Assembly (NCBI GenBank): GCA_016873225.1
Contig: VGXS01000012.1
Span: 41,869 to 105,868 of the forward strand
Origin: Planctomycetota bacterium
GTDB lineage: Bacteria; Planctomycetota; Planctomycetia; Gemmatales; Gemmataceae
Reading direction: 5' to 3'
Length of the DNA stretch: 64,000 bases
The stretch's first letter is position 1. Every line of letters begins with the position of its first letter. Shown here one piece after another: positions 1 to 64,000 of the stretch. A program made the position numbers and the translations under genes. The notes beneath the pieces were generated by a model, which did not search any database, had not been told where the DNA came from, and saw only the letters and a program-made list of their open reading frames with translations.

Positions 1-16
1 GTCCCGGTGCCACAAA

Positions 17-240
17 TCAATTATTGATCACTTCAAATATCTGGGTTGCCATATCCGCGGCGCCATAAGTAATTGGCGCATTCAGCGGGTCGGAATTTCC
101 TGTTTCATCGATGAAGATCAGCCTCCGAGCCTCAGCGCGCTTGACCAAACGATTCCAATCCTTTGGGCCCTGCTTGACATTCAGTCTTTCCTGCTCAGCT
201 GAAATTATCGTCTTTTTTGAAAGCGCCCCACTTTTCAGGG
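17..240 (-). pseudogene. IS630-like transposase remnant
   Basis: Minus-strand translation reads GALSKKTIISAEQERLNVKQGPKDWNRLVKRAEARRLIFIDETGN..., resembling the IS630 K-K-K-T...A-E-Q-x-R...RLxFIDETG region. It then diverges and stops at 17-19. No full-length ORF. Confidence 0.45.
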
Positions 241-397
241 ATCACCATACCGTCGGGTCACACGCGGTTTGGGAGCCCTGAACAAAGTGGGGGGGGGCCT
301 GCTTGCACAAGCATCAAATATTAATCAGCTGTATTGAGGACATTCACGCCGCAAACAACCACCAAAAAGATCATTTGAGGGAAAAATTTTCAGATTC

Positions 398-1414
398 TCA
401 GCAATCCCTTGCCAGCGCCTTTTCAGCGGAGCCAAGCAGGGCATGGCGGAAGGGTGAGGACGGAAGGAACGAGATGGCTCGCTTGGCGTGGGACACATGG
501 TCTTTGGCCTTGTCGCGGGCAAAGGCGATCGAACCTGATTTATCAAGCAGGCGCCGCAGGCCCGTTCGGTCGCCGCCCGAGCCTAGAACGCGGAGCAGTT
601 CCTCGCGATCGGTTCCCTTGGAGTGAGTCAGCGCGTGGATCAGGGGCAGCGTGGCCTTTCCTTGGTCGAGGTCGGTTCCCAGTGATTTTCCCGCCCGGCC
701 TTCCTGCCCCTCCAGGTCGATCAGGTCATCGGCAATCTGGAACGCCATCCCCAAGTTGCGCCCATAGGAATCAAACCACTGGCATTCGGCCTCGGTTCGG
801 CCGCAAATCATCGCCGCCAGACGCGCCGAGGCGGCAATCATTTCCGCCGTCTTGCCTTCAATCATATCCTGGTAAGCCGATTCGGAAATGTTCCAGTTGC
901 CCGCCTCAAGGCTTTGGTGAATCTCTCCCTGGCAGACCTTGCGGGCCGTCATTGCGACTTCCCGGTTCAGGCGGACATCGCCAACCGATGCCGTCAGTTC
1001 AAAGGCATGGCTGAACAGGTAGTCGCCCAGAAGCACGGCGGCTTGGTAACCCCAGCGGGAGTGGATGGCGGGAACATGGCGGCGGGTATCGGCATTGTCG
1101 AGGATGTCGTCATGCACAAGGGATGCGGTGTGCATAAGTTCGATGGCGGCGGCCAAGTCGATGTGGGCCGACTTCACGGGACCCGAAGTCCGGGCCACCA
1201 GCAGGGCCAACAATGGGCGAAATCGCTTCCCCCGATACTGCGAAACATGGTCGATAATGCCGCGAAGGCGCTCAGGCCTGCTAGACAGGACACCCTCAAT
1301 CCGCGATTCGACACCATCCATTTCCGCAGCGACCAAGTCGCGCACGTTGGCTTCCAAGCTCGGCAAATAAGTAGCGTTCGCCACGGTCAGCGAGGTCTCG
1401 AATGCGGTGGACAT
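398..1414 (-). CDS. Polyprenyl synthetase (trans-isoprenyl diphosphate synthase)
   Basis: GKRFRPLL, HTASLVHDDILD (first Asp-rich motif) and FQIADDLIDLEG (second). Start taken at MSTAFETS. Confidence 0.92.
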   Translation of the reverse strand: MSTAFETSLTVANATYLPSLEANVRDLVAAEMDGVESRIEGVLSSRPERLRGIIDHVSQYRGKRFRPLLALLVARTSGPVKSAHIDLAAAIELMHTASLVHDDILDNADTRRHVPAIHSRWGYQAAVLLGDYLFSHAFELTASVGDVRLNREVAMTARKVCQGEIHQSLEAGNWNISESAYQDMIEGKTAEMIAASARLAAMICGRTEAECQWFDSYGRNLGMAFQIADDLIDLEGQEGRAGKSLGTDLDQGKATLPLIHALTHSKGTDREELLRVLGSGGDRTGLRRLLDKSGSIAFARDKAKDHVSHAKRAISFLPSSPFRHALLGSAEKALARDC

Positions 1415-1442
1415 GGGGCACCGGGGAAAATGGATAAGCTTT

Positions 1443-1976
1443 TCAGCTCTGATCCTCGCGCAGGAAGACGCCCGAGCGTCCACCGCGCTTTTCCTCTAAC
1501 CGGATTTCCCCAATCACCATAACCTTGTCCACGGCCTTGGTCATGTCGTAAACGGTGAGGGCCGACACGCTCACCGCCACCAGGGCTTCCATCTCCACGC
1601 CCGTTCGCGCCGTGGCCCGGGCCGTGGCCTCAATCAGCAGCGTGTCCGGAGGCAACGGCGAGAACCGCACATCCACGCCGTCCAGTGGCAGCGAATGACA
1701 CAGGGGAACCAACTCCTGCGTCCGCTTCGCCGCCATGATCCCCGCCAACCGGGCCACCTCGAGCACATCCCCCTTGGCCAGGCCCTTGTCGATTATCAGC
1801 TGCAAGGTCTCAGGGCGCATCACCACTTTGCCGCTGGCTCTTGCCATGCGGCTTGTGACGGGCTTTGCGCCCACATCGACCATCCGGCTGCCGTCGGCGC
1901 CGAAATGGGAGAGGGGCGAACCTTCGGCATCAGTAACGGGGGATGGCAGGATCCACCTCCACGCTGTAGGCCTCAA
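1443..1976 (-). CDS. moaC: Cyclic pyranopterin monophosphate synthase MoaC
   Basis: MVDVGAKPVTSRMARASG, KGDVLEVARLAGIMAAKRTQELVPLCHSLPL, GVEMEALVAVSVSALTVYDMTKAVDK are diagnostic. Start uncertain (overlaps the rhodanese gene). Confidence 0.95.
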   Translation of the reverse strand: MRPTAWRWILPSPVTDAEGSPLSHFGADGSRMVDVGAKPVTSRMARASGKVVMRPETLQLIIDKGLAKGDVLEVARLAGIMAAKRTQELVPLCHSLPLDGVDVRFSPLPPDTLLIEATARATARTGVEMEALVAVSVSALTVYDMTKAVDKVMVIGEIRLEEKRGGRSGVFLREDQS

Positions 1977-2289
1977 TGCCTCCGGAGAGCGACATCACTC
2001 CCTCAAAGCCTTGCGCTTCGAGGAAGCACGCCGCGTGCCAACTCCTGACGCCGTGGTGGCAGTAGACCACGAGGGTCTGCCCCGGCGCGAGGTCGATCTC
2101 CTGGGCCCGCCCGGGCAGTTCATCCAATGGAATGAGCTTGTCTCCCGGAATCGCCGCGAACTCATGTTCCTGGGGTTGCCTGACATCCAGCAGGTAAACC
2201 CTCAACGGATCGGCGGAAAGCCTGGCCTTCAGATCCAACGGCCTGATGGGAGATGGCATGCGGGGCTCACGGCTCACAAAGGAATTCAT
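1930..2289 (-). CDS. Rhodanese-like domain protein
   Basis: LLDVRQPQEHEFAAIPGDKLIPLDELPGR...LVVYCHHGVRSWHAACFLEAQGFEGVMSLSGGIEAY; active-site-type CHHGVRS loop. Confidence 0.9.
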   Translation of the reverse strand: MNSFVSREPRMPSPIRPLDLKARLSADPLRVYLLDVRQPQEHEFAAIPGDKLIPLDELPGRAQEIDLAPGQTLVVYCHHGVRSWHAACFLEAQGFEGVMSLSGGIEAYSVEVDPAIPRY

Positions 2290-2300
2290 TGGGATTATAG

Positions 2301-3662
2301 CTATCGGCCGCCGCTGGACTTGAGGGTTCTCATCGCCTCGCGCCATTGTTTCTCGGCCTCGGGAAGCGGCGCTCCCGCCAACGCCTCGAAGAAAGCCACC
2401 GCGTCGGCGCCCTTGGCCCGGGCCTCCAGCGCCTTGTCAAGAACAGGGCCGGCCAAGGCCTGCCGGTCAAACAGAAGCCAGTAGGCCAGCCCCCAGGCCA
2501 CCAGATAGGCCCGCTCGGAATCTCCCCGGCCCTCGATGCGATGCACCAGAAAAGACTTGGCATCCGCCCTGAGGACCTCAGGCAATGGTGGAAAATCGTT
2601 CGATTGCATGAGGCTGCGAAGCTTGGCCAGGCGGACGGGATCGGGCCTTTCGGCCCGGAGTTCGCCCGCCTCCACCAGGGCCCCCTCGAAAACCTGGGCC
2701 AAGCCCTCATCGAGCCACCTTGGCAGGCCGCCGCCAGCGACGGGAAAGACCTCGCTGGCCAGGTACGCGTGGCAGGCCTCATGGTTGAGCCTTTCAAGCA
2801 GGAGCCTTCGGGAGTTCCTCACCAGGGCCTCGTTGCCTTCCACCACGGTCCTGAGCTTGGCCCGCGCCTGCTGGAACACCGCCAAAAGGTCGGCAGGGGG
2901 GCGGTTTGAATACGCGGCCTTGAGTTCCTTCTCGCCCTTCTGGATCCGGGCGAACTCACCCGCGTGGTGTTCCCTGAGGGCGTCGATCCTCTTGTCCATT
3001 TCGTCGAGTTCGCTGGCGCACACGACCGTGTTGCTCGCTGGATCGTAAAAGGCGGGGTTGGCAAGTCCTCCGGCGCCCCTGCCCTTGGCCAGCACGGCGT
3101 ATTCGGCGGCGGAGCGCGCGAGAAGAATGGTCACCGGCTTGGCTCCGGAAACCCTCGGCGGCAGGAGTTGGGCGTAGGCCGCGAACACCTGCTCAAGCTG
3201 CAGGGCCACCAACTGCGCCAGTTCGGCTCCCGCGGTGGTCATGAGCCTGAAGCGGGATCCCCCGTACACCCGGGCCATGGTCGCGCCGGTGGGATCTCCC
3301 GGCCATGGGGCGGTGGACAGGCCCGGAAGGTCCTCAGCTGGAGCCCCCTTCTCGAGCCGTCTCAAATGGGCGAAAAGCAGGCGCCGGTCGTTCTCGAGCC
3401 TCTCGAGCTTGCGCGTCAGTTCCGCCCGGTCGGAATCATCGATCAGGTCGAGCTTCGACACCTCCGAGGGCTTGAATGTCAGCGCGAACACCAGTGTCGG
3501 GGAACCCGGCTTGCGCACCACCTGCTTGAACTCAATGGCATCGGCGCCCTGCCTCACCACCAACCCGGAAAGGGGCTCCTTTCCCGGCCTGTGGACCGTG
3601 TCGAATTTCCAGCCGTCAGCCTGCCCGGCCAAGGCGGCGAGAAGGGCCGCGACCAGGCTCAT
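2301..3662 (-). CDS. Secreted DUF1570/peptidase-MA-like protein
   Basis: Signal-like N-terminus MSLVAALLAALAGQADG; LNHEACHAYLASEVF...LPRWLDEGLAQVFEG zinc-peptidase-like motif. ORF call extends further upstream, but this start overlaps the upstream stop. Confidence 0.65.
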   Translation of the reverse strand: MSLVAALLAALAGQADGWKFDTVHRPGKEPLSGLVVRQGADAIEFKQVVRKPGSPTLVFALTFKPSEVSKLDLIDDSDRAELTRKLERLENDRRLLFAHLRRLEKGAPAEDLPGLSTAPWPGDPTGATMARVYGGSRFRLMTTAGAELAQLVALQLEQVFAAYAQLLPPRVSGAKPVTILLARSAAEYAVLAKGRGAGGLANPAFYDPASNTVVCASELDEMDKRIDALREHHAGEFARIQKGEKELKAAYSNRPPADLLAVFQQARAKLRTVVEGNEALVRNSRRLLLERLNHEACHAYLASEVFPVAGGGLPRWLDEGLAQVFEGALVEAGELRAERPDPVRLAKLRSLMQSNDFPPLPEVLRADAKSFLVHRIEGRGDSERAYLVAWGLAYWLLFDRQALAGPVLDKALEARAKGADAVAFFEALAGAPLPEAEKQWREAMRTLKSSGGR

Positions 3663-4558
3663 GGAGCGTCCACCATGACGACCGAACCGTGGTTGGCGGC
3701 GCTCGTGTTGGCCGCCTCGAGGAAACCCATGAGTTCCACGGTTTCGGCCAAATCCACCGGCGGCTTCCTCTCGCGGAAAAACACGACCATCCGCTTGAGG
3801 AGTTCGCGGTAGATCACATCGGTCGAGACCGCTCCGGATCGAGCCGCCTTGACTCCCCAGGCGCTGAATCCGAAACCGGAGGCGCCCTTGCGGATGGCGC
3901 GCACCGTGCCGATTCGCCCGTCGGCCCATTCACCGGTCACGGCGGTGGCTCCCGGCTGGCTGACGGCGGTCACCCGCTTGCACCCGGGGCCGAGCAGGGC
4001 GTAGAGCATCTCCGCGGCATGAATCCCGTAATGGAACAGTCCGGGGTTTCGCTTGTTGTCGCCCGAAAGGGAACCCGGCCCCCATGCGGCCGCGCCTTCC
4101 AGCGGCCCGAGTTCGGCGCGAGCGGCCAGCACCTCGGGGGCGTACCGGAGGCTCGAACTGGAAAACAGCGGTGCCTTGTGCCTGGCCGCCAACGCGACGA
4201 TGGCGCGCGCCTGGGCCGCCGAGCACGCGAACGGCTTGTCAATGAAGACGGGCAGGCCGGCTTCAAGGAACGGCTTGGCCCTTTCAAGATGCACCGTGCC
4301 GTCGAGCGAGGCGACGATCACGCCGTCCACCTTCCCCAGCAAGTCAGCGGGCTTGTCCACCAGCGGAATTCCGAGCTTTTTCGCCTCGGCGGTGTACCCG
4401 GCAAGGCGATCGGGCGCGAGCGCCGACTCGCCCGGACAGCCTGCCACCACCATGGCGCCGTCCACCCATTGGTTCTCCGCCACCCCGGCATGGTTGAGCC
4501 GGGAGGCGAAGGCCACCACATGGGAAGTGTCGAAATCAAGGATTCCGAGGCGAATCAT
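3659..4558 (-). CDS. Gfo/Idh/MocA family oxidoreductase
   Basis: Nucleotide-binding N-terminus; VDGVIVASLDGTVHLERAKPFLEAGLPVFIDKPFACS (EKP-like DKPFA motif). Confidence 0.85.
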   Translation of the reverse strand: MIRLGILDFDTSHVVAFASRLNHAGVAENQWVDGAMVVAGCPGESALAPDRLAGYTAEAKKLGIPLVDKPADLLGKVDGVIVASLDGTVHLERAKPFLEAGLPVFIDKPFACSAAQARAIVALAARHKAPLFSSSSLRYAPEVLAARAELGPLEGAAAWGPGSLSGDNKRNPGLFHYGIHAAEMLYALLGPGCKRVTAVSQPGATAVTGEWADGRIGTVRAIRKGASGFGFSAWGVKAARSGAVSTDVIYRELLKRMVVFFRERKPPVDLAETVELMGFLEAANTSAANHGSVVMVDAP

Positions 4559-4580
4559 GAAACTGGCCTCCCGCGTTCCG

Positions 4581-5462
4581 TCAGGTCAGCCGGGCGGCCA
4601 TCAGCCGCCGCAACCCGACCATGACGGGCATCAGTATCAGGATGCCCCATCCGGCCGGTCCCGCCAAGCCCGCGGCCCAGGCCGCGTCGAACGGGATGTA
4701 TCCCAGCAGCAACCGGCCCACCGCCGGGCGCACCGAGGCCGGCTGGGGATTCCGCAGCGCGCGTGAGACGCGCTGTCCCAGGAACGCGACCAGCCCGACG
4801 ACTGCCGCCACCGGTACCCAATTCCCCCTCACGGCAAGCGTCCAAGCCGTCAGCCCAAGCGAAACGGCCACCACGGCGGCGGAAGCGGCGAGTTGCCAGC
4901 GCTGGCTCCGCCCACCATCATTCCTCGCGAACCAGGTGAGCCCCGCGATGTAAAGGAAACAGGCCGCGGAAGGCAGCCAGGCCGCGGACAAGCCCGACTC
5001 GCCCGCCACGCTGGACCCCAGGAGCACATTGAGGCCGCGGCAGGCCCCCATCACGAAAGGCCCCATGATGGTGCGCTTGGCCCGGGCGTTGTAAACCCAA
5101 ACAGCAGCAATGAGGCCCATGGCCACACGCCCGGGGGTCGGATCATCACCCCCGAGGAAGTGCCCGGAAACCGTGGCGAAAACCAGTCCGGCACCCAGAA
5201 GCAAATGCCCGGCGATGCCCGCGTCACGCCGGCTGATGTCGCCCCTTGGAAGCGGCCTCTCGGGACGCTGGAGGCAATCCTCGGAAACATCGAAGTAGTC
5301 GTTGAGCACCATTCCGGCGGCGTAAATCGCCATCGACGCCAACGCCAGGAACACCACTGGCAGGGGGTCCGCCGGCCAACCGGCAGCCAGCGCGCCTAGC
5401 GCTATGTCAGCCAACGGGGACGGAAGGTTGGGCAAGCGGATCAGGCGCGCCCAAGCGATCAC
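4581..5462 (-). CDS. UbiA-like prenyltransferase (possibly EboC-type)
   Basis: Starting at GTG: VIAWARLIRLPNLPSPLADIALGALAAG...YAAGMVLNDYFDVSEDCLQRPERPLPRGDISRRDA. NDxxDxxxD motif and multiple TM segments. Confidence 0.85.
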   Translation of the reverse strand: MIAWARLIRLPNLPSPLADIALGALAAGWPADPLPVVFLALASMAIYAAGMVLNDYFDVSEDCLQRPERPLPRGDISRRDAGIAGHLLLGAGLVFATVSGHFLGGDDPTPGRVAMGLIAAVWVYNARAKRTIMGPFVMGACRGLNVLLGSSVAGESGLSAAWLPSAACFLYIAGLTWFARNDGGRSQRWQLAASAAVVAVSLGLTAWTLAVRGNWVPVAAVVGLVAFLGQRVSRALRNPQPASVRPAVGRLLLGYIPFDAAWAAGLAGPAGWGILILMPVMVGLRRLMAARLT

Positions 5463-6322
5463 GCCGTCGCCCCGGCAAGCACCCGTGAAACAATCGGCAG
5501 GACATGCTCGCGGGCCCGGCGCGCGGCGTCGTCGGGATTGTCGATGCAGGGATAAAGCTCGATCGTGATCCATCCTCCGTAGCCGGCGCGATGAAGCGAC
5601 GCCAAGACCGCCCCGAAGTCGATCGCCCCGGTGCCGGGCACCATGTGATGGTGCACGCGCGTGGCGGCGATGTCCTCGAGGTGGACATGGCCGATGTGGG
5701 GGGCCAGCATCGGCACCACGCGCGCGGGATCCTCGCCCACGCAGTAGCTGTGGCCGATGTCGAAGTTGAGGCCCAGCCACGGGGAATCGAAACGGCCCAT
5801 GAACTCGAGCGCCTGCTCGGAAGTCTCGATCAAAAGGCCCGGCTCGGGTTCCACAAGCAGCCTCACCCGCTCGCGCTCGGCGTGCCCGAGAACGGGCTTG
5901 ATCTCCTCGACGAACAGGTCGAGGGCCCTGGCCCATGATTCCCCGGAGCCGACCGGTCCACCCGGTTCGGTGGTGATGCAGGGCGCGCCGAGTTCACGGG
6001 CCAAGGACAGCGCCTTGCGGGTGTGGTTGACTCGAATCAGCCGGTAATTCCGATCCGGCTCGATCCAGCTCGGATGCCAGTATTTTTGCCGGGGGTCGTC
6101 CACGGCGTGCATCATGAACGCATTGATGTTCGAGATGACCAGGCCGCGCCGGTCGAGCGAATCCCGAAGCGCCGCCTTCTGGGCGGGCAACAGGTAGGCC
6201 GGCCAGGCGTGCGGCACATCCGCCATCAGCTCAACGCCCTTGTAGCCGATGGAAGCGAGCCTGCCTACCGCCTCGTCGAACGGGAAGTTCAGGAACGCGT
6301 TGGTGCTGAAGGCGAGTTCCAT
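5459..6322 (-). CDS. Sugar phosphate isomerase/epimerase (xylose-isomerase-like TIM barrel)
   Basis: MELAFSTNAFLNFPFDEAVGRLASIGYKGVELM...LLVEPEPGLL...LNFDIGHSYCVGEDPA...HIGHVHLEDIA...ITIELYP. Confidence 0.88.
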   Translation of the reverse strand: MELAFSTNAFLNFPFDEAVGRLASIGYKGVELMADVPHAWPAYLLPAQKAALRDSLDRRGLVISNINAFMMHAVDDPRQKYWHPSWIEPDRNYRLIRVNHTRKALSLARELGAPCITTEPGGPVGSGESWARALDLFVEEIKPVLGHAERERVRLLVEPEPGLLIETSEQALEFMGRFDSPWLGLNFDIGHSYCVGEDPARVVPMLAPHIGHVHLEDIAATRVHHHMVPGTGAIDFGAVLASLHRAGYGGWITIELYPCIDNPDDAARRAREHVLPIVSRVLAGATA

Positions 6323-6329
6323 GGCGGGG

Positions 6330-7538
6330 TCACTCGCACTCGCGGCAGGTGGTGACATATTCCTCGAGCATGGTGAACTGCTTGAAGAAGTCGTTCTCGG
6401 CGCATCCCTGGGGGCCCTTGAAGAAGCACGCCAGGTGGGACAGCACCCCGGTCTCCTTGCGGGATCGGGCCAGGAGCGCCAGGCGGACAAGGTCGATCGC
6501 CAATGGCGCCGCCAACAGGCTGTCGCAGCCCTGCCAGATGAACTGGAGGATCATCTTCGTGCCGAGGAACCCTTGGAAATGGATGTGGTTCCAGGCCGTC
6601 TTCCAGTCATCCATGCTGGGGATGTACTCGATGCTCACCAGGGTCGAGGGCTTGTAGCCGACGATGCTCGAGACGACGGCGTCCTTGTGTCCCACCTTGG
6701 CGGCCTTGTTGCGCGGGTCATCGAGCACCACGCCGTCGCGGTTTCCGAAAATGTTGTGGCCCACCCAGCTCAGGATGCGCCAGTTCCGGTGGGCGAACAT
6801 CGGCGCGAGCACGGTTTTCATGAGTGTCTCGCCGGTCTTGCCGTCCTTTCCGGCGATCACGGTGCCGCGCTTGACGGCAAGCTCCTCAAGCGCCGGCATG
6901 GTCGCGCCCAGGCAGGGCGTGAAGTTCACATAGGGCAGGCCGAGGTCTAGCGCGGCGTAGGCATAGAGCGAACTGGCGGGCAGGACGGGGTTGCCCGCGC
7001 GCGACAGCAGCGGCTCGAGCGCCGACAGGCTCTGGTGTTCGGGCCCGGTGGGAAACGGGGGTTCCGTCGAGGCGACCGAAAGCACGACCACATCGTCGAG
7101 CTTGTGGCGATTCTTGAAGTCGAGGATGTCGGCCTTGATCCTTTCGATCGCCTTGGCCGGCGTTTCGACCGCGTTCACCTCGGGACGATCGGCGAGCTTG
7201 GCGATGGTTTCGCCGCAGGCGACCAGGGTGCCGGGGCGCAGGTTCGACTCCCAAGAGGCAAGGGTTTCGGAGCAAGCCGCCAGCAGGCTTTCATGGAATA
7301 CCCCGGCGCGTTCATGCATTTCGCTCGCCGTCTGGCGGAAACCAGCCTGCCGGATTTCATGCCCGCCCACCACGAACTGTTCGGCCTGGGCCAGTTCCAG
7401 CCCGTCGAAAAGGGGCAGCTCGGTCACCAGGCTGGTTGTCTCGGTCACCTTGCGCGCCAAGGCGGCCAGCCCCAAGGCGATGGTCGTGCCAACACCCCCG
7501 CAGGCGCCGACTAGCCACAGACCGTATCTCTTGCTCAT
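6330..7538 (-). CDS. Inositol-3-phosphate synthase (myo-inositol-1-phosphate synthase)
   Basis: GACGGVGTTIALGLAAL nucleotide-binding motif; SWVGHNIFGNRDGVVLDDPRNKAAKVGHKDAVVSSIVGYKP; SMDDWKTAWNHIHFQGFLG. Confidence 0.93.
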   Translation of the reverse strand: MSKRYGLWLVGACGGVGTTIALGLAALARKVTETTSLVTELPLFDGLELAQAEQFVVGGHEIRQAGFRQTASEMHERAGVFHESLLAACSETLASWESNLRPGTLVACGETIAKLADRPEVNAVETPAKAIERIKADILDFKNRHKLDDVVVLSVASTEPPFPTGPEHQSLSALEPLLSRAGNPVLPASSLYAYAALDLGLPYVNFTPCLGATMPALEELAVKRGTVIAGKDGKTGETLMKTVLAPMFAHRNWRILSWVGHNIFGNRDGVVLDDPRNKAAKVGHKDAVVSSIVGYKPSTLVSIEYIPSMDDWKTAWNHIHFQGFLGTKMILQFIWQGCDSLLAAPLAIDLVRLALLARSRKETGVLSHLACFFKGPQGCAENDFFKQFTMLEEYVTTCRECE

Positions 7539-7724
7539 GCTGCTCGTACTCCAGGGAGGGTTGGAACGGCCGACCAGGCGGTGTATCCGTCAATCATGTC
7601 ACTATGGGGGGCGGAGGAAGCCCGTTCAAGCCACCGGATCGGGTTTCGCCATTCTGGAACCCCCCTCCGCCCCACTAAAATGAACTCACATGACGACATT
7701 TTGTCGTCTTCCGGGGGAAGCCTC

Positions 7725-8999
7725 ATGCCCAATTCTGGCCTTCGCGAGGGTTTCTGCCCGATTGAACAGGCGCTCGATGAACTTCGAGCCGGGCGGATGA
7801 TCGTCGTGGTCGACGACCCGAACCGGGAAAACGAAGGCGATGTGATCGTCCCGGCGCAGAATGCCACGCCGGAAGCCATCAATTTCATGATGCGCCAAGC
7901 CTGCGGCCTGGTTTGCCTGGCCATGGACGGCAGCATCTGCGACCGCCTCGGCCTCGACTTGGTGCCATCGCAGGGCGTCGACTCGCAGACCACCCCCTTC
8001 ACCCCGTGCATCGACGCCCGCACCGGCATCACCACGGGAACCTCGGCGCACGACCGGGCCCGAACGGTGCAGGTGGCCACCGATCCGCGCAGCACCCCGC
8101 AGGATCTCGTGCGCGGCAAGGGGCATGTGCCTGGTTTGCGGGCCCGCGACGGCGGCGTCTTGGTCCGCGCCGGGCATACGGAGGCCAGTGTCGATCTGGC
8201 CCGCCTGGCCGGGTTTTCTCCCGCTGCGGTGATTTGCGAAATTTGCAATGAAGACGGTTCCATGGCGCGACTGCCCGACCTCAAGGCGTTCTCCACGCGG
8301 CACAGCCTCAAAATGTGCACGATTGAGGACCTGATCCAGTACCGGCGCCAGCGCGAAAGGCTTGTCAAACGGGAAATCCAGGTCACCCTGCCGACGCGGT
8401 TTGGAGACTTTGACCTCATCGCCTTCAGCAGCATGGTGGACGCCGACCCCCACCTGGCGCTTTGCTACGGCGGCGTCGGGGTTGAAAAGAATGGCATGGT
8501 GGCGGCGCAGGAAGAAGCTGTCCTGGTGCGGATCCACTCCCAATGCCTCACGGGAGATATTTTCACGAGCCTTCTGTGCGACTGCGGATCGCAGCTGCAT
8601 CATGCCATGCGGCAAGTGGTGGAAGCGGGAAAGGGTATCATCCTCTACATGCGGCAGGAAGGGCGCGGCATCGGGCTCATCAACAAGCTGCACGCCTACA
8701 AGCTTCAGCAGGAGCAGGGCCTCGACACCGTGGAGGCCAACCTGGCCTTGGGTTTCGGCGCTGACCTGAGGCATTACGGCATCGGGGCGCAGATCCTCGC
8801 CGACCTGGGTGTGCGGCAGATCAGGCTGCTCACCAACAACCCTCGCAAGGTGGTGGGGCTTGAGGGCCACGGCCTGAGCATCGTTGAACGCGTTCCCGTG
8901 GAACTTCCCCCCAACGAACGCAACGCACGCTACTTGCGCACCAAGCGCGACAAGCTGGGCCACCTGCTCGACCTCGGAGGCGAATTCCCCGAGGCCTGA
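7725..8999 (+). CDS. ribBA: Bifunctional 3,4-dihydroxy-2-butanone-4-phosphate synthase / GTP cyclohydrolase II
   Basis: IVVVDDPNRENEGDVIVPA (RibB) and RIHSQCLTGDIFTSLLCDCGSQL...MRQEGRGIGLINKLHAYKLQ (RibA). Start 7725 is preferred because GGGGGAAG precedes it; an in-frame ATG at 7680 lacks an obvious SD. Confidence 0.93.
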   Translation: MPNSGLREGFCPIEQALDELRAGRMIVVVDDPNRENEGDVIVPAQNATPEAINFMMRQACGLVCLAMDGSICDRLGLDLVPSQGVDSQTTPFTPCIDARTGITTGTSAHDRARTVQVATDPRSTPQDLVRGKGHVPGLRARDGGVLVRAGHTEASVDLARLAGFSPAAVICEICNEDGSMARLPDLKAFSTRHSLKMCTIEDLIQYRRQRERLVKREIQVTLPTRFGDFDLIAFSSMVDADPHLALCYGGVGVEKNGMVAAQEEAVLVRIHSQCLTGDIFTSLLCDCGSQLHHAMRQVVEAGKGIILYMRQEGRGIGLINKLHAYKLQQEQGLDTVEANLALGFGADLRHYGIGAQILADLGVRQIRLLTNNPRKVVGLEGHGLSIVERVPVELPPNERNARYLRTKRDKLGHLLDLGGEFPEA

Positions 9000-9047
9000 T
9001 AGATTGATATTTCTGGACAAAATCGACAATCAGGTCACGGATCCACC

Positions 9048-10139
9048 ATGAAGGCAGGCATCGTCGGGCTTCCCAATGTGGGCAAGAGCACGCTCTTCAA
9101 CGCGCTCACCAGTTCCAAGCAGGCCCAAGCCGCCAACTACCCTTTCTGCACCATCGAGCCCAACGAGGGAATTGTCCCGGTGCCCGACCCGCGGTTGGGG
9201 CGCATCACCAAATACATCGTGCCCCAGAAAATCATTCCCTCGACGCTGACGCTCGTGGACATCGCCGGCATCGTGAAGGGCGCCAGCGAGGGCGAGGGGC
9301 TTGGCAACAAGTTTCTCAGCCACATCCGGGAAGTGGATGCCATCCTGCAGGTGGTGCGCTGCTTCAGCGACCCCGATGTGGTCCATGTGGCGGGCAAGGT
9401 CGACCCGATGGCCGACATCGAAACCATCGAAATTGAACTGATGCTCGCCGATGTCCAGTCGCTTGAAAACGCGCTGCCCAAGGCCGAGCGCGCCGCCAAG
9501 GGAGGCGACAAGGAAGCCAAGGACCGCGCCGAGGCGGCCCGGAAATGCCTCGATCACCTTCTCAAGGAAAGCAAGCCGCTGCGCACCCTCAGGCTTGAGG
9601 ACCATGAGGCCAAGGCGATCCACAGCTTCGGACTGATGACCGCCAAGAAAATCCTTTATGTGGTGAATGTCGACGAGAACGATCTTTACGGAAAGGGGCC
9701 CCAGGCGATGCGCGTGCGGGAACACGCCGGGAAGGTCGGCGCCGGCGTGGTGCCCGTGTGCGCCAAGCTGGAGGCTGAAATCGCCGAACTCGACGAAGGC
9801 GACCGCGCGGAAATGCTTGTCTCATCGGGGATCGCCGAGCCATCGCTAGCCGTGCTGGCGCGGGAAACCTACCGGGTCCTCGGTTACCAGAGCTATTTCA
9901 CCGCTGGCGAGAAGGAAGTGCGCGCCTGGCCCATTCCCGTCGGCGCCACGGCCCCACAAGCCGCCGGGGTGATTCATACTGATTTCGAGAAAGGCTTCAT
10001 CCGCGCCGAAATCTACAGCCTCGAGGACCTTGAACAACACAAGAACGAACGCGACATCAGGTCCGCCGGCAAGTTGCGCACGGTCGGCCGGGATTATGTC
10101 ATGCAGGATGGCGACATCTGCCATTTCCTGTTCAACTAA
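9048..10139 (+). CDS. ychF: Redox-regulated ATPase/GTPase YchF
   Basis: [47 protein letters not shown]...[30 protein letters not shown]-terminal TGS-like domain. Confidence 0.97.
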
Positions 10140-10167
10140 CAAATCGCACTCCCCTGGAGACACACCA

Positions 10168-10986
10168 ATGTTCCGACTCGCACTCCTTTTCCTGATGGCC
10201 GCCTGTTCACAGGTTTGGGCCCAGGCCCGGATTCCCGCCGACCTTAAAATTGAGGAATCCGTCGACGCCAAGGGCAAGGCCAAGGTTCTGTTCATCGCCG
10301 GGACCACGGTGTTCAAGCCCGGAGAACACGACTACATCGGCGGTTGCCGCGAACTGATGAAATCAGTGGCCGAAGGGGGCAAGGCCGCGCCGGTGCTGGC
10401 CCTCGAATGGCCAACCAAGGCGGAAACCTGGAATGATGTCGCGTCGGTTGTGTTCTTCTTCGACGGCGCCGAGAAGCATCAGGCCGTCGCCAAGGGTCGC
10501 GCCGCCCAAATCGACGCCCTCGTGAAAAAAGGCGCCGGCCTTGTTCAACTTCACCAGACGGCGGATTACCCGGAGGCCTTCACGGAAAAGGCCGTCTCCT
10601 GGTCCGGCGGAGCCTGGAAGAAGGGAATTGGCAAGCGCGCCCATTGGGTGGAAACCTTCAAGGATTTCCCCCAGCACCCCGTATTCACCGGCGTGGGCGC
10701 CTTCACCATCGACGATGGATGGCTTTGGAACATCAAGTTCGTGGATGGCATGAAGGGAGTCACCCCGCTTCTGCGCACCGTGGATCCGAAGAAAAAGGAT
10801 GATCCCAAGGCCGACGCCGCCATCATCGCATGGGCCTATGAACGGCCCGCCGGGGGAAGGTCGGTCACCTTCACGGGCGGCCATTTGCACAAGAGCCTGG
10901 AAGACCCGAACTACAGGCGCTTCCTGACCAATGCCATCCTCTGGTCCGCCGAAAAAGTCACCGCAAACGCCGCGGCAAGCCGCTGA
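10168..10986 (+). CDS. ThuA domain-containing secreted protein
   Basis: Signal peptide MFRLALLFLMAACSQVWA; KVLFIAGTTVFKPGEHDYIGGCRELMK...GLVQLHQTADYPE; C-terminal GGHLHKSLEDPNYRRFLTNAILWSA. Confidence 0.82.
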   Translation: MFRLALLFLMAACSQVWAQARIPADLKIEESVDAKGKAKVLFIAGTTVFKPGEHDYIGGCRELMKSVAEGGKAAPVLALEWPTKAETWNDVASVVFFFDGAEKHQAVAKGRAAQIDALVKKGAGLVQLHQTADYPEAFTEKAVSWSGGAWKKGIGKRAHWVETFKDFPQHPVFTGVGAFTIDDGWLWNIKFVDGMKGVTPLLRTVDPKKKDDPKADAAIIAWAYERPAGGRSVTFTGGHLHKSLEDPNYRRFLTNAILWSAEKVTANAAASR

Positions 10987-11430
10987 ATCCGCGAAAAATG
11001 AATTCAATCCGGTCCTCTCGATTTGCTTTCACACTTTGACGATCTTTTATATAAAAATCTGAATCATTTTTCTCAATCTATTGATTTAATCAAAATCCAA
11101 GCTAACATCTTTTTTTAATTGGTTTATATACCAACATAATTGATAGATCTCCAAAAAACCGCAGTCGATGCTTTATTAAATCAGGTAATGGCATGCTCAA
11201 GCTATTAACACGACCGGGCAATCAACGGCATCCACAGCAATTTCATCGTGGAATTCCGGTAGTTCATGAATTCGCATCAGGCGGGATAGCCTGCAAAATC
11301 GTTGCGGTTGGACGGAAATCCGAAAGATCCGCTCAATCAAAGCTTCTTTTTCAATCGTCATCACCTTCACACCTTGTTACTTTATTTCGATAAATTGGGA
11401 AATGTGCGAATTTTAATTGGAGTTTCGCCC

Positions 11431-14400
11431 ATGCGTCTGAACTGGTTCTCCTCCATCTTTCATTCCTTCAAGAAATCCCAACCCACCCGGACTCGAAACA
11501 ATCGGCCACGGCGATCCTTGGCCCTAGAACGCATGGAAGACCGTTGCACGCCTGCCACGGCCTCTATTTTTGGAACTTCAACACTTCGCATCGACTTCAC
11601 CGCACCGAGCGATCAGGTTTCCGCCTCATTTGATGGCACCAACATCACATTGACCGGATCGTTCACCACCGCCCCCGCGCCCTTCAGTGGAATCAACAGA
11701 ATCGAAATTTTGGATTCTGCGTCCTCCCCCTCCAACCAGAAAATGACATTCACCGGATCCAACCCGTTTACCCTTTCAGGCGGATTGGAATCGTCTGGCG
11801 TTGAAAGCGTCATTTTCAACCAAGAGATCGATGCTGGCGGCGGATCAAATGGAATCTCGGTGAACGCCCCGACTTCCATCGCCGTCAGGGCCGACCTCAT
11901 TGCCGGGTCAGCCGGCGTCAAACTGATAGCCAACCCCGCGGCGACGGGTTCCTTTTCCTATGGCATCCTGGTGGAGAACGGGGCCAACATCTCCACCACG
12001 AATGACGGTGACATCGAACTGGATGGCCATTCGGGTAACACGGGAGGCGGATACCGAACGGGCGTTATCCTGCAATCATTCGCGAAAGTCACAGCCGACG
12101 GCGAGGCCAAGGTTTCGATCACCGGCAACGGAGGAACCAACGCCGGCCCCAGCAACCTCGGAATCTCCATCACCGACACATCCATTGTCTCCTCGGTGGA
12201 TGGCGACATCACCCTGAGCGGAACCGGAGGCGGCGGGCAGGGGGCCGGCAACACCGGCATCCACATTGGCTCCTCTTCCCGCATCATCTCTTCAAACGGG
12301 TTCGTGGACATCACTGGCGTTGGCGGCACGGGAACCAACACGGGCAACTACGGCATCCGTCTCACCGGAACTTCCGCCATTGTCACGCAGGGCGGCGCGC
12401 TTTTGATGACCGGAACTGGCACCAGCGGAGGCAATGGCGCCGCCGGTATTTCCTTGGAAGCCAATTGCCAGCTCGATGCCGACGGCGGCGACCTCAAACT
12501 TGTGGCGGACAGCATCGACACGACGGGCGCCCCCATCATGTCGGTCGGTGGAACGGTTTCCTTTGAATCGCTGACAGCGGGACTTCCCATCAACCTGGGT
12601 TCGGGTGACAAATTCACGGGAACGCTCACATTGGGCCTTTCCGCAACCGAATTGGCCGCGGTCTCCGCCAATCTCGTCACCATCGGGTCGGCATCCACAG
12701 GCGCGGTAACCGTTTTTGGCAGCACCGAGCTCGCATCAACACAAAACCTGAAGATCATCTCGGGATCCACGATCAACAGTTCCTCCTCTTCCGTGGTGTT
12801 GTCGGTGGCTTCCCTGGAACTGGCGGCGGGCACAGGTATCGGCACGACCACTCCCTTCCGCACGGCTTCCAGCACGATCATCGCCTCCACGACCTCGGGC
12901 GGGGTTTCCATCTCCAACACCAACTCAGGAATCACCACAGCCACCCTTTCCGGATCGAGCGTGTCGTTCTCTACCACGGGCGCGCTGGATATTTCGGGGG
13001 GAACAGTGGCGGGAACCCTGAACATCACGGCGGGCGGCGACATCACCCAATCGGGTCCCTTCACCGTGGGCGGCGCGACAACGGTCAGCACCGCTTCAGA
13101 ATTCGACATCATTCTTGACAAGGCGAATGATTTTGGTTCGATTGCCATCTCTGGCGGTCGCAATATCACCATTGCCGACAAGAACACCCTGACTCTTGGA
13201 ACCCTTGCCGTCACGGGCAACCTCACCGCCAACTCCACAGGCGACCTCAACCTTGGACAAGGCTCCGTCGGCGGCACCCTCACCGCCAACAGCAACGGCG
13301 GGAACACCACCCAGGCCGGACCTCTCTCCGTCACCGGTGCATCCTCCATCAATGCCGGCGCGGGAAGCATTTCCCTCATTAACGGATCCAACAACTTCAC
13401 GGGCGCCGTCAGCCTCACCGGCGCCACCGTTCAGATCACCGACGCCAACGCCCTCACCCTAGGAACCCTAGCCGTCTCTGGAAACCTCACCGCCACCTCC
13501 ACCGGCAGCCTCAACCTTGGGCAAGGCTCCGTCGGCGGCACTCTCACCGCCAACAGCAACGGCGGCAACATCACCCAAGCCGGACCTCTCTCCGTCACCG
13601 GTGCCTCTGCCATCACAGGCCCAGTTGGGCCCATCGGAGCCAACGCCGGCGCTGGAAACATCACCCTTGCCAATGCCAACAACGACTTCACGGGCACCGT
13701 GGCCCTTACCGGCGCCGTGACTCAGATCACCGACAAGAACGCGCTCACCGTGACACTAACCACCACGGGAGACACCACACTCATCGCCGGTGGCAACCTC
13801 ACGGCCAGCGGTTCGGTCTCAGGCTCCGGGAGCGACCTCACCACAACCACCACCAACGGCGAAACCACAACCTTCGGTTCCACCACCGTCGCGGCCAACC
13901 TCTCCGTCACCAGCGCCGGCGCCGTCAGCCAAACGGGAACCCTCACCGTCGGCGGAAACTCCAACATCAATGCCAGCGGGAACGCGATCACACTCACCGA
14001 TAACAACAACGACTTCGCTGGAACCGTGACGCTCACCGGCGCCGTGACACGCATCACCGACAAGAACGCGCTCGCCGTGATCCTCGCGACCACGGGAGAC
14101 ACCACCCTGATCGCCGGCGGAAACCTGACGGCCAAGGGATCCGTCAACGGATCCTTGAAGGCGACGGCATCGGGTGGCATCAGCGGATCGGGCCACCTGG
14201 CTGTTTCAGGTGATTCGGAGTTCTCCGCCATATCTCCCGGCAGCATCTCGTTCACCAACCTCGCCTGCCTGGGCCAAATATCCGCCAACACCTCCTCCGG
14301 AAACGCCACCATCATCAACAGCGGCCCGATCCTCTTTTCAGGATCCGTTGTGGGCGTTTACTCCCTCAGGGCGCTGACGGGAGGCATCAGCGACTTCGGA

Positions 14401-15909
14401 CCCGTATCGGCAACGGTAGGACTCGTCCTCGAGGCTCCCGGCGAATCCAGGCTCGACCAAGACCTTTCCGGACCGGGCGGCATCACCTTCAAGGGCACAG
14501 GCACCCTTGTGATCACTGGAAACAACACCATCACGGGCCCCACCCATATTCGCGGCGGCACCGTGATTCTGACCGGTGACCTGTCATCAAGCCCGATGAC
14601 GGTTTCCGCGGGCACCTTCACGGGATCAGGCTCCGTCAAGTCGCTGACCGTCACCGGTGGAACGGCGAACCCCGACTTGAGGTTCTCAACCTCCTCGCTT
14701 TCCATCGGCAAGGCCGGCCGATTGGTCTTCCAGGTCGGCGGCATTATCGCGGGTGTCAACCAGGCCGTTATTTCGGCGAGTTCCGTATCGATTTCCGGCA
14801 AGCTCGCCATCGCCGCCAATCCGGCTTTCCGCACCGTCATGGGAAGCACCATCACCTTGGTCGACAACACGGGTGGGGGCAAGGTAACCGGACAATTCTC
14901 GGGCCTGGCCGAGGGGGCGCAGGTCATGGTCAACGGGATGCGCTATTTCATTTCGTACAGGGGCGGAGCGGGCAAGAATGATGTCGTGCTTAACCGGCCA
15001 ACCATCGTGACGGCATCGGTTTCCAATCGGCAGATCAGCGTCCTTGACAAGGATGGCAGGTCGCGGACAAACTTCTTGCCCTTTGGTCCTTTCCTGGGCA
15101 AGGTGACCATTTCCACGGGAGACATCAACGGGGACGGCGTTCCCGATATTCTCACAGGATCGGGAATCGGCAATCGTCCCCATGTGAGGGTCTTCAACGG
15201 GGTCGACCTGTCGAATGTGGCCTCCTTCTTCGTTCTCGAGCCTTCACTGATGGGCGAGGTTTCCGTCGCCGCCGGTGACATCAACGGGGATGGCCGCGCG
15301 GACATCATCGCCGCCGCCGGGCGCGGCGACCCCGGCCTGGTCCGCGCCTATTCCGGAACCGACCTGTCCGTCATCAAGTCATTTTTCCCGTTCGGCTCCG
15401 GCTATACCGGGGGAGTGGCCATTTCAGCGGGCGACTTCAACGATGACGGCATCGCCGACATCGCCTGCGGAACGGGGGGACTGGTTCCCGCCAAGGTCAG
15501 GGTGTTCAACGGCGCCACGGGAGCGCTATTGGGAAACTGGACACCGTTCGTTGGCTTCTCTGGTTCGTTGTCCGTTGCCGTGGGCGACTTCAACGGCGAT
15601 GGCCGGGTTGACCTGATCGCCGGTGCGGGCGCCGGTGGCAGGCCGGATGTGGCGATTTTCAACGGCGCCACGGGCAGGCGCATCGGCAACTTCACCACCT
15701 TCGGCTCGGGATACGCCAGCGGGATTTCCGTAGCGGCTGTTGACTATTTCGGTTCTGGAAGGAGTCAGGTGCTGGTTACCCCGCTGGCAGTCAACTCGAC
15801 ACCTGCCGTGCGGGTCTTCGATTTTCCCGGTTTCCGCTTGATCAGGGAGTTCGCGGCCATGGTGCCTGCGGGCGGCGCCTCGGTAACAGGAGCCAGCGGA
15901 CAAAGGTGA
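11431..15909 (+). CDS. Giant repetitive extracellular protein with FG-GAP/VCBS-like C-terminus
   Basis: N-terminal RRSLALERMEDRCTPA motif, Thr/Ser/Gly-rich beta-repeats, internal duplications, then DINGDGVPDILTGSG / DINGDGRADIIAAAG / DFNDDGIADIACGTG / DFNGDGRVDLIAGAG FG-GAP units. Confidence 0.85.
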   Translation: MRLNWFSSIFHSFKKSQPTRTRNNRPRRSLALERMEDRCTPATASIFGTSTLRIDFTAPSDQVSASFDGTNITLTGSFTTAPAPFSGINRIEILDSASSPSNQKMTFTGSNPFTLSGGLESSGVESVIFNQEIDAGGGSNGISVNAPTSIAVRADLIAGSAGVKLIANPAATGSFSYGILVENGANISTTNDGDIELDGHSGNTGGGYRTGVILQSFAKVTADGEAKVSITGNGGTNAGPSNLGISITDTSIVSSVDGDITLSGTGGGGQGAGNTGIHIGSSSRIISSNGFVDITGVGGTGTNTGNYGIRLTGTSAIVTQGGALLMTGTGTSGGNGAAGISLEANCQLDADGGDLKLVADSIDTTGAPIMSVGGTVSFESLTAGLPINLGSGDKFTGTLTLGLSATELAAVSANLVTIGSASTGAVTVFGSTELASTQNLKIISGSTINSSSSSVVLSVASLELAAGTGIGTTTPFRTASSTIIASTTSGGVSISNTNSGITTATLSGSSVSFSTTGALDISGGTVAGTLNITAGGDITQSGPFTVGGATTVSTASEFDIILDKANDFGSIAISGGRNITIADKNTLTLGTLAVTGNLTANSTGDLNLGQGSVGGTLTANSNGGNTTQAGPLSVTGASSINAGAGSISLINGSNNFTGAVSLTGATVQITDANALTLGTLAVSGNLTATSTGSLNLGQGSVGGTLTANSNGGNITQAGPLSVTGASAITGPVGPIGANAGAGNITLANANNDFTGTVALTGAVTQITDKNALTVTLTTTGDTTLIAGGNLTASGSVSGSGSDLTTTTTNGETTTFGSTTVAANLSVTSAGAVSQTGTLTVGGNSNINASGNAITLTDNNNDFAGTVTLTGAVTRITDKNALAVILATTGDTTLIAGGNLTAKGSVNGSLKATASGGISGSGHLAVSGDSEFSAISPGSISFTNLACLGQISANTSSGNATIINSGPILFSGSVVGVYSLRALTGGISDFGPVSATVGLVLEAPGESRLDQDLSGPGGITFKGTGTLVITGNNTITGPTHIRGGTVILTGDLSSSPMTVSAGTFTGSGSVKSLTVTGGTANPDLRFSTSSLSIGKAGRLVFQVGGIIAGVNQAVISASSVSISGKLAIAANPAFRTVMGSTITLVDNTGGGKVTGQFSGLAEGAQVMVNGMRYFISYRGGAGKNDVVLNRPTIVTASVSNRQISVLDKDGRSRTNFLPFGPFLGKVTISTGDINGDGVPDILTGSGIGNRPHVRVFNGVDLSNVASFFVLEPSLMGEVSVAAGDINGDGRADIIAAAGRGDPGLVRAYSGTDLSVIKSFFPFGSGYTGGVAISAGDFNDDGIADIACGTGGLVPAKVRVFNGATGALLGNWTPFVGFSGSLSVAVGDFNGDGRVDLIAGAGAGGRPDVAIFNGATGRRIGNFTTFGSGYASGISVAAVDYFGSGRSQVLVTPLAVNSTPAVRVFDFPGFRLIREFAAMVPAGGASVTGASGQR
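13190..14130 (+). repeat. Intragenic tandem repeats (about 264 bp and about 330 bp spacing)
   Basis: TLGTLAV(T/S)GNLTA(N/T)STG(D/S)LNLGQGSVGGTLTANSNGGN(T/I)TQAGPLSVTGAS at about 13196 and again at about 13460. NNDF(T/A)GTV(A/T)LTGAVT(Q/R)ITDKNAL...TTGDTTLIAGGNLTA at about 13680 and about 14010. Confidence 0.85.
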
Positions 15910-15990
15910 AAATTTCATCGAATACTCACGGCAAACTGAGTCCATTTCCGCAGAATAACTCCGGAACAACAACCGTGAGTGGGCTTTCCC

Positions 15991-18501
15991 ATGCTTGCCG
16001 TGATCTTTTCGACCTGTCAGGTTCTGTGCTGGCAGGCGAATCCTGACGCCGCGAAGCCTCGCTTTCCAGGGCCCGTCGAAGGCGGATACCTGCTGCCCAA
16101 CGGCTGGACCGTGACCCCGGTCGGCCGGCAGGTTGAGCTTTCCGACTTGCCTCTCAACATCATCGTCGATGGCGGCCGGGCGTTTGTCGCCACCAGCGGA
16201 TTCAACCGCCACGCGCTCTCCATTGTCGACCTCGCATCGGCCAAGTTGACCGATGAAACCACCGTGAGGCAAAGCTGGTATGGCCTGGCGCGGGACGGCG
16301 CGACCGGGCGCATCTGGTGGGCCGGAGGCGGACACGGCCAACTGCATTCCTTCAGCATCAAGGATGGCAAGCTCAACCAGACCTCGGCCAAGGAAGGAAT
16401 CGGCATCACCGAGGGCATCCGCCTGCCGACGATCGATCCGACCGCCGGTTTCCGGAGCGGAATCCTTCTTGAAAAAGGCGCGAAGACCCTGGTCTCACTC
16501 GACATCAACAAGGGCCTCGCCCTGCGCGTTGACGCGGAAACGGGCAAGACGATCAGGACTTCGGCCATCGGCGGACGACCCTACGATGTCATCCCTTCGC
16601 CCAACGGCAAGCTTTTGATGGTTTCCGACTGGGCCGGCAAGCGGGTGCTCCTTCTCGACCCGGAAACCCTCGCGCAGGCGGGTTCCATCGCCGTTGGCGA
16701 CCACCCCAACCAGATGGTGGCCCATCCCAAGGACAACAGGGTTTTCGTGGCGTGCGCCAGCAGCAACAAGGTCTCGGTGATCGACGCCCTGAGAGGGATC
16801 GTCGTGGAGGAGATCCACACGGCTCTGTTCCCCAAGGCGCCCGAGGGTTCAACCCCGTGCGCCTTGGCGCTCGACCCGGCCGGCAAGACATTGTTCGTGG
16901 CCTGCGCCGACAACAACGCCGTCGCCGTGATCGACATCGAACCACGCGAGGACGGCAAGCCCGCCAGCGCCGTCAAGGGTTTCATTCCCACCGGTTGGTA
17001 TCCCACGGCGCTCGCCGTGACGCCCGATGGCCAACAACTCCTCGTGGGCGTCGGCAAGGGCAACCAGAGCAATCCCAATCCCCGTTACACCGAGGAGCAG
17101 AAGAAGGCGGCCGAGAAGGACGAGGTGCGTTCAGCCGCGCGGAGGCTGATGCCCTACCCCTACATCGGCACCACGCTTTCCGGCAGCCTCTCGATCATCG
17201 AGATGCCCGATGAAGCCAAGCTGAAGGAATACACGGCCCGGGTTTACCGCAATTGCCCCTACTCCGACTCGCAGTTGACGACGGCACCCAGCGCGCGAAA
17301 GACCGCCATTCCCACAAGGGTTGGCGACAAGTCTCCCATCGAGCATGTCATCTACATCATCAAGGAAAACCGCACCTATGACCAGGTGTTCAGCGACATC
17401 GAGCGCGGCAACCGCGATCCTTCCCTGCTCATGTTCGGCCGGAAGATCACGCCCAACCACCACAAGCTTGCCGAGGAATTCGTCCTGCTCGACAACCTGT
17501 ATTGCAACGGACAGGTCAGCCGCGACGGACACCCGTGGAGCACGGGTGCCTACCACACCGATTACATCGCCCGCGACTGGCACCTCACCTACTCGCGCCG
17601 CAAGGGTGTTGATGACGACGATGACGGCGACCTTTCGAATCCGCCTTCCGGCTATTTATGGGATGCCTGCAAGCGCGCCGGCCTCAGCTACCGCAGCTAT
17701 GGCGAATATGGCAAGCGGGTGAGCGAACCCGATGGCTCCTCCCGCATGGAAGGCCGCGTCCCCGGACTCATCGGCCACTTCTCGCCCAAGTTCGGACTTC
17801 TCCCCAAGGGTGCCGGCAAGCGCGCCGTGCGCGACACCGACAAGGTCGAAACCTTCCTTGAGGAGTTCCGCGAGTACGAGAAGAATGGCGACCTGCCCCG
17901 GTTCATCATCATGAGCCTCGGCGAGGACCACACCTCGGGCACCGCGCCCGGGGCCTTCACCCCCGAGGCCTGTGTCGCCAGCAACGACCTCGCCCTAGGA
18001 CGCCTGGTGGAAGCCGTGAGCAAGTCCAAGTACTGGGCGAAGACGGCCATTTTCGTGATCGAGGACGATGCCCAGAACGGCCCCGACCATGTCGACGCCC
18101 ACCGCACCATCGGACTGGTGGTCTCCCCCTACGCGAGGCGCAAGCATCTCGACAGCACCCAGTACGCCACGGTGAGCATGATCCGCACCATGGAACTCAT
18201 CCTCGGCCTGCCGCCGCTCAGCCAGTACGATGCCGCCGCCCGGCCGATGTTCGAATCGTTCACCGACCAGGCGGACACCGCCCCTTACGGCCACCTTCCG
18301 GCGGAAATCGACCTGGAAGCCAAGAACAAGGCCACGGCTTATGGCGCCGCCCGTTCTGCGAAAATGGACTTCAGCGAGTACGACCGCATCGACGACTTCG
18401 AGTTGAACGAGATCCTTTGGCGGCACATCAAGGGGGCCAACGCGCCTTTGCCCCCGGCGGTTCGCAGGGCCATCGCGTTTCGCTCGCAAGCCGTGCGGTA
18501 A
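15991..18501 (+). CDS. Bifunctional YncE-like beta-propeller / alkaline phosphatase-type phosphoesterase
   Basis: Propeller repeats (LLMVSDWAGKRVLLLDPETL..., VFVACASSNKVSVIDAL) then HVIYIIKENRTYDQVFSDIERGN...GDHTSGTAPGA...AIFVIEDDAQNGPDHVDAHR. Confidence 0.88.
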   Translation: MLAVIFSTCQVLCWQANPDAAKPRFPGPVEGGYLLPNGWTVTPVGRQVELSDLPLNIIVDGGRAFVATSGFNRHALSIVDLASAKLTDETTVRQSWYGLARDGATGRIWWAGGGHGQLHSFSIKDGKLNQTSAKEGIGITEGIRLPTIDPTAGFRSGILLEKGAKTLVSLDINKGLALRVDAETGKTIRTSAIGGRPYDVIPSPNGKLLMVSDWAGKRVLLLDPETLAQAGSIAVGDHPNQMVAHPKDNRVFVACASSNKVSVIDALRGIVVEEIHTALFPKAPEGSTPCALALDPAGKTLFVACADNNAVAVIDIEPREDGKPASAVKGFIPTGWYPTALAVTPDGQQLLVGVGKGNQSNPNPRYTEEQKKAAEKDEVRSAARRLMPYPYIGTTLSGSLSIIEMPDEAKLKEYTARVYRNCPYSDSQLTTAPSARKTAIPTRVGDKSPIEHVIYIIKENRTYDQVFSDIERGNRDPSLLMFGRKITPNHHKLAEEFVLLDNLYCNGQVSRDGHPWSTGAYHTDYIARDWHLTYSRRKGVDDDDDGDLSNPPSGYLWDACKRAGLSYRSYGEYGKRVSEPDGSSRMEGRVPGLIGHFSPKFGLLPKGAGKRAVRDTDKVETFLEEFREYEKNGDLPRFIIMSLGEDHTSGTAPGAFTPEACVASNDLALGRLVEAVSKSKYWAKTAIFVIEDDAQNGPDHVDAHRTIGLVVSPYARRKHLDSTQYATVSMIRTMELILGLPPLSQYDAAARPMFESFTDQADTAPYGHLPAEIDLEAKNKATAYGAARSAKMDFSEYDRIDDFELNEILWRHIKGANAPLPPAVRRAIAFRSQAVR

Positions 18502-18513
18502 CCAGACCCAACC

Positions 18514-18594
18514 CCGGATCCTGAAGAGTCGGCTCTAGAGCCTTGGCGGAGCTGACTTACGCTGTTATTTCAGCCTTTCGACACCAGGATCCCG
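18514..18594. terminator. Inverted repeat between convergent genes (possible bidirectional terminator)
   Basis: CCGGATCCTG (18514-18523) and CAGGATCCCG (18585-18594) with palindrome GGCTCTAGAGCC (18531-18542) in between. Confidence 0.35.
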
Positions 18595-18599
18595 CCCGA

Positions 18600-20312
18600 T
18601 CACATTCCGAACGAGCCAAAGCAGCCATCCAACACCTGTTCCCGCCGCTTGCGCCAGTCGGTGGTTTTCCCCGGCTCGCGAACCAGGCCGGTTGAGATGC
18701 TGGCCGCGCCAAGAATACCCGCCAAAACCCAGGAGCCTGCCACGGGATTGGCATCCACGACGGAAGCGCCGGCCGGGTCATCGGGCAGCAGGTCGTCTGC
18801 CAAGGGCAACCAGAACTCGGGTTCGGTGGCAGGTTTCGAGACGGCCTTCGGGTCTCGTTGGTCTTCCGGAGCGGAAACCCCGTTGCCGGTTGTCGTGAAT
18901 GGCGCCAACGATTCATCATCGTGGCCTTGCCGATCGTCCCCGGCATCGATTGTATCCGCCACGCGATCGACGAACCTGCGCACGGAGGTCTGGCGGACAC
19001 ATGAGGTTGCCATTATCACTGGCATGTAGGAATCCTGGGTGATCGTTGTCACGACCATGCTCGCGGCCGGTATCTGAGCCATTTCAGCGGACATCCGCCC
19101 TCCAAGGGCGGCTTGGCTGGAAGGCGTTTCAAGGGCGCGGGCCAGCATCGGTTCCGCGAGCGATGTCACGGCCGGTTCATGCCCGGAAAGGTCAGACCCA
19201 TCCGCCATGCTTTCCATGCCGGAGAAGGCCACCATGTCGGCCAATCCGCGAAACATGAAACTGAAGAATCCGCCCAGCATGGAGAAGGCGTCGGAAGGAA
19301 TGCCCGGAAACTCGGCGATGTCCGACCATTGTCCGGAAAAAAGCGACGCGACCGGATCAGGTTGTATCAAATCCGGCTGAACCCCATCAATCTCCGCATC
19401 GCCATCCAATGCCAACCCTGTTTCGCCATCCAGCCGGAAGGTGGTCAACATGCCGCCGGAAGCAAAGGAGACATGAATCAGCCCCGATTCACCATCGGCC
19501 CAACCCCAATAAAAGACCGATTCAGGGTCGGGAAAAAGAATGTCCTGTCCATCGAGGTCATCCAGTGAGATCCCGCCGGGGGCCCCCACCATGGTGAATG
19601 CGCGGATTTCATCGGAGGCCTCGACATACAAGGTGGCGGAGTTTCCGCCCGGCGCCACGGCAAAAATATATTCCGTTTCGCCCGAATAAACCCCCAAGGC
19701 CGGCTTTTCACCCGATTGGATTCCTGAAACTCCGGCTAAATCAGAAATCCCGGAGATCATAGGCGGTGCTATGGCGCAACCGGCATCCACGCTGAAAGCG
19801 CCCAAGCCATCAGGCTGGGTTCCCGCGATCATCGGGTCAGAATCAATCGCCAGGCCGGTGGCGGCATCCGCCCGAAAGGCCAGGCTTGATCCCGGTCCTG
19901 AAACGGAGATCGCCAATTCCCCCGATTCAGCCAACGACATGGCATAGCAACCATCACCGGTTTCAGGAAAACCGATCGGAAGCCCCTCGAAATCGCTTAA
20001 CTCCAATAGGCCCGGCAAGGCGACCGCGGCGCCATCCACGGTGTTGATCGTGTACAGGCGCGCGGAGTTTCGGGCCTCCGCGACAAGCAGGGTGGCGACC
20101 CCGCCCTGCGCGGGACCGGCCACGGCCAACGGTATCCCGCCTTCCGGCAGGCCTGAAATCGCGATCAGCGACTCCGGGAGTTCGGGCGACTCGGACTCAC
20201 GGCATCCCAAAAGAAAGGGGGCGTCGGCCTCGATGGGTGGAACCAGGAACAGGGAAACTGCGGGAAGCGCGCGCGACTCCAATGATTCAAGCAGGAAAGC
20301 TTGGCGCGGCAT
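18600..20312 (-). CDS. Extracellular planctomycete-type protein with LESLESRALPA N-terminus
   Basis: MPRQAFLLESLESRALPAVSLFL; long acidic body with degenerate GDGCYAMS/ADGESGLIHVSF repeats; C-terminal hydrophobic segment. Confidence 0.6.
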   Translation of the reverse strand: MPRQAFLLESLESRALPAVSLFLVPPIEADAPFLLGCRESESPELPESLIAISGLPEGGIPLAVAGPAQGGVATLLVAEARNSARLYTINTVDGAAVALPGLLELSDFEGLPIGFPETGDGCYAMSLAESGELAISVSGPGSSLAFRADAATGLAIDSDPMIAGTQPDGLGAFSVDAGCAIAPPMISGISDLAGVSGIQSGEKPALGVYSGETEYIFAVAPGGNSATLYVEASDEIRAFTMVGAPGGISLDDLDGQDILFPDPESVFYWGWADGESGLIHVSFASGGMLTTFRLDGETGLALDGDAEIDGVQPDLIQPDPVASLFSGQWSDIAEFPGIPSDAFSMLGGFFSFMFRGLADMVAFSGMESMADGSDLSGHEPAVTSLAEPMLARALETPSSQAALGGRMSAEMAQIPAASMVVTTITQDSYMPVIMATSCVRQTSVRRFVDRVADTIDAGDDRQGHDDESLAPFTTTGNGVSAPEDQRDPKAVSKPATEPEFWLPLADDLLPDDPAGASVVDANPVAGSWVLAGILGAASISTGLVREPGKTTDWRKRREQVLDGCFGSFGM

Positions 20313-20499
20313 GGCCTTCTCCCATGAAAACCGATTTCTCTTTCATGAATCGGTGCATCAGGGAGGGCGACCTTAGCTGGAACTTGAGGAAATCAGCAAA
20401 GAAGCTGTTTTTTTCGCTGACGGACACTGGAAAAACCATTACTTGGAAAATATAGGAGTTATGCGCAAGAAGAAACGGCGCCAGAATCATTTCAAATAG

Positions 20500-20540
20500 A
20501 AGCCAAGAGGCCGGGAGTTGATCTCCCGGCCCCTTGGCTT
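20500..20540 (-). terminator. Long hairpin downstream of dnaK
   Basis: AAGCCAAG-A-GGCCGGGAG TTGAT CTCCCGGCC-C-CTTGGCTT; 17 bp with one mismatch, immediately 3' of dnaK. Confidence 0.75.
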
Positions 20541-20558
20541 GCTTCGCTGGAAGCGAAG

Positions 20559-22493
20559 TTATTTTTTCACTTCGTACTCGGCGTCGATCACATCGTCGGC
20601 TCGCGCTCCGGCACCGGGCGCGGCGCCGGACGGCCCCGCCTGCCCGGCACCCATTTGGGAAGCCGCGGCCATCGCCTGCTGCAAGTCCTGGGTGGCGCGC
20701 TTGATGGCCGCCACATCGTCGCCCTTGATCGCCTCGCGGGCCTTTTGGGCCGCGAGTTCAAGGGGCTTGCCATGGTCGCCCAGCTTGTCGCCGTTTTCCT
20801 TGAGGAATTTGTCAACGCGGTGGGCCGCGTTGTCGGCCTCGTTGCGGGCGTCGATCAGTTCGAGCTTGCGCTTCTCGTCGGCGGAGTGGGCCTCCGCGTC
20901 CTTGCGCATCTTTTCGACCTCATCCGTGGAGAGGCCGGAGGAACCCTTGATCTCCACATGCGCCTGCTTCCCGGTGCCGAGATCCTTGGCCGTCACCTTC
21001 AGGATGCCATTGGCGTCAAGCGAGAAGGTCACCTCGATCTGGGGCTCGCCACGAGCGGCGGGCGGAATCCCCTCGAGGTTGAACTCACCCAGCTTGCGGT
21101 TCGAGGGACTGGCCGCGATCTCGCTTTCCCCCTGGAAAACTGAAATGGTCACGGCTGTTTGGCCATCGGCCGCCGTCGAGAAGACCTGCTTCCTTTCCGT
21201 GGGGATCGAGGAGTTGCGCTCGATGAGACGGGTGAGCCGACCGCCAAGCGTCTCAATGCCCATGGAGAGCGGCGTGACATCGACGAGCAGGACATCCGAC
21301 TTGCTGCCAAGGAGCAGTTGGGCTCCCTGGATGGCGGCGCCCACGGCGACCACCTCGTCGGGATTCACGCCTCGGTGCCCCTCCTTGCCGAAGACCTCCT
21401 TGACGAGTTGCTGGATCCTCGGCATGCGGGTCATGCCGCCGACCATGACGATCTGGTCGATCTCGCCGGGCTTGAGCTTCGCGTCGGCAAGGGCCTTCAT
21501 CACCGGAACCTTGCAGCGCTCGAAGAGGGGCTCGCAGAGCCGCTCAAGCTGGGAACGGGTCAGCGTCATTTGCAAGTGCTTGGGACCCGAGGCGTCCGCC
21601 GTGATGAACGGAAGGTTGATGTCGGTGGAAGGCTGCTGGCTCAGGTCCTTCTTGGCCCTCTCGGCGGCTTCCTTGAGTCGCTGGAGAGCCATCTGGTCCT
21701 TCCGCAGGTCGATGCCGTTGGACTTCTTGAAGTCCTCGGCGATGTGGTCGATCACCACCTGGTCGAAGTCGTCGCCACCCAAGTGGGTGTCGCCGTTGGT
21801 GGATTCGACCTTGAACACCCCGTCACCCACATCAAGGATCGAGATGTCGAAGGTGCCGCCTCCGAGGTCGAACACGGCGATTTTCTCGTTGGCCTTGCGG
21901 TCCATGCCATAGGCGAGGCTTGCCGCCGTCGGCTCGTTGATGATTCGCATCCGCTGCTTGGTCTTCTTGCCGGTCTTGGGATCCTCGATGTCCCATTCCG
22001 TGTCGAAGCCCGCGATCTGGGCGGCCTCGATGGTCGCCTGCCTCTGCGCGTCGTTGAAGTAGGCGGGAACCGTGATCACGGCCTTGCGGACCGTGTGGCC
22101 CAGGTAGGCCTCGGCCGACTCCTTGAGCTTCCTCAGGATCATCGCCGAGACTTCCGGGGGGGTGTAGGTCTTGCCATCGATGTCCACCTTGGCCGGATCG
22201 TCACCGCTGCCGACGATCTTGTAGGGAACGAACTTCTCCTCGCCCTCAACCTCCTTGCGTCGGCGGCCCATGAACCTCTTGATGCTGTAGAGGGTCCGTC
22301 GCGGATTCGTGACGGCCTGGCGCTTGGCCTGGTCGCCCACGAGCCTTTCTCCCTTGTCGGTGAAGGCCACCACGCTGGGCGTGATGCGGTTGCCTTCCTG
22401 GTTGGCGATAACCTTGACCTCGCCTCCTTCCATCACGGCAACCACGGAGTTGGTGGTTCCCAGGTCGATGCCGATGATTTTTTCCTCTGCCAT
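20559..22493 (-). CDS. dnaK: Molecular chaperone DnaK
   Basis: [75 protein letters not shown]. Confidence 0.99.
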
Positions 22494-22759
22494 GATCCAC
22501 TTCCATTTCTGCCACCATGCCGGTGGCGTTTGGGTATCTGATCGTGCCCCTTGGTGATCCTCAGGCTACTGGCCACGCATTGCAGCAATCGTCATGCCAG
22601 ACGAGCCAGCGCCATGCCCAATTCAACCCAAGGCTCATTAAGAAATAGACTTACGACGATTGAAATAAATGGATAGATTCATGAGATCAGAATAAGGCGC
22701 CAAAATGGCAGCGAGCCCAAAATGGCGTCTTTTCGGCCGGTTGCCATTCTGGCAGCCAC

Positions 22760-23644
22760 TTAGATGGCCGCGGAATCCGCCGCCTCATCGCTTGCCAGCC
22801 AATCGGCCAGATGGGCCGAAAACGCCTCCTGCAAGGCCCGTGTCACGGGCCCGGGAACACCGTCATGCACGGGGTTCGCGTCCACCCTCACAATGGGCAG
22901 AATCTCCGCGGAGGTGCTCGTGAGGAACATCTCGCGGCACCTTGGCAATTCCTCAACCCGTAGCGGGCGCTGCCTGACGGGGATATTCCTCGACGCGGCC
23001 AACTCCAGGATCAGCTCACGCGTGATTCCGGGCAGGATCCGGGGCCCTTGGGGATGGGTGATGACGGCGCCGTCCATCACGGCGAAGAAACTCGAGTGGC
23101 CGCATTCAGTCACCGTGCCGTCGTCCTTGTGCAGCAGCGTCTCATGGTTGCCGGCTTCCTTGGCCGCCTGCACGGCAAGGCAATTGCCAAGCAGGTTGAG
23201 CGATTTGATGTCGCAACGCCCCCACCTGATGTCCGGATGGCGCGACACCCCGACGCCGGCGGCGCGCTTGGGGGCGTACGGGTCGGCGAACGGCGAGACA
23301 TAAAAGAGTTCGCAAGGCCTCGGATGATCGGGAAACGCGTGGGCCCTCGGCGCGGCGCCGCGGGTGACCTGAATGTAGACCGTGGCCTCAAGATGGCCGG
23401 AATGGTTGACCAGTTCCTGCACCCGGCGCGGCAGGGTGGCCGCCTGGTCATGCCTGATGCCAAGCTCATGGAGACTGCGCGTCAGCCTCCGGAAATGGCC
23501 GTCGGCCAGGTGCAGCCGACCCCGGTAGACGCGTAGGAACTCGTAAACCCCGTCGCCAAAAAGGTAGCCGCGGTCCGTCACGGGCACGCGGGCCTCCGAA
23601 AGCGGCATGATCGATCCGTCAAGGCTGGCCGGTATGTCGCTCAT
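22760..23644 (-). CDS. Aminotransferase class IV (D-amino acid/branched-chain type)
   Basis: MSDIPASLDGSIMPLSEARVPVTDRGYLFGDGVYEFLRVYRGRLHLADGHFRRL; TVTECGHSSFFAV; FLTSTSAEILPI. Confidence 0.9.
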   Translation of the reverse strand: MSDIPASLDGSIMPLSEARVPVTDRGYLFGDGVYEFLRVYRGRLHLADGHFRRLTRSLHELGIRHDQAATLPRRVQELVNHSGHLEATVYIQVTRGAAPRAHAFPDHPRPCELFYVSPFADPYAPKRAAGVGVSRHPDIRWGRCDIKSLNLLGNCLAVQAAKEAGNHETLLHKDDGTVTECGHSSFFAVMDGAVITHPQGPRILPGITRELILELAASRNIPVRQRPLRVEELPRCREMFLTSTSAEILPIVRVDANPVHDGVPGPVTRALQEAFSAHLADWLASDEAADSAAI

Positions 23645-24387
23645 GTCAGCGGCGCCTCGGAGGCCACCGGCTCGACCTCGGCCGGGCCGGACTTGGGAAT
23701 CACGGGCGGACGGATCGGAAGCCTCATGGTGAAGCATGTGCCCCTGCCCGGCTGGCTCTGCGCGCTGAGCGATCCGCCATGGGCCTCGAGAACCTTGCGG
23801 GCCGTTGGCAACCCGAGCCCGCTACCGCCCGGCTTGGTGGAGAAGAATGGCTTGAAGAGGTTTTCCATCGCCTCGGGAGGAATGCCGGCCCCGGTGTCGA
23901 TCACATGCAACACCAGCCAGGGCCCCTCGGCCGCCGCCAGCAGGGTGAGTTCGCCGCCGCCGGGCATGGCCTGCTGGGCGTTGAGCATCAGGTTCAGCAA
24001 GGCCTGCTTCATCAGGTCGGGGTCGAGGTGGACGGGAGGCATGTCCGCCGGCAGGAAGACATTCACCCTCACATTCGAGGAGCGCGCCATCGGCTCGAAA
24101 AAATCAACGAGTTCCTCAAGAACCTTGCGGAGGTCATACGGCCTCAGCGCCAAGTCCTTCACACGCGTGAAGCGGAGGAAATCGTTGGAAACCTCGACCA
24201 GCCTGGAACATTCATTCTGCAGTCGGGTCACCCGCTCGAGCGCCCGCCTTTCGCGCGGCGACTGCGGAGACTCGAAATCCTCGGCGAGCAACTGGAGGTT
24301 GAGCCCGAGGGTGGACAGATGATTCTTGATTTCGTGGATGAAAACGCCGGCGGTCTCGGCGAGTTCCGTGTAATGGTTGGTGAGCAT
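23641..24387 (-). CDS. Sensor histidine kinase (HisKA-HATPase, no obvious sensor domain)
   Basis: AGVFIHEIKNHLSTLGLNLQLL (H-box); QALLNLMLNAQQAMPGGGE (N-box); VIDTGAGIPPEAMENLFKPFFSTKPGGSGLGLPTARKV. Confidence 0.92.
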   Translation of the reverse strand: MLTNHYTELAETAGVFIHEIKNHLSTLGLNLQLLAEDFESPQSPRERRALERVTRLQNECSRLVEVSNDFLRFTRVKDLALRPYDLRKVLEELVDFFEPMARSSNVRVNVFLPADMPPVHLDPDLMKQALLNLMLNAQQAMPGGGELTLLAAAEGPWLVLHVIDTGAGIPPEAMENLFKPFFSTKPGGSGLGLPTARKVLEAHGGSLSAQSQPGRGTCFTMRLPIRPPVIPKSGPAEVEPVASEAPLT

Positions 24388-24458
24388 GGGCCCGTCCCCG
24401 GAACAGGAACGCGCCGGGAGGGCGAGGCATCCCGGCGCACCATGGATTGTAAGGGGGC

Positions 24459-26690
<2,232 letters not shown>

Positions 26691-26888
26691 GATCTCGATT
26701 TCCTGTGTCTTTCATTGGACCGACCCCGCTGGGATCGGTGCGTTCCTGGGGTCAAGGCGCGCGATAAGTTTTTGGGGGAGAACCTCGGGGCCTTGGGCCG
26801 CCGCGGTCGTGTCGAGGTGAGGCGAATCGCCGAACCAGACTTCCCAAGGAATGGAACCGACCATTCCCAGCCACGCGCCAGTAAACAG

Positions 26889-26911
26889 AAAACCCCGGGC
26901 GGGCCCGGAGT
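26889..26911 (-). terminator. Hairpin between rpsO and pnp (terminator/attenuator or RNase III-type site)
   Basis: Minus strand ACTCCGGGC CC GCCCGGGGTTTTCTGTTT just downstream of rpsO. Confidence 0.65.
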
Positions 26912-26919
26912 CTTGTTCG

Positions 26920-27189
26920 TTACTTGCGGAGGCCCAAGCGGGCGATCACCGCGGCGTACCGCGCGTGGTGCTTGTTGCGGAGATAGCCCAGAAGCGACGA
27001 TCGCTTGCTGACCATCTTGAGAAGTCCCCGCCGGCTGGCGTGGTCCTTGGCGTGGGTTTTCATGTGACCGTGAAGGTCGTTGATGCGCTCGGTCAGGAGC
27101 GCGATTTGAACTTCGGGAGAGCCGGTATCCTGCTCCTCTTTGCGGAACGATTGGATGATTTCGGTCTTCCGCTCCTTCGTGACTGCCAT
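26920..27189 (-). CDS. rpsO: 30S ribosomal protein S15
   Basis: Full-length S15: [64 protein letters not shown]. Confidence 0.99.
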
Positions 27190-27288
27190 CGTTTCCTCAC
27201 CTGATCCCGCGACTTGTGGCGGGGTTCACATTCTTGCCACTTTTTTCCAAGTTTGAATGATAGCAGGCCGCCACGGCCATGCAAGCCT

Positions 27289-28248
27289 TCAGGATGCCGA
27301 GGCCCTTGCCAACCTGTCGCGAACTGCCCACCAGCGCGGTTCGTCCGGCGGAAACACGGCGACGATGAGGTCCAATCCCAGCGAATCGAGCCGGTGCAAC
27401 GCCGCGAACAGGGCGCGCTCGGCCTCGGCGGGCGTCCCCGGAAGGATCATGTCGGCCGGCGTGGCGCCAAAGGCGAGGGTCGCCATCTTCCGTCCCTCGG
27501 CCCGGGCTTCCCGGGCCATGCTCACGGCGGCTTCAGCGGTGGCAACCGCCACCAGTTTCGTGCGCGGGGCGTAGTGGCGAGTCTCAAGGCCGGGAGACCT
27601 GGCCACGGCCTCGGATCCCGGGCCCACCGCGAACCGGCCCAGCACTTCCTCCAGTTTCATGGGTGAAACGGGGCCCGGCCTCAGGAGTCGAGCCGGGCGG
27701 GTGGTGGCGTCCACCACCGTGCTTTCCACCCCGGCCAGGCAGGCGCCGCCGTCAAGGATCAGGTCCACCCGGCCGCCAAGGTCCTCCCAGGCATGGCATG
27801 CCAGGGTGGGCGACAGCCTTCCGCTTGAATTGGCGCTTGGCGCCACCACCGGCTTGCCACAAGCCCGGAGCAACTCCCGGGCCACGGGATGCGCCGGCAC
27901 CCTGAGCGCCATGGTGGGCCCTCCCGCCGTCACCGCGTCGGCCAGGCCCGGCCCCCTGGGCAGCACAAGGGTGAGGGGGCCCGGCCAAAAGGCGCCAGCC
28001 AATGCCTCGGCCACCGGGTTCCATCCATCGCCGACGAGCGACCTCGCCTCGGCGACTCCCGCGACATGAACAATCAGGGGGTTGGAGGATGGACGCCCCT
28101 TGACGCTGTAAATCCGCGCCACGGCATCGGGATCATGGGCAAGGCCGCCCAACCCGTAAACCGTTTCCGTCGGGAACACGACGAGTCCGCCATCCGCCAG
28201 AACGCGGGCGGCCCGGGCGATGCCATGCTCATCCGCGGCAACGATCAT
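27289..28248 (-). CDS. L-threonylcarbamoyladenylate synthase (Sua5/YwlC/YrdC type)
   Basis: GLVVFPTETVYGLGGLAHDPDAVARIYSVKGRPSSNPLIVHV; KPVVAPSANSSGRLSPT; C-terminal Sua5 domain. Confidence 0.95.
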   Translation of the reverse strand: MIVAADEHGIARAARVLADGGLVVFPTETVYGLGGLAHDPDAVARIYSVKGRPSSNPLIVHVAGVAEARSLVGDGWNPVAEALAGAFWPGPLTLVLPRGPGLADAVTAGGPTMALRVPAHPVARELLRACGKPVVAPSANSSGRLSPTLACHAWEDLGGRVDLILDGGACLAGVESTVVDATTRPARLLRPGPVSPMKLEEVLGRFAVGPGSEAVARSPGLETRHYAPRTKLVAVATAEAAVSMAREARAEGRKMATLAFGATPADMILPGTPAEAERALFAALHRLDSLGLDLIVAVFPPDEPRWWAVRDRLARASAS

Positions 28249-28254
28249 CTGCGG

Positions 28255-29187
28255 TTAAATCTGGTAAAAGCCTGAAAAATTGTCGAATTCACCCTTGGAC
28301 GCACCGCGGATCCTGAGCGATGGCTTGTCCATCATCACCATGCTGTGGGGCGCCACCGACTGGGTAAGCCACACGCTTGAGCCGATCACCGAATGGTGCC
28401 CCACCACGGTTTCGCCACCGAGGATGGTGGCGTTGGCATAGACCACGACATCGTCCTCGAGCGTTGGATGGCGCTTGCGGCCCCGGATGATGTTGCCATT
28501 CGAGTCGCGGGGAAACGACAGGGCCCCGAGCGTGACACCCTGATAAAGCTTGACGCGGTTGCCGATCACACAGGTTCCACCCACCACGACACCGGTGCCA
28601 TGGTCGATGAAGAACCCGGGGCCGATCCTCGCCCCCGGATGCAGGTCGATGCCGGTTTGCCCATGGGCCAGTTCCGTCATCATGCGGGGAATGACAGGCA
28701 CCCCCAGAAGCAACAGTTCATGGGCCAGCCTGTAAACGGCGACCGCATGCAGGCCGGGATAGCAAAAAACCACTTCCTGGCAGCTGTGAGCCGCGGGATC
28801 ACCCTCATAGGCGGCCAAGACATCGGCCTCGAGCACTTCACGCAGCGCCGGCAACCGCTCGAGGAGGCCTAGCGCCTGCTCCATCGACCGGTCCTTGGAT
28901 TCCGATGGGGTGCGGCCGGGCTGGCCCACACGGGAAATCTGCTCGGCCAGCCTGACACGAAGGTCGTCGAGCAGGTCGCCGACATGGTAACGGATATTGC
29001 CGGAATTGAGGTTTTGCCGCCGATGGAAGCCGGGAAACAGGAGTTCAAGCAGGTCTTCGACAATCGCCGCGATGGCGTCGCGTGACGGAATGATTTCATT
29101 TCCAAGGTTGCATGTTCGGGAATGCCGTCCATACGACGCGACAAGCGCCTTGGTCAGGTCTTCCGGAAATGAATCGCGCGATTCCAC
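28255..29187 (-). CDS. cysE: Serine O-acetyltransferase (EpsC/CysE type)
   Basis: IDLHPGARIGPGFFIDHGTGVVVGGTCVIGNRVKLYQGVTLGALSFP...RHPTLEDDVVVYANATILGGETVVGHHSVIGSSVWL left-handed beta-helix hexapeptides. Confidence 0.93.
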   Translation of the reverse strand: MESRDSFPEDLTKALVASYGRHSRTCNLGNEIIPSRDAIAAIVEDLLELLFPGFHRRQNLNSGNIRYHVGDLLDDLRVRLAEQISRVGQPGRTPSESKDRSMEQALGLLERLPALREVLEADVLAAYEGDPAAHSCQEVVFCYPGLHAVAVYRLAHELLLLGVPVIPRMMTELAHGQTGIDLHPGARIGPGFFIDHGTGVVVGGTCVIGNRVKLYQGVTLGALSFPRDSNGNIIRGRKRHPTLEDDVVVYANATILGGETVVGHHSVIGSSVWLTQSVAPHSMVMMDKPSLRIRGASKGEFDNFSGFYQI

Positions 29188-29508
29188 GGCGCGGGCCTCC
29201 CAACATCATTCGTATCGTAGCGAACGCCCGGTTCCCGCCACGAATGGTCACGAACGGTCTTGTCCGACAACTGGAAATTGTTCACTGCCCAAAAACCGTG
29301 CAACAAGTTGCCCTGATCGCACGCAGCCCATGCAAACTGATTGGCCAATCAACGCGCGGCCGGGAAACCCGAATCTTTTTTAGGATCACAAGATCAAACA
29401 AACCAATGACTTGCGACAAATGCACCCAAAAATTCTGCAACACCGAAACAGTTGGCACGGTGACTGCATTACATGTTTTGTTCGACTCGGGGACAGAGGC
29501 GAACACTC

Positions 29509-29646
29509 GCTCCGGGCGGGCAGGTTCAAGGGAGAGGTGGACCTGTCCGTTCGGAGCCCGAATCAAGCGCGAAGCGCAAGAGGAGCCAAGCCTTCCGGAG
29601 TTCATCGGACCAAGGGGAGAGGTGGTCCGGTGAACCCGGAGGGCTT
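29509..29646 (+). ncRNA. Candidate structured RNA: two long hairpins with matching GA-rich loops
   Basis: HP1 29509-29557: 19 consecutive pairs (with G-U) around loop AAGGGAGAGGT. HP2 29588-29646: 11+12 pairs with one bulged A around loop AAGGGGAGAGGT. Small GCGC-GAA-GCGC hairpin between. G-U pairs are valid only if the + strand is the RNA. Confidence 0.6.
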
Positions 29647-29715
29647 ATTTTGCAATATGGTCAACAAGTTCAATTAGCTTGTCCAGCCAACTGTCACCTG
29701 CCATAATTTTGTCAT

Positions 29716-29786
29716 GCGGGATTGGTATATCGGCTGTGCCCAGCCTTCCCAAGGCTGTGAGACGAGTTCGACTCTCGTATCCCGCT
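29716..29786 (+). tRNA. tRNA-Gly (anticodon CCC)
   Basis: Acceptor GCGGGAT/ATCCCGC, anticodon arm CAGCC-TTCCCAA-GGCTG, T arm ACGAG-TTCGACT-CTCGT; no encoded CCA. Confidence 0.93.
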
Positions 29787-29884
29787 TGTTCCAATCCGCT
29801 CTTTCAAGCTCTGTCCAACTCAACCCGGCAACCCGAACAGCGCCCGGGTTTGGGAATCGGCGCTTCCCTTGAAGGCGATGAGGT

Positions 29885-30406
29885 TCAGCTACAGGTTGCC
29901 TTGGGAGCAGAATTGGTCGCCGAAACCGGCCCGGCGACCGCCCCGGCAAGTGACTTGCGCGTGAATCCCGTCTTGTGGGCGAAGAAGTCCACTCCGCTGC
30001 GTTCGATCGTCGGGCTGTGCCCATAAAGCACATCCAACACCATGACCGGCCCGGCGGGCGAAATGTACAAGATATCGTCGATGTCCAGATTCCTCGACAT
30101 TGTCTCCCGCATCAGGGATTCAATATCCGGCACGCGGATCTGCGCGAATCCGCCAGGCCTTAGGACATGCAGAAACCCCGCCAGCACCCGCGGCACATCG
30201 TGGCGGAAGTAATGTTCCAGGTTGTGCGAGCAATACACGGCGTCGAACTGCCCGGGCGGCAGCGTGGGCAGTTCCCGGGCGTCAAGCACGATGTCCGGCT
30301 TGCCGGCCGGGTCGATGTCGAGCAGCACCTGCTCGAACAAGGCGTAGGGCTCGGGCAAGGGAATGGCCTTGGAATTCCCACCGACATTGAGCACGCGCTT
30401 CATCAA
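29885..30406 (-). pseudogene. Class I SAM-dependent methyltransferase, C-terminus disrupted by frameshift
   Basis: VLNVGGNSKAIPLP...DIVLDARELPTLPPGQFDAVYCSHNLEHYFRHDVPRVLAGFLHVLRPGGFAQIRVPD. The C-terminal VAGPVSATNSAPKATCS is out of frame; the alternate frame reads GFGDQFCSQGNL*LNLIAFKG. Confidence 0.7.
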
Positions 30407-30486
30407 TCAGCCCGCCATTTCCGACCTTGCGCCACCACCTCGGTTCCGGCGAGGCTAACGCGTAGGTACCAAGCCGGAGATTCTTC

Positions 30487-31389
30487 ATGCTAGCTTACCT
30501 GGCGCTCGCGGCCGCCATGGTGGCCGGGGCCAACCCGCTTGAACCCGGCGACCACAAGCGCGCCCTCACCTGCGGCGGCATCAGGCGTTCCTACATCGTG
30601 CATGTGCCACCCGGCGTCAATCGGTCGAAACCCGCTCCGGTGGTGCTGGCCCTGCATGGCGCCGCCATGGACGGTTCGATGATGGCCTGGTTCTCGGGCC
30701 TCAACAGGAAGGCCGACGAGGCCGGATTCATCGCCGTGTATCCCAGCGGCACGGGCTTTGGCCCCCTCAAGGCGTGGAACTCGGGCGGCCTGTCAGGCCC
30801 CCTCGCGGCCGGCAAACCCGACGATGTCGCCTTCATCTCCTCACTGCTCGATGATCTGGAAACCGTGGCCAGGGTGGACACCAAGCGCGTCTACGCCTGC
30901 GGCTTGAGCAATGGCGGAATGATGTGCTACCGGCTGGCATCGGAACTTTCGGGGCGCATCGCGGCGATCGCCCCCGTCGCTGGAACCGTGACCGTGGAGC
31001 CATCCAAGCCGTCACGCCCGGTTCCGGTGATCCATTTCCATGGCACGGGCGACACGATCGTTCCGTTTGAGATCAAGCGAGGCAAGGGTCCGCCATTCGT
31101 GAAACTCAAGGGCGTGCGCGAATCGGTGGGCCTGTGGGTGGAGATCAACGGCTGCCACGATGCCAAGCCGGCCGAGACCCTGGCCCAGCCGCCCGAAGAC
31201 TTGCCGGTCATCCGTGAGACCTGGACGGGCGGAAAAAACGGTTCGGAGGTGGTGTTGGTGACAATCAAGGATGGCGGACACACCTGGCCGGGCGAGAAAC
31301 CGCCTGTGGGCTTCATCGGCAAATCCACGCGCAAGGTCTCCGCCAACGACCTCATCTGGGAGTTTTTTCAGCGGCATCCCATGAAGTAG
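30487..31389 (+). CDS. PHB depolymerase/LpqC-like esterase (alpha/beta hydrolase)
   Basis: RRSYIVHVPPGVNRSKPAPVVLALHGAAMDGSMM...RVYACGLSNGGMMCYRLASEL (GxSxG-type GLSNGG)...DGGHTWPG. Confidence 0.9.
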   Translation: MLAYLALAAAMVAGANPLEPGDHKRALTCGGIRRSYIVHVPPGVNRSKPAPVVLALHGAAMDGSMMAWFSGLNRKADEAGFIAVYPSGTGFGPLKAWNSGGLSGPLAAGKPDDVAFISSLLDDLETVARVDTKRVYACGLSNGGMMCYRLASELSGRIAAIAPVAGTVTVEPSKPSRPVPVIHFHGTGDTIVPFEIKRGKGPPFVKLKGVRESVGLWVEINGCHDAKPAETLAQPPEDLPVIRETWTGGKNGSEVVLVTIKDGGHTWPGEKPPVGFIGKSTRKVSANDLIWEFFQRHPMK

Positions 31390-31557
31390 CCGACCGTTTC
31401 CAGGCCGAGAGGCCACGCCCCCCACGCCAGCCGGACTTCTGGCCGCGCCCAATGCCCCCATGATGCCGCCGGAATCTCGTTGAGCGGGGCGGCGCGCGGT
31501 GTTAGGGTTTCAAAAGATCCCATAACCAGATTCCAACCGATTGCGGGAGATCTTCCC

Positions 31558-33813
31558 TTGCGCGCGACATTCTGGGCGATTGTCTCGGCCTCCGTGCTCC
31601 TGGCGGTGGCGTTGGCCCTTCGCACGGGCCCCGGCGTGGCGGCCTCTGAAAAGAAACAGGCCCGGGCCGAATCAGGGATCCAGAAGCGTGAACCGTGGAC
31701 AACATCCAAGGTGACGGGTTCGCCCGAACCGCCCGACCCCTACACGATGGTGAAGGTGTTTCCTGGCCAGAAGTTCCTCGAGGCGTTGGAACTGGCCCCG
31801 ATACCGGGAATGAAGGCCTGGCTGGTTGCCGAGAGGCCGGGTAAGGTTCTCTGGTTTGATGCGGATCCAACCAAGGCGCTGCCAAAGGTGGTTCTCGATG
31901 TGAAGCACACGGTTTACGGGCTGGCGCCGCACCCGGCGTTCCAAAAAAACGGCCACATCTTCCTGACCGAGGTTCCGGAAGTCGCCAAGGAAACTCCGGA
32001 AGGTACCCGCCTGGTTCGCTACACGGTGAATCGGGAGACGATGACGGCCGATCCCGCGAGCGCCAAGCTGGTGGTGTCCTGGCCGAACGGCGGCCACAAC
32101 GGCGGCTGCCTGCGTTTCGGCCCGGACGGGATGCTGTATGTGTCAACTGGCGACGGCAGCGGCATCGCCGACAGCCTGCTGGCCGGGCAGGATCTCGGCA
32201 CGGTGCCCGGGAAGATCCTCCGCATCGATGTCGACAGGCCCGATGAGGGCAAGGGCTATTCGGTTCCGAAGGACAATCCGTTCAGGGACACGAAGGGCGC
32301 GAGGCCCGAAATCTGGTGCTACGGGATCCGCCAAAGCTGGAAATTCAGCTTCGATGCCGCCACGGGAGACCTGTGGGCCGGCGAGATCGGGCAGGACCTC
32401 TGGGAATCGGTGCTGAGGGTTGAAAAGGGAGGCAACTACGGCTGGAGCGTCAACGAGGGAAGCCATCCGTTCCGGCCGGAGAGGCCCAAGGGCCCGACCC
32501 CGATCCTGAAGCCGGTCGTCGAGCACAACCACTCCGAGTTCCGTTCGATCACGGGCGGCTTTGTCTACCACGGCAGGAAGCACCCCGAACTCAAGGGCGC
32601 CTACATTTATGGAGACTACGACACGGGCCGGGTTTGGATGCTGCGATACGACCGGAAGGCCGGCCAGGTGACCGAGCACCGCGAACTCGCCAAGACTCGG
32701 TTGCGCATCGTGGCCTGGGCCCAGGATGCCGATGGCGAGGTGTACGCCCTGAACTTCATCGACGGCGGCATCCATGAACTCGCGCCGGCGGCACCCACCG
32801 ACACGGTGGTCCAATCGGCGTTCCCCAAAAAGCTGAGTGAGACGGGAATCTTCGCCGACACCGCCCGGCACATCCCCGCCCGGGGCGTGATCCCCTACTC
32901 GGTGAACTCCGAACTGTGGTCCGACGGGGCGGCCAAGGAACGGTTCATCGCCGTGCCGGGGGAAGGAAAGATCGAATTCGAGACGGTCACCTACCCACAA
33001 CCGGCCCCCGGTTCCGTGCCGGGCTGGAGGTTCCCCGACGGCACGGTGCTGGTGAAGACATTCGCGCTGGAAACCGAACCGGGCAGGAAAACCCGGCTTG
33101 AGACGCGCCTGCTGGTGGCCTCACGCGTGGGCGGCACCGAGGAGTACGGCGACCAGGTGTGGCACGGCTACACCTACATCTGGAACGAGGCGCAAACCGA
33201 CGCCGAACTCGCCCACATCAAGGGCGCCGACAAGGAATACACCGTGAAAACAGCGGCCGGCGCGCATGCGCGGAGCTGGCATTTCCCCAGCCGGGCGGAA
33301 TGCACCATGTGCCACACGGTCACGGCGAAGTACGCCCTGGGCGTGAACACGGCGCAGATGAACCGCGACCACGACTACGGCGGCGTGATCGCCAACCAGC
33401 TATCGACTTTCGAGCACATCGGCATGTTCGACAAGAAGCTGCCGGCCCCGCCCGAAAAGCTCGCGAAAATCGCCGACTACAAGGATGCCAGCGCCCCCAT
33501 CGACGCCCGGGCGCGGGCCTACCTGCACGCCAACTGCAGCCACTGCCACCGGAAATGGGGCGGGGGCAACGCCGAGTTCCAACTGCTCAGCACGCTTCCC
33601 CTGGCGGAACTCGGAATCGTCGGCGCCAAGCCCCAGCACGGAAATTTTGATCTCAAGGATCCACATTTGCTGGTTCCCGGCGATCCGGAAAGGTCGATGA
33701 TTCACCACCGCATGACAAGGCTCGGACTGGGCCGCATGCCGCACATCGCCTCGGGCATGGTGGATGAGCCGGCGGTGAAGCTCGTGCACGACTGGATCAA
33801 GGGCCTGAAATGA
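31558..33813 (+). CDS. PQQ-type sugar dehydrogenase fused to a C-terminal c-type cytochrome-like domain
   Basis: GGHNGGCLRFGPDGMLYVSTGDGSG...PGKILRIDVD; CTMCH and CSHCH haem motifs near the C-terminus. TTG start after GGGAG. Confidence 0.85.
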   Translation: MRATFWAIVSASVLLAVALALRTGPGVAASEKKQARAESGIQKREPWTTSKVTGSPEPPDPYTMVKVFPGQKFLEALELAPIPGMKAWLVAERPGKVLWFDADPTKALPKVVLDVKHTVYGLAPHPAFQKNGHIFLTEVPEVAKETPEGTRLVRYTVNRETMTADPASAKLVVSWPNGGHNGGCLRFGPDGMLYVSTGDGSGIADSLLAGQDLGTVPGKILRIDVDRPDEGKGYSVPKDNPFRDTKGARPEIWCYGIRQSWKFSFDAATGDLWAGEIGQDLWESVLRVEKGGNYGWSVNEGSHPFRPERPKGPTPILKPVVEHNHSEFRSITGGFVYHGRKHPELKGAYIYGDYDTGRVWMLRYDRKAGQVTEHRELAKTRLRIVAWAQDADGEVYALNFIDGGIHELAPAAPTDTVVQSAFPKKLSETGIFADTARHIPARGVIPYSVNSELWSDGAAKERFIAVPGEGKIEFETVTYPQPAPGSVPGWRFPDGTVLVKTFALETEPGRKTRLETRLLVASRVGGTEEYGDQVWHGYTYIWNEAQTDAELAHIKGADKEYTVKTAAGAHARSWHFPSRAECTMCHTVTAKYALGVNTAQMNRDHDYGGVIANQLSTFEHIGMFDKKLPAPPEKLAKIADYKDASAPIDARARAYLHANCSHCHRKWGGGNAEFQLLSTLPLAELGIVGAKPQHGNFDLKDPHLLVPGDPERSMIHHRMTRLGLGRMPHIASGMVDEPAVKLVHDWIKGLK

Positions 33814-33887
33814 TCGGCTGGCTCCCGTGATTTCCCTTGCCCGAGCCAAACGCCGGGCGCGCCAACCGGCCCACATTGGATAATCCC

Positions 33888-36581
33888 ATGAAGACCCTGC
33901 CGTCCTTGCTGCTCGCGGTCGCCTGCGCGTCGATTGTCTTGGCGCAGGAACAAATCGACAGGAACGATGTCGCGGCGCGTGGCGCGGCGACGGGCAGGCT
34001 GTTCGTGAGGGTCCGCGTGACCAAGTCGACCCCGGCGCGCGATGCCGTGCTCGTGAATTGGCGCCGGGGCGGCGAGGGCCTTGGCGGCTTGGTTGTTCGC
34101 GGGCAGTTCAAAATGGCGGGCGACAAGGCCGCCGTGCCCTTGGGATCCTGGACGGAACCCGTTTCGCTCAAGGAAATCGTGGGAACGGCCAAGGGCTGGG
34201 AATTTCCCAGCGTCGTGGTGACGAGTGAACCGGTCGCCAAGGGGAAATCCGTCACCCCGGGGCCCACGCTCACCGATGTGGCGGTGGAGTTCGAATTCTC
34301 CGAGCAGGGCAAGGCTTTCAAGTCGTTCACGGAAACGGCGCCCAAGGGATCGACGGTGGGGTTCGCGTTTCCCGGCGGCATGCTCGCCAAGAGCCCGACT
34401 CCCTGATTCACCTCCCAACTCAACGGCCTGGGCGCGCACGCCAGGCTTAGGCGCGAAAGGCTGGAGAAGGCATTTCCGGAACCCGCGCCGCTGCCAAGGC
34501 AATTCGCGATCATCGGCCACATGGGCGGCTATGGCGATGGACCGCCCGGCCTCAGGGGCAGCCATGGCTTCGGCGTCCGCCACAACAACCCGGCCATCCT
34601 CCGTGATGAATTCCAGGTGCTCGCCCTGCTGGGAGTCAACGGCATGGTGGACTCGATCCACCTCGCCGATGCCGCCGGCGTGGGCGACCGTTTCCGCCGG
34701 ATGTTCTGGGGGCCCCCCGGTTCCGGGGATCCGATGGCCTTCTTCCAGAAGGGGGGCAAGGCCGCCGAAATGCCGGATGGCTGCCCGTATGACCCGGCGT
34801 TGAAGCCATACATCCGCGAGGTGGTGGCCAAGGCCCTCAAGGTTCACCAATCGGCAGGCGCGAGGGAGTCGTGGGGGCTGTGGGATGACGAGATGGGGGT
34901 CTACGCCAAGGAGCACATCGCCCGCTGCGAGCGCTGCGCGACGGTGTTCCGCGACTACCTCAAGTCCAATCATGTCGAGCCGGCGCAGGTGGGCGCCGGA
35001 TCATGGAACGAGGTCAGGCCCTACCCGCTCTGGCTGTCGGACACGGAGGCGAAGGACAAGAAGGCGTTCCCGACGGGCCTGAAGCCGGCCCCCGCCGGAA
35101 AGGCCGATTCCCTTCTTTACTACTACACCTATCGCTTGATGAGCCATGCCAACGGGGTGATGTTCCCCGAAGCGGCCGCCGCGTTGGCCGAGGCCGGCGT
35201 GAAGCTCTACGCCATGCAGGGGCCGACACCGAGCTGGAACGGCTCAAGCCTCGACTGGCATGAGTTCTACGACCTGAAGCCCAACCGCGCCTTCGTCTTC
35301 GAGACATCCAACCGCGACGCGCGCGTCTGGCAGTGGGAGTCCTACCTCGCCGACATCGGGCGCGGCATCTCCCTGCGCCATGGCCTGGCCCAGGGGTGCC
35401 TCATGAAGCCCCACCGCGGGGCGCCGGCCCAGCGGATGCTCGGAATCGTGTCCCGCGGAACAACCGCGCTGGAGTGGTACACCTACGGCCCCGACTACTC
35501 CAAGGGCGACAGCTTCTCGCAATCTCCCGAACTTCTGGAGCAGGTCGCCCGGGCGGCCAGGTTCTTGGGCCGGGCCGAACCCTACCTTTACGAGGCCTCC
35601 TTCGACGGGCAGCCCGAGGTCGCGTTCGTCTCCCCGCGCTCCTCCGAGATCTGGAGCCGTGCCACCGGTCCCGGCCTCGCGGCGTTCGAAAACGCCAAAT
35701 GGGTTTACCTGGCCCTTCGCCATGCCCATATTCCCGTCGATGTCCTCAGTGAAAGGCAGGTCGCCGAAGGCAAGCTTGGTAAATACAAGGTGATCTATGT
35801 TCCCGGGCCCCACCTTCACCACGATACGGCCGGGGCGCTTCGCGCCTGGGTGGGCGCCGGTGGCACGGTCTGGACCGATGCGACGGGCCTCTCACGCGAC
35901 GAGGCGAACCAACCCTCCGCCGACATGAACGAAATGCTCGGCCTGAAGGCAAGGACGCTCGAATCATGGGGCACCGTGGCCCAGTACCGCGCGACAACAC
36001 TCGAACCCCTTGCCGAGGCGTCGGCACCCGCCTCCGCCACCATCAGGACGGGCGACAAGGCGGTCGCGGCCCGCATCGCGCGCGAACCGCTTGAGCCTTC
36101 AACGGCTGAAACATGGCACTCCTTTTCCGATGGCAAGGCGGCGGTCACGCGCAACCGCCAGGGCAAGGGTGAGGCGATCGCCGCGGGACTTTGGACCGGC
36201 ATCAGCTATTCCGCAACCGTGAGGCGGACCGACTTCAACATGCGTGACGACTTCGACCCTGCGCTCCGCGACCTGATCGCCGCGCCCGCGGTCGCGCGCA
36301 AGGTCTGGCGGCCGGCGATTCCATCCGACCCGCTCGTCGAGGCGATCGCGCTGCGAAAGGATGGCCGTCGATCCGTGGCACTCATGAATTGGAGCTACCG
36401 CATGGACGAGAACGCCCTGAACAGGGCCAGGCTCCAGCCCGTCAAGGGACTTCGCATCGAACTTCCCGGCTATCCGAACGCCAGCTCGGTGAGTTCCATC
36501 AGGCACGGAAAGCTGGAGTTTTCAAGCGGCGCCGTCGTGCTGCCCGACCTTGAGGAAATCGACCTGCTCGTCATCGAGTGA
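33888..36581 (+). pseudogene. Secreted GH/beta-galactosidase-trimerisation-like protein interrupted by in-frame TGA
   Basis: 33837-34406 and 34521-36581 are in the same frame. The intervening sequence is open apart from TGA at 34404-34406 and reads coherently (...KSPTP*FTSQLNGLGAHARLRRERLEKAFPEPAPLPRQFAIIGHMGGYGDG...). Confidence 0.75.
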
Positions 36582-36741
36582 CCGCCGCCGAGGCGCTGTC
36601 AAAAGAAAACGAATGTTCTATTCCGCTCTTGGCGGCTCCTTGAAACCGACAGGCTACGCCAGGTGCCGCCACCCGTTTTCATTTCCCCGGACATGCCTGG
36701 TTCCATTCGGCAACATGAAGCCGGGCCATGCCGGGGCGGCC

Positions 36742-37254
36742 TCAGCCCTCAACCCCGAGCGCCGACACCTCAAGCGAGAAAGGCCCAGCCTTGCCGTCGG
36801 CGAGCATGAAGCCCACCGATACCACGGGGCCGGCTTCCGCCGCCGGAGGCGCCGAAACCGGGGTGCCGAAGCGCGTGGCCTTGAACTCCGCCAGGGGAAA
36901 CCGAACGGTTTGCCTCGTCCCGGCGCCCGTGGTGAATCGGACGCGATGGGAAAAGGCCATCGGCGCCCCGAGAGTGTACAGGTTCAGGAGGTAATCCCGG
37001 CCATCCCCCTTGACCGTTGCCACGATGACATCGCGGGGACCAAGCGCCAAGTCGCCGGGAAGCGATCGCATCGAGGCGAAGCCGCCACCGTTGGCCAGCG
37101 ACAGTTCACCCGAAAAAACTAGGGCGCCCGTTGGTCCGGCCCCGACCCTGGAGACGGACCTTCCGCCCATCACATCGTCGTTGACGACCTGCCACAACGA
37201 CGCGGCATCAGGGCGCATGAATTCCGCGATGGGACGGATCACATCAGAACCCAT
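36742..37254 (-). CDS. CIA30-family (complex I intermediate-associated protein 30-like) protein
   Basis: LWQVVNDDVMGGRSVSRVGAGPTGALVFSGELSLANGGGFASMRSLPGDLALGPRDVIVATVKGDGRDYLLNLYT. Confidence 0.85.
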   Translation of the reverse strand: MGSDVIRPIAEFMRPDAASLWQVVNDDVMGGRSVSRVGAGPTGALVFSGELSLANGGGFASMRSLPGDLALGPRDVIVATVKGDGRDYLLNLYTLGAPMAFSHRVRFTTGAGTRQTVRFPLAEFKATRFGTPVSAPPAAEAGPVVSVGFMLADGKAGPFSLEVSALGVEG

Positions 37255-37270
37255 CCTCGAAACGACGGGA

Positions 37271-38344
37271 TCAATTCTTCTTCAGGTTCATCCGGCAGCC
37301 GGTCTCCGGAGGCACGGATTCGCCAACCTTGTCCACCGGGTGGTTGAACAGGTATTTCCAAACATCCTCGTGGATGTACTTGCCCGCAGCGTCCTTGACA
37401 GCCGATCCGCCGGGGGTGACGGCACCATGGGCCCTTTTTTCGTCGCCCTTCACATCGGCGTCGGTAACCAGCCTCCGGCTATCTCCATAGGGCGCAAGAA
37501 CCTTGTCGACATTCACCACCGGCCCGAACTTGTTGAGGCCCAACAGCAACCATGACCGGCAATAATGATCCCCCTTCCATCCGCCATCGAGCACATGGCT
37601 GAAACCGAAGAAACGGTTTCCCGGTGTCGCCGAGGGGAGTCCCTGCCAAGTCTCGTACTGGTCGCGCGGGCCGCAGAGCATGACCACCCTGCCCACCTTC
37701 TGATGAATCGCGAAACGCGCGGCCGTGGTGGACCCGTGCGAACTGCCGGCCATCGTGACCTTGTCCCAGAGGAGGTCGTCGCCGCCGGGGGCGATGAACT
37801 GCTCCCAATGACCCGGCGGATTCGCCTTGGCGAGGCGCTTGACCAGTTGCAGGGCGCGTTCCTTCATGCCGTCAGGCTTGGGGATCACCACGAGGCCGGA
37901 ATGGTCTTCACCGGTGGCGGCCTCGAGGCGGATCTTGCCCAGGTGCATCGTGTCGGCGGGCGGGGGTTCCTTGCCGAAGGTTCCAAACCAGCCATTGGCG
38001 TAATGCACCTGGATGGCGTGCAGGCCGTATCCGGCAAGCCGGTCGAACAACTGGCCGTTGTGCCCCATCAGCCAGATTACCAGCCGGCCTTGCGGCTTCA
38101 CCCTGGTGTCGACCGCGGCGTTCTCGAAGTCGGCGGGCTTGCCATCCTTCTCGAAGACGAATCCCAATTCGGGATGAGGCTTGGCGCGCGGATCGATCTC
38201 GCTGGCCCGGAACTTGAAGTCGTAGCGGCGGGCATCGCCGGCGGCGGCATCGGGCGCGCGCTTGGCGCGGATATCCTGGGCTGAAGCCGCGACAACACAG
38301 CTCATCAACAAGGCCATGGACGGCAGGGAGGCGAGTGGTTTCAT
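37271..38344 (-). CDS. Secreted alpha/beta hydrolase-like protein
   Basis: Signal peptide; GRLVIWLMGHNGQLFDRLAGYGLHAIQVHYANGWF; VTMAGSSHGSTTAARFAIHQKVGRVVMLCGPRD (GSSHG nucleophile elbow). Confidence 0.75.
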   Translation of the reverse strand: MKPLASLPSMALLMSCVVAASAQDIRAKRAPDAAAGDARRYDFKFRASEIDPRAKPHPELGFVFEKDGKPADFENAAVDTRVKPQGRLVIWLMGHNGQLFDRLAGYGLHAIQVHYANGWFGTFGKEPPPADTMHLGKIRLEAATGEDHSGLVVIPKPDGMKERALQLVKRLAKANPPGHWEQFIAPGGDDLLWDKVTMAGSSHGSTTAARFAIHQKVGRVVMLCGPRDQYETWQGLPSATPGNRFFGFSHVLDGGWKGDHYCRSWLLLGLNKFGPVVNVDKVLAPYGDSRRLVTDADVKGDEKRAHGAVTPGGSAVKDAAGKYIHEDVWKYLFNHPVDKVGESVPPETGCRMNLKKN

Positions 38345-38432
38345 GGGTGGATCCGGAACCTTCGAAAGGCCTTCGTTAAATCTTGCAAACTCTTATATCA
38401 TGACTATCCATTCATGGCCCGGAAAACATCCC

Positions 38433-39671
38433 ATGCGCACGACAGATCGAAGAACATTCACGGCCCTTGCCGCGGCGTCGTTCCTGCCCGCGCCGGAAGC
38501 CGCCTCGCCGGTGGAGGCGCTCAAGGCTTTCCTGCTGGTATCGCCCGCCAGCAGGCCGCCCGTGGGCACGCAACCCTTCGCGGGCCTGCCCCTCACGAAG
38601 GCGCAAGCCGCCTCGGCGCGCGCCATGCTGGCCGCCGACCTGCTCGACCAATCCCGCGCCGCCGCCGCCGGGGAGATGCCAGACAAGGGCGAGGCCACCA
38701 TTCGCGCCGACGGACAGGCCATGCGCTGCTCATTCCGCGTCTTTGGCAAGGCACCGCCGGCGGGGCACAGCCTGTGGATCTCGCTCCATGGCGGGGGCGG
38801 AGCGCCCGCGAAGGTGAACGACAGCCAGTGGGAAAACCAGAAACGGCTGTACACGCTTGAAGAAGGTGTTTATTGTTCGCCGCGATCCCCCTATGACACC
38901 TGGGACTTGTGGCACAAGGGCGCCATCGACGCCCTGCTCGAACGCCTCATCCTCGTGTCACGCCTGGCCTATGGCATCGACCTGGACCGGGTGTACCTAA
39001 TGGGTTATTCCGCGGGCGGCGACGGGGTGTATCAGGTGGCGCCGCGCCTGGCCGACCGATTCGCCGCCGCGGCGATGATGGCAGGCCACCCCAACGAGAC
39101 CCGCCCTGATGGCTTGAGAAACCTGCCCTTCGTGCTGCAGGTGGGTGAACTCGACAAGGCCTACAACCGAAGCGCCATCGCCAAGTCGTGGGGTGAAACG
39201 CTCGACAAACTCCACAAAGACGATCCCGGCGGCTACCGGCACCTGGTGAAAATCCACGAGGGCAAGGGACATTGGATGGATAGGCAGGACAGGCTCGCCC
39301 TGCCATGGATGGCGCCGCTCAAGCGCGATGCCGCGCCCGACCGCGTGGTCTGGCGGCAGGATGATGTCGTTCACCAGGCCTTGTACTGGTTGGCCGTCCC
39401 GGCGGGTCAGGCCCGCGCCGGGCAGGAAATCTCGGTTTCCCGCAAGGGAAACTCGTTCACGGTGGAAAAGGCCGCGGGTGTCGAAGCGGTCATCATCCGC
39501 CTCGACGACCGAGTGGCGAACCTCGACATGCCCGTCAAGGTCGGCCATGGCGGCAAGACCCTGTTTGAGGGCAAGGCCGTCCGCACGATCGCGACCATCG
39601 CCAAGACGCTTGAGGAACGGGATGATCCGGCCCTGGCATTCGACGCCGAGGTCAAGGTGGCGCTGGGTTGA
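38433..39671 (+). CDS. Esterase (PHB depolymerase-like alpha/beta hydrolase)
   Basis: MRTTDRRTFTALAAASFLPA (Tat-like); SLWISLHGGGGAPAKVNDSQWENQ; RVYLMGYSAGGDGVYQVAPRLADRFAAAAMMAGH. Confidence 0.85.
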   Translation: MRTTDRRTFTALAAASFLPAPEAASPVEALKAFLLVSPASRPPVGTQPFAGLPLTKAQAASARAMLAADLLDQSRAAAAGEMPDKGEATIRADGQAMRCSFRVFGKAPPAGHSLWISLHGGGGAPAKVNDSQWENQKRLYTLEEGVYCSPRSPYDTWDLWHKGAIDALLERLILVSRLAYGIDLDRVYLMGYSAGGDGVYQVAPRLADRFAAAAMMAGHPNETRPDGLRNLPFVLQVGELDKAYNRSAIAKSWGETLDKLHKDDPGGYRHLVKIHEGKGHWMDRQDRLALPWMAPLKRDAAPDRVVWRQDDVVHQALYWLAVPAGQARAGQEISVSRKGNSFTVEKAAGVEAVIIRLDDRVANLDMPVKVGHGGKTLFEGKAVRTIATIAKTLEERDDPALAFDAEVKVALG

Positions 39672-39693
39672 TGGAGCGTCCGGAAACCCGGAA

Positions 39694-40452
39694 TTACTTC
39701 GCGCCCTCGGCGGCCCAGGCGACTCCTTGCGCGAGGAGTTTCTGGAACGGCTCGCCCTTCATCGCCGAGACATCGTGGCCGAGCACATTCTCCACCACGC
39801 GTCCCTTGCCGTAGCTGGCGACCTACACCACAGGCTCATGCTTGCCCGAGTTCTTCGGGTCGATCTTGGAATCCGCGAACGCGGTGGCCAGTACGGTGCT
39901 TTCTGGGAACATAACCGAGTTCTGGTATAGCTCATTAGGGCCATGCTTGAACTCGCTGACTCCGGCGGTGACGGGATGCTCATTGCGCACGGTGACGGTG
40001 AACGCGTGGGCCTTGCCATGGTTGCCTTGCTTGCGCCAACCGCCGGCGAGGGCTCGCTCGTATTCCTTGTCGAGCGGTGAATCGCTGGTGAAGGCCGAGG
40101 AGGCCCAGTAGTAGACATACAGTCCCTTGCCCTTGCTCACGGCGTCGAGGAACGCCTTCTTGTTGTCGTCGGACCAGACGCTGCCGGGGTTTTCCTTGGG
40201 CCCCTTGGGGGTGTTGCGGTAATTCAGCACGAAGGCGTCGAACTTGGCCAGGTTGTCGGGCGTGAGGTCCTTGCCCGGCGTTTCGCTGACCGTCACCTCA
40301 TGGCCGGCCTTGGAGAGGATTTCCTTGATGAGGGGAGCGGTCTGCTTCCAGGCGTGGAACTCGTCGCCTTTGATGATGAGTACCTTGGCCGCCCGCGCGG
40401 GGGAAACCAGGTTGGCCACTGTCAGGGCCAGCGTCAACATGATGCGCGTCAT
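39694..40452 (-). pseudogene. ThuA domain protein interrupted by in-frame TAG
   Basis: MTRIMLTLALTVANLVSPARAAKVLIIKGDEFHAWKQTAPLIKEIL... to KHEPVV, TAG at 39823-39825, then in the same frame VASYGKGRVVENVLGHDVSAMKGEPFQKLLAQGVAWAAEGAK to stop 39694-39696. Confidence 0.85.
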
Positions 40453-40637
40453 GGGAAAGGGATTCCGTGGGAAACCGCGGACAACTCCGCCCGCGGCTTG
40501 GCTCCATCGAACTATACCGGCGCCATGCGGGCAAGAAACCCGATCTTTGCCCATGGCAACCGGTAAAACATTGGATGAATTGACCCGGCGCGCAACGCTG
40601 CACGATAGTATCTTTTGGCCGGTGGTTTCGAAGTCGC

Positions 40638-40772
40638 ATGTTGGGCCGACGCGCCACGCATGACGGCTTCGGCAAGGAACAGGAATTCGAGGGCACCGTC
40701 AGCGCCGAAATTGATGGCACCCCGATCCTGGGCGACTTCAAGGAGAAGGCCCACGCCGGGCACAAGCACTGA
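40638..40772 (+). CDS. Short ORF, possible gene fragment
   Basis: MLGRRATHDGFGKEQEFEGTVSAEIDGTPILGDFKEKAHAGHKH, 44 aa, sequence composition looks protein-like. Confidence 0.3.
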   Translation: MLGRRATHDGFGKEQEFEGTVSAEIDGTPILGDFKEKAHAGHKH

Positions 40773-40784
40773 TCCCGCCGCGAC

Positions 40785-40920
40785 TCACCCGGGCCTCAGC
40801 GCCTTCCCGCAACCGGGGCAACGGAACGCCCACCCGCGGGCATGCCGACGCTCGCGCGCGATGGTGGAACGCCGCCCGAATCGGGCGCCGGGGAACGGAA
40901 AGGCGGGAAACCACCACCGG
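40785..40920 (-). pseudogene. Truncated SprT-like C-terminal fragment (paralogue of 43085-43585 tail)
   Basis: FPAFPFPGARFGRRSTIARERRHARGWAFRCPGCGKALRPG* versus SprT VTFPFRCACREWRFTIVRQRRHARGMVYSCPKCLSILRPA*. Confidence 0.7.
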
Positions 40921-40921
40921 C

Positions 40922-42819
40922 TCAGGCGCGGAAGCGCAACGGTTCCATCATCTCAGAAGACACCATGTCCTTAATGGCGGATCCAAAATGACTGGCAAAG
41001 CCGGCCACATCGGCCAACGGCGAGTCGGAAACCTGCGACCTCAGGCGCCGCCTTGTTTGAGCCAGTTCGCTTGTTTCGGTTGCCAGCCTCGTGGCGATGG
41101 CAACATATTCATCCTCGGTACTCGCGATCCACTCGCTCCGGCCCAAGGCGCTGAGAATGCTGACACCCATCCGAAAGACCGATCGTTTTCCCGCCAGGCT
41201 GACCACGGGCACGCTCATCCAAAGAGCGTCGCAGGTTGTCGCGCCGCCGTTGTAGGGGAAAGGATCAAGCGCGATGTCAATTTCGCCGTAGGAAAGCATG
41301 TGGGCGCCGGAATGGACATGACCCTTCATTGTGACGCGGCCGGGGTCGATGCCGAGCACGCCAAAGGCGCCCCGGAAATAACCAACCGTGCCGGGGTCGG
41401 CGAAAAGCTTGGATTGGAGAAAAAGCCTGCTGCGCGGCACGGATTCCATGATCCGGGCCCAAGTCCTGATGGTTCCGGCGGACAGCTTGCGGACATTGTT
41501 GAGCGAGCCGAATGTCACGAATCCGTTGTCAAGGACGGGGAGCTTGCCGGGCGCGGGATAATCGGCGGTGTGCCTGTGGGCAAACTGCGTTCCGCGCAAC
41601 CGGATCAGCCGTTCCGTGTGGACCTCATCGCTGTCCGGACCGGGATCGGTATGGCTGTCGGTGACGCGGAAGTCGACGCACGGATGTCCCGTGGTTGCCA
41701 TGTATACAAGCCAGGAGGCGATCTGGGCGAAGGCCTGTGGCGGAGCATGGCGGCCCGGTTGCCGGAGGTGTGTCCGCACAGGTCGATGAGGATGTCCAGT
41801 TGGTCGTTCCGGATAAGCTCGGCGCACCGGTTGTCGTCCATGCCGTGGACCTGTCGCCATGCCAATGGCAACGACCTGATGAGCGCCGTGACCCCGTCCC
41901 GATTCTCGTTGGCGGCATAGCAAAAAACTTCAAAGGAAGACCGGTCAAGATGCTGAAGCAGGGGAGTGACAAACATCGCCATGGCATGCTGCCGGAAATC
42001 CGCCGAAAGGAATCCGACGCGCAGCGGCGCGGCTGGAAAATCGGGCCGGCACCGCGGCCTGCCGGGAACGGGCAGCAGCGAGCGCCCCCAGGCGACATGG
42101 GCGTTCAGGAACCCGGCATCATCCAGGTTTTGTTCGAACATCAGGTTGAACAACGTCCCGCTTTCGCTGTTGTGTTTGGCTTCCAGCCCTGAAGGATCGA
42201 TTTGGTTGGCTTTTCCGAACGCGTCCCGCCCCTCCGCGTGGCGGCCCTGATCGACAAGCGCGCATCCGAGGTTGTTCCAGGCACCGGCATGGCCGGCATG
42301 CAGCGCGATGGCCCGCCGGGCCGACGACTCGGCCTCGGACACGAGGCCCATCATTCGGAGCGAGTTCGACAAGTTGGCCCATGCGTTCGCGTAACCATCG
42401 TCCTGGGAAATGGCCTCGCGGTAGGCCCTCGCGGCCGATTCGTGGTCGCCAACCCCCTGCAGCGCGTTTCCCTCGTTGTTCAGCACGACTGAAAGTTGCC
42501 TCACCAAGGCCGATGAATGGCCGCTGAGCATTTTTGTCCGGATGATTTTCAAGGCCGGCTTGTAACTGGGCAGGAAACCCGGCCATCGGTTAAGGATTCC
42601 AAAAAACAAGGCCTCGGCCTTGGCATGGTTTCCCATATCGAGCAGCACCAACGCATGATTGTGCCACAGTCGAGGGTCCGGGGGCATTTCCGCGACGGCC
42701 TTGGCCAGCAGTTCACGCGCCTCTTCCAAGCGGCCCGCGCCGGCAAGCATCACCCCCCTTGTCGCGATTTCCAGGGGCAAATCTGCCGACGGATCAGACA
42801 TCAGCTCCCCCGGTTCCAA
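40922..42819 (-). pseudogene. TPR / O-GlcNAc transferase (SPINDLY-like) glycosyltransferase split by a frameshift
   Basis: 41605-42819 carries TPRs and PLRVGFLSADFRQHAMAMFVTPLLQHLDR...DILIDLCGHTSGNRAAMLRHRPSP. 40922-41923 continues in another frame with QIASWLVYMATTGHP...FVTFGSLNNVRKLS...DIALDPFPYNGGATTCDALWMSVPVV. Shift at about 41725. Confidence 0.85.
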
Positions 42820-43084
42820 CAGCCTTCGCCAAGCCCATCGGCTAGCGCGCCCCCATGCCCCGACAACCAGCCATCCGCTTCCGCCCCGATCACATGATCA
42901 TCCCAAGTTTATCAGCCATCCGCGCAACCGGCCTAACGCGGCGTGATCCTCACGGTCACGGCATTCGCACCCCTTCCCAAGCCCAGCGACAACATGAAGC
43001 GCTTCCTTGTGAAACTGCGGACACCATCGTCCGCTGAACGGCCCCATGGATCCACCGAACCGCCATCAGGGTAAGCAAACCGCA

Positions 43085-43585
43085 TCAAGCCGGCCGAAGG
43101 ATCGAAAGGCACTTGGGGCACGAATACACCATACCGCGGGCGTGCCGGCGCTGGCGCACGATGGTGAAGCGCCACTCGCGGCAGGCGCAGCGGAACGGAA
43201 AGGTGACGGCCGGTTGCCGGGCGGGAGTCGTCTCGTAGTCGTGGCAGCGCGTCGCGGGCAGGCCGAACGCCGCCATCACCGCCTTCCAACCGGGGCCATG
43301 GGGCCTGATCCTCGCCCGTCCGGCGATGACCCGGTCCACCACATGGGCCACCTCGTGCCCGACCGTGCGAACCAGAAAGTCCTTTTGGTTGCCCCTGAGC
43401 AACCCGAGGTTGAAGCGCAGGAAAGGATCCTCGCCCGCGGGAAACCACGCCTGCCCAGCCGTGCGCCCCTTCAGGTCGAAGAACACCCCCACCCGCTTGA
43501 ACACCCGGCCGAACCTCTCCTCGGCCAGGGCGAAATACCGCTCCACCGCGCGGGTGGCGGCGTCCCGCAACTCGGCATCGGTCAT
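43085..43585 (-). CDS. SprT-like zinc metalloprotease
   Basis: RTVGHEVAHVVDRVIAG (HExxH) and C-terminal zinc-ribbon-like FPFRCACREWRF...YSCPKCLSILRPA. Confidence 0.9.
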   Translation of the reverse strand: MTDAELRDAATRAVERYFALAEERFGRVFKRVGVFFDLKGRTAGQAWFPAGEDPFLRFNLGLLRGNQKDFLVRTVGHEVAHVVDRVIAGRARIRPHGPGWKAVMAAFGLPATRCHDYETTPARQPAVTFPFRCACREWRFTIVRQRRHARGMVYSCPKCLSILRPA

Positions 43586-43588
43586 CCC

Positions 43589-46500
43589 CTACTCCACCAC
43601 CATCGTGCCGTTCATCACCATCCAGTGCCCCGGGAAGGTGCAGACGAACGGGTAGCGCCCCTTCTCGCCGGGAACCTGGAAGTGAATGGTGAACTTCTCC
43701 CCGGGAAGCACCACATCGGTGTGGGCGATGACATCGCCTCCGGAAGGAATGTACTGCCTGGCCAACGCCTCCGGATCCGAAATGAGGAGATTGGATTCGG
43801 CGCCGACCTTCTGCAAGGTTCCCGGCTTGAGCAGGGCCCAGTTGTGCGGCACCACATCGGGGTTCGCGAAGGTGAGCGCCAGCACCTCGCCGGCCTTGGC
43901 GCTGACAACCTTCTGCCTGAACGACAGGTTGGGCCCGGCTTCCACCTCCACCTTGCGCGCCCCCGCCATGGGGAAGCGCCAGCGGTTGGGCACCGCCTTC
44001 ACGGCCATCGCGATGTCGGTGAGGACGGGATGCGGCAGGATCGCCTTCGGCCTGGCGGCGTGGCCCGGATAGCCCGTGAAGTCGGGCGCCAGCTTGTGAG
44101 CCGTGGCGAACAGGTGGGTCGGCCGCCCCTCGCCGGTGCGCAGGAACACCTGCACCTGGTTGGCCGGCTGCAGTTCCGGCACCTCAAGGAACACGCCCTT
44201 GCCGCCGTCGGTGACATGGGCCGAGGCCACCTCGAGGATGTCGTGCCCCTTGAGGCCGTGGTGCCGGGCGGAGTATTCGGGGGAGCCGTAGCCCGGCCCG
44301 TAGCGGTAGTTCCACGACATCACGAGGCGGTTGGCCGGGTCCGCCACGGCGCGCGGATCGACGGGAAGGGAGTATTTCAGGTGGATGCCGTTGGCGTGAA
44401 CGCGGATGGCCACGGGTAGCTGAACCGGATCGCCCGTGTGGCGCACGCGCTGGACACCGCCATCGGCGAGCGCGTAGGTGCCCCATCCCTGCATGCCGAC
44501 GACATAAAGCTGGCCATCGGCGGGGCTGAAGCGGCCGCGGTGGGCGCCCGAGATGAACTCGCCGGGAAGGGGCACCACGGCCCCCTGGGGCTGCCCTTCG
44601 ACGGTGTCGCGCAGCAGCAGGAAATGCGAGCAGGCGCCGAAGGAAAAATGCAGGTCGAGTCCCTTGAGGGGACCCCACCGGTCGGAATCGATGAACGCCT
44701 GCCCGCCGGCGGAATTGTCGAGCCCCCTTGGCAGGTAAACCAGGGGCAGGTCGGGCGCCTTGCCGCCCCTGGGGCCGCCGAAGCCGTAAAAGCCCCCCTG
44801 GCGCGCTTGGCAGATCATGCTCGCCGGGGTCCAGTCGCCTTCGGAGCAAGGCACCGTGATCGCCCCGTCGGCCGAGACGCCGATGCCGTCGGGATTGCGG
44901 AAGCCCGTGGCGACCACGGATGCCGACTTGCCGTCGGGCGACACCCGCACCACGCCCTGGTTGCTGCTGGCGAAGACCAGCGAGCCGTCCTTTTCCCTTT
45001 GCAGGCCGCAGATGAAGTCGTGGCCGCCGGTGGAGGTCTCGAAGGCGTTGCAGAAGCACTCGTGGAAGTCGTATTCGCCATCGCCGTTGAGGTCCTTGAG
45101 CCGGGTGATCTGGTCGCGGCACAGCACAAGCGGATCGCCATCGACAACGATCATTCCCAGCGGCTGGTGCAGGCCCGAGGCCACCTTCCGCCACACCGGG
45201 GCCTGGAGGGCCCTGTCGATGCCATCCACGCGCCAGAGATCGCCCTGCATGGAACAGAGCAGCATGGCCCCTTCCGGCAGGAAGGCGAGGTCGCCGGGGA
45301 AAATCGGGCTGTTCCACGGGTTCTTCAGCGGCACGGGAATCGTGTCGATGGCGTAGGGCCGGCCCTTGCCAAGCTCCCCCTTCACGGGCAGTCGCTCGGG
45401 CCATTTGGCCGGCCCGCCCTTGGCCAGGCGCGCCAAGGGATGGCCGCTCCTGGGGCCGGCGACGCGCGTGAACCTCCCATTCTCCACCCAGGCGGAGTCG
45501 AGATGGTCGATGCCGTCGATGGCGTAGGCGAACACCACGCGGTTGCCGTGGCGGTAATGGCCCTGGTACGCGAACGGCTTGGCCGGCTTGGAGCCCTCGG
45601 GACGGGGCAGCAGGTCGCCGGCCGGCTTGAGGCCGTCCATGAACCCGTGGCGGATCTCGCCCATCCGGAGGAAACCGCCCTTCCACAGCGCCTCGTAGCA
45701 CAGGGTTTCGGGGTTGAAGCAGGCGGCCATCTCCCCGTTGTCGCCAAGCCGCACGCACACCCCGCGGCGCACCGTCAGGCCCGGGGCGCGGAACACCCCG
45801 GCCAGCACGGGCCCGAGGTCGGCGCGGGTCCATTCGGCGCCCTTCCAGGTGTTCTCGTTCTGGTTGCCCCAGTGCCCGTGCCTGCCCGATTCCAGGCCGG
45901 GAAACGCCATCACCACCGGCGGCCGGTCGTTCATGGCGGCGAAATGCAGCGCCTGCTTCTGGTAAAACTCATACAGCCTCTCCCGATTGGGGAACTTATC
46001 GTGCCAGGGCCAGTCGGCCGGGTCGATCGGGCCGCGCGCGAACTCGAAACCCGCCACCTTGTGCGCCACGGGAGGCTTGGGCAGCGCCCCGGCCACGGCG
46101 GGATCCTTGCCAAGCTCGAGCAGGAACCGGCACAGGTCGGCGAGGTCGGGTTCGGCCATCGCCTCCGCCAGGCCCGCCGGCATGAGGCTGCCGATGGCCT
46201 TGAGTTCCTCGATGTCGCCCCGGGGAACCGCGATCTCGTTGCCGGTCGTCGCCTCCCGGAACACCACCTTGGCGGCCGTTTCCGAAACCTTGTAGCCCTG
46301 CATCACCTTGCCGTCGGCGGTCGCCAGCGCGAAGGCCTGGTATCCCTCGCGCACGAGGTGGCCGGGATAAAGCACCCCCTCCACGACCACCTCGGGAGGC
46401 TGGCAACGGCCGATCTCGCTGAGGTCGGGGCCGACGACGCCCCCCTGCTGGCCCACCTTGTGGCACCCGAGGCAGGCATGTTTCGCCGAGGCGAACACCA

Positions 46501-48061
46501 GGGCGCCGCGGCGGGCGTCGCCCTTCTTCAGGGCGCCGGCCAGCACGGCCTTCACCCGGGCGGGATCGTACCGCGCCGGGGCCGCCGCGCGCGCCTTGAG
46601 TTCGCGCCGGGCGGGCCCCGAATTGCCCGACAGGTCGTCGCATTCCTCCTTGCCAGGGTTGAGGATCCAGAGGCCGAGGGTGTCGGCATCCTTGGCGGGA
46701 GGCGCCGGGCCGGCATGGGGCGCGTGGGCCCCCTTGCGGATGCGCGCCCAGGCCACCCCGCCTCCCGAGTCGAGCCCTCCCTCGACAAGCCGGCCGATGC
46801 CCAAGGCCCCGGCCAGGCCCACGGGACCGAACGGACGCATGTCGCCCCGGGCCGCCTGCCTTCCGTCCACGAACAGTTCCACGCCCGCCTCGCGCACCAC
46901 CATGGCCACGGTGTGGGGCTTGCCGTCGCTGACGGATATGTCCGAGTTCACATGGTCGGGCTTGAAGCCGGGCAGGTACCCGCACACGGTTCCGGCGCCC
47001 GGCCGCGTGAAGATCTCCCAGTGGCGGCCCGAGGCCTTGGTGTCGGACGCCACGAGCACATGGAACTGGGCGGCGTCGCGGACCGTGGCGTTCACCTCGA
47101 CGGTGATGGGCCAGTCCCGCCACGCGGGCGAACCGGGCGCCAGCCAGCCGGCATCGGCCCGCCCGGCCCCGCGCGCCGGGCGCGGAGGCACCGGCGTGCG
47201 CGGCTTGGGCAACTCGGCATCGGCCCCCCGCGCCCGGCGCGCGAGGTAATTGAGCCCGTCGAGGTTGTCCGCCAGCGTGTCCGCCGCGTCGAACTGGGTG
47301 TGCCCCAAGATGCCGATCGGCCCGCGATAGCCGCTTTCCACGATCAACTTGATAAGGTTCTCGTCCTCCGAGCCCTGGGCGAGCGGGATGATCTTCCTTC
47401 CGAAGGTGTCACCCTTGGGATCCATGCCGGTGATGTTGAGGCACAGCAGGTGGGGCGCCATCCCCGGCAGCACCTTGGGCAGGCGGTCGAGCGCGCCATG
47501 GGCGTGGTGCAGGTTGTAGACGATGCCGACATTGGGCAGGTCGAGGGCCTCGCGCACGAGCATCATGCTCTCGGGTTCGCCCGCCCAGCCTCCGTGGTTG
47601 TAAAGCCCCAGCTTGTGGCCCCGCTTGCCCGCCTCCAGGGCCACGGGCCGCAGCCGTTCCGCCACGCGCCTGGCCTTCTCGGCGTCGGTGCCTTCCCTGC
47701 CGGGGTCGGGCATGCTCACCCAAAGCTGGGTGAGAACCTTGTTGCGTTCGAGGGCGTCGAGGATCTTCTGGCCGTTTCCGGGAATCGCCCCCGGAAACCA
47801 GAACGCGGTGAGCTGGATCCCGTTCTTTTGCAGGGCTTGCAACTCGGTGTCGAAGGTGGGGATGTGCTCATCGCGCCAGTCGTAGGCCAGCTTGCGGATG
47901 CCCAGCGCCTTGAGCATCGCCGCGCGCTCCGCCGGGCCGCGCCTCCTGGCGTCGAACGGCACGATGCACCAGGCGACGAGGTTGGGCTTCTCGTAAATCT
48001 CGTAGGGCGAGGGTTTCGGCGCGGGCTGGCAAGCGGCGAGCGCCGTCAACAGGGCAATCAT
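43589..48061 (-). CDS. 1490-aa chimera: TIM-barrel, LamG-like, cytochrome c, beta-propeller and cupredoxin domains
   Basis: N-terminal sugar-isomerase-like segment (YNHGGWAGEPESMM...RGPIGILGHTQFDAADTL); CLGCHKVGQQGGVVGPDLSEIG haem domain; RPEGSKP-type propeller; C-terminal VVPHNWALLKPG...FVCTFPGHWMVMNGTMVV type-1 copper motif. Confidence 0.8.
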   Translation of the reverse strand: MIALLTALAACQPAPKPSPYEIYEKPNLVAWCIVPFDARRRGPAERAAMLKALGIRKLAYDWRDEHIPTFDTELQALQKNGIQLTAFWFPGAIPGNGQKILDALERNKVLTQLWVSMPDPGREGTDAEKARRVAERLRPVALEAGKRGHKLGLYNHGGWAGEPESMMLVREALDLPNVGIVYNLHHAHGALDRLPKVLPGMAPHLLCLNITGMDPKGDTFGRKIIPLAQGSEDENLIKLIVESGYRGPIGILGHTQFDAADTLADNLDGLNYLARRARGADAELPKPRTPVPPRPARGAGRADAGWLAPGSPAWRDWPITVEVNATVRDAAQFHVLVASDTKASGRHWEIFTRPGAGTVCGYLPGFKPDHVNSDISVSDGKPHTVAMVVREAGVELFVDGRQAARGDMRPFGPVGLAGALGIGRLVEGGLDSGGGVAWARIRKGAHAPHAGPAPPAKDADTLGLWILNPGKEECDDLSGNSGPARRELKARAAAPARYDPARVKAVLAGALKKGDARRGALVFASAKHACLGCHKVGQQGGVVGPDLSEIGRCQPPEVVVEGVLYPGHLVREGYQAFALATADGKVMQGYKVSETAAKVVFREATTGNEIAVPRGDIEELKAIGSLMPAGLAEAMAEPDLADLCRFLLELGKDPAVAGALPKPPVAHKVAGFEFARGPIDPADWPWHDKFPNRERLYEFYQKQALHFAAMNDRPPVVMAFPGLESGRHGHWGNQNENTWKGAEWTRADLGPVLAGVFRAPGLTVRRGVCVRLGDNGEMAACFNPETLCYEALWKGGFLRMGEIRHGFMDGLKPAGDLLPRPEGSKPAKPFAYQGHYRHGNRVVFAYAIDGIDHLDSAWVENGRFTRVAGPRSGHPLARLAKGGPAKWPERLPVKGELGKGRPYAIDTIPVPLKNPWNSPIFPGDLAFLPEGAMLLCSMQGDLWRVDGIDRALQAPVWRKVASGLHQPLGMIVVDGDPLVLCRDQITRLKDLNGDGEYDFHECFCNAFETSTGGHDFICGLQREKDGSLVFASSNQGVVRVSPDGKSASVVATGFRNPDGIGVSADGAITVPCSEGDWTPASMICQARQGGFYGFGGPRGGKAPDLPLVYLPRGLDNSAGGQAFIDSDRWGPLKGLDLHFSFGACSHFLLLRDTVEGQPQGAVVPLPGEFISGAHRGRFSPADGQLYVVGMQGWGTYALADGGVQRVRHTGDPVQLPVAIRVHANGIHLKYSLPVDPRAVADPANRLVMSWNYRYGPGYGSPEYSARHHGLKGHDILEVASAHVTDGGKGVFLEVPELQPANQVQVFLRTGEGRPTHLFATAHKLAPDFTGYPGHAARPKAILPHPVLTDIAMAVKAVPNRWRFPMAGARKVEVEAGPNLSFRQKVVSAKAGEVLALTFANPDVVPHNWALLKPGTLQKVGAESNLLISDPEALARQYIPSGGDVIAHTDVVLPGEKFTIHFQVPGEKGRYPFVCTFPGHWMVMNGTMVVE

Positions 48062-48104
48062 GGTGTCGGCTCCGGCCACGCCTCGACCGGATCCGCCTTG
48101 CGCC

Positions 48105-48971
48105 CTAGCAGAGCAGCATCATGAGCCGGGACCGGTAATCCTGGGTGACGGGATGGGCGTCGCCCAGCGCATGGAAGACCTGAATCATCGCCTCGCGCGC
48201 CGGACCGGTCAACAGCGCCTGGTCACCCTCGGCGGCCTCGATCAGCTCCTCGAGGGCCAGCTCGTATTCGCCCGCCGCGGCCAGCCGGCAGCCCAGCTCA
48301 TAGCGGGCGCGGGCCTTCTCCTTGCCCGTCGCCGATGCCGCCTTGGCCCGGGCCACCTCGATGTCCGCCGGCCCGGGCACCTTCTCGGCGAACCAGGCCC
48401 GCGCCTTCAGCGCCAGCGCCTCGTCGCCCAGCGGACCGCCGCCGGTGACATTGTCGAGCAGGGTCATCACCTCGGCCTTCTCGCCGCGGGCCAACAGAAT
48501 CCGCGCCAAGCCCACGCGCGCCTGGTCGAGGAACTCCTCGCCCTTGAGCGCCTCGCGGTAGAGCGTCTCGGCGCCGGCGAGGTCGCCGTCCTGCTCGCGC
48601 GCCAGCGCCATCTCGGCCATGTTCTCCTCCTTGCTGGGCAGGAGGCCGTCGAGAAGCTGGGCCAGGGCCTTCTCGGGAATCATCCCCTGCACGCGGTCGA
48701 TCGGCCGGCCGTCGCGGAAAATCACGATATCCGGAATGGAGCTGATCTGGAAAGCCGCCGCCAACCGGGGCTCGGCATCCACATTCACCTTCGCCAACGC
48801 GACCTTGCCGCCCCTTTCCCGGACCAGCTTCTCCAGGATCGGCTTCATCTGCATGCAGGGCTGGCACCATGGCGCCCAGAAGTCCACCAGCACGGGGACC
48901 TCCGACTTCACCACGCGGGCCTCGAAGTCCTTGACCCCGCAATCGAAGACAAAATCCTCCGCCGTCGACAT
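48105..48971 (-). CDS. Thioredoxin-TPR protein (CnoX/YbbN-like)
   Basis: VPVLVDFWAPWCQPCMQMKPILEKLVRE; ALAKVNVDAEPRLAAAFQISSIPDIVIFRDGRP; C-terminal TPR-like half. Confidence 0.9.
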   Translation of the reverse strand: MSTAEDFVFDCGVKDFEARVVKSEVPVLVDFWAPWCQPCMQMKPILEKLVRERGGKVALAKVNVDAEPRLAAAFQISSIPDIVIFRDGRPIDRVQGMIPEKALAQLLDGLLPSKEENMAEMALAREQDGDLAGAETLYREALKGEEFLDQARVGLARILLARGEKAEVMTLLDNVTGGGPLGDEALALKARAWFAEKVPGPADIEVARAKAASATGKEKARARYELGCRLAAAGEYELALEELIEAAEGDQALLTGPAREAMIQVFHALGDAHPVTQDYRSRLMMLLC

Positions 48972-49939
48972 CACGCGTTCTCCCCGATTGACGATGCCCC
49001 GGCTCCCAGGGCCCGGGCCATCATTCCATGCAGCGCCGAAAGCGGAACCGGATCGGAAACGGGAAACGCCCCGTCGCGGTCGGTGGCTCCCACGACCTGG
49101 CCCCGCGGCGCCCCGGCGCCGAACACCAGGCCGCTCCACGCGCCCGTCCAGTGGTCGCGGCCACCCCGGGCGTTCAACCGGGGAGACCTTCCCATCTCGC
49201 CGGCCACCACCACCAGCACCCGGTCCCACAACCCCCGGGACTCGAGGGTGTCGATCAGCCAGCCCAGTCCATGGTCGAGGGACGGCGCCAAATGGTCGCG
49301 GTAATCCGACAGCGTGCCCGCCAGGGCCCCCATGTCGGCGTGGCAATCCCAGGTGATCCGGTTGAACACTGTCTCGGCGGTGTTCACCGTCACCATCCTC
49401 GATCCCCTCGACAACGCCTCGAGCGCCTCGCCGAACAACCTGACTGGATTCGGCTGGTGGCCCGCGACGGCCCATCCGCGCGATTCCAAGGCGGCCTCCT
49501 GACCGGTGGCGACCGCCTGGCCCAAGGTTCCAACGCGCCCGGGAACCGCCATCCCGCCGGCCGCGCGCGCCAAGCCCGAAGCGTGGCCGCTTTCGCCGGC
49601 CGTTCCCGTGTTGAGAATGCGAAAGCCGGCCTCGTGGGTGGGTTCGGCATCATGGTGAAGGGTGCGCACCAGGGTCACGCGGTCGAGGCGGTCGGCCAGC
49701 CTCGGGAACAGTTCACCGAGCCGCGCGCCAGGCACACGGGTGGCGATCGAGCCAAAAGGGCCCCGGCATTCGGAAGCCGCGCCCGGCTTGGGATCCCAGG
49801 TGTCCAGTTGGGAGGGCCCGCCCACCAAGTGCACCAACAGCACCTGGGCGCCGGAGGCGTTCGCGGAGCCGATGGCCCATCCCGTCGCCGTCGCCGCGCT
49901 CGCGGTTCCCAGGAATTGCCGCCGATCCATCCCTAGCAT
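48971..49939 (-). CDS. DUF1501 domain-containing protein (Tat signal)
   Basis: MDRRQFLGTASAATATGWA; LLVHLVGGPSQLDTWDPKPGAASECRGPFGSIATRVPGARLGELFPRLADRLDRVTLVRTLHH; GEMGRSPRLNARGGRDHW. Confidence 0.88.
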   Translation of the reverse strand: MLGMDRRQFLGTASAATATGWAIGSANASGAQVLLVHLVGGPSQLDTWDPKPGAASECRGPFGSIATRVPGARLGELFPRLADRLDRVTLVRTLHHDAEPTHEAGFRILNTGTAGESGHASGLARAAGGMAVPGRVGTLGQAVATGQEAALESRGWAVAGHQPNPVRLFGEALEALSRGSRMVTVNTAETVFNRITWDCHADMGALAGTLSDYRDHLAPSLDHGLGWLIDTLESRGLWDRVLVVVAGEMGRSPRLNARGGRDHWTGAWSGLVFGAGAPRGQVVGATDRDGAFPVSDPVPLSALHGMMARALGAGASSIGENA

Positions 49940-49968
49940 GGCATCCTCCCCTCGTGGACTCACCTGAA

Positions 49969-52083
49969 TCAGAGTACCCGCCGGCGACGCCGCCGAGAAG
50001 ATTCCCGCGCCAGCGCCTCCAGGTCGTCCAGCCTTGACAACACGGCGCGCGCCGCATCGGCGTCAGGCTCGGCACCCGAAAATGTCCAGCGGTAATGCTC
50101 CTCGGCCAGCCATTCCGCGTCGGCGGCACGCCCCGCCAAAACGGGGTCGGCCGTCCAACGCGCGCCCAGTTCCCGGGCCAACTCAACGGGAGTCATCGAG
50201 GCCTTGGGCCGAATCCCCTCCAGCGCCGCCAGCGCCCTCAGCCTTGGAACAACCTCCCGGCCGGCGCGCGCCGTCCGCACCCGGGCCGACCGCGACAACG
50301 CCAGCGCCCCCGCGCCCGCCGCGCAGGCCAGCGCCGGCCAGGCCCCGTTGGGGATTCCCCCAAGCCCCGCGTCGGTCCACCAGTTCCGGAACTCAGCCAC
50401 CAGCGGTTGCTGCTGGCTGATCCAGCCTCCCACCGCGCCAAGCCAACCCTCGGGCGCCTTCACCTCGGTCACCGACGCCGCCGCTGGCGTGGGATCGAGC
50501 AGCAGCCAGTCCCATGAAACGCGCTGCTGGACGCCACCCATCTCGTAACGCGGAACCAGCGCCTCCACCCAACTGTGGGCGTGGTGGTTCCTGATCACAT
50601 ACTTCCCCTCCTCGTTGGCGTCGCAACCGCGAAATCCCTTCACCAACCTCGCCGGAATGCCAACCGATCGCAGGGTCAACGCCAACCCCGAGGAGAACCG
50701 CTCGCAATGCCCGCGCCTGGTGTTCTTGAGGAAGTCGACGACAGGATCGAGGGACAGATCCGACCTTTCAAGGTCGAGGGTGTATTCATATTGGCCCGAC
50801 TCGGCGAAAAACCGGCACAGCCGACGCGCCGACGCCTCGAACAACGCCGGAGGCATGCTGCCCGGCCTGCCTGGGGTCTCGCGCAGCGCCTTCAGGGGCA
50901 GCGATCCCTCCGCGTGGCGCGACGCGCCTTCGGCGCCATCGGCGAGCGACTCGAGCAGTTCCCAGCCCCACGGCCTCATGGCCTCGGGGCTCGAAAGAAG
51001 GTCTTCCAGCCGGAACCGGTTGTCCACATCGTCCTGAAGCGGCGTCCGCTCCCTCGGGGCCCCGGCCGCCACGATCTGCTGGTAGGCAAGCTGCCGCCTG
51101 ACCAGCCCGCGGCGGCCCGGCGAAGGCACGGGAAGGAACAATGGCGGGTCGGCGATCACCGGGGTGGTGATCTCCTGCGAGACCACCCGGAAGCTCAGCA
51201 GGTTCTGCCGCGAGGTCATCGTCGGCAGCGGCGGGAGCGCCATCGGCACGCCCCGGCCGCCCGTCGTCGAGGTCGACCCGCGCCACCTGCCCGCCCGGTA
51301 AATCTCCAGGTCGACGGCGCGGAACTTCTGGTCTGCCGGCACCGTCGTCGGCCGGCCCTGCTGATCGTTGGCATCGAACTCGATCGCCACCTCGTCATCA
51401 AGCTCCAGGCGCCCCTGGTGGTTCAGGTCGATCTCCGTGCCGTATCCGGTCGCCAGCCTCGAGGCCCCGAAGGTCGAACCGGGGTTCCACAACGGCACAT
51501 CGCCGCCCGGCAGGATGAAAAAAGCGGCGAGCGCGGCGGCCCCCAGCAGCGTCCCCTCGGCGAAGATGATCCGCCAGCCCGGCCACGCTCCTCCCGACAG
51601 CCTCGAGCGCAGGCTCGCCAGCCCCAGCATGGCATGGAGCGCCAGCGGCGCCACCATCACCTCCTCCGCGCCCAGGACGCAGCCCAGCGCCGTCTGCACC
51701 ATGCCCAGCCCGTGCAGCACCCAGAAGTCGCGCGGCAGTTGCCGCCTCACCAGCTTCACCGCCGTCAGCAGCGGAATGAGCGCGGCCACGGGAGGGATCA
51801 ACGCCACCGAGATCGGCAGGAACCGGTTTCCCACGGCCTGCGCGATAGCCCACGAACCGCCGATGACACCGATCAGCCCGCCCAGCAGCACGCCGGCCCA
51901 GTCGGCGAGTGGCTTGCACCCCCCCGTCCGCTCCTCGTGGGCGACCGCCGCGATCGGCGCGCACAGAATCAGCGCCAGCGCCGGCCATGGCAGGAACTCG
52001 CGCTCCGTCGCCATCAGGAAAGCCGACGAGACGATGAGGGCGGCGTGGAGCAGGCGGCGGTCGTGCCGGTCGGTTTCCGTCAT
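49969..52083 (-). CDS. Membrane transglutaminase-like protein (TgpA/DUF3488-DUF4129 type)
   Basis: TM-rich N-terminus; NTRRGHCERFSSGLALTLRSVGIPARLVKGFRGCDANEEGKYVIRNHHAHSWVEAL (Cys-His transglutaminase core); second C-terminal TM plus DUF4129-like tail. Confidence 0.9.
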   Translation of the reverse strand: MTETDRHDRRLLHAALIVSSAFLMATEREFLPWPALALILCAPIAAVAHEERTGGCKPLADWAGVLLGGLIGVIGGSWAIAQAVGNRFLPISVALIPPVAALIPLLTAVKLVRRQLPRDFWVLHGLGMVQTALGCVLGAEEVMVAPLALHAMLGLASLRSRLSGGAWPGWRIIFAEGTLLGAAALAAFFILPGGDVPLWNPGSTFGASRLATGYGTEIDLNHQGRLELDDEVAIEFDANDQQGRPTTVPADQKFRAVDLEIYRAGRWRGSTSTTGGRGVPMALPPLPTMTSRQNLLSFRVVSQEITTPVIADPPLFLPVPSPGRRGLVRRQLAYQQIVAAGAPRERTPLQDDVDNRFRLEDLLSSPEAMRPWGWELLESLADGAEGASRHAEGSLPLKALRETPGRPGSMPPALFEASARRLCRFFAESGQYEYTLDLERSDLSLDPVVDFLKNTRRGHCERFSSGLALTLRSVGIPARLVKGFRGCDANEEGKYVIRNHHAHSWVEALVPRYEMGGVQQRVSWDWLLLDPTPAAASVTEVKAPEGWLGAVGGWISQQQPLVAEFRNWWTDAGLGGIPNGAWPALACAAGAGALALSRSARVRTARAGREVVPRLRALAALEGIRPKASMTPVELARELGARWTADPVLAGRAADAEWLAEEHYRWTFSGAEPDADAARAVLSRLDDLEALARESSRRRRRRVL

Positions 52084-53153
52084 GCCGGATCCTCCCGGGC
52101 GCCATACCAGGTCAGGGCGCCGGCCTCTCCCGGGCGCACGCGCCTGGCGGGCCCGCCCTGCAGGGCCTCGGGAATCCGCGCCCGACCCCTGCCCAGCACC
52201 AGCACCGGGGCGCCGCGCCGCCAGGCGGCGCCGACCGCCGGAAATCCCTCCTCGCCGGATGCGCAATGGGCCAAGGCCTCGAGCATTTCCGAGACGGGGG
52301 TTCCCGAGGCCCCGCTGTGGATCGCGGCGGGGCGGTCCCCGGCCACCAGCAGGCCGAGCCAGCGCCCCTGGCCCCTTCCCCAGGCCCAAGCCACGCTCGC
52401 CGCCAGGTCCACCAGCGCCTCCCCGTCGTCGCCTTCGGTCGGGTCGACCAGCACCACCAGCGATTCCTCGCGCGGTTGTTCATGCTCGCGCACCATCCGC
52501 ACGCCCGTCCGCGCCGTCGTTCGCCAGTGCACCAGCCGCGGGCTGTCGCCCGCCCGCCAGGTCCTGAGGCCATGGAACTCCTCGCCCGCCGCCACGGCCA
52601 GTTCGCAGCCGGCCTCAGGCATCGCGCTCTTGCCCTCGCCCGCCTGCCTGATCCAGGCGGCCATGGCCCGGATGTCTACCCTGCCGCGCCGCGGCAGCAC
52701 CAGCACCCGCTCACCTCCCAAGATGTCCCTGCGCGCCTCCACCAGGCCGTAGGGCCCGCTTCCCGACAGCAGCGCCGAGGGCAGCTGCATCCACCCCCGC
52801 TTGGTCGGTTGCACCGACAGCCACGCCTCCTCGTCGGAACGGCTCATCAGCAACGACTGGCCCGCGTGGTCGGGCCACGACATCCGCGCGGGCAGCACCC
52901 CGCCGCCTTCCAGCCAAGCCTGGACCCGGACCAGCCCCGGAATGCCCGCCTCGAGCGCGTGGTCGTCGCGAACCGCCACCCGCGCGCGCGCCAGGCCCGC
53001 CCCGCACCTCGCCGCGTTCCACGCCAGCGCCGCAACCATCCAGCACGACAGCAGCAGCAAAAGGCCGATCCCCTTGGCCACCGACAGCGCCAGCAGGCAC
53101 AACGCCAACCCCAGCCATACCATGCCGGTGGTGGTCAGGGCGCGTGGCAGCAT
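52080..53153 (-). CDS. DUF58 domain-containing protein
   Basis: AAGEEFHGLRTWRAGDSPRLVHWRTTARTGVRMVREHEQPREESLVVLVD is a typical DUF58 signature. Confidence 0.92.
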   Translation of the reverse strand: MLPRALTTTGMVWLGLALCLLALSVAKGIGLLLLLSCWMVAALAWNAARCGAGLARARVAVRDDHALEAGIPGLVRVQAWLEGGGVLPARMSWPDHAGQSLLMSRSDEEAWLSVQPTKRGWMQLPSALLSGSGPYGLVEARRDILGGERVLVLPRRGRVDIRAMAAWIRQAGEGKSAMPEAGCELAVAAGEEFHGLRTWRAGDSPRLVHWRTTARTGVRMVREHEQPREESLVVLVDPTEGDDGEALVDLAASVAWAWGRGQGRWLGLLVAGDRPAAIHSGASGTPVSEMLEALAHCASGEEGFPAVGAAWRRGAPVLVLGRGRARIPEALQGGPARRVRPGEAGALTWYGAREDPA

Positions 53154-53174
53154 GGGCGGTTCCGCGGGACAGGG

Positions 53175-54173
53175 TCAGGCGGGTACGGGAATCTTCTCGA
53201 CGATCTGCCGAAGCGCTTCTTCGGCGGCATGGGCCTGGGCGTGCCCATTGCGAACGAGCAGGCGGTGCGCCAGCACGGGCTGGGCCAATCCCTTGATGTC
53301 GTCGGGCGTGACATAGGCCCGGCCGGAGAGCATCGCCTGCGCCTGCGCCGCCCGATAGTATCCCAGCGCCGCGCGCGTGCTGCCCCCCACGCGGATCTCG
53401 GGATGGTGCCGTGTCCCCTCGACGATGGAAAGCAGGTAGTCGGCCAAGGCCGGGGCCACCCGCACCTGCCTCGCGTGCCTTTGCAGGGCCACGACCGCCC
53501 CCGGGTCGAGGCACGCCTCGACACCATCGATCGGGTCGCCGAGGCGGTGCGACTCGAGGATGGCCCTTTCGGACTCGCGGTCGGGGTAACCAATCGTCAG
53601 GCGCATCATGAAGCGGTCGAGTTGGCTTTCCGGAAGCGGATAGGTGCCCTCGAACTCGTGCGGATTCTGGGTGGCGAGCACGAAGAAAGGCGGCCCAAGC
53701 TGATGCGTCTTCCCGTCGAGGCTCACCTTGGTTTCGGCCATCGCCTCCAAGAGCGCGCTCTGGGTGCGCGGGCTGGCACGGTTGATCTCGTCCGCCAAGA
53801 CCACATGGGCGAAGATCGGCCCCGGAACGAACTCGAATCCGCCCGTCTTGGGCGAAAGAACGCTGGTGCCGAGCAGATCGCTGGGCAGCAGGTCGGGAGT
53901 GAACTGCACGCGGTTGAAATCGCCACCCAGGCAGCGCGCCAAGGCCCGGGCCAGGAGCGTCTTGCCCGTGCCGGGAACATCCTCAAGCAGCAGGTGCCCC
54001 TCGGCGACCAGGCAGACCCACGCCAGCCTCACCAGTTCCGGCTTGCCCAAAAAGACGCGGCCGACCGTACCGACAGCCTCGCGCAGCAGCGCCAGGTCGG
54101 GAGTGTCGCCGCCAGCGGCCGGCAGGAGGGCCGGGCCGGCCTTGCCGAAGCTAGCCTGAGGCGATGCGGTCAT
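53175..54173 (-). CDS. MoxR-family AAA ATPase
   Basis: GHLLLEDVPGTGKTLLARALARCLGGDFNRVQFTPDLLPSDLLGTSV; VVLADEINRASPRTQSALLEAMAETKV; VLATQNPHEFEGTYPLPESQLDRFMMRL. Confidence 0.96.
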   Translation of the reverse strand: MTASPQASFGKAGPALLPAAGGDTPDLALLREAVGTVGRVFLGKPELVRLAWVCLVAEGHLLLEDVPGTGKTLLARALARCLGGDFNRVQFTPDLLPSDLLGTSVLSPKTGGFEFVPGPIFAHVVLADEINRASPRTQSALLEAMAETKVSLDGKTHQLGPPFFVLATQNPHEFEGTYPLPESQLDRFMMRLTIGYPDRESERAILESHRLGDPIDGVEACLDPGAVVALQRHARQVRVAPALADYLLSIVEGTRHHPEIRVGGSTRAALGYYRAAQAQAMLSGRAYVTPDDIKGLAQPVLAHRLLVRNGHAQAHAAEEALRQIVEKIPVPA

Positions 54174-54224
54174 GGGCGGATCCTGATGCCGGCCGGGGAT
54201 TGGCCTACAAACCTATTATAGGAA

Positions 54225-55049
54225 ATGAATCGCCTGCGCGAAACCGCGCGTGACCGGGGGAAGACGATGGTGCTGGCGGCCGGTGAGTCGATCAATTCCC
54301 TGAGGTCGGCGCTGGTCGACCATCCGCTCTACGCGGCGATGAACACCCCGGAACGGGTGGTGGTCTTCCTCGGGCATCATGTCTGGGCCGTCTGGGACTT
54401 CATGTCGCTGCTCAAGGCCCTGCAGGCGCGCCTCACCTGCGTTTCGGTTCCGTGGGTGCCCCCCGCCGACACCGAGGCGTCGCGCCTCATCAACTCGATT
54501 GTTCTGGGCGAGGAAAGCGACGACGACGGCGAAGCCGGCCACGCCAGCCATTTCGACCTCTATCACAGGGCCATGATCCAGGCCGGCGCCGACACCTCGC
54601 CCATCGACCGCTTCATCGCATCCCTCCGCAGGGGCGCGGGCTGGCGGCAAGCCCTCGCCGAAGCGCATCTTCCCCCCTTCGTGACGGATTTTGTCGAACT
54701 CAACCTTTCGATCGCCACGGGCGACGACCTGCCCGCCATCGCCGCCGCCTTCACGCTGGGCCGGGAAGACCTGATACCGCGGATGTTCCCCCCGCTCCTG
54801 AGGGAACTCGCGGCGCGGCACCACGGTCGGTTCGACCGCCTAGCGCATTACCTCGAGCGCCATGTGGAACTCGACGGCGCGGACCACGGCCCCGCCGCGG
54901 GAAAACTGCTCGCATCCCTGTGCCGCACCTCCGGCGACGCCGAGCGCGCCATGGCGGCGGCCGAATCGTGCCTCCGGGCCCGACTCGGGCTGTGGGACGG
55001 CATCCTAGCCTCGTTCAGGCCGCCCTTGGCCGGCCTCCCCGGGCCGTGA
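54225..55049 (+). CDS. DUF3050 domain-containing protein
   Basis: LRSALVDHPLYAAMNTPERVVVFLGHHVWAVWDFMSLLKALQARLTCVSVPWVPPADTEASRLINSIVLGEESDD. Confidence 0.85.
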   Translation: MNRLRETARDRGKTMVLAAGESINSLRSALVDHPLYAAMNTPERVVVFLGHHVWAVWDFMSLLKALQARLTCVSVPWVPPADTEASRLINSIVLGEESDDDGEAGHASHFDLYHRAMIQAGADTSPIDRFIASLRRGAGWRQALAEAHLPPFVTDFVELNLSIATGDDLPAIAAAFTLGREDLIPRMFPPLLRELAARHHGRFDRLAHYLERHVELDGADHGPAAGKLLASLCRTSGDAERAMAAAESCLRARLGLWDGILASFRPPLAGLPGP

Positions 55050-55065
55050 TACACTGACTCCTGAC

Positions 55066-55152
55066 GGAGAGGTGACAGAGTGGCCGATTGTGACGGTCTC
55101 GAAAACCGTTGTACCAGCAATGGTACCGAGGGTTCAAATCCCTCCCTCTCCG
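55066..55152 (+). tRNA. tRNA-Ser (anticodon CGA)
   Basis: Acceptor GGAGAGG/CCTCTCC, anticodon arm ACGGT-CTCGAAA-ACCGT, long variable arm GTACCAGCAATGGTAC, T arm GAGGG-TTCAAAT-CCCTC. Confidence 0.96.
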
Positions 55153-55342
55153 CTCCTTGAAAATTCCCGACGCAAGTCCTTTGCAGCAAATGGTTTAGAA
55201 GCATCGCTTTTGCCAAATATGACCACTGTGCCAAAAGTGTGCCAAAACCGGCGGCAATGTCCCCCTCGAACCCTCCATAATCGGGCCAAAGGCCGCGCCG
55301 CCGGAACACCCGGCTGACCCGCGCGGCACCCGACCCTTCCCA

Positions 55343-56560
55343 TCAGCCGTTGCCCCCGGCCGGTTCGGTCTTGGGCAACATTTCGATGGAAGCCATGACA
55401 GCGGTGGCCTCGGCATCCTTCAAGTCGAAGTAATGCGCGACCATCTGGCTGTTTCTGTGCCCGAGCCATTTCTGCAAGGTCAGCAGGTGGACTCCCTGGT
55501 TGACCATTCGTGAACAGAAAAAATGACGGAAAGAATGGAGCCTTCCATTGGCGAATCCCCGTTCACCTTCCGGCGTGGGAAACCTCGCCGAGAGCGGTCT
55601 GATGACCAGGCGAACGAACTGGTCCCTCAGCCGGCCGCAGTTCAGCCGTTTCCCTAGCGCGGATGGGAACACAGGCCTTGAGGGATCACGCGACATCGAC
55701 AAGAGCAGCAGCCTGAGATCCTCATGAACCGGCAAACTCCTGCTTCACCCCGTCTTGGTCCGGCGACGACCGGCTTCATGCCTGGACCGATGCCCCTGGT
55801 CAGTCAGGCGAATCAGCGTCAACTCGTCGTTGAAATCCGACCATCGCAGGCTTGCCAACTCGCTCACGCGGAGTCCGGTATAGGCCAAGCCCGCCAGCGC
55901 CCTGTACATCCATTCCTGCCCAGGCAATGACTTCGCCAGCTCCAGAATGGCCAAAACCTCCTCGACCAAGTAACAGTGGGTATCCGTTCCCGTCGGCTTG
56001 GACATCTGATAGCGGAAGGCGCATGACGCGGGAAGATGCTTGTTCTCGACGAGATATTTTGACACTTTTTTTATCGTCGTAATATTGAAGTAGACGGAGC
56101 GTGGCTTGTACTCGTTATCCTCGAACTTCCTGCCGAACTCGTTGAGGACATTGGAATTGACCGCGTTCCAGGAACCGATCCCCTTGGCTTGGCAGAACTC
56201 CTTGAAGTGCCGAAACGCGGTGCGGTACCGCTTGCGGGTGGAATCACTCACACCCTTGGCCGCTTCCGGCCGGTTCAAGTGACCCTGGTAAACCGCAAGC
56301 CCCTGGTCGATCGACAACACCGCGCCGGCACCGGATGTCGCTATTCCCTCACGAGGGATCATCCCGAGGTCCATGGCTTTCCGCTTGTCGAGTTCCTTGA
56401 GGTGTCTCAGGGCCGTCTCGCGATTCCTTGTGCCGAGCGACTTGCGGCGCAAGGACACCGCCGCTCCCCGGCCATCGGCATAAAAAACACCATCCCTGCG
56501 GTACAAACGCCATGTGAAATGCTCGCAATGGAAAATCTCGCTGACATTCTTCGAACTCAT
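55343..56560 (-). pseudogene. Tyrosine recombinase/integrase interrupted by in-frame TGA
   Basis: Box I AGLAYTGLRVSELASLRWSDF (55745-56560), TGA at 55745-55747, then same frame SRSLPVHEDLR...HSFRHFFCSRMVNQGVHLLTLQKWLGHRNSQMVAHYF (box II). 406 codons contiguous. Confidence 0.88.
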
Positions 56561-56593
56561 GGTTGCCTCCTTGTTTTGGAACGGATTTGCGCA

Positions 56594-56869
56594 TCAATAA
56601 CCATTCATCCAGTCGGGGATCTTGCCGGGCAATCGCTTAGTACGCCCCCGGCGGGGATCATCGTTGGGGAATAGGTAATCGGGCTTGAACGCGTGAAACG
56701 GAATCCGGATGGCGCCACCCTTACCTGCGGGTTGCTTGAAGGGGATCCGTTCTTCCCGGATCCAGGCATAAATCGTCGATTCGGACAGGCGCCAGTATTG
56801 AGCAACTTCCTTGGGTGTCATCCGATCATGCGAATCGTAATCCAGGCTTTGATAGTTCATGGTGTTCAT
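56594..56869 (-). CDS. Helix-turn-helix excisionase-like protein (MerR/AlpA-type)
   Basis: MTPKEVAQYWRLSESTIYAWIREERIPFKQPAGKGGAIRIPFHAFKPDY. Confidence 0.8.
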   Translation of the reverse strand: MNTMNYQSLDYDSHDRMTPKEVAQYWRLSESTIYAWIREERIPFKQPAGKGGAIRIPFHAFKPDYLFPNDDPRRGRTKRLPGKIPDWMNGY

Positions 56870-57008
56870 CCCTAAACAGTTGTGGCGGGCGGATTTTCGG
56901 AAGGCATCCATGCGCCATCCCTTATTTCATGAGAACCCAAGAACAGGGGGAAAAGCAAATCTGGCAAGGCCACAACCGAAGAATTTTTGATTAAGGAAAG
57001 GTGTTGGA

Positions 57009-57653
57009 TCAATGAAGCCCATCTTTGCCAGGAGAGGGGGGCGGTTCATCGGTTCGTTTGTCCTTGAGGTGGCGGGTCGCCAAAAGCCTTGCCAGCAACT
57101 TGAGCAACTCATCGAGTGCGGCGGCGTGTTCCTCGGCGCCAATGGGATTGGGGAAAGTCCGCGGTTCATTCATGCAATACTCCTCAACAGGTGCGGGTCG
57201 CACGGGCTGGCCAAGACTCACTTCCCTCATCACGGCCAGTAGATGGCGCAAGTGACACAGATGCCTGTCCACCAGCGCAAGCCGGTGCGACAGGGAACAG
57301 CGTTCGAAGCGGACAAAGAGATCGCCGTCCTGCGCCGTCAGCAGGTCCCACGATTCACCGACCTTGGGCAGCGGGACGAACTCGGCATCGACAATGAGCA
57401 CGCCCAATCCGCGGCAGGGATCAATCGCGGAACGAGCGTACTTGGACCCGATCAGGTGCCGAACTTTGGGATCGGCGATCTCAATGTTGATGACGGGTCC
57501 GGCAAGCCAATCATCGGCAAGGATGCCGGCGGATCCTATGCGGGAAACCACCTCGTTGGTTCGCAAAATGCGTTCTTCGGCCTGTTCCAGGATGTGATGA
57601 ACAATGTTCGATCCCTGGGATTCATCGTCGAAATAATCAAGATTGTCTGGCAT
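57009..57653 (-). CDS. Hypothetical protein of the integrative region
   Basis: MPDNLDYFDDESQGSNIVHHILEQAEERILRTNEVVSRIG...; GGAG 6 nt upstream of ATG. No family recognised. Confidence 0.6.
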   Translation of the reverse strand: MPDNLDYFDDESQGSNIVHHILEQAEERILRTNEVVSRIGSAGILADDWLAGPVINIEIADPKVRHLIGSKYARSAIDPCRGLGVLIVDAEFVPLPKVGESWDLLTAQDGDLFVRFERCSLSHRLALVDRHLCHLRHLLAVMREVSLGQPVRPAPVEEYCMNEPRTFPNPIGAEEHAAALDELLKLLARLLATRHLKDKRTDEPPPSPGKDGLH

Positions 57654-57686
57654 GGTTGGCTCCAAAAAAATTTGAATTGGCTCGGG

Positions 57687-57721
57687 AACCTGGTGGCGGA
57701 CGGGCATGGCAAGGCCTTGGC
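57687..57721. repeat. Imperfect 35-bp direct repeat, left copy
   Basis: aacctggtggcggacgggcatggcaaggccttggc versus 61061 aacttgttggcagacgggcatgacaagcccttggc: 30/35 identical. Confidence 0.6.
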
Positions 57722-57761
57722 ATGGCTGGCTCCGGGAACGGATTGGAAAAGCGTTTGGTTT

Positions 57762-57926
57762 TCAGGCACGGAGTCTGGGAATCGCCAGATGCTTGAGTGG
57801 TTGCCAGCGGCAACTTCGATCGTGTTGAGGCCTGATCCTTGCGCGGCGAAGGCGGTTGATGTGCCGATGGAATCGCCTTATGTCGCGAGGCAGGCATTCT
57901 GTTGGTTGGCTGCGTATCTCGTTCAT
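57762..57926 (-). CDS. Small Arg-rich basic protein (54 aa)
   Basis: AAGGAGGA-TTGT-ATG; MNEIRSQPTECLPRDIRRFHRHINRLRRARIRPQHDRSCRWQPLKHLAIPRLRA. Confidence 0.5.
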   Translation of the reverse strand: MNEIRSQPTECLPRDIRRFHRHINRLRRARIRPQHDRSCRWQPLKHLAIPRLRA

Positions 57927-57949
57927 ACAATCCTCCTTGTGAAAACAAA

Positions 57950-57973
57950 AACCCGGGCTTTTGGGCCCGGGTT
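57950..57973 (-). terminator. Intrinsic terminator/attenuator upstream of the small basic ORF
   Basis: Minus strand AACCCGGGC-CCAAAA-GCCCGGGTT followed by TTTGTTTTC; 9-bp perfect stem plus U-tract. Confidence 0.75.
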
Positions 57974-58034
57974 GGTTGGTGATCAAGTTCAGGACGATGC
58001 GGTTTGTTGAGCGCTTCGTGACCCGGCGCCTTAC

Positions 58035-58098
58035 GGCGCTCGGCTCCCGTAACGCCGGTTGGCGCTCGGCTCCCGTAACGCCGGTTGGCGCTCGGCTC
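58035..58098. repeat. 26-bp tandem repeat, about 2.5 copies
   Basis: ggcgctcggctcccgtaacgccggtt at 58035-58060 and 58061-58086, partial ggcgctcggctc at 58087-58098. Confidence 0.95.
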
Positions 58099-58215
58099 GC
58101 AAAATTTGAAGGCCCTCGGCTCAATGCCGCTAGTCAACGACACTTGACCAGCAGGCTTGGTTAGTCAAGAATTCTTTACTAAGCTGTTGCGCTGGTAAAG
58201 GAACCTTGGCTCCGC

Positions 58216-59385
58216 ATGACCAGAACCACCGGGTATTACCAGACGGCTCATTTTGGCGAAGAAGCCGTTCGCGCCTTCGTGCCGCATCCGCTGCCGCCTG
58301 AGCGTCCGCCCTTGGTGCTTGAAGGCCCCCTGCTGGCCCTGCATACCGAATCCATGGCCGCGTTGGCCCGCCTTGGCGTGGCTGGCACCATGGTTCCCGA
58401 TGCCGATTGGTTCCTTTACGGGTTTGTCCGCAAGGAAGCGGTCATCACCTCTCAAATCGAGGGCACTCAGGCCACGCTTCAGGATGTGCTCACCTTCGAG
58501 GCCACCAACAGCACCGAAAATCCCGACGATGTGCTCGAGGTCTGCAATTACCTCGACGCGCTGAACCATGCCCGCCGCGAGATCCGGTCATCAAGCGGGC
58601 TGCCACTCACCATGCGCCTTTTGAAGAAATGCCACCAGCGCCTCATGCGTGGCATGCGGGGGGTTGAGAAACGGCCGGGGGAAATCCGGACCTCCCAAAA
58701 CTGGATTGGCGGCACCCGTCCCGGCAACGCCCTGTTCGTGCCACCTCCAGCGGGTCTGGTGCCGGAAGCGCTCGCATCGCTTGAGCGCTGGATCCACGGA
58801 GCCGATCCGCTGCCCCCGTTGGCGCGGGCCGGTCTGGCCCATGTCCAGTTCGAGACGATTCACCCGTTCCTTGATGGCAACGGCCGTATCGGACGATTGC
58901 TGATCACCCTGCTGGTGGAGCACTGGAAATTGCTGCCCAGTCCGCTGCTCTACCTCAGCCTCGCATTCAAGCGCCATCAGACCGAGTATTACCGCCGCCT
59001 TTCCGCCGTGCGCGCCGAAGGCGACTGGGAAGGTTGGACGGCGTTCTTCCTCGAGTGCGTGCGGGAGGCCGCTGATGATGGCGTCGCCACGGCGCGCAGC
59101 CTGTTCAGCCTAGTTGAAAAAGACCGCACAAGGCTCTTGGCCAAACGCGGCGCCACGGTTCCGGCCATCAGGCTGTTTCAGGCCCTGCCCAGGCAGCCGG
59201 TGGTGACCTTGGCTACCGTCATCCAATCCCTGAAAACCACCAAGCCAACAGCCGCCAAGGCGATTGCCAGCCTCGTGGACGCCAAGATCCTGCGGGAAAC
59301 CACTGGCCGCAAACGCGACCGTATTTATGCCTATCACGGCTATCTGAGGCTGCTAACCGGGGATGAAAAAATGAACCGGGCCTGA
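58216..59385 (+). CDS. Fic family protein (N-terminal inhibitory motif, class II-like)
   Basis: ETIHPFLDGNGRIGRLLITLLV (HPFxxGNGRxxR) and upstream SQIEGTQAT ((S/T)xxxE(G/N) inhibitory motif); C-terminal winged-helix-like segment. Confidence 0.95.
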   Translation: MTRTTGYYQTAHFGEEAVRAFVPHPLPPERPPLVLEGPLLALHTESMAALARLGVAGTMVPDADWFLYGFVRKEAVITSQIEGTQATLQDVLTFEATNSTENPDDVLEVCNYLDALNHARREIRSSSGLPLTMRLLKKCHQRLMRGMRGVEKRPGEIRTSQNWIGGTRPGNALFVPPPAGLVPEALASLERWIHGADPLPPLARAGLAHVQFETIHPFLDGNGRIGRLLITLLVEHWKLLPSPLLYLSLAFKRHQTEYYRRLSAVRAEGDWEGWTAFFLECVREAADDGVATARSLFSLVEKDRTRLLAKRGATVPAIRLFQALPRQPVVTLATVIQSLKTTKPTAAKAIASLVDAKILRETTGRKRDRIYAYHGYLRLLTGDEKMNRA

Positions 59386-59572
59386 ATTCTCAAAAACTCG
59401 ATCCGAATGATAGGCAACGCAACGGCCAAGGAATGCGAAATCTCAACAACCATCGTGAACGCAAGCCAATCCGATTAAACCGTAACCGTAATTGCTCTAA
59501 TATCAACAAGTAATATAGATTTTAGCAACAGAAATTTAAGATAAGAATAAAATGTACCAGCTTTTGATAAGA

Positions 59573-59824
59573 TCAAAAGAACAAAAATATTAATAAAAAC
59601 ATGGAGACTACCATCGCCAGAATTATAAAAATATTGAGTGGATTAAAAAATCGGGCTACTTCTGAGTTGCGCTCCATCCAAGCATAAAAAAAGCGATACA
59701 TTAGCGGATTAATTAATATCAATGGAATCATGGAACCAAGAATTCCACCAACAAACAATCCAATATCAAGAGTGCCAACTTTAGCGTTATTGATAAGAGG
59801 AGAAATACAGCCACCTCCACACAT
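59573..59824 (-). CDS. AT-rich orphan membrane protein
   Basis: 83 aa with two strong hydrophobic segments (IGLFVGGILGSMIPLILIN, NIFIILAMVVSMFLLIFLFF). Confidence 0.45.
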   Translation of the reverse strand: MCGGGCISPLINNAKVGTLDIGLFVGGILGSMIPLILINPLMYRFFYAWMERNSEVARFFNPLNIFIILAMVVSMFLLIFLFF

Positions 59825-59887
59825 GCTGCCTATTAATAGAAAAAATAGAATTAAAAATAAACCAATGAATCGTGGTATATCTAAAAT

Positions 59888-60475
59888 CTAGGTCCGTTTA
59901 GTGACATTATTTTCTTGTAGTTCAATTGAAAGTTTATCGGGAATAAGAAAAGTGTCAGTCCTCTCATAAATAAAAGTAACTATTCCATCAGAAGACTTGA
60001 TTTTACAAAATCCATAACACTGTTGCGCATAAACAAGCGATTCCGCTGTGAACCAATCAATTTCTGAAATAGAACATGAATAATATTTTTGAGGGAAAAT
60101 TCCATCTGGGTAAAGTCCTAGAAATGGTAAGTAATGACAACCAAAAAAATGGATAGTCTTGTCGTAATCATTAATTAATATTGCGGTCGGCTTAGCTGAC
60201 CAACCCCCGAAAAACTTAATTTGGCAACCACTCATCCTTATTTTATCTAAATGCTTATTTTTAATATCGTCGATTGACCATTTTTTCGATTCCCAATTTG
60301 TGAATACTGCAGCAACTAATAAAGCAATGGTCGATGTTAAAGATACAATCAAAACAAGCAAAAATAAACCAAGGTGTTGAAGATTGAAATCATATCTCTG
60401 AAAAGTGGAATCACTCCTTGTCCAAGGAATAAACCCAAATAGAGCTCCAATAAAAGCCCATATGAACATAAACAA
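59888..60475 (-). CDS. AT-rich orphan membrane-anchored protein
   Basis: MFMFIWAFIGALFGFIPW... and LGLFLLVLIVSLTSTIALLVAAVF helices then a soluble domain; no family recognised. Confidence 0.5.
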   Translation of the reverse strand: MFMFIWAFIGALFGFIPWTRSDSTFQRYDFNLQHLGLFLLVLIVSLTSTIALLVAAVFTNWESKKWSIDDIKNKHLDKIRMSGCQIKFFGGWSAKPTAILINDYDKTIHFFGCHYLPFLGLYPDGIFPQKYYSCSISEIDWFTAESLVYAQQCYGFCKIKSSDGIVTFIYERTDTFLIPDKLSIELQENNVTKRT

Positions 60476-60590
60476 ACCAAAGATAGGAACGCCCGCCCTT
60501 TAAGCACGGCCATAATTAAAGGAGTTACCTTGCTTTAGAAATTTCTTAACAAAATCTGAAAACATGTTCATGTCCTTTTAACATCGATTA

Positions 60591-60776
60591 TTATTTTAAA
60601 ATAATTTCATGATACAGGTACGCCCCGCGAGGGGAATGAGCAAACTTAAGCAGTAATTTGCCATCCGGCCTATCAACGATCGTGATGGCGTCTTGTTGGT
60701 TCGGATCATCGAATCCGCTGGCTGAACCAACAGGCATTTTTGTTATTGTCCGCCGCCAATCGGCAAGTTCTTCCAT
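60591..60776 (-). CDS. Short hypothetical ORF, possibly a gene fragment
   Basis: MEELADWRRTITKMPVGSASGFDDPNQQDAITIVDRPDGKLLLKFAHSPRGAYLYHEIILK; upstream reading continues without an obvious start. Confidence 0.3.
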   Translation of the reverse strand: MEELADWRRTITKMPVGSASGFDDPNQQDAITIVDRPDGKLLLKFAHSPRGAYLYHEIILK

Positions 60777-60952
60777 CGACAGATACCTGCCAAACGAAAG
60801 CTGTGCCTTCGGCTTTTGCGCCGAAGCGGATTCTGATTACGAGTATTTCGCCATCCGGCACATAAGGGCAAGCTTCCATATCGGACTGCCGGAACCATTT
60901 TCTTACAGCAATGTGACAAGATCATCCTTCTGGGCGGGGGTCAAGACAAGGT

Positions 60953-63031
60953 TTAACAAACATCATTCACTTCATAATTTTTAATGAAAAATTGATCATG
61001 ATTTGTTATGATACATGTTTTCAACGGTTTTGGGGCTGAAAAAAATGGAACCAGCCATTCAACTTGTTGGCAGACGGGCATGACAAGCCCTTGGCTCGTT
61101 TTCACAGAGAGGGTGATGGGCTGAGTGGATGCCTTCACAGCCGGGAACTTAACGGACCACTGTTGCCGATCGTTGGCCACGGCGGATCGAGTCTCACCGC
61201 CGAGCGTCACGGTCACGGCGATGCCCTTGTTGGCGTGTCCCCACACGGGAATCGGTTGATCGCGCTGAATGATCGCGCCGTCGCGATAGTACTCCGCCAC
61301 TTGCAAAAGCGGGCGGTCCGGATCGGTGTAGGGAGCATACTTCGCCTTGATCGCTGCGACCTTTTCGACGTTTTCCTCCTCGAAGATCAGCTTGCCGTCG
61401 ATGGCGGCGAACGGTGTCGCGGGCAGACCGGCTTGGTTGTAGAGGTTCGCATTCTGCGGAGCCTCGCTGTAGGCGTATTGCACACCGATTGGCTCAGGCA
61501 CGTCCTTGGACGTCACGACCACGGTCTCGCGGACAATCACGGCCTCGGCGGCGTGCCACTTCCGATCCTTGCCACAGATTCGGAAATGATTGAGCTTCTC
61601 GCCCGGAGTCGGCCGGGCCGGTTCGACGTACTTGCCGGGGTCCTGTTGAAAATCCCTTTCGAGTCCCTTGCTGCCCACCATCAGGCCACCGAAGAGACTG
61701 CCCTTCTCAAACGAGACGACCGCTTTGTTCCCGTCGATCGTGTACTTCTCGTAGATTGGGCCGGTGTACGCGATATTGCGTCCATAATCCTTGGCCAACG
61801 CCCAACGCGCCAGCCGCATCCCGGGATGGAGTTTGTTCTGATAGTGAATGTTTCCGGGAGCCGCCGGGTTGAAATCCGTCTGGACCACCATCCCAACATG
61901 GTTGCGGTTGTTCATGAAGAACAGGTTTTGGACTTGGCGGATGTCGGCGTATCCGACCTCGGCGGAATCCGTCGTACCGTAGTTCTGCATCTGCGTGAAG
62001 TAGAACGGCATGTCAGGCTGGCCCCACGCCTCGCGCCATCCTCGGACGAGTGCTTCCATCCGGGCCGCGTAGACGCGACCGTCGCCGGAATTGGACTCGC
62101 CCTGGCACCAGATCGACCCGCGGATGGCGTAAGGCACGACCGGAGCGATCTTGCCGTTGAAGAACTGCGAAGGGCCCCGCCACTCGCCGGCGATCCCCGG
62201 CAGGTTCGGTCGCTTCAGCGGTCGCTCGATGGGGAAACCCTGTTCCGCCGAGGCCGTCTGCCACGCGGCCAAATCATGGTAGTACTTATCGAACGCGGCG
62301 CGGCCCTGCTCCGTGCTGGCGTCTCCGTCATGAATCAAGTCGGCATCCAACTCGAGTCCGACGTGGGCCTCGATCGCCTTGCGTTCGGTGAACGCCTCGA
62401 TGCGTGTGTTGCTGTGCGAGGTCAGCAGGATGCCGACGGGCACCTTCAGCTCTTTGTGAAGTTCATAAGCAAAGGACAACGCCAGGGCTGAGAACTCACC
62501 TGCCGCGCGGCTGGTCTTCCAACCTTTTTCCGATGCGACCCGCTTCTGCGGATAGAGGGCCGACACGGTGTCGGTCCTCAACTCCCTGACCGAAAGTTCG
62601 TCTTTGGCTCGGGCGATTTCCCGCGCCAACGCGTTGCACATGCTCCGTCCAGCAGCCCATTCCATGTTGGATTGGCCGCAGGCATGCCAGACCTCGCCAA
62701 CCAGGATGTTCTTCAACACAACCTTCGCGCCGTCGTTGCTACTGACCAGCATCTCGGCAGGCTCGGCACTGGCCGAGAGCGGCAGCAGCTTGAGCATCCA
62801 CTTGCCATCCGCGCCGGCCTTGACTGTTTCCTTTCGGCCGGCGAACTCGACCGTGACCGACATGCCCGGTTTGCTCCAGCCCCAGACAGGAAGCTCCCGA
62901 TCTCGCTGCAAAACGGCGTTGTCGCGAAACGGCGCGCCGAGTTCGATGGCCGGCGCGGGTTTGTCCTCAGCAGCCAGTGCTGCCGGGAGAAAAAACACCA
63001 GTGCTGCGGAAAGGCAAAGGTTCAATTTCAT
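60953..63031 (-). CDS. Sialate O-acetylesterase-like protein with anomalous C-terminus
   Basis: Signal peptide; FRDNAVLQRDRELPVWGWSKPG; GEVWHACGQSNMEWA (SGNH GQSNM); GSIWCQGESNSG. Confidence 0.88.
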   Translation of the reverse strand: MKLNLCLSAALVFFLPAALAAEDKPAPAIELGAPFRDNAVLQRDRELPVWGWSKPGMSVTVEFAGRKETVKAGADGKWMLKLLPLSASAEPAEMLVSSNDGAKVVLKNILVGEVWHACGQSNMEWAAGRSMCNALAREIARAKDELSVRELRTDTVSALYPQKRVASEKGWKTSRAAGEFSALALSFAYELHKELKVPVGILLTSHSNTRIEAFTERKAIEAHVGLELDADLIHDGDASTEQGRAAFDKYYHDLAAWQTASAEQGFPIERPLKRPNLPGIAGEWRGPSQFFNGKIAPVVPYAIRGSIWCQGESNSGDGRVYAARMEALVRGWREAWGQPDMPFYFTQMQNYGTTDSAEVGYADIRQVQNLFFMNNRNHVGMVVQTDFNPAAPGNIHYQNKLHPGMRLARWALAKDYGRNIAYTGPIYEKYTIDGNKAVVSFEKGSLFGGLMVGSKGLERDFQQDPGKYVEPARPTPGEKLNHFRICGKDRKWHAAEAVIVRETVVVTSKDVPEPIGVQYAYSEAPQNANLYNQAGLPATPFAAIDGKLIFEEENVEKVAAIKAKYAPYTDPDRPLLQVAEYYRDGAIIQRDQPIPVWGHANKGIAVTVTLGGETRSAVANDRQQWSVKFPAVKASTQPITLSVKTSQGLVMPVCQQVEWLVPFFSAPKPLKTCIITNHDQFFIKNYEVNDVC
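61061..61095. repeat. Imperfect 35-bp direct repeat, right copy
   Basis: See 57687-57721; 30/35 identical. Confidence 0.6.
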
Positions 63032-63765
63032 GGTTGGCCTCGGAATTTTGGTGGAGCAATCCCCGGCAGTGATCCCCAGATATCGACGAGCAGCGAGAAG
63101 ATTTCCGGTTCGGCCTGCTTCAGCTCGCCGGCGACGAATGGGTAGAAGTCGTTCGAACCGAAATAGGACTCGGTCAACTCGGCGAAGAACTCCTTCTCGT
63201 CTGTCAGTCCATAATGCTCGTGCATATTCCCGGAGACGGTGAGGACCGATTTGTACTTCCCGCTGTCGCGGAACTTCTTCCAGGCTGCGATCACGCGGGG
63301 TTCGTCGAATCCGATGATCTGATCATGGAAGCCGTGCGCGAGTTCATGCAGCACGACCCACGGCTGGCTGTGGATCCCCTCGGGCTCGAGGAAATCCTCG
63401 ATCTTTGGAATGTGGACGCACTTCGCGAGTGTCTCGCTGTAACCATGCTCCTTGAGCCAGCCGGCGTCGGGGTGATATTGCATCACGCGCAGGTCGCCGT
63501 GGTTCAGGTCCAACTGAATCGTGATGGTGCGGAGCTTGGCGAGCGACTTCTTCGGCACGACCACCGCGATGGCGACCAGCCGCGCCTCAAGCAGCTTCAA
63601 CGCACGAGCCCCCACCGCCGCGTGTTCGCCTTTCACCAGGCGATCATCCACGCGGACGGTCCAACCTTCGATGCTGCGATTGGTGTGAGCCGTGGGCAGC
63701 GGTTTCTTCTCCGCCGCGACGACGGTCACGGGCAACAGAGCGAGGAGTAGCAGGATGTACTTCAT
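63028..63765 (-). CDS. Secreted zinc metallopeptidase-like protein
   Basis: Signal peptide MKYILLLLALLPVTVVA; WVVLHELAHGFHDQIIGFDEPRV (HExxH) and EKEFFAELTESYFGSNDFYPF. Confidence 0.75.
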   Translation of the reverse strand: MKYILLLLALLPVTVVAAEKKPLPTAHTNRSIEGWTVRVDDRLVKGEHAAVGARALKLLEARLVAIAVVVPKKSLAKLRTITIQLDLNHGDLRVMQYHPDAGWLKEHGYSETLAKCVHIPKIEDFLEPEGIHSQPWVVLHELAHGFHDQIIGFDEPRVIAAWKKFRDSGKYKSVLTVSGNMHEHYGLTDEKEFFAELTESYFGSNDFYPFVAGELKQAEPEIFSLLVDIWGSLPGIAPPKFRGQP

Positions 63766-63774
63766 CGGTTGAGA

Positions 63775-63868
63775 TTATCCCTTCATGAGCAACGCCATCG
63801 CTGCGTTATGACCGGCGATACCACTGACGCCGCCGCCGCGACGGGCTCCCGCGCCGGCGAGGTATAAG
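63775..63868 (-). pseudogene. C-terminal fragment of FAD-dependent oxidoreductase (phytoene-desaturase-like), truncated by IS
   Basis: SPLYLAGAGARRGGGVSGIAGHNAAMALLMKG* matches the LYLxGxGxxPGGGVxGxxGxNAA C-terminal motif; upstream part replaced by the IS end. Confidence 0.75.
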
Positions 63869-64000
63869 GGGCTCTAACAAAAGGTATTGACCTTACAGCT
63901 GCAGAGGTTAAGTTTGATCCGGTCAAGGAGGACCGGAGATGGCCAAGCCCCTTTTGACAGATGACCTATGGGAGAGGATCAAGCCTCTCCTTCCCCCCGT
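63868..64000 (+). mobile_element. Left end of IS5-like insertion sequence with transposase N-terminus (runs off window)
   Basis: ATG at 63939: MAKPLLTDDLWERIKPLLPP..., a typical IS5/IS4-like N-terminus; preceded by GGCTCTAACAAAAGGTATTGACC terminal-like sequence. Confidence 0.8.

Follow-up and report, generated by a model that had tools for sequence, protein, structure and literature searches.

A predicted sigma54-controlled twin-hairpin RNA conserved beside cysE in the Gemmatales

In this study, we followed up two long hairpins with near-identical purine loops in a 64,000-nucleotide stretch of planctomycete DNA (the whole of which is called the window here) and found that they almost certainly belong to a genuine RNA gene that is conserved in the Gemmatales and is apparently undescribed. 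Taking the evidence from sequence comparison as a whole, and leaving aside the identity of its partner, the gene is likely to encode a stand-alone small RNA of ~170 nt under the control of sigma54 and an enhancer, whose loops would act in trans. The preliminary description of the hairpins had proposed an undescribed structured RNA and named Rfam cmscan and a covariance-model search of planctomycete genomes as checks, both of which were carried out and uphold the proposal. No Rfam 15 family matched at gathering thresholds at the window locus or in eight homologue loci, there was no credible weak match at the window locus, and among open-licence PMC papers we found no description of this RNA, nor of any small RNA from Gemmata or the order to which it belongs.

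Fold and strand of the twin hairpins

Both hairpins lie on the plus strand where the preliminary description had placed them, and the computed folds agree with it. Hairpin 1 (29509..29557, loop AGGGAGAGG at 29529-29537) folds as RNA into 20 unbroken pairs (MFE -37.4 kcal/mol, z -5.6), one more than the 19 originally counted, the twentieth being an A-U pair that closes the loop. Hairpin 2 (29588..29646, loop AGGGGAGAGG at 29613-29622), which would double as the terminator stem, has 24 pairs and a single bulged A (MFE -43.6 kcal/mol, z -6.9). None of 200 shuffled sequences folded as stably as either hairpin, and a 17-nt direct repeat contains both loops. The linker between the hairpins includes a small third hairpin, GCGCGAAGCGC, that is not conserved. 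Among Gemmata-type copies the linker as such is conserved (CUCGCUNAUACAACC-like, columns ~68-86 of alignment A8), and it may serve as another site of interaction.

The RNA strand is the plus strand, as had been argued earlier from the G-U pairs of the two stems. This is settled because wobbles across homologues comprise 52 G-U against 3 A-C pairs, and because the plus RNA is the more stable strand for 110 of 118 distinct hairpins. In the window, the minus-strand folds are weaker (-23.9 for hairpin 1 and -36.3 for hairpin 2). A minus-strand RNA with C-rich, anti-Shine-Dalgarno loops was considered and is ruled out by the G-U statistics and by the direction of the promoter and terminator. Alphaproteobacterial CcsR-type RNAs have an architecture of this general kind, with repeated hairpins and one invariant CCUCCUCCC loop; those loops are C-rich and anti-Shine-Dalgarno, whereas the strand of the Gemmatales RNA is the G-rich one.

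Distribution of the element

The element occupies the corresponding position in two other genomes of the window's genus. The conserved blocks of the same-genus alignment are TTGGCACG-N4-CTGCATTA, hairpin 1, and hairpin 2 followed by TTATTTT; a tRNA promoter, TTGTCC-N17-CATAAT, forms a separate conserved block with its tRNA. A covariance model of these three sequences, the window and its two relatives (R1), identified roughly a dozen convincing relatives from different genera of Gemmataceae, and two of its weak matches (L052 and L056) were shown to be genuine loci with cysE as an anchor. Two further models were built without the window sequence, and both recovered it. The first of these (R2), made from six of the other-genus relatives alone, re-found the window at E 1.4e-4 and matched 40 of 95 family genomes; against 398 genomes of the class its matches were confined to members of the window's family, Gemmataceae. 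The second (R3), made from Gemmata-type loci, recovered the window with an E value of 6e-7. Across the remaining 391 genomes of the phylum sample it produced only five weak matches (L224-L228), all outside the order and none convincing. Of these, L224, L225 and L228 received closer inspection and lack a tandem partner, a sigma54 box and a T-run; the matches were attributed to chance. A pattern scan of named genomes gave a similar picture: matches reaching into the long hairpin were all from Planctomycetota, including Zavarzinella formosa DSM 19928 (Zavarzinella being a genus of Gemmataceae, Gemmatales) and MAGs labelled Gemmataceae, and matches from outside the phylum were without the long stem.

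Beside cysE, the element was identified in ~75 of 99 Gemmatales genomes, two of them from the sister family f2, a count that is approximate, being based on regular expressions and folding with fixed cut-offs, and that is drawn from related genomes, which are hence not independent observations. It combines 34 genomes in which an R2 match lies beside cysE with ~41 of 60 further cysE upstream regions, which came from genomes without such a match and were scored by the presence of one or more hairpins with a GGAGAG loop; a search with that core returns GGAGAG-bearing copies by design. Several of the Gemmatales regions without the element are cut by contig ends, and 18 of 86 scanned regions had no motif hairpin. 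Outside the order, the element was absent from all 40 of the regions upstream of cysE that were scanned.

In the window's genome there is one exact occurrence and one model match, and most genomes have a single locus, usually with two hairpins 65-85 nt apart (range one to five hairpins). These numbers bear on the reading of the hairpins as a DNA-level element, either a repeat (REP-like or from a transposon end) or a plain terminator. Long hairpins and T-runs would suit such an element, and so would the fact that some genomes have the unit duplicated in tandem. The reading is already contradicted by the data, however, and we give it next to no probability: the window's genome holds a single locus in place of a dispersed repeat, synteny is fixed, the G-U pairs are strand-biased, a dedicated promoter and enhancer accompany the hairpins, and a plain terminator would not conserve its loop.

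Covariation of the stems and invariance of the loop

The stems and loops have evolved in very different ways. In the same-genus genomes, both stems carry compensatory C-G to U-A changes and the loops are identical. Across 29 Gemmata-type loci, two-sided, pair-preserving change was found at 20 of 23 stem pairs, with 131 covarying cells versus 33 after shuffling (a value of 131 was reached in none of 500 shuffles), and 95.3% of cells were paired, a value that fell to 19-46% when the structure was slid by one to three columns. The pair adjoining the loop-closing pair occurs as all four Watson-Crick types in both hairpins, and the loop-closing G-C pair itself is invariant. Because both stems show compensatory changes within the genus and covariation across the order is strong, the predicted structure is far beyond chance. 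The preliminary description had supposed that the loop is conserved as such and the stem in structure only, and the homologues fit that view.

The loop AGGGGAGAGG was present in 29/29 second hairpins and 27/29 first hairpins of the Gemmata-type loci, with TTGGGAGAGG in the first hairpin of L166 and L167. Loops in other genera are closer to AUGGGAGAG. All loops have GGAGAG in common, a core that was also used to find many of the copies. This nearly unvarying loop is probably the working part of the RNA.

Predicted promoter, enhancer sites and terminator

A sigma54 -24/-12 promoter element, TTGGCACGGTGACTGC, lies upstream of hairpin 1 on the plus strand (29452..29467), with 15 bp from TGG to TGC, and is kept in three same-genus genomes. 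Of 68 loci, 60 have the same element ahead of their first motif hairpin, compared to one of 68 for a reversed-pattern control, and eight loci had no strict promoter match. The gene for sigma54, rpoN, was found in 94 of the 102 Gemmatales genomes.

Further upstream are two candidate enhancer dyads with no strand assigned, TGCCCAAAAACCGTGCA (TGC-N11-GCA, 29286..29302) and TGCCCTGATCGCACGCA (29309..29325), the second of which is overlapped by a CGC-N11-GCA sequence (29318-29334). An NtrC-type dyad, YGC-N11-GCA, was found upstream of the promoter in 60 of 61 loci. These sites cluster near -136, -158 and -169 relative to the -24 box, and paired dyads are often ~22 or 32 bp apart, which corresponds to two or three helical turns. 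A scan of spacer lengths had a sharp peak at 11, TGC..GCA occurring at that spacing in 49 of 61 loci versus at most 13 at other spacers and three in a downstream control. Comparison with the NtrC box, TGCACCAnnnTGGTGCA (PMC8743547), revealed agreement in the 17-bp length and the outer TGC/GCA but not in the inner ACC/GGT. Since the agreement extends to length and outer triplets only, the activator and its signal are guesses.

At its other end, hairpin 2 runs into a T-rich tail, TTATTTT (29645..29651, plus strand), which is kept in two same-genus genomes, and 55 of 68 loci have a T-run after their last hairpin. Hairpin 2 and the T-run look like an intrinsic terminator. From the positions of promoter and terminator, we infer an RNA of ~173 nt (29479..29651, plus strand) that would start ~12 nt past the -12 element and end at the T-run. 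Control of this predicted gene by sigma54 and an enhancer is very probable.

Genomic neighbours

The conserved neighbour of the RNA is a divergent gene for a cysE-like serine O-acetyltransferase (28255..29187, minus strand), an open reading frame called cysE-like from its sequence, without a Pfam scan. Of the 102 Gemmatales genomes, 99 have a cysE orthologue, and in the ten loci inspected the RNA is located upstream of this same gene, in divergent orientation. On the far side from cysE, the RNA adjoins a tRNA-Gly (29716-29786). The preliminary description had set the hairpins next to this tRNA, which is correct as a position in the window but not as a conserved association, a role that falls to cysE. 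As far as seen, the tRNA-Gly(CCC) adjoins the RNA in the window's genus only, and it has its own conserved sigma70-type promoter, TTGTCC-N17-CATAAT (29679-29786 with the tRNA); its adjacency is incidental. The tRNA was reported by ARAGORN and is below the gathering score of the Rfam tRNA model.

What lies downstream matters for a further explanation, in which the hairpins form a leader or attenuator that controls the downstream gene by termination, the gene being secA in many genomes and tRNA-Gly here. The resemblance of hairpin 2 and its T-run to a terminator and the frequent presence of secA downstream in the same direction as the RNA speak for this explanation. It is nevertheless very improbable, as the gene downstream differs between genomes and in some cases points towards the RNA, the tRNA-Gly is preceded by a separate promoter, and no alternative antiterminator pairing was seen.

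Comparison with known RNAs and possible function

By analogy, the closest functional relative known to us would be NrsZ of Pseudomonas aeruginosa (~226 nt), a small RNA that likewise stands alone, is induced by NtrB/C together with RpoN and has a stem-loop as its working unit (PMC8395346, PMC9308961). NrsZ differs in belonging to another lineage, in lying beside ntrC where the Gemmatales RNA lies beside cysE, in its loop motif (ACAGGCAG), and in being processed and acting on rhlA; the two were set apart here by location. By description only, the Rhodopirellula-1 motif is another likeness, as it is a candidate structured RNA listed for planctomycetes (PMC2864571).

We suggest that an NtrC-family activator and sigma54 would switch the RNA on under a particular stress, for which nitrogen limitation is a first guess because of the type of dyad. 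The stable stems would serve as scaffolds presenting two copies of a Shine-Dalgarno-like purine loop (GGGAGAGG-type) in trans, and there is a good chance that the RNA acts through these loops. The reading we favour, at somewhat short of an even chance, is that the paired loops titrate a two-site RNA-binding protein, either a CsrA-type dimer or a novel protein. GlmY/GlmZ and CrcZ are sigma54-dependent small RNAs (partly PMC6075780, PMC9308961) that are controlled through enhancer-binding proteins and can titrate a protein; they belong to other lineages, have other structures and no invariant twin loop, and the Gemmatales RNA has no Rfam match.

In a close second mechanism, the GGGAGAGG loops would base-pair with CCUCUCC-type sites in target mRNAs and alter their translation or stability. 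An accessible, near-invariant loop on variable stems suits a seed as well as it suits a protein site, and for NrsZ, a sigma54-dependent RNA, the 5' UTR of rhlA is the proposed site of action (PMC8395346). However, duplicate, identical, purine-only loops would be unusual for a seed, and the hairpin scan of cysE upstream regions revealed no separate conserved complementary site. We consider this antisense role possible, at a lower probability than titration.

A strict CsrA sponge, in which CsrA would be sequestered by the GGA loops in the manner of CsrB or RsmZ, is a narrower form of titration that we regard as unlikely. The Gemmatales RNA resembles CsrB/RsmZ-type RNAs in having hairpins that expose GGA in the loop; GGA is in every loop, and two sites would suit a dimeric protein. 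It departs from them in having an A_GGA that is not conserved, only two loop sites, a sigma54 promoter and no Rfam match. An A two bases before GGA is fixed in the CsrA consensus of E. coli and C. jejuni (PMC6692469), but it is missing from most loops here, where that base is mostly G or T and is A only in loops such as CAAGGGAGAGG, including that of hairpin 1 in the window. The csrA gene was found in 102 of 102 genomes of the order, with three copies in the window's genome, and because it is universal its presence is uninformative. Enrichment of csrA among predicted sigma54 targets in Planctomycetia has been described (PMC12316311); in the Gemmatales, two of 40 csrA upstream regions had a sigma54 element, the same as the control, and sigma54 control of csrA was rejected. 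Titration of a two-site protein in the broader sense remains our preferred reading. The preliminary description had suggested a CsrA-type protein or the anti-Shine-Dalgarno sequence as candidate partners; part of the Shine-Dalgarno-like GAGGUGG lies in the stem. More specific proposals, in which an as yet undescribed planctomycete RNA-binding protein has the GGGAGAGG twin loop as its ligand or the loop serves a ribosome-directed mechanism, are doubtful.

If either is true, the RNA would be the signature of a global response that is specific to the Gemmatales and activated via sigma54. More broadly, the RNA gene would connect signalling through sigma54 with regulation by RNA in bacteria whose cell biology is unusual. 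The RNA is known with its predicted promoter, enhancer, terminator and strong covariation from most genomes of the order, and it poses the question of what recognises a near-invariant purine loop that has outlived nearly every base of its stem. It can be tested at once in a cultured carrier, Zavarzinella formosa.

Variation among individual loci

Some loci depart from the usual arrangement. L127 (genome G104) has two complete units, each with a promoter and two hairpins, L140 (G010) has three hairpins with two promoters, L067 (G100) has five hairpins, and L079 (G012) consists of two copies 540 bp apart. Genomes G033 and G113 have a second locus away from cysE (L045 and L050, respectively), where a sigma54-like element accompanies two hairpins with GGAGAG loops, in addition to their cysE-adjacent loci (L142 and L150). 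Lastly, many of the cysE matches in family f4 (e.g., in G050, G054, G127 and G139) run through one in-frame stop, mostly TGA, which may reflect alignment past the end of the gene, though it recurs in many genomes.
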